Positions 1-13,346 of a stretch of DNA of 13,346 nt are shown here, one piece after another. Origin of the DNA: Fimbriimonadales bacterium (GTDB lineage Bacteria; Armatimonadota; Fimbriimonadia; Fimbriimonadales; Fimbriimonadaceae); NCBI GenBank assembly GCA_026392145.1, contig JAPLCS010000340.1, positions 1-13,346 of the forward strand, in the 5' to 3' direction. The position numbers were made by a program, and so were the translations under genes. The stretch's first letter is position 1. The number at the start of each line of letters is the position of its first letter. The notes beneath the pieces were generated by a model, which saw only the letters and a list, made by a program, of their open reading frames with translations, made no database searches and had not been told where the DNA came from.

Positions 1-1425
1 CAAGGCAACCGGCTCCTGGTCGCCATGGTCAATCCGCTTGATATCTTCGCTATCGATGAAATCCGACTCACCACCGGTCTTGAAGTCGAACCGCTCATCG
101 CCATCGAAGACGATGTCAACGCAGTACTCAACCAATTTTTCCGCGGTGAATCCGAAGTCCTTGCGGGGGTGATGAAAGATTTCGACGGTACCAACGTCGA
201 ACTTCACGAAAAGTCAGACAACGAAGACGCAGCCGATGAAGCCGATGAGGCACCAATCATCCGACTCGCGAACCTCATCATTTCTCAAGCCGTTATCGAC
301 AAAGCTTCCGACATCCACATAGAACCTCAAAAAGAATGCGTCCGAGTGCGCTATCGAATTGACGGCGTGCTTTCGGACGGTATGCAACTTCCCAAAAAAG
401 TGAACATGCCACTAACCAGCCGGTTCAAAATTATCTCCAACATGGACATCGCTGAAAAGCGGGTCCCACAAGATAACCGAATTTCTATGACCGTTTCCGG
501 AAAAGATTACGACTTCCGGGTTTCCACCTTGCCGACCGTGTATGGCGAAAAAATCGTTATGCGGGTCCTCGACAAAGGCGGAATCAACGTGGGTCTCAAT
601 AAACTTGGATTCCTCGAACACAACCTGATGCTCCTTGAGGACATGTGCTCCCGAACATACGGAATCATTCTGGTTACAGGTCCTACAGGTTCAGGTAAGT
701 CAACGACCCTCTACTCTGTTCTTAACCAAATCAACACCGGCGACAACAATATTATTACCATCGAAGACCCGGTTGAATACGAACTCTCTGGAATCAACCA
801 GTGCGGTGTCAACGTCCGTGCCGGAATGACCTTTGCTGCGGGGCTGCGAGCCATGCTCCGACAAGACCCAGACGTCATCATGGTCGGTGAAATGCGCGAT
901 ACCGAAACAGCGACCATCGCAATGGAAGCTGCTTTGACCGGGCACTTGGTTCTTTCCACCCTTCACACTAACGACGCACCTTCAGCCCCCACGCGACTGA
1001 TGGACATGGGTGTAGAACCGTTCCTTATCTCCTCTTCAATCATCGGAATTCTTGCCCAACGACTGGTTCGTGTCTCCTGCGCAAATTGTAAGGAACCCTA
1101 CCAAGTTCCCAAAAAAGACCTCATGCGATACGGGTTCCAATTACCACAAACAATGATTGATGACCCATCAGAACTTGTCACCCTTTACCGAGGTACAGGA
1201 TGCGACAAATGCAAGAAATCAGGATTCAAAGGAAGGACTGGAATTCATGAACTCCTGGTACTTACCGACGATCTTCGCGACATGATTCTTAAAGAAGCCC
1301 CCGCCCACCTCTTGCGCCAAGAAGCTGTCAAAAACGGTATGAAAGTCCTGCAAGACGATGCCTTGGCAAAGGTGCTATTGGGTGTCACCACATTAGATGA
1401 AGTCGTACGGGTGATCTACGCTTAA
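1..1425 (+). CDS. pilB: Type IV pilus extension ATPase PilB / GspE family, 5' end outside the window
   Basis: Cytoplasmic hexameric secretion ATPase that powers pilin polymerisation in type IV pili (or pseudopilus assembly in type II secretion). The frame is open from base 1: the eight codons before the ATG at 25 read QGNRLLVA and run into MVNPLDIFAIDEIR, which is the conserved end of the PilB/GspE N-terminal domain. That ATG is therefore internal and the gene starts upstream. Seen in order: N-terminal domain remnant, an acidic linker (about 190-255), an N2 domain with ASDIHIE (about 304-324), Walker A GPTGSGKST (679-705), Asp box IITIEDPVEY (751-780), Walker B VIMVGEMRD (874-900), His box HLVLSTLHT (about 940-970), and a tetracysteine zinc site CxxC (1078-1089) plus CxxC (1201-1212). 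The zinc site is typical of PilB/GspE and absent from PilT. pilT follows after 124 bases. Family assignment is firm; PilB over GspE rests on the pilT neighbour. Confidence 0.95.
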   Translation, partial: QGNRLLVAMVNPLDIFAIDEIRLTTGLEVEPLIAIEDDVNAVLNQFFRGESEVLAGVMKDFDGTNVELHEKSDNEDAADEADEAPIIRLANLIISQAVIDKASDIHIEPQKECVRVRYRIDGVLSDGMQLPKKVNMPLTSRFKIISNMDIAEKRVPQDNRISMTVSGKDYDFRVSTLPTVYGEKIVMRVLDKGGINVGLNKLGFLEHNLMLLEDMCSRTYGIILVTGPTGSGKSTTLYSVLNQINTGDNNIITIEDPVEYELSGINQCGVNVRAGMTFAAGLRAMLRQDPDVIMVGEMRDTETATIAMEAALTGHLVLSTLHTNDAPSAPTRLMDMGVEPFLISSSIIGILAQRLVRVSCANCKEPYQVPKKDLMRYGFQLPQTMIDDPSELVTLYRGTGCDKCKKSGFKGRTGIHELLVLTDDLRDMILKEAPAHLLRQEAVKNGMKVLQDDALAKVLLGVTTLDEVVRVIYA

Positions 1426-1495
1426 ACCTACCACCAACTTTCCGCAACTCATTCTCAAATCCTAGTGAAAATATGGAACAAGGTACTTGTGTGGG

Positions 1496-1515
1496 TTGCT
1501 TGAGAGCAATTTTTT
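1496..1515 (+). terminator. Weak hairpin plus T-tract between pilB and pilT
   Basis: TTGCT (1496-1500) and AGCAA (1505-1509) can pair around a TGAG loop and are followed at once by six T (1510-1515). The stem is only 5 bp, so it may be a weak terminator or attenuator that lowers pilT expression relative to pilB, or a chance structure. Confidence 0.3.
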
Positions 1516-1549
1516 ATAGAACAAACCAAGCCGCTTAGGAGAAAAAAGA

Positions 1550-2878
1550 ATGTCAGACGATTTTAATTGGAAACAATTTCTCAAAACCGATGAGGACGTA
1601 GATGCCTTCAAACAAGAAGGAACATTTATTGACCCTCGAACCGGACTCCCCATTGACCAGTCGGCAAATTCTCCCGAAGAATTACACGGTGGTAATCAAT
1701 TCGTCCACGTACCTCAAGAAATCCATACAACCGAAGTTCTCGCTCCAAAGTACGTTCACGAATCTGACATCATTGTTCCAGGCTACACCACCGCCGAACT
1801 CAAACAAATCGAGGAGTATCACATCGATGATGTCCTTCGAATGGCAATAGAACGAAAGGCATCCGACATCCACATCACCGCAGGCCTTCCTCCTATGATG
1901 CGGGTTGATGGAGAAATCACACCGCTTCCTTTCCACAAGCTCACACCAAAGGACGCACGCCGACTCATCTACGAAGTTCTCACCAACGAACAACTCGAAC
2001 GATTTGAAACCAAGCACGAACTTGACTTTGCACACTCAGTCCGTGACCTTGCTCGTTTCCGTTTCAACGTCTACCAACAACGCGGTTCTGTCGCAGGAGC
2101 TCTTCGTGTTATTCCTACAAAAATCCCCGCGTTCGAAAGCCTTGGGCTCCCGCAAGTCATCCGAGATGTCTGCAAAAGAACCTCAGGTCTGGTCCTGGTA
2201 ACAGGTCCAACAGGATCAGGAAAAACAACCACTATCGCGTCAATGATTGACGACATTAATGACCACTTCCCTGGCCACATTCTCACCATCGAAGACCCTA
2301 TCGAATACATCCACAAACACAAACGATGTATGGTTAACCAACGTGAGCTTCATAACGACACTTACTCGTTCCACGATGCACTACGAGCTGTCCTTCGAGA
2401 AGACCCTGACATCGTGCTTGTGGGTGAACTTCGAGACCTCGAAACAATCGAAGCTGCGCTTACCCTCTCAGAGACAGGACACCTCGTGTTTGGCACGCTT
2501 CATACCCGAAACGGACCTGCCACCATCGACCGAATTATCGACGTCTTCCCAAGCGATCAGCAAGACCAAATCCGAGTGCTTCTTGGTAACACTCTCGAAG
2601 CTGTTATCGCACAGCAGCTCCTTCCCAAAATGGGCGGAGGTAGATGTGCCGCTCTCGAAATAATGCTTGGTACACCTGCTATCAAGAACCTCATTCGCGA
2701 AGGAAAAACCCACCAAATGTACTCCATCATCGAAATGTCAGGCGGACATGGAATGGTCACCATGGACAAGTCTCTTGCTGACTTATACCGATCTGGAATC
2801 GTTTCACTCGATGACTGTATGATGCGGGCGATTGACAAGGACACCTTCTCACGACTGGCGAAAGGCGTCGCAGCGTAA
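1550..2878 (+). CDS. pilT: Type IV pilus retraction ATPase PilT with N-terminal extension
   Basis: Hexameric ATPase that depolymerises the pilus and drives twitching motility. The 442 residues include a canonical PilT core from about residue 92 (IDDVLRMAIERKASDIHI) to the end. Walker A GPTGSGKT is at 219-226, the Asp box TIEDPIEY at 246-253, Walker B DIVLVGELRD at 287-296, the His box GHLVFGTLHT at 310-319, and the PilT signature AIKNLIRE (usually AIRNLIRE) at 377-384. There is no zinc tetracysteine, as expected for PilT. The ATG is supported by AGGAG at 1537-1541, 8 bases upstream. PilT is usually about 345-370 residues; the first 90 or so, polar and acidic, precede the normal N-terminus and match nothing I recognise. 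The His-box tail reads HTRNGPATIDRIIDVFP where HTNSAAKTIDRIIDVFP is usual, a modest variation. Confidence 0.96.
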   Translation: MSDDFNWKQFLKTDEDVDAFKQEGTFIDPRTGLPIDQSANSPEELHGGNQFVHVPQEIHTTEVLAPKYVHESDIIVPGYTTAELKQIEEYHIDDVLRMAIERKASDIHITAGLPPMMRVDGEITPLPFHKLTPKDARRLIYEVLTNEQLERFETKHELDFAHSVRDLARFRFNVYQQRGSVAGALRVIPTKIPAFESLGLPQVIRDVCKRTSGLVLVTGPTGSGKTTTIASMIDDINDHFPGHILTIEDPIEYIHKHKRCMVNQRELHNDTYSFHDALRAVLREDPDIVLVGELRDLETIEAALTLSETGHLVFGTLHTRNGPATIDRIIDVFPSDQQDQIRVLLGNTLEAVIAQQLLPKMGGGRCAALEIMLGTPAIKNLIREGKTHQMYSIIEMSGGHGMVTMDKSLADLYRSGIVSLDDCMMRAIDKDTFSRLAKGVAA

Positions 2879-2911
2879 CACCGTCTCAAGCAGAAACAAG
2901 AGAATTTGGGG

Positions 2912-2917
2912 TATCAT
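2912..2917 (+). promoter_or_regulatory. Possible -10 box for tRNA-His
   Basis: TATCAT matches the sigma-70 -10 consensus at 5 of 6 positions and lies 14 bases before the mature tRNA 5' end. No convincing -35 hexamer is seen 16-18 bases upstream, so this is tentative. Confidence 0.3.
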
Positions 2918-2930
2918 TTTGGCTCCCCGT

Positions 2931-3007
2931 GGCGGGTGTAGCTCAGGGGTTAGAGCGTCTGACTGTGACTCAGAAGGCCGTGGGTTCGAGACCCATCATC
3001 CGCCCCA
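2931..3007 (+). tRNA. tRNA-His (anticodon GTG)
   Basis: A full cloverleaf can be folded by hand. The acceptor stem is GCGGGTG (2932-2938) with CATCCGC (2997-3003). The D arm is GCTC...GAGC. The anticodon stem TCTGA/TCAGA encloses loop CTGTGAC (2963-2969), with anticodon GTG at 2965-2967. The T arm is GTGGG-TTCGAGA-CCCAT. An extra G at 2931 (G-1) faces discriminator C at 3004. This G-1:C73 pair is the identity element read by histidyl-tRNA synthetase and confirms the call. CCA is encoded at 3005-3007. The gene stands alone between pilT and a small ORF. Confidence 0.97.
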
Positions 3008-3080
3008 TCTTCTGCTTGATCTTCTTAGTTTCAGATCGTTTCTAAAAAACTTGGTACTTCAACCCTCGTCTCAGTCGCCA

Positions 3081-3257
3081 ATGAATACTCAATCCGAACC
3101 CGAACCACAAGAGGTCACTGATTCACCGGAATCCAAGCCACTAGACACCGTTTCTGATATTGCTTCCGAGCAAAGCAAGTTTGTGATGTACCTAACCCTC
3201 GGAATCGTGGGCTTCCTAGCATTTTTCATAACCGCCCTCAGCTGCGGCCGACAATAA
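3081..3257 (+). CDS. Small putative membrane protein, 58 residues
   Basis: Not a recognised family. An ATG at 3081 opens 58 codons ending in TAA at 3255. The first 35 residues are polar, rich in Glu, Pro and Ser. The last 25 (from FVMYLTLGIVGFLAFF) form one clear hydrophobic helix and end CGRQ, so it would be a tail-anchored or single-pass protein. No Shine-Dalgarno sequence is visible upstream. The same frame is open further upstream through the tRNA and the pilT 3' end, but that part is not protein-like. The gene is convergent with scoB (15 bases between stops). The amphipathic split of polar head and membrane tail argues for a real gene; the lack of a ribosome-binding site and the small size keep confidence moderate. 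Confidence 0.45.
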   Translation: MNTQSEPEPQEVTDSPESKPLDTVSDIASEQSKFVMYLTLGIVGFLAFFITALSCGRQ

Positions 3258-3272
3258 CTTCCCGTTGGTGAT

Positions 3273-3917
3273 TTAGGCGGGTAGTGCAGACTTAAACGGT
3301 GCCTTTGTCTTCGCAGCTACTTCCTCAAAAGTAACATCTGGCGCCAGCTCAATCAAGGTCAACCCTTCGCCGCGCTCACATTCAAAAACCGCCAGATCGG
3401 TGATAATCAAATCAACACATTGCTTTCCAGTCAATGGTAGCGAACACTCCTCAAGCACCTTAGAATCACCGGCTTTGTTCGTGTGTTCCATTACAACGAC
3501 CACACGCTTAACCCCTGCAACAAGGTCCATCGCACCGCCCATTCCCTTCACCATCTTTCCAGGAATCATCCAGTTAGCCAAATCTCCCTGAGCAGATACT
3601 TCCATTGCACCAAGTATCGACAAATCGATATGTCCGCCTCGGATCATCGCAAAAGAATCGGCACTCGAAAAGTAGGAGGATCCTGGAATCGAAGTCACCG
3701 TTTGCTTTCCTGCATTGATCAAATCAGGATCTTCTTCCCCTTCAAAAGGAAACGGCCCTAAGCCAAGCATCCCATTCTCTGACTGCAAAGTCACGTCCAT
3801 ACCATCAGGAATAAAATTCGCAACCAAAGTTGGAATCCCAATTCCCAAATTCACATAAAAACCATCTCGGAGTTCTTTAGCTGCTCTCTGAGCAAGCTGA
3901 TCTCTAGTAAATGCCAT
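3273..3917 (-). CDS. scoB: 3-oxoacid (succinyl-CoA:acetoacetate) CoA-transferase subunit B
   Basis: Beta subunit of a family I CoA-transferase that moves CoA from succinyl-CoA (or another acyl-CoA) to acetoacetate or a related 3-oxoacid in the cytoplasm. The 214 residues match the usual length. Seen: the N-terminal [19 protein letters not shown] block, and the active-site motif [11 protein letters not shown], whose Glu (in SENG) is the nucleophile that carries the CoA thioester. Also seen are the glycine-rich [16 protein letters not shown] segment and the [10 protein letters not shown] block. The start ATG (3917-3915) overlaps the stop of the preceding exported-protein gene by one base (TAATG), with AAGGA a few bases upstream, so translational coupling is likely. 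Its partner scoA lies one gene upstream. The exact acid accepted (acetoacetate, 3-oxoadipate or butyrate) cannot be read from sequence alone; the nearby methylcrotonyl-CoA carboxylase subunit favours acetoacetate. Confidence 0.93.
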
Positions 3918-4669
3918 TATTTCCCATCCTTCCAGCTGCTTTGTGGCTGAACTGGAATCAACATCTTCGCCGAAGTGGTAACCGTGGCCTTTTCGCCACC
4001 AATATCCACCTTCATCGCGCCGCTTGCACTGCGATATCGCCCTGATTTTCGATCAACAACAAATACGTAATCCTGGACCATTGTAACTTTATCGCTGTTG
4101 ACAACGACAGCTTTAACGGTAGCGTCAGTCTGATTAAAGTCAACGAGGGTGTACTTTACATCTACTTTGCCCGAAGGTTGAATGTTTGCCGAAGTCACCC
4201 ACGATTGCCCCTTAGAAACTACGCCACCGGGCAAAACTAAATCCAGCGCACCCATCAAATTTTCAGTCAGAGCGTTGTCACTACTGGAGTTCAAAACCTT
4301 ACCCTTAAAGTCAACCGTTCTCATCCAGGATGCTCTCCGTAACGCCTCAAATGGTCCCTTTGTGGTGTCATTGTTCAAAGCGCCGGTCGCCATTACACTC
4401 AACCCAGCAACATAAACCGACTGACCAAGAGAGTCTGAAAAAACTCCCACTGTGCGATCTGCCACATGAATGGTTGCATTCAAGGTGCCGCCTGTCTCAA
4501 GTTTCAACCCCACCTTCACCCGATATTCAAAACGATCGTTGACCTTTGAACTCAACTTCAACATAATCGAATCCGATGAGGCTCCTGCTTGACCAAACGC
4601 GGCCGATTGACCTCCAATCGCAAAAGATGAAACGAGAAGTGCTGAGATTTGCTTAATGTAATGTGGCAT
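3917..4669 (-). CDS. Exported protein of unknown function between scoA and scoB
   Basis: 250 residues, function not recognised. The N-terminus ([20 protein letters not shown]...AFGQ) looks like a Sec signal peptide, with a short basic start, a hydrophobic core and a plausible AFG-Q cleavage region near residues 25-27. The mature part is rich in beta-forming, Val/Thr/Lys-containing stretches (for example [16 protein letters not shown] and [22 protein letters not shown]), with no cysteine pairs or catalytic motif I can name. It has the general look of DUF6263-type periplasmic beta proteins, but that is only a resemblance. The ATG has AAGGA (minus strand, 4680-4676) seven bases upstream. It is 40 bases downstream of scoA, and its stop overlaps the scoB start (TAATG), so it is co-translated with the CoA-transferase although one product is exported and the other cytoplasmic. 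Confidence 0.8.
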
Positions 4670-4709
4670 TTGAATTCCTTAAATACGTAACAACGAAACT
4701 AACAAAATA

Positions 4710-5366
4710 TTATCCGCGCGATCTTGTGGTGAGACGTTCTATCCGCTTCTCAAAATGGGTTCCATGAACAAGCTTTTGAACATAAATTGAGGGCGTATGA
4801 ATTTGATCTGGGTCTAACTCACCCACCTCCACAATTTCCTCAACCTCGGCAATGCAGACCTTGCCCGCCGTCGCCATCATCGGATTAAAATTTCTAGCCG
4901 TCTTGTTGTAAACCAAATTTCCAGATTTGTCTGCCTTCTGGGCCTTCACAATGCTCAAATCAGCCAATAACCCCGTCTCCATGACAAACATTTCGCCGCC
5001 AAACTCTCGCACTTCCTTGCCTTCGGCAATCAGAGCTCCCACACCAGTCTTAGTGTAGAAAGCAGGAATACCCGCTCCACCAGCCCGAATCCGCTCCGCG
5101 AGAGTCCCCTGCGGGTTGAACTCTAGCTCCAGCTCGCCCGATAGATATTGCCTCTCAAACTCAGCATTCTCTCCCACATAACTGCTCACCATTTTCTTGA
5201 TTTGCCGAGTCTGAAGCAATATTCCCAAACCAAAATCATCTACTCCGCAGTTATTGCTTATTACGGTTATGTCCTTCACCCCGGAGTCCCGTATAGCCAA
5301 AATCAGGTGCTCAGGTATTCCACAAAGGCCAAAGCCTCCGGACATGATCGTCATCCCATCAAACAA
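4710..5366 (-). CDS. scoA: 3-oxoacid CoA-transferase subunit A, start uncertain
   Basis: Alpha subunit of the CoA-transferase; binds CoA and pairs with ScoB. Seen: [10 protein letters not shown] near the N-terminus (the GGFGxxGxP CoA-binding signature), [53 protein letters not shown] and the C-terminal [15 protein letters not shown] block, all matching ScoA closely. The listed start is TTG at 5366-5364, the first usable codon, preceded by an AAGGG-like sequence at 5375-5371. The frame is open for 13 more codons upstream (to 5405) and reads [12 protein letters not shown] before LFDGMTIM. That resembles the normal family N-terminus, which has about 16 residues before the DG. None of those codons is ATG, GTG or TTG. 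So the protein either starts at this TTG and is about 14 residues short, uses a rare start, or a start codon has been lost. The open stretch overlaps the mscL stop. Confidence 0.9.
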
Positions 5367-5397
5367 CTCACCCTTGAGTGCCTCGGATGCCGTTTGC

Positions 5398-5820
5398 TTA
5401 CTTCTTCAGTAAGTCTCGAATTTCAGTGAGAAGCTGGACATCTGCAGGAGCTGCCAATACAGCTTCAGCATCGCCCTTCTTCACTTTGTTATAAGCCTTT
5501 ATAACCAAGAACATCACAAAGGCAACGATGACAAAGTTAATGAAAGTACTGATAAAAGCACCATAACCAAGCACCAACCCACCTGCCTTTTGCACCTCTG
5601 CAATCGTTCGCGCAGCATCAACAGCAGCAACGTTATCACCCTTTTTCAGGATGATATAGTTTTGGCTAAAGTCGGTACCACCAATCAATCCAACCAATGG
5701 GTTAACAATAAAGTTCATAAAACCTTCTGTTACCTTGCCAAACGCCGCACCAATAACAACACCAATTGCCAAATCAAGCATGTTTCCACGATTGATAAAA
5801 TCCTTGAATTCCTTAAACAT
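5398..5820 (-). CDS. mscL: Large-conductance mechanosensitive channel MscL
   Basis: Homopentameric inner-membrane channel that opens under high membrane tension and releases solutes on hypo-osmotic shock. 140 residues from the ATG at 5820. Seen: [20 protein letters not shown] (N-terminal amphipathic helix running into TM1), [11 protein letters not shown] (the pore-lining glycine/alanine face of TM1), a periplasmic loop, TM2 (about [22 protein letters not shown]), and the C-terminal helix ending [11 protein letters not shown], nearly the same as in E. coli MscL. The frame also opens at GTG 5853, giving 11 extra residues. The ATG at 5820 is preferred because the family starts there and GGAAG lies just upstream. 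It sits 84 bases after the carboxylase gene and its stop is next to the open stretch that leads into scoA. A channel in an organic-acid catabolic operon is unusual. Confidence 0.96.
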
Positions 5821-5904
5821 CTTCACTTCCAAGAAAAGCAGGGGAGCACTCACCTCTCCCTAGCCAACGCAATAATGATACAAGAAACATGCCAATAGAA
5901 GTAC

Positions 5905-7527
5905 CTACATTCGATAAAGGCTGAATCCAGCCTCCTGTGTAGGAGCATTCATTGCAGCCTCGATACCCAACGCCAAAACTCGTCTGGTGTCAATAGGATC
6001 AATGATTCCATCATCCCAAAGCCGTGCCGAGGAGTAGTAACAAGAAGCTTCCTCCTCATATTGAGCCAAAATCGGAGCCTTGAACTGGTTCTCATCATCG
6101 GCAGTCATGGGGTTCCCTTTCGCTTCACGATTATCTCGCTCAATGGTCAAAAGCACATTTGCGGCCTGCTCGCCTCCCATGACCGATATCTTGCTATTCG
6201 GCCACATCCACAGTTGCCTTGGCTGAAAGGCGCGCCCGCACATTCCATAATTCCCTGCCCCGTAACTACCACCCACAATCACCGTGAACTTCGGAACATT
6301 GGCCGTGCTGACCGCAGTCACCAACTTAGCACCGTTCTTGGCAATGCCCTCGTTCTCATATTTGCGCCCCACCATGAAGCCGGTGATATTTTGGAAAAAC
6401 ACCAAAGGAACCTGACGCTGATTACAAAGCTCAATGAAATGAGCTCCCTTTAAGGCGCTTTCACTAAACAGAATTCCATCATTCGCAATCACACCCACCA
6501 AATGACCATGCAACCGAGCAAACCCACATATTAAAGTGGTCCCGTAGTTTGCCTTGAATTCCTGCAACTTACTACCATCCAAAATCCGAGCCAAAATCTC
6601 CCGCATCTTCATCGGAGTCTTGGTGTCACAAGGCACTAAGGAATACAACTCCTCAGCATCATACAGCGGATTTTCAGGCTCAACTTGTCCTTCATCTCGT
6701 CGCCCGCTATCTCTTCGTTTGGACTGCCCCAAAGTTTCAACAATATTCCGAACAATTTCAAGGGCATGCTCATCATCATCAGCCAGATGGTCTGCAACTC
6801 CAGAAATCTTGGTGTGAACATCTCCGCCGCCCAAATCCTCAGCCGATACTACTTCACCTGTCGCTGCTTTCACCAATGGCGGTCCGCCCAAGAAAATAGT
6901 TCCCTGCCCGCGAACAATCACCGACTCATCGCTCATTGCAGGCACATAAGCGCCACCTGCAGTACAAGACCCAAGCACCGCCGCGATTTGAGGAATACCC
7001 TTGGCACTCATCCGAGCCTGGTTGTAAAAAATCCTTCCAAAATGATCCCGATCTGGAAAAACCTCAGCCTGATTCGGCAAATTTGCTCCACCAGAATCCA
7101 CCAAGTATATGCACGGCAAGTGATTTTCTTCAGCAATCTCTTGGGCTCTCAGGTGCTTCTTTACCGTCATTGGAAAGTAGGTTCCACCTTTCACTGTCGC
7201 GTCATTCGCCACGATGACACACTCTCGTCCATGAATTCGCCCGATCCCGGTCGCCACTCCAGCTCCGGGGGCTGCATTCCCATACATATCCTCCGCAGCC
7301 AAGGTGCTGAATTCAAGGAAGCTAGAACCGGGGTCCAATAACCCGTTTATTCGTTCACGAACCAACAGCTTGCCCCGACTCTTGTGCCGCTGAACCGCTT
7401 TTTCGCCGCCTCCCGCCAGCACTTTCTGGGTGCGTGAACGGTACTCGGCGAGCAGAGGCTCCATAGCCGCAAGATTCGCACGGTGTTCATCATCGTTGAG
7501 GTTAACCTGAGACTGAATTGCTTCCAA
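5905..7527 (-). CDS. mccB: Methylcrotonyl-CoA carboxylase carboxyltransferase (beta) subunit
   Basis: Transfers carboxyl from carboxybiotin to 3-methylcrotonyl-CoA, giving 3-methylglutaconyl-CoA in leucine degradation. The 540 residues match the usual length. Seen: GGGEKA...[10 protein letters not shown] at the N-terminus, [60 protein letters not shown], the first oxyanion loop [16 protein letters not shown], the second oxyanion loop [16 protein letters not shown], then [33 protein letters not shown] and the C-terminal YRM. This pattern follows human MCCB more closely than propionyl-CoA carboxylase beta; geranyl-CoA carboxylase beta is the main alternative. The start is TTG (7527-7525). No ATG lies near it, and the residues after it ([19 protein letters not shown]) match where family members begin. 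The biotin carboxylase/carrier (alpha) subunit is not in the window. The gene heads a likely operon with mscL and scoA-scoB. Confidence 0.93.
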
Positions 7528-7593
7528 AGTACAAAGAATGTTACCGTTAGAGAACTAAACTACGCCGAAATTCGTCTATGTTTACTGATAACT

Positions 7594-8607
7594 GTGCATC
7601 GGGATAAATCACTCAGAACCGTTGTTTTCTTAGACGCGGTCGACTTCACATCGCAGATGCGAACTAATGAACCAAGCACTCTCAATTCACTTCGAGAAGA
7701 CCTCGGTCACTTAGAAACCGAAATTATTGCCAAGGGAGGTCAGATCAATAAAAGGACCGGCGATGGTCTCATCTTCACCTTCCCTAGTTCTATCACCGCT
7801 GTTCAATGTTGCCTCGAATTCCAAGAAAGCGTTAAATCTTCTCAACTCAAATATCGAATTGGAATCCATGCAGGCGAGGTCACAATCACAGAAAATGATC
7901 TTTTTGGCGATGCCGTTAATATTTGTTCACGACTGGAATCTTTAGCGGAACCAGGCACTATTTTCACCAGCAAGACGATCGCAGAAATGGTGAGAGCCCA
8001 ACAGATACCACAGCCAAACTTTCTTGGCGAAAAACACCTCAAAGGCGATGCCCAACCCACAGCTGTGTACGCTTGGGGTGAAGTCACCAGTTTTCAGCAA
8101 GATACTGTTGCCAAAAAGCCAAGTAGATTCCTTTTGTTCTTCGTTGCTTCCTTGGTCGTATTAGCCATTATCACCGTACCAATCGTAACAAAAAACCGCA
8201 AGCAGGCATCAACAAAATCGGCGCGAGAACAGGTGCTCAAAGCCCGTATGGCGCCCAACAATGATGCCCAAAGTGCTTATCAACCCGAAGGTGCCGATGC
8301 TGAGGCACTCATCGATGAAGCCTATAACCAAATCTTCGAAGAGATGGAAGCCTTTGAACAAGCAAAAGCCGATGCAATCAAATCTTATAACCCCAAGTTG
8401 GTCATTGATTGGCTAGAACAAAATCCTCTCGGCAAACGAGACAAAGGCACCCGAGAAATGGAGCACTGGCTTCTTATACAAATGGCTATTGAGAAAGCTA
8501 AAGCCGAGGGTGCAACGACCCCCCAAGAGATAAAAGCAAAGATTCTCAGCTTAAACTCACCTGATCTCTCCATTGCAAGGAGAGCATTTCTTGAAGAATT
8601 CAAATAG
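7594..8607 (+). CDS. Class III adenylate/guanylate cyclase with single membrane helix and C-terminal tail
   Basis: Makes a cyclic nucleotide, most likely cAMP. From GTG at 7594 the product is 337 residues. The catalytic domain (about 8-163) has all six expected residues: metal-binding Asp14 (in FLDAVDFT) and Asp57 (TGDG), substrate-base Lys53 and Asp102, and transition-state Asn109 and Arg113 (in DAVNICSRLESLAEPG). Lys plus Asp at the base-recognition positions favours ATP over GTP. One strong membrane helix follows at about 179-198, so residues 199-337 should lie outside the cytoplasm. That tail is Ala/Glu/Lys-rich, predicted helical, and matches no domain I know. The frame stays open upstream to 7483, but that part overlaps the 5' end of mccB and is not cyclase-like, so the GTG directly before the domain is chosen. 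No Shine-Dalgarno is visible. The gene is divergent from mccB (66 bases) and convergent with gdhA. Confidence 0.88.
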   Translation: MHRDKSLRTVVFLDAVDFTSQMRTNEPSTLNSLREDLGHLETEIIAKGGQINKRTGDGLIFTFPSSITAVQCCLEFQESVKSSQLKYRIGIHAGEVTITENDLFGDAVNICSRLESLAEPGTIFTSKTIAEMVRAQQIPQPNFLGEKHLKGDAQPTAVYAWGEVTSFQQDTVAKKPSRFLLFFVASLVVLAIITVPIVTKNRKQASTKSAREQVLKARMAPNNDAQSAYQPEGADAEALIDEAYNQIFEEMEAFEQAKADAIKSYNPKLVIDWLEQNPLGKRDKGTREMEHWLLIQMAIEKAKAEGATTPQEIKAKILSLNSPDLSIARRAFLEEFK

Positions 8608-8617
8608 ATTTAAGTTC

Positions 8618-8646
8618 AAAAAGGTGGTCACCTCAAGGCAACCACC
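8618..8646 (-). terminator. Intrinsic terminator of the remA-mreBCD-gdhA operon
   Basis: Read on the minus strand, GGTGGT (8646-8641) pairs with ACCACC (8628-8623) around a 12-base loop, followed directly by five T (8622-8618). It lies 35 bases after the gdhA stop, in the gap between the convergent gdhA and cyclase genes. On the plus strand no T-run follows the hairpin, so it should act mainly on gdhA transcripts. Confidence 0.7.
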
Positions 8647-8680
8647 CCATATAAAGCATGTTTTGAATCTCAAACCGAGA

Positions 8681-9934
8681 TCAAGGAAAAATACCGCGAC
8701 GAACAGTTGCGTCCGCTACACGTTTCACACCAATAATCAGCGCCGCAGTTCTCATATCGGTACCGTATTGCTTCATCGTGGCTTCAACATGGGCATAAGA
8801 ATGCCGCAATATTTTCGTTAATCGCTCGTTGACCTGATCCTCTTCCCAGAAGAAATTCTGCAAATCCTGAACCCATTCAAAGTAAGAAACTATAACGCCA
8901 CCCGAGTTCGCCAGAATGTCTGGGACAACAAACAGCCCCTTATCCTTAAAGATTCGATCAGCCTCAGGAGTACAAGGACCGTTCGCACCTTCTACCACTA
9001 ACTTGGCCTTAATTTTGTCTGCGTTATCCTTTGTAATTTGGCCAGAAATTGCCGCTGGAATCAAAATATCGCACGGAAGCTCCAATAACTCTGCATTGGT
9101 GACCGCCTGAGCATCCGCATACTCCCGAATACCGCCATCTCGCCCCGAGTACTTCGCTGTCAATTCAGCAACTGGTAATCCCTTTGGATTGTAAATGCCA
9201 CCAACGGCATCAGAAATTCCCACGACAATCGCGCCATGCTCCTCTGCAATCTTGGCCGCCGTAGCACCAACATTACCGAAACCTTGAACAACAACTTTAG
9301 CCCCGCCAAGATTCATTCCTATCGACTTAGCAGCTTCTTCAGTCGCGACAATAACACCTCGGCCAGTTGCTTCAACTCGCCCAAGTGAACCACCCAAATC
9401 CACTGGCTTTCCGGTCACACATCCCGGAACGGTGTAACCCTTCTGCATGGAAATGGTGTCCATAATCCACGCCATAACCTTGCCATTTGTGCCAATGTCT
9501 GGTGCTGGGATATCCGATCGTTCACCCAAAATGATGCTAATTTCGGTCGCATATCGTCTGGTGAGCTTCTCAATTTCGCGCAGACTCAGTTGTTTAGTAT
9601 CGACTTTAACCGAGCCCTTAGCTCCACCATAGGGAATATTAACAACGGCGCACTTCCACGTCATCCACATCGCAAGCGCTGTGGTTTCATGAACGTCAAC
9701 ATCAATGTGATACCGAATCCCACCCTTCGTTGGTCCTCTCGAAGAGTTGTGCTGGACTCGATAACCCTCGAAGCACACAACCTCACCATTGTCCATGACA
9801 ACTGGGAAATTGACCACCAACTGGCGCATAGGATGAGACAACACCTGATGCAATCCAGAATCAAGATCAAGATAGTCTGCCGCGATAGCTAGCTGCTCGC
9901 GGGCCATACCGAGGACGTCTACGTGCGTGCTCAT
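8681..9934 (-). CDS. gdhA: Glutamate dehydrogenase, likely NAD-dependent
   Basis: Cytoplasmic oxidative deamination of glutamate to 2-oxoglutarate and ammonia (or the reverse). The 417 residues match hexameric GDHs of the RocG/GudB type. Seen: GPTKGGIRYH (substrate Lys70), MTWKCAVVNIPYGGAKG (Lys94 and catalytic Lys106), ERSDIPAPDIGTN (catalytic Asp146), the Rossmann GFGNVG at 218-223, and VVGISDAVGGIYNP, where the acidic residue at the end of strand 2 fits NAD. ANGPCTPEAD and LANSGGVIVSYFEWVQ follow near the C-terminus. A related leucine dehydrogenase is less likely given the length and motifs. The ATG lies two bases after the mreD stop (TAATCATG), so it should be co-transcribed and probably translationally coupled with mreD. 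The terminator at 8618-8646 follows. Confidence 0.95.
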   Translation of the reverse strand: MSTHVDVLGMAREQLAIAADYLDLDSGLHQVLSHPMRQLVVNFPVVMDNGEVVCFEGYRVQHNSSRGPTKGGIRYHIDVDVHETTALAMWMTWKCAVVNIPYGGAKGSVKVDTKQLSLREIEKLTRRYATEISIILGERSDIPAPDIGTNGKVMAWIMDTISMQKGYTVPGCVTGKPVDLGGSLGRVEATGRGVIVATEEAAKSIGMNLGGAKVVVQGFGNVGATAAKIAEEHGAIVVGISDAVGGIYNPKGLPVAELTAKYSGRDGGIREYADAQAVTNAELLELPCDILIPAAISGQITKDNADKIKAKLVVEGANGPCTPEADRIFKDKGLFVVPDILANSGGVIVSYFEWVQDLQNFFWEEDQVNERLTKILRHSYAHVEATMKQYGTDMRTAALIIGVKRVADATVRRGIFP

Positions 9935-9936
9935 GA

Positions 9937-10419
9937 TTATTGTTTGGGTACACCTGTGAGCCGCTCGACTGGAATCACTACCAGTAGCGCGATCACACCG
10001 TTGTAAACCGCTGATATGATTGTAGCTTTTAAGCCCTCTCCAATGCTCCCTTCACGAGCAAGGATCATCATGAAGATGCCACCAATTAGCGTCATTACCA
10101 CTGTTACAATTGCTGTGACCAAAGGATTTCGCTGCACCCGTCCTTCTACTAGGAACCCAGCCATGCCCCCAAGCAACATCCGAGTCACAACAAATTGCCA
10201 CATCAGGCTCCCAATGACTGCTCCCTGAATAAGTCCAGCGGCAAATCCAATCACAAGTGCAAATCTCATTTCATGAAGCAATCCCAAAACCGCGATTGCA
10301 ATTATCAAGAAATCTGGAGTCGCTCCCCAAATTGCCATCTTCGAGGCTAAACCTTGATTCAAAGCTCCTGCAAGGTAAATCACCAAGGCACTCATGGAGA
10401 AGAAGCGATTATTATTCAT
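9937..10419 (-). CDS. mreD: Rod shape-determining protein MreD
   Basis: Integral membrane component of the elongasome, linking MreB/MreC to lateral-wall synthesis. The 160 residues are largely hydrophobic, with about five membrane helices (for example ALVIYLAGALNQG, DFLIIAIAVLGLL, FALVIGFAAGLIQGAVIG, LVTAIVTVVMTLIGGIF, VYNGVIALLVVIPVERL). MreD sequences are poorly conserved, so the call rests on length, topology, the TPDFLII segment and position right after mreC. Its ATG overlaps the mreC stop in ATGA (10419-10416), a standard coupling arrangement. gdhA follows by two bases; mrdA (PBP2) and rodA, frequent next genes, are not here. Confidence 0.85.
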   Translation of the reverse strand: MNNNRFFSMSALVIYLAGALNQGLASKMAIWGATPDFLIIAIAVLGLLHEMRFALVIGFAAGLIQGAVIGSLMWQFVVTRMLLGGMAGFLVEGRVQRNPLVTAIVTVVMTLIGGIFMMILAREGSIGEGLKATIISAVYNGVIALLVVIPVERLTGVPKQ

Positions 10420-11231
10420 CTGATAATCACAACCTCTCTCAAACTTCCCACATTCGCAATCGGCAATACTCTCGCACGAGTCGCTCCAATTTCCTGCAAG
10501 TTCTCAACGGAAATCACACGTCCAATCGGAATCCCTCGCGGAATCAAAGGCGAAAAACCAGTCGAAAAAATTAAATCCCCACTCGCCAATGGCGAGTCGA
10601 TTGCCTGCACAGTCATCGTGATAACTGATGAATTATCGCCGCCAATCAACCCAGCCACTTGAGGCGTATGGTTGGTGGCAACCGCTCCAATTTTGAAGGC
10701 AGAAGAAGTCGTCAAAACCACCTGGCACTCACGACTTCCAACCGCTTGAACCCTTCCGACCAATCCTTCCGCACTTAGCACTGGCATCCCCTCAGCCACA
10801 CCTTTGTTGAATCCAGCTCCCACCTTGAGCGAGTGCGACATCGGAAAATAGCCCGTAATATCCGCGATCACTTTCGGCCGTTTATAAGTCTCTCCCAGAC
10901 CATTCAAAACCCGAAGCTGATTCACTTCGTTCTCGTAACGACTTACCGTTTCCGTATACATTGCAAGAGCAGTCAATTGCCGCTTTAATCGCGCATTCTC
11001 AAGCAACAATTTATCGCCACTGAGAGCACCAACAAAAAAGCCGTGCGTCCCAGTCGCAATACTCGACGAAAGTGAAGCCACTGGACTCTGAATGGTCCTC
11101 ACAATGGTATCTAGCGGACTAATGCTTCCCCGATTTTTCATCGAAGTCTGCAACAATCCCGCGCCAATCCCAACCACCAAGAGAATGACTACAAGAAGAC
11201 CGTTATTCTGTTCGCCTTTACCTCGTCTTAT
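10416..11231 (-). CDS. mreC: Rod shape-determining protein MreC, apparent ATA start
   Basis: Bitopic elongasome scaffold: short cytoplasmic N-terminus, one membrane helix, periplasmic coiled coil (about LLLENARLKRQLTAL through YENEVNQL), then a double beta-barrel domain containing ITGYFPMSHSLKVGAGFNKGV, GMPVLSAEGLVGRV and LASGDLIFSTGF. The first conventional start is TTG at 11180 (254 residues), but it falls inside the membrane helix. The frame is open upstream to 11246, and the codons from 11231 encode a basic stretch (RRGKGEQNNG) and the first half of the helix (LLVVILL). The codon at 11231-11229 is ATA, overlapping the mreB stop as ATAA, the same geometry as the mreC/mreD ATGA overlap. I place the start there (271 residues). 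A sequencing error or another rare start would be the alternatives. Confidence 0.9.
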   Translation of the reverse strand: MRRGKGEQNNGLLVVILLVVGIGAGLLQTSMKNRGSISPLDTIVRTIQSPVASLSSSIATGTHGFFVGALSGDKLLLENARLKRQLTALAMYTETVSRYENEVNQLRVLNGLGETYKRPKVIADITGYFPMSHSLKVGAGFNKGVAEGMPVLSAEGLVGRVQAVGSRECQVVLTTSSAFKIGAVATNHTPQVAGLIGGDNSSVITMTVQAIDSPLASGDLIFSTGFSPLIPRGIPIGRVISVENLQEIGATRARVLPIANVGSLREVVIIR

Positions 11232-12286
11232 GACGACGAAGACCTCTCAAGCATTTTTCGAATCACCGGATTGGTATTCATTTCCTCAACAATAATTCCT
11301 GTTCCCAACGCAACACAACTCAAGGGGTCATTCGCAATATGGACAGGTACCAACGTCTCATTGGCAATCAAAACATCAAGGTTTCTCAACAATGCACCGC
11401 CGCCAGCAAGATAAATCCCCTTCTCCATAGCGTCTGCGGCCAACTCAGGCGGTGAAGCCTCTAGCGTCAACTTAATCGCTTCAATAATCTCCTTCACTGG
11501 CTCGGCAATCGCAGTCCGCACTTCCTCACTAGTAATCACCGCACTTCGTGGCAACCCAGTAATCAAGTCTCGGCCCTTAATGACCATGTCCATTTCTTGC
11601 TCCAAAGGAAAAGCTGACCCAATTTCAATCTTCACCGTCTCCGCAGTTCGATCCCCTATCGCAAGATTAAAAGCCCGCTTCACATACGAAATAATTGCTT
11701 CATCGAGCTCGTCTCCCGCTGTTCTAACTGACTTTGAACTCACAATCCCACCGTATGAAATCACCGCAACTTCGGTGGTTCCTCCGCCAATGTCAACAAT
11801 GATCGAACCGCTCGGCTCTGCAATTGGAAGCCCAGCCCCAATCGCTGCCGCCATGGGTTCCTCAATCACGTAGGCGTGAGTAGCACCCGCTTTCTTTGCT
11901 GCCTCAATGACCGCACGCTTCTCCACTTCGGTCACACCGCTTGGAATTCCGACAACAACCGTCTTTCGAAAAAATGAACGAGCAGAAACCGAACGAATAA
12001 AGTGTCGCAGCATCTCCTCAGTCTGCTCATAATCGGCAATAACTCCATCCTTCAACGGACGAACCGCAATGATATTGGCAGGAGTACGCCCAAGCATCCT
12101 CTTGGCCTCTGCCCCAACCTTGATAACTTTGCCATCGTCTTTGTTGACTGCCACCACGCTCGGTTCCCGAAGCACAATTCCTCTCCCACCTACATAGACC
12201 AACGTATTGGCGGTACCCAAATCAATTCCAATATCTCGATGGAACTTAGCAAAATAGGTTTGAAAAAATCCGGGGCTAATCTTCAT
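11228..12286 (-). CDS. mreB: Rod shape-determining protein MreB
   Basis: Bacterial actin that forms membrane-bound filaments and steers the elongasome. 352 residues from ATG 12286. Seen: DIGIDLGTANTLVYV (phosphate-1 loop), VAVRPLKDGVIADYE-type segment, VVVGIPSGVTEVEKRAV, EEPMAAAIGAGLP, VDIGGGTTEVAVIS (phosphate-2 loop), SVRTAGDELDEAI, IYLAGGGALLRNLD (adenosine motif) and a C-terminal VIRKMLERSSSS. The frame opens at 12319, but that start adds 11 non-family residues; the ATG at 12286 gives the usual short hydrophobic N-terminal lead-in (MKISPGFFQTYF) and has AGGAAG just upstream. It overlaps the end of remA by 11 bases, and its stop overlaps the apparent mreC start. Confidence 0.97.
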   Translation of the reverse strand: MKISPGFFQTYFAKFHRDIGIDLGTANTLVYVGGRGIVLREPSVVAVNKDDGKVIKVGAEAKRMLGRTPANIIAVRPLKDGVIADYEQTEEMLRHFIRSVSARSFFRKTVVVGIPSGVTEVEKRAVIEAAKKAGATHAYVIEEPMAAAIGAGLPIAEPSGSIIVDIGGGTTEVAVISYGGIVSSKSVRTAGDELDEAIISYVKRAFNLAIGDRTAETVKIEIGSAFPLEQEMDMVIKGRDLITGLPRSAVITSEEVRTAIAEPVKEIIEAIKLTLEASPPELAADAMEKGIYLAGGGALLRNLDVLIANETLVPVHIANDPLSCVALGTGIIVEEMNTNPVIRKMLERSSSS

Positions 12287-12557
12287 GCTCTTCCTGTTCT
12301 CCCACGGTGTTATCACCACCCGAAAGTCGCTTGGCTAATGTTTCCTGAGAAATCGCAGAGAGCACAATTCCGTCTGGTGCAGTAAAAATAATCGACTTGG
12401 TCCTTCGACCCTGCGTGGCGTCGATTACTTTTCCGTCTTTTCTCAAGGTTTGAATCATCCGGCGCATCGGTGCAGATTCACTACTCACCATTGCAACAAT
12501 CTTATCGGTCATTACATAGTTGTAAAAACCGACATTCAAAACAACTGGTTGCGCCAA
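12276..12557 (-). CDS. remA: RemA-like DNA-binding regulator (DUF370 / RemA family)
   Basis: The 93 residues closely follow the RemA family: LNVGFYNYVMTDKIVAMVSSESAPMRRMI corresponds to the [29 protein letters not shown] block of Bacillus RemA. DGKVIDATQGRRTKSIIF (ID-AT-GRRT) and IVLSAISQETLAKRL complete it. In Bacillus RemA is a DNA-binding activator of biofilm matrix and osmoprotection genes; its role here is unknown. The start is TTG (12557-12555), supported by family length and GGGAG on the minus strand at about 12570-12566. That site and the start codon lie in the 3' arm and T-tract of a perfect hairpin (12556-12589). The last 11 bases overlap mreB, placing a RemA-type regulator first in the cell-shape operon. 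Confidence 0.9.
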   Translation of the reverse strand: MAQPVVLNVGFYNYVMTDKIVAMVSSESAPMRRMIQTLRKDGKVIDATQGRRTKSIIFTAPDGIVLSAISQETLAKRLSGGDNTVGEQEEHED

Positions 12558-12589
12558 AAAAACTCCCTCTTAGTCTCAAGAGGGAGTTT
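12556..12589 (-). terminator. Perfect 12-bp terminator hairpin overlapping the remA start
   Basis: On the minus strand AAACTCCCTCTT (12589-12578), a six-base loop (12577-12572) and AAGAGGGAGTTT (12571-12560) form a perfect stem whose final T's continue into a seven-T run (12562-12556). By form it is a strong intrinsic terminator for the gene ending at 12638. Its 3' arm holds the GGGAG that would serve as the remA ribosome-binding site, and the T-run includes the first two bases of the remA TTG codon. It may therefore act as an attenuator or translational switch. Confidence 0.8.
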
Positions 12590-12637
12590 ACTGTATCTTG
12601 ACCTGTTTTTTTAAGGTTTCCTAGATTCGTGCGAAGG

Positions 12638-13041
12638 TTATTTTCCGCCGCCCATTCCAGTCGCACCAGCAGCAGAAGGAGTCATCCCACTAGGACCTCC
12701 GCTCATGGATGCCATCGGAGGCATACTCTTTCCGCCCCCAGGTCCACCGCTCATCGAAGCCATTGGAGGCATTCCCTTTCCGCCGCCTCGTGAACCGCAC
12801 CTGCAGCTGCACCGCCACCGTTACCACCACCACTTGGTAGTTGGTTGGCAATCGTCACACCACCGTAAGGTGGTTCGCCGTTTGGCAACTTAGCTGCCTG
12901 AGTATTAATCGCAGTCGGAGCACCGGGAGCAGCGGGAACAGGTTTGGTGAAAAATACGACCGCAATCGCAATCAATGCGACAACGGGAAACACGATTGAA
13001 AGAATCAAATTCGTTTGGGGGTTAGGACCAGGATTGCTCAT
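12638..13041 (-). CDS. Small membrane-anchored Gly/Met/Pro-rich protein, broken by a one-base frameshift
   Basis: Unrecognised protein. From ATG 13041 the first 82 residues comprise a short polar start, one membrane helix (about 12-31) and a Pro/Ala/Gly-rich stretch. In the literal frame it then turns into AVHEAAERECLQWLR and stops near 12751, which is unlike what precedes it. Adding one base near 12788-12798 (GCGGTT to GCGGGTT on the minus strand) restores a frame that runs on as SRGGGKGMPPMASMSGGPGG, includes a second copy of MPPMASMSGGP and ends MGGGK at TAA 12640-12638. The full length would be 134 residues. The composition is continuous across the join, so a single-base deletion (sequencing error or recent mutation) is the best reading. 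A promoter candidate lies upstream and the hairpin at 12556-12589 downstream, making it likely monocistronic. Confidence 0.65.
12693..12788. repeat. Two tandem 48-bp repeats coding for a 16-residue unit
   Basis: Copy 1 is 12693-12740 and copy 2 is 12741-12788, aligned without gaps and differing at scattered, mainly third-codon positions. Each codes, on the minus strand, for a unit containing MPPMASMSGGP. The silent character of most differences supports this frame being the translated one. Confidence 0.75.
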
Positions 13042-13083
13042 CGTACTACTTCTCTACCAGTTCCGATGCTCGAAACTTGGCAT

Positions 13084-13112
13084 ATGTTACACCATTTACA
13101 CACGATTTCCAA
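13084..13112 (-). promoter_or_regulatory. Candidate sigma-70 promoter for the Gly-rich membrane protein
   Basis: On the minus strand, TTGGAA (13112-13107) and TAACAT (13089-13084) are separated by 17 bases. Each matches consensus at 4 of 6 positions. It lies 43 bases before the ATG at 13041, in the 129-base gap after purH. Tentative. Confidence 0.35.
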
Positions 13113-13170
13113 ATTCTTAACCATACTAAGCCTTTGAAAACCGTCACAGAGTGCCAATGTTAAGACGTTC

Positions 13171-13346
13171 CTAGTGGTTGAAATGTCTCGTGCCAGTAAA
13201 GCACATCGCAATTCCAAGTTCATCAGCTTTCGCAATGACGTCACCATCCTTTTTGCTACCGCCAGGCTGAACAATCGCCTTGATTCCTGCTGCAGCCGCC
13301 GTTTCAATCGAATCAGGGAACGGGAAGAATGCATCGCTTGCGAGTA
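13171..13346 (-). CDS. purH: Bifunctional AICAR formyltransferase / IMP cyclohydrolase PurH, C-terminal end only
   Basis: The last two steps of de novo IMP synthesis. Only the final 57 codons are in the window, read from the right edge to TAG at 13173-13171. They read [20 protein letters not shown], then [20 protein letters not shown] and [14 protein letters not shown], which is the conserved end of the PurH transformylase domain (E. coli ends in MVFTGMRHFRH). No start lies inside the window because the gene continues beyond base 13346. An overlapping frame (13038-13334) that opens with ATG is a shadow of this gene. Confidence 0.95.

Follow-up and report, generated by a model that had tools for sequence, protein, structure and literature searches.

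The minus strand of the window (the whole stretch of 13,346 nucleotides analysed here) carries an operon of five genes, remA, mreB, mreC, mreD and gdhA. Upstream of it on the same strand lie a small Gly-rich gene and the 3' end of what I take, on its translation, to be purH (Table 1). The gene order in G003, another genome of the genus, is identical: a purH-like gene, the small Gly-rich gene, remA, the mre genes and gdhA. The end of remA overlaps the start of mreB by 11 nt, and in G003 the called mreB begins at 70319, with the last base of remA at 70329. The Gly-rich gene, a possible source of read-through into remA, follows one reading frame to about 12795 and another from there to its stop at 12638. 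In G002 and G003 it is a single open frame, and the break in the window is either an assembly error or a real frameshift.

Table 1. Genes of the remA region and elements at the remA start, in the order in which the minus strand is read
Feature	Position	Strand	Remarks
purH 3' end (name presumed)	13171-13346	minus	resembles the long gene that precedes the Gly-rich one in G017 and in G003
small Gly-rich gene	12638-13041	minus	upstream of remA; frame broken in the assembly
predicted -10 box TAAACT	12585-12590	minus	five of its six bases are the outer 5' arm
5' arm AAACTCCCTCTT	12578-12589	minus	almost wholly before the predicted transcription start
predicted transcription start	12577-12578	minus	12-13 nt after the first T of TAAACT; stem-loop junction
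loop GAGACT	12572-12577	minus	6 nt
3' arm AAGAGGGAGTTT	12560-12571	minus	
Shine-Dalgarno-like GGGAG	12563-12567	minus	inside the 3' arm, 5 nt before TTG
T-run, seven T	12556-12562	minus	first three also close the stem; last two are part of TTG
remA TTG start codon	12555-12557	minus	
remA, 93 aa, RemA-like	12276-12557	minus	PF04025, 100.6 bits; TTG start
mreB	11228-12286	minus	PF06723; likely start 12286 (ATG)
mreC	10416-11180	minus	Pfam
mreD	9937-10419	minus	MreD below Pfam's cut-off, 21.5 against 24 bits
gdhA, glutamate dehydrogenase	8681-9934	minus	last operon gene

The TTG start of remA is well supported. In the four genomes of the genus that have TTG (G000, G002, G003 and G009) it stands 6 codons before the motif LNV(G/R)F, and a scan of about 45 nt upstream, or as far as the first stop, meets no other start codon. 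Matches to remA amount to 54 rows in 52 of 61 genomes, and the loci of the best 30 were studied. A second set of 43 loci, 20 of them on contigs that by length are already in the first, brings the total to 53 distinct loci. Two of these could not be parsed; at 49 of the other 51 the chosen start falls at 6 codons, under a rule that allows 3 to 8 codons, takes ATG first and favours 6. One locus of Fimbriimonadaceae type (L045) comes from a record titled Methanoregulaceae archaeon, probably a mislabelled bin. Among 17 genomes of the same family and other genera, seven (G020, G022, G023, G024, G029, G034 and G035) have no remA match, which suggests repeated loss.

The initial annotation had described a perfect 12-bp stem with a 6-nt loop and a T-run over the GGGAG and TTG of remA, and that is just what the window sequence holds (arms 12589-12578 and 12571-12560, minus strand). 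Its run of seven T's is also there, but three of them form the closing A-U pairs of the stem and only four lie beyond it; the U-tract reaches seven once those pairs are opened. With G-C at only 5 of the 12 pairs, the stem is a moderate one as terminators go. No perfect stem in the window is longer (loops of 3 to 12 nt), and a 12-bp stem arises in one of 60 dinucleotide shuffles of the whole window, while terminator-like sites there, 13 against 14.2 expected, are not above expectation. Taken alone the stem is only modestly improbable window-wide, and it is placement and conservation that carry the case. The hairpin itself (43 nt) folds at -18.1 kcal/mol (z -4.10), a value reached by none of 200 shuffles, and with its flanks (68 nt) at -21.5 (z -2.54; 5 of 200 shuffles as low). 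The pattern TAAACTCCN{2,25}GGAGTTTTT occurs once in the organism's own genome, which is 89.9% complete, and that occurrence is at remA.

A scan for consensus terminators does not list the minus-strand site, giving only a reading on the plus strand with a poor tail, because three of the seven T's are inside the stem. A scan demanding a strict tail missed it as well, and the rule was then altered so that stems are trimmed to G-C ends. After trimming, a G+C-containing stem of 10 bp is followed directly by 7 U, in the manner of an intrinsic terminator, with a d-score of 26.8 by the formula of d'Aubenton Carafa. Support for the use of intrinsic terminators by this clade is thin: of 447 gene ends in G002 and G003, 22 score, against 8 on the reverse strand and none in shuffled sequence.

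If the hairpin stands on the ribosome-binding site of remA, how is remA ever translated? The initial annotation found no clear promoter before the hairpin, and the usual signs are indeed missing there: a scan with the sigma-70 consensus gives no site at the hairpin, TAAACT matches TATAAT at only four of six positions, and no clear -35 box is visible. For these reasons the clade's own motif was learned, from genes called across 1.18 Mb of G002 and G003 together with 20 contigs of G000, by a caller that missed the remA of G002 and is therefore imperfect. Where at least 60 nt upstream of the gene is noncoding (611 genes), TA[AC]A[CA]T is about ten times commoner at 12-17 nt from the start codon than at greater distances. 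Among 711 genes of the three genomes with at least 40 nt, TA[ACGT][AC][AC]T shows a sharp peak at 12 nt (34 motifs); 109 of the 711 have TA...T at 11-14 nt, where TAAACT is the commonest hexamer (12 cases). A TANNNT about 12 nt before the start codon has been described as a sign of leaderless bacterial genes (PMC3160421), and such genes look common in this Fimbriimonas group. From its position, TAAACT very probably acts as a -10 box in this clade, transcription beginning about 12 nt after its first T.

There is then a promoter motif after all, overlapping the 5' arm of the hairpin. The spacing of the clade, borrowed from the peak of leaderless genes (the 34 motifs at exactly 12 nt), would place the start of remA transcription at the junction of stem and loop. 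The initial annotation had offered leaderless or internal initiation as ways around the hairpin. Internal initiation survives; leaderless initiation does not, since remA in the window is predicted to have a leader of 20-21 nt with a free Shine-Dalgarno sequence, GGGAG 5 nt before TTG. That leader is predicted to be open (MFE -4.9, z +1.59, centroid without pairs). The promoter motif is a feature of the genus: TAMACT lies within 60 nt of the remA start in 18 of the 19 genomes with a remA match, in a sample of 20 (the exception is G007); of 401 control stretches, taken 61-120 nt before genes, 8 contain it. Seventeen of the genomes have a predicted leader of 15-27 nt and G008 has one of 4 nt, and in 16 of the 18 assessed a core of GGAG, AGGA or GAGG has its first base 9-15 nt upstream of the start (G007 is outside the 18; G008 and G011 are the exceptions). 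Nor is the motif a mere by-product of the stem, for TAAACT is present in G008 and G032, where the scan finds no stem overlapping it.

The geometry of the hairpin, the -10 motif of the clade, the start codon and their conservation can all be read from the sequences. To account for them, I propose that the hairpin is a guard against read-through with the promoter of remA nested within it. RNA polymerase arriving from purH or the Gly-rich gene would copy both arms, and the RNA would fold into the 12-bp stem over GGGAG. Meeting the U-run at TTG, this transcript would terminate at the first codon of remA, and any RNA that escaped would have its Shine-Dalgarno sequence paired and its ribosome site hidden. 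RNA from the gene's own promoter, whose -10 box TAAACT is in the 5' arm, would begin at the loop (about 12577), lack the 5' arm, leave GGGAG exposed and so be translated. The operon from remA through mreBCD to gdhA would be expressed only from its own promoter. Since remA and mreB overlap by 11 nt, mreB could also fall, by translational coupling, when the remA start is hidden. I infer the start point, the termination, the translational block and the benefit, and I judge this the best explanation of the hairpin, a probable one. It agrees with the initial view that the first codon of remA is where transcripts from upstream would end or be locked.

The nearest competitor is compaction: an ordinary terminator of purH or the Gly-rich gene that happens to share bases with the promoter and Shine-Dalgarno sequence of remA, guarding nothing and locking without a role. 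Space is certainly short, with just 47 nt between the upstream stop at 12638 and the -10 box. Relatives speak to both explanations. By the trimmed scan, 9 of the 19 genus loci have an overlapping stem with a U-rich tail, three (G011, G007 and G016) have no overlapping stem and a separate terminator-like site upstream instead, and the remaining seven (G005, G008, G010, G012, G013, G014 and G019) have no terminator-like site within 220 nt. Separate sites are what one would expect if the need is to stop read-through, and they suit compaction just as they suit a guard; the seven genomes with no site at all weaken the argument from read-through. What speaks against compaction is pairing of the Shine-Dalgarno sequence with bases before the predicted start where there is no tail worthy of a terminator, as in G015, with 10 pairs and a weak tail, and in G005 (z -3.83) and, more weakly, in G013 (z -0.67) and G014 (z -1.65). 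This pairing may itself be what is kept, and compaction by itself, the strongest of the alternatives, seems unlikely.

Was the hairpin kept in close relatives, as the initial annotation asked? In the nearest clade it was; further out it is often absent. The d-score exceeds 0 in eight of the 19 genus genomes (G000, G001, G002, G003, G004, G006, G009 and G018). A tree of MreB genes (midpoint root, no support values) brings together G000, G003, G009, G002, G001, G015 and G018, with G006 as sister, and seven of these eight genomes score above 0, G015 being the exception. Outside the genus 5 of 32 loci have a site (L023, L026, L053, L057 and L058), and only at L057 does it overlap the Shine-Dalgarno region. 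The stem at L057, of 8 bp, spans 36 to 7 nt before remA, with the Shine-Dalgarno sequence in its loop, a T-rich tail, and a 5' arm that lies largely before the predicted transcription start. G017 has no remA match. Between its Gly-rich gene and mreB there is a 70-codon ORF (L179:9981-10227) that begins MPVVLNAGF, then diverges, and beyond that does not look like RemA; in front of it stands GTAAACTCC...AGGAGTTTTT, where the promoter motif is present and the hairpin is shortened to 7 bp.

Pairing that straddles the predicted transcription start can be scored at 35 of the 51 remA loci (14 have no -10 motif and at 2 the leader is too short). The mean z is -1.12, and ten loci are below -2: G000, G002, G003, G006, G004, G005 and G015 within the genus and G036, G030 and L071 outside it. 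The pairing is weak in G012, G013, G010, G016 and G011. For 35 other genes, the remA of G003 among them, the mean is -0.19, with three below -2, and by these scores the trait is not shared by the family at large. In L009 (G036), some 60 nt before remA, there is a long stem around a -10-like motif, CACACT, with the Shine-Dalgarno sequence near the base of its 3' arm (z -4.92), possibly a third geometry. The same arrangement was looked for at other genes. Among 759 with at least 30 nt of noncoding sequence upstream, 23 have a stem that qualifies and whose end lies 0-14 nt upstream of the called start, and in five of these a -10-like motif lies over the 5' arm: remA of the window, remA of G003, an ATPase gene of G002 and two genes without a T-run. 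The ATPase gene (C1:359077-360678), presumably R3H-like, is immediately preceded by a stem of 15 pairs with a T-rich tail and with TACAAT at the 5' edge; its own RNA would keep most of the stem.

One might suppose instead that nothing has been selected at all, that a -10 box (TAAACTCC) and a Shine-Dalgarno sequence with its U-rich spacer (GGAGTTT) are complementary by chance and that the stem they make has no function. In favour of this idea, the two signals largely impose 7 of the 12 pairs, and one shuffle of the window in 60 yields a 12-bp stem. The outer 7 pairs hardly vary, because the -10 box and the Shine-Dalgarno sequence fix them, and it is the inner five that do. Furthermore, the 20 genus genomes show no excess of the bare pattern AAACTCCN{3,28}GGAGTTT, with 38 forward matches (the remA site accounts for 9) against 33 for the reversed control.

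Covariation was counted on ungapped arms, because MAFFT misplaced the 3' arms when given whole hairpins. Left aside were G006, with its other geometry, and the genomes with no AAACT...GGAG frame (G007, G008, G010, G011, G013, G014 and G016), and G009 was merged with G002, which has the same arms. In the resulting 11 distinct arm pairs, 82.6% of cells are paired as compared with 74.9% after shuffling, cells with both sides changed number 16 as compared with 7.1, and the covariation score is 0.233 as compared with 0.114, none of 500 shuffles doing as well in any of the three. Pairs with a change on both sides (5 against 4.0; 142 of 500 shuffles) and types of pair (13 against 10.7; 77 of 500) are not above shuffles, and when partners are slid by +1 the covariation score is still 0.190, with 13 pair types. 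Covariation is thus significant on three of five measures, by tests that ignore kinship. A swap test on the same genomes, minus G017 and with G009 as a row of its own (11 genomes), gives 10.18 of 12 pairs for arms from the same genome and 9.17 for swapped arms; 5 of 20,000 shuffles do as well, or 13 of 20,000 with G009 removed, kinship again being ignored.

The swap test thus favours own arms, against chance. So does a survey of 17 candidate -10 boxes 24-45 nt before a start with a Shine-Dalgarno-like core: ACTCC runs out of the -10 box only at the remA of the window and that of G003. The best single argument for selection on the stem comes from G006, where it is built differently. There a 10-bp stem of other sequence has TACACT in its loop, the first T of the motif closing the stem; the predicted start is the first base of the 3' arm, and GGAG is paired before a run of six T's. 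Set against all this, mere coincidence appears improbable, more so than compaction.

The initial annotation raised a further idea, that the hairpin is a control point, an attenuator or translational switch for remA-mreBCD-gdhA, perhaps responsive to RemA itself. Such a switch would act on a longer leader of the operon's own, and a terminator over a Shine-Dalgarno sequence is one form that a combined attenuator may take (PMC2965389). With the -10 box overlapping the 5' arm, however, the operon's own RNA is predicted to be without the hairpin, and the native message need not carry one. As for RemA, the sites that it binds in Bacillus have been characterised as direct repeats that are AT-rich (PMC8481266). 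An autoregulatory site would be expected to show such repeats, of 7 bp at 3-bp intervals; the remA site in the window is an inverted repeat. Nor does Rfam, at gathering score, match anything in the window except a tRNA at 2932-3004. Sensing of RemA finds no support in these comparisons, and I think a regulated switch of any kind very improbable. Least likely of all, by a little, is a palindromic operator over the -10 box, bound by RemA or another repressor; palindromes so placed are often operators, and a gene of G002 that I take from its sequence to be BlaI-like appears to have one, but within the genus the loop varies from 4 to 13 nt and the inner stem in sequence, unlike an operator of fixed spacing, and in the nearest clade the T-run is on one side only.

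The guard with a nested promoter that I favour resembles arrangements in mobile elements. In IS10 and IS50 the RNA folds back in a way that shields the transposase gene from outside transcription, hiding the start signals only in read-through RNA. This is the logic proposed for remA, although those are mobile elements and remA belongs to a chromosomal operon that has the same gene order in G003. Insertion sequences also block transcription entering from outside by means of terminators at their 5' ends (PMC2965389), again at the front of a gene and against incoming transcription. As described in that source, they have no promoter or Shine-Dalgarno sequence nested in the stem, while the stem at remA shares its bases with both.

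The closest likeness is to phage T4. Its genes e, soc, 49 and I-TevI have ribosome sites that are hidden in the long RNAs made early, and late promoters of e and I-TevI yield RNAs without the 5' strand of the stem (PMC3014915, PMC2988022). Gene e is thus described much as I picture remA: RNA from upstream, with the full stem, is poorly translated, and a promoter lying within the stem or just above it gives RNA that is translated. At remA the Shine-Dalgarno sequence does lie within the stem; motif and spacing only (TAAACT and the predicted start) indicate that its own RNA is without the 5' strand; and two genes on the same strand precede it, in the window and in G003, whose transcription is assumed. 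The differences are as instructive. Gene e belongs to a phage and is under temporal control by late promoters, and the passages cited mention no terminator U-run for it; remA heads a bacterial cell-shape operon and has a -10 box of housekeeping type and a terminator tail. A terminator that also sequesters a ribosome-binding site was proposed in 2010 as plausible and undemonstrated (PMC2965389). That proposal too unites transcriptional and translational blocks in one hairpin, yet, as presented there, it concerns an attenuator on a leader, while the own RNA of remA is predicted to start inside the hairpin.

Among the matches listed from the open literature, no paper concerns remA-mre transcription or leaderless genes in Armatimonadota, and the open papers listed do not contain the combination of nested promoter, terminator and lock on the Shine-Dalgarno sequence. 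The logic of the lock is known from phage T4; a bacterial operon that has it with a terminator U-run looks new, as a variant. The fullest form of the idea is one that I offer tentatively, as quite possible and less secure than the guard itself: an element of about 36 bp would serve three uses (-10 box, intrinsic terminator and lock on the ribosome site), be kept by compensatory change in more than one geometry, and shield the cell-shape operon from upstream transcription. It would be to a cell what the gene e lock is to T4, with a terminator built in.

The arrangement provides a rule by which lineages rich in leaderless genes can be searched: a -10 box in the 5' arm, a Shine-Dalgarno sequence in the 3' arm, and a U-run that is also the spacer to the start codon. 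It also carries a warning, that a hairpin over a ribosome site need not act on the gene's own message. Why the mre genes would need shielding from their neighbours is a question that it raises. If the model is true, the start and the stop of transcription share the same bases in a very compact design, and a core bacterial operon for cell shape uses a read-through lock best known from phage.
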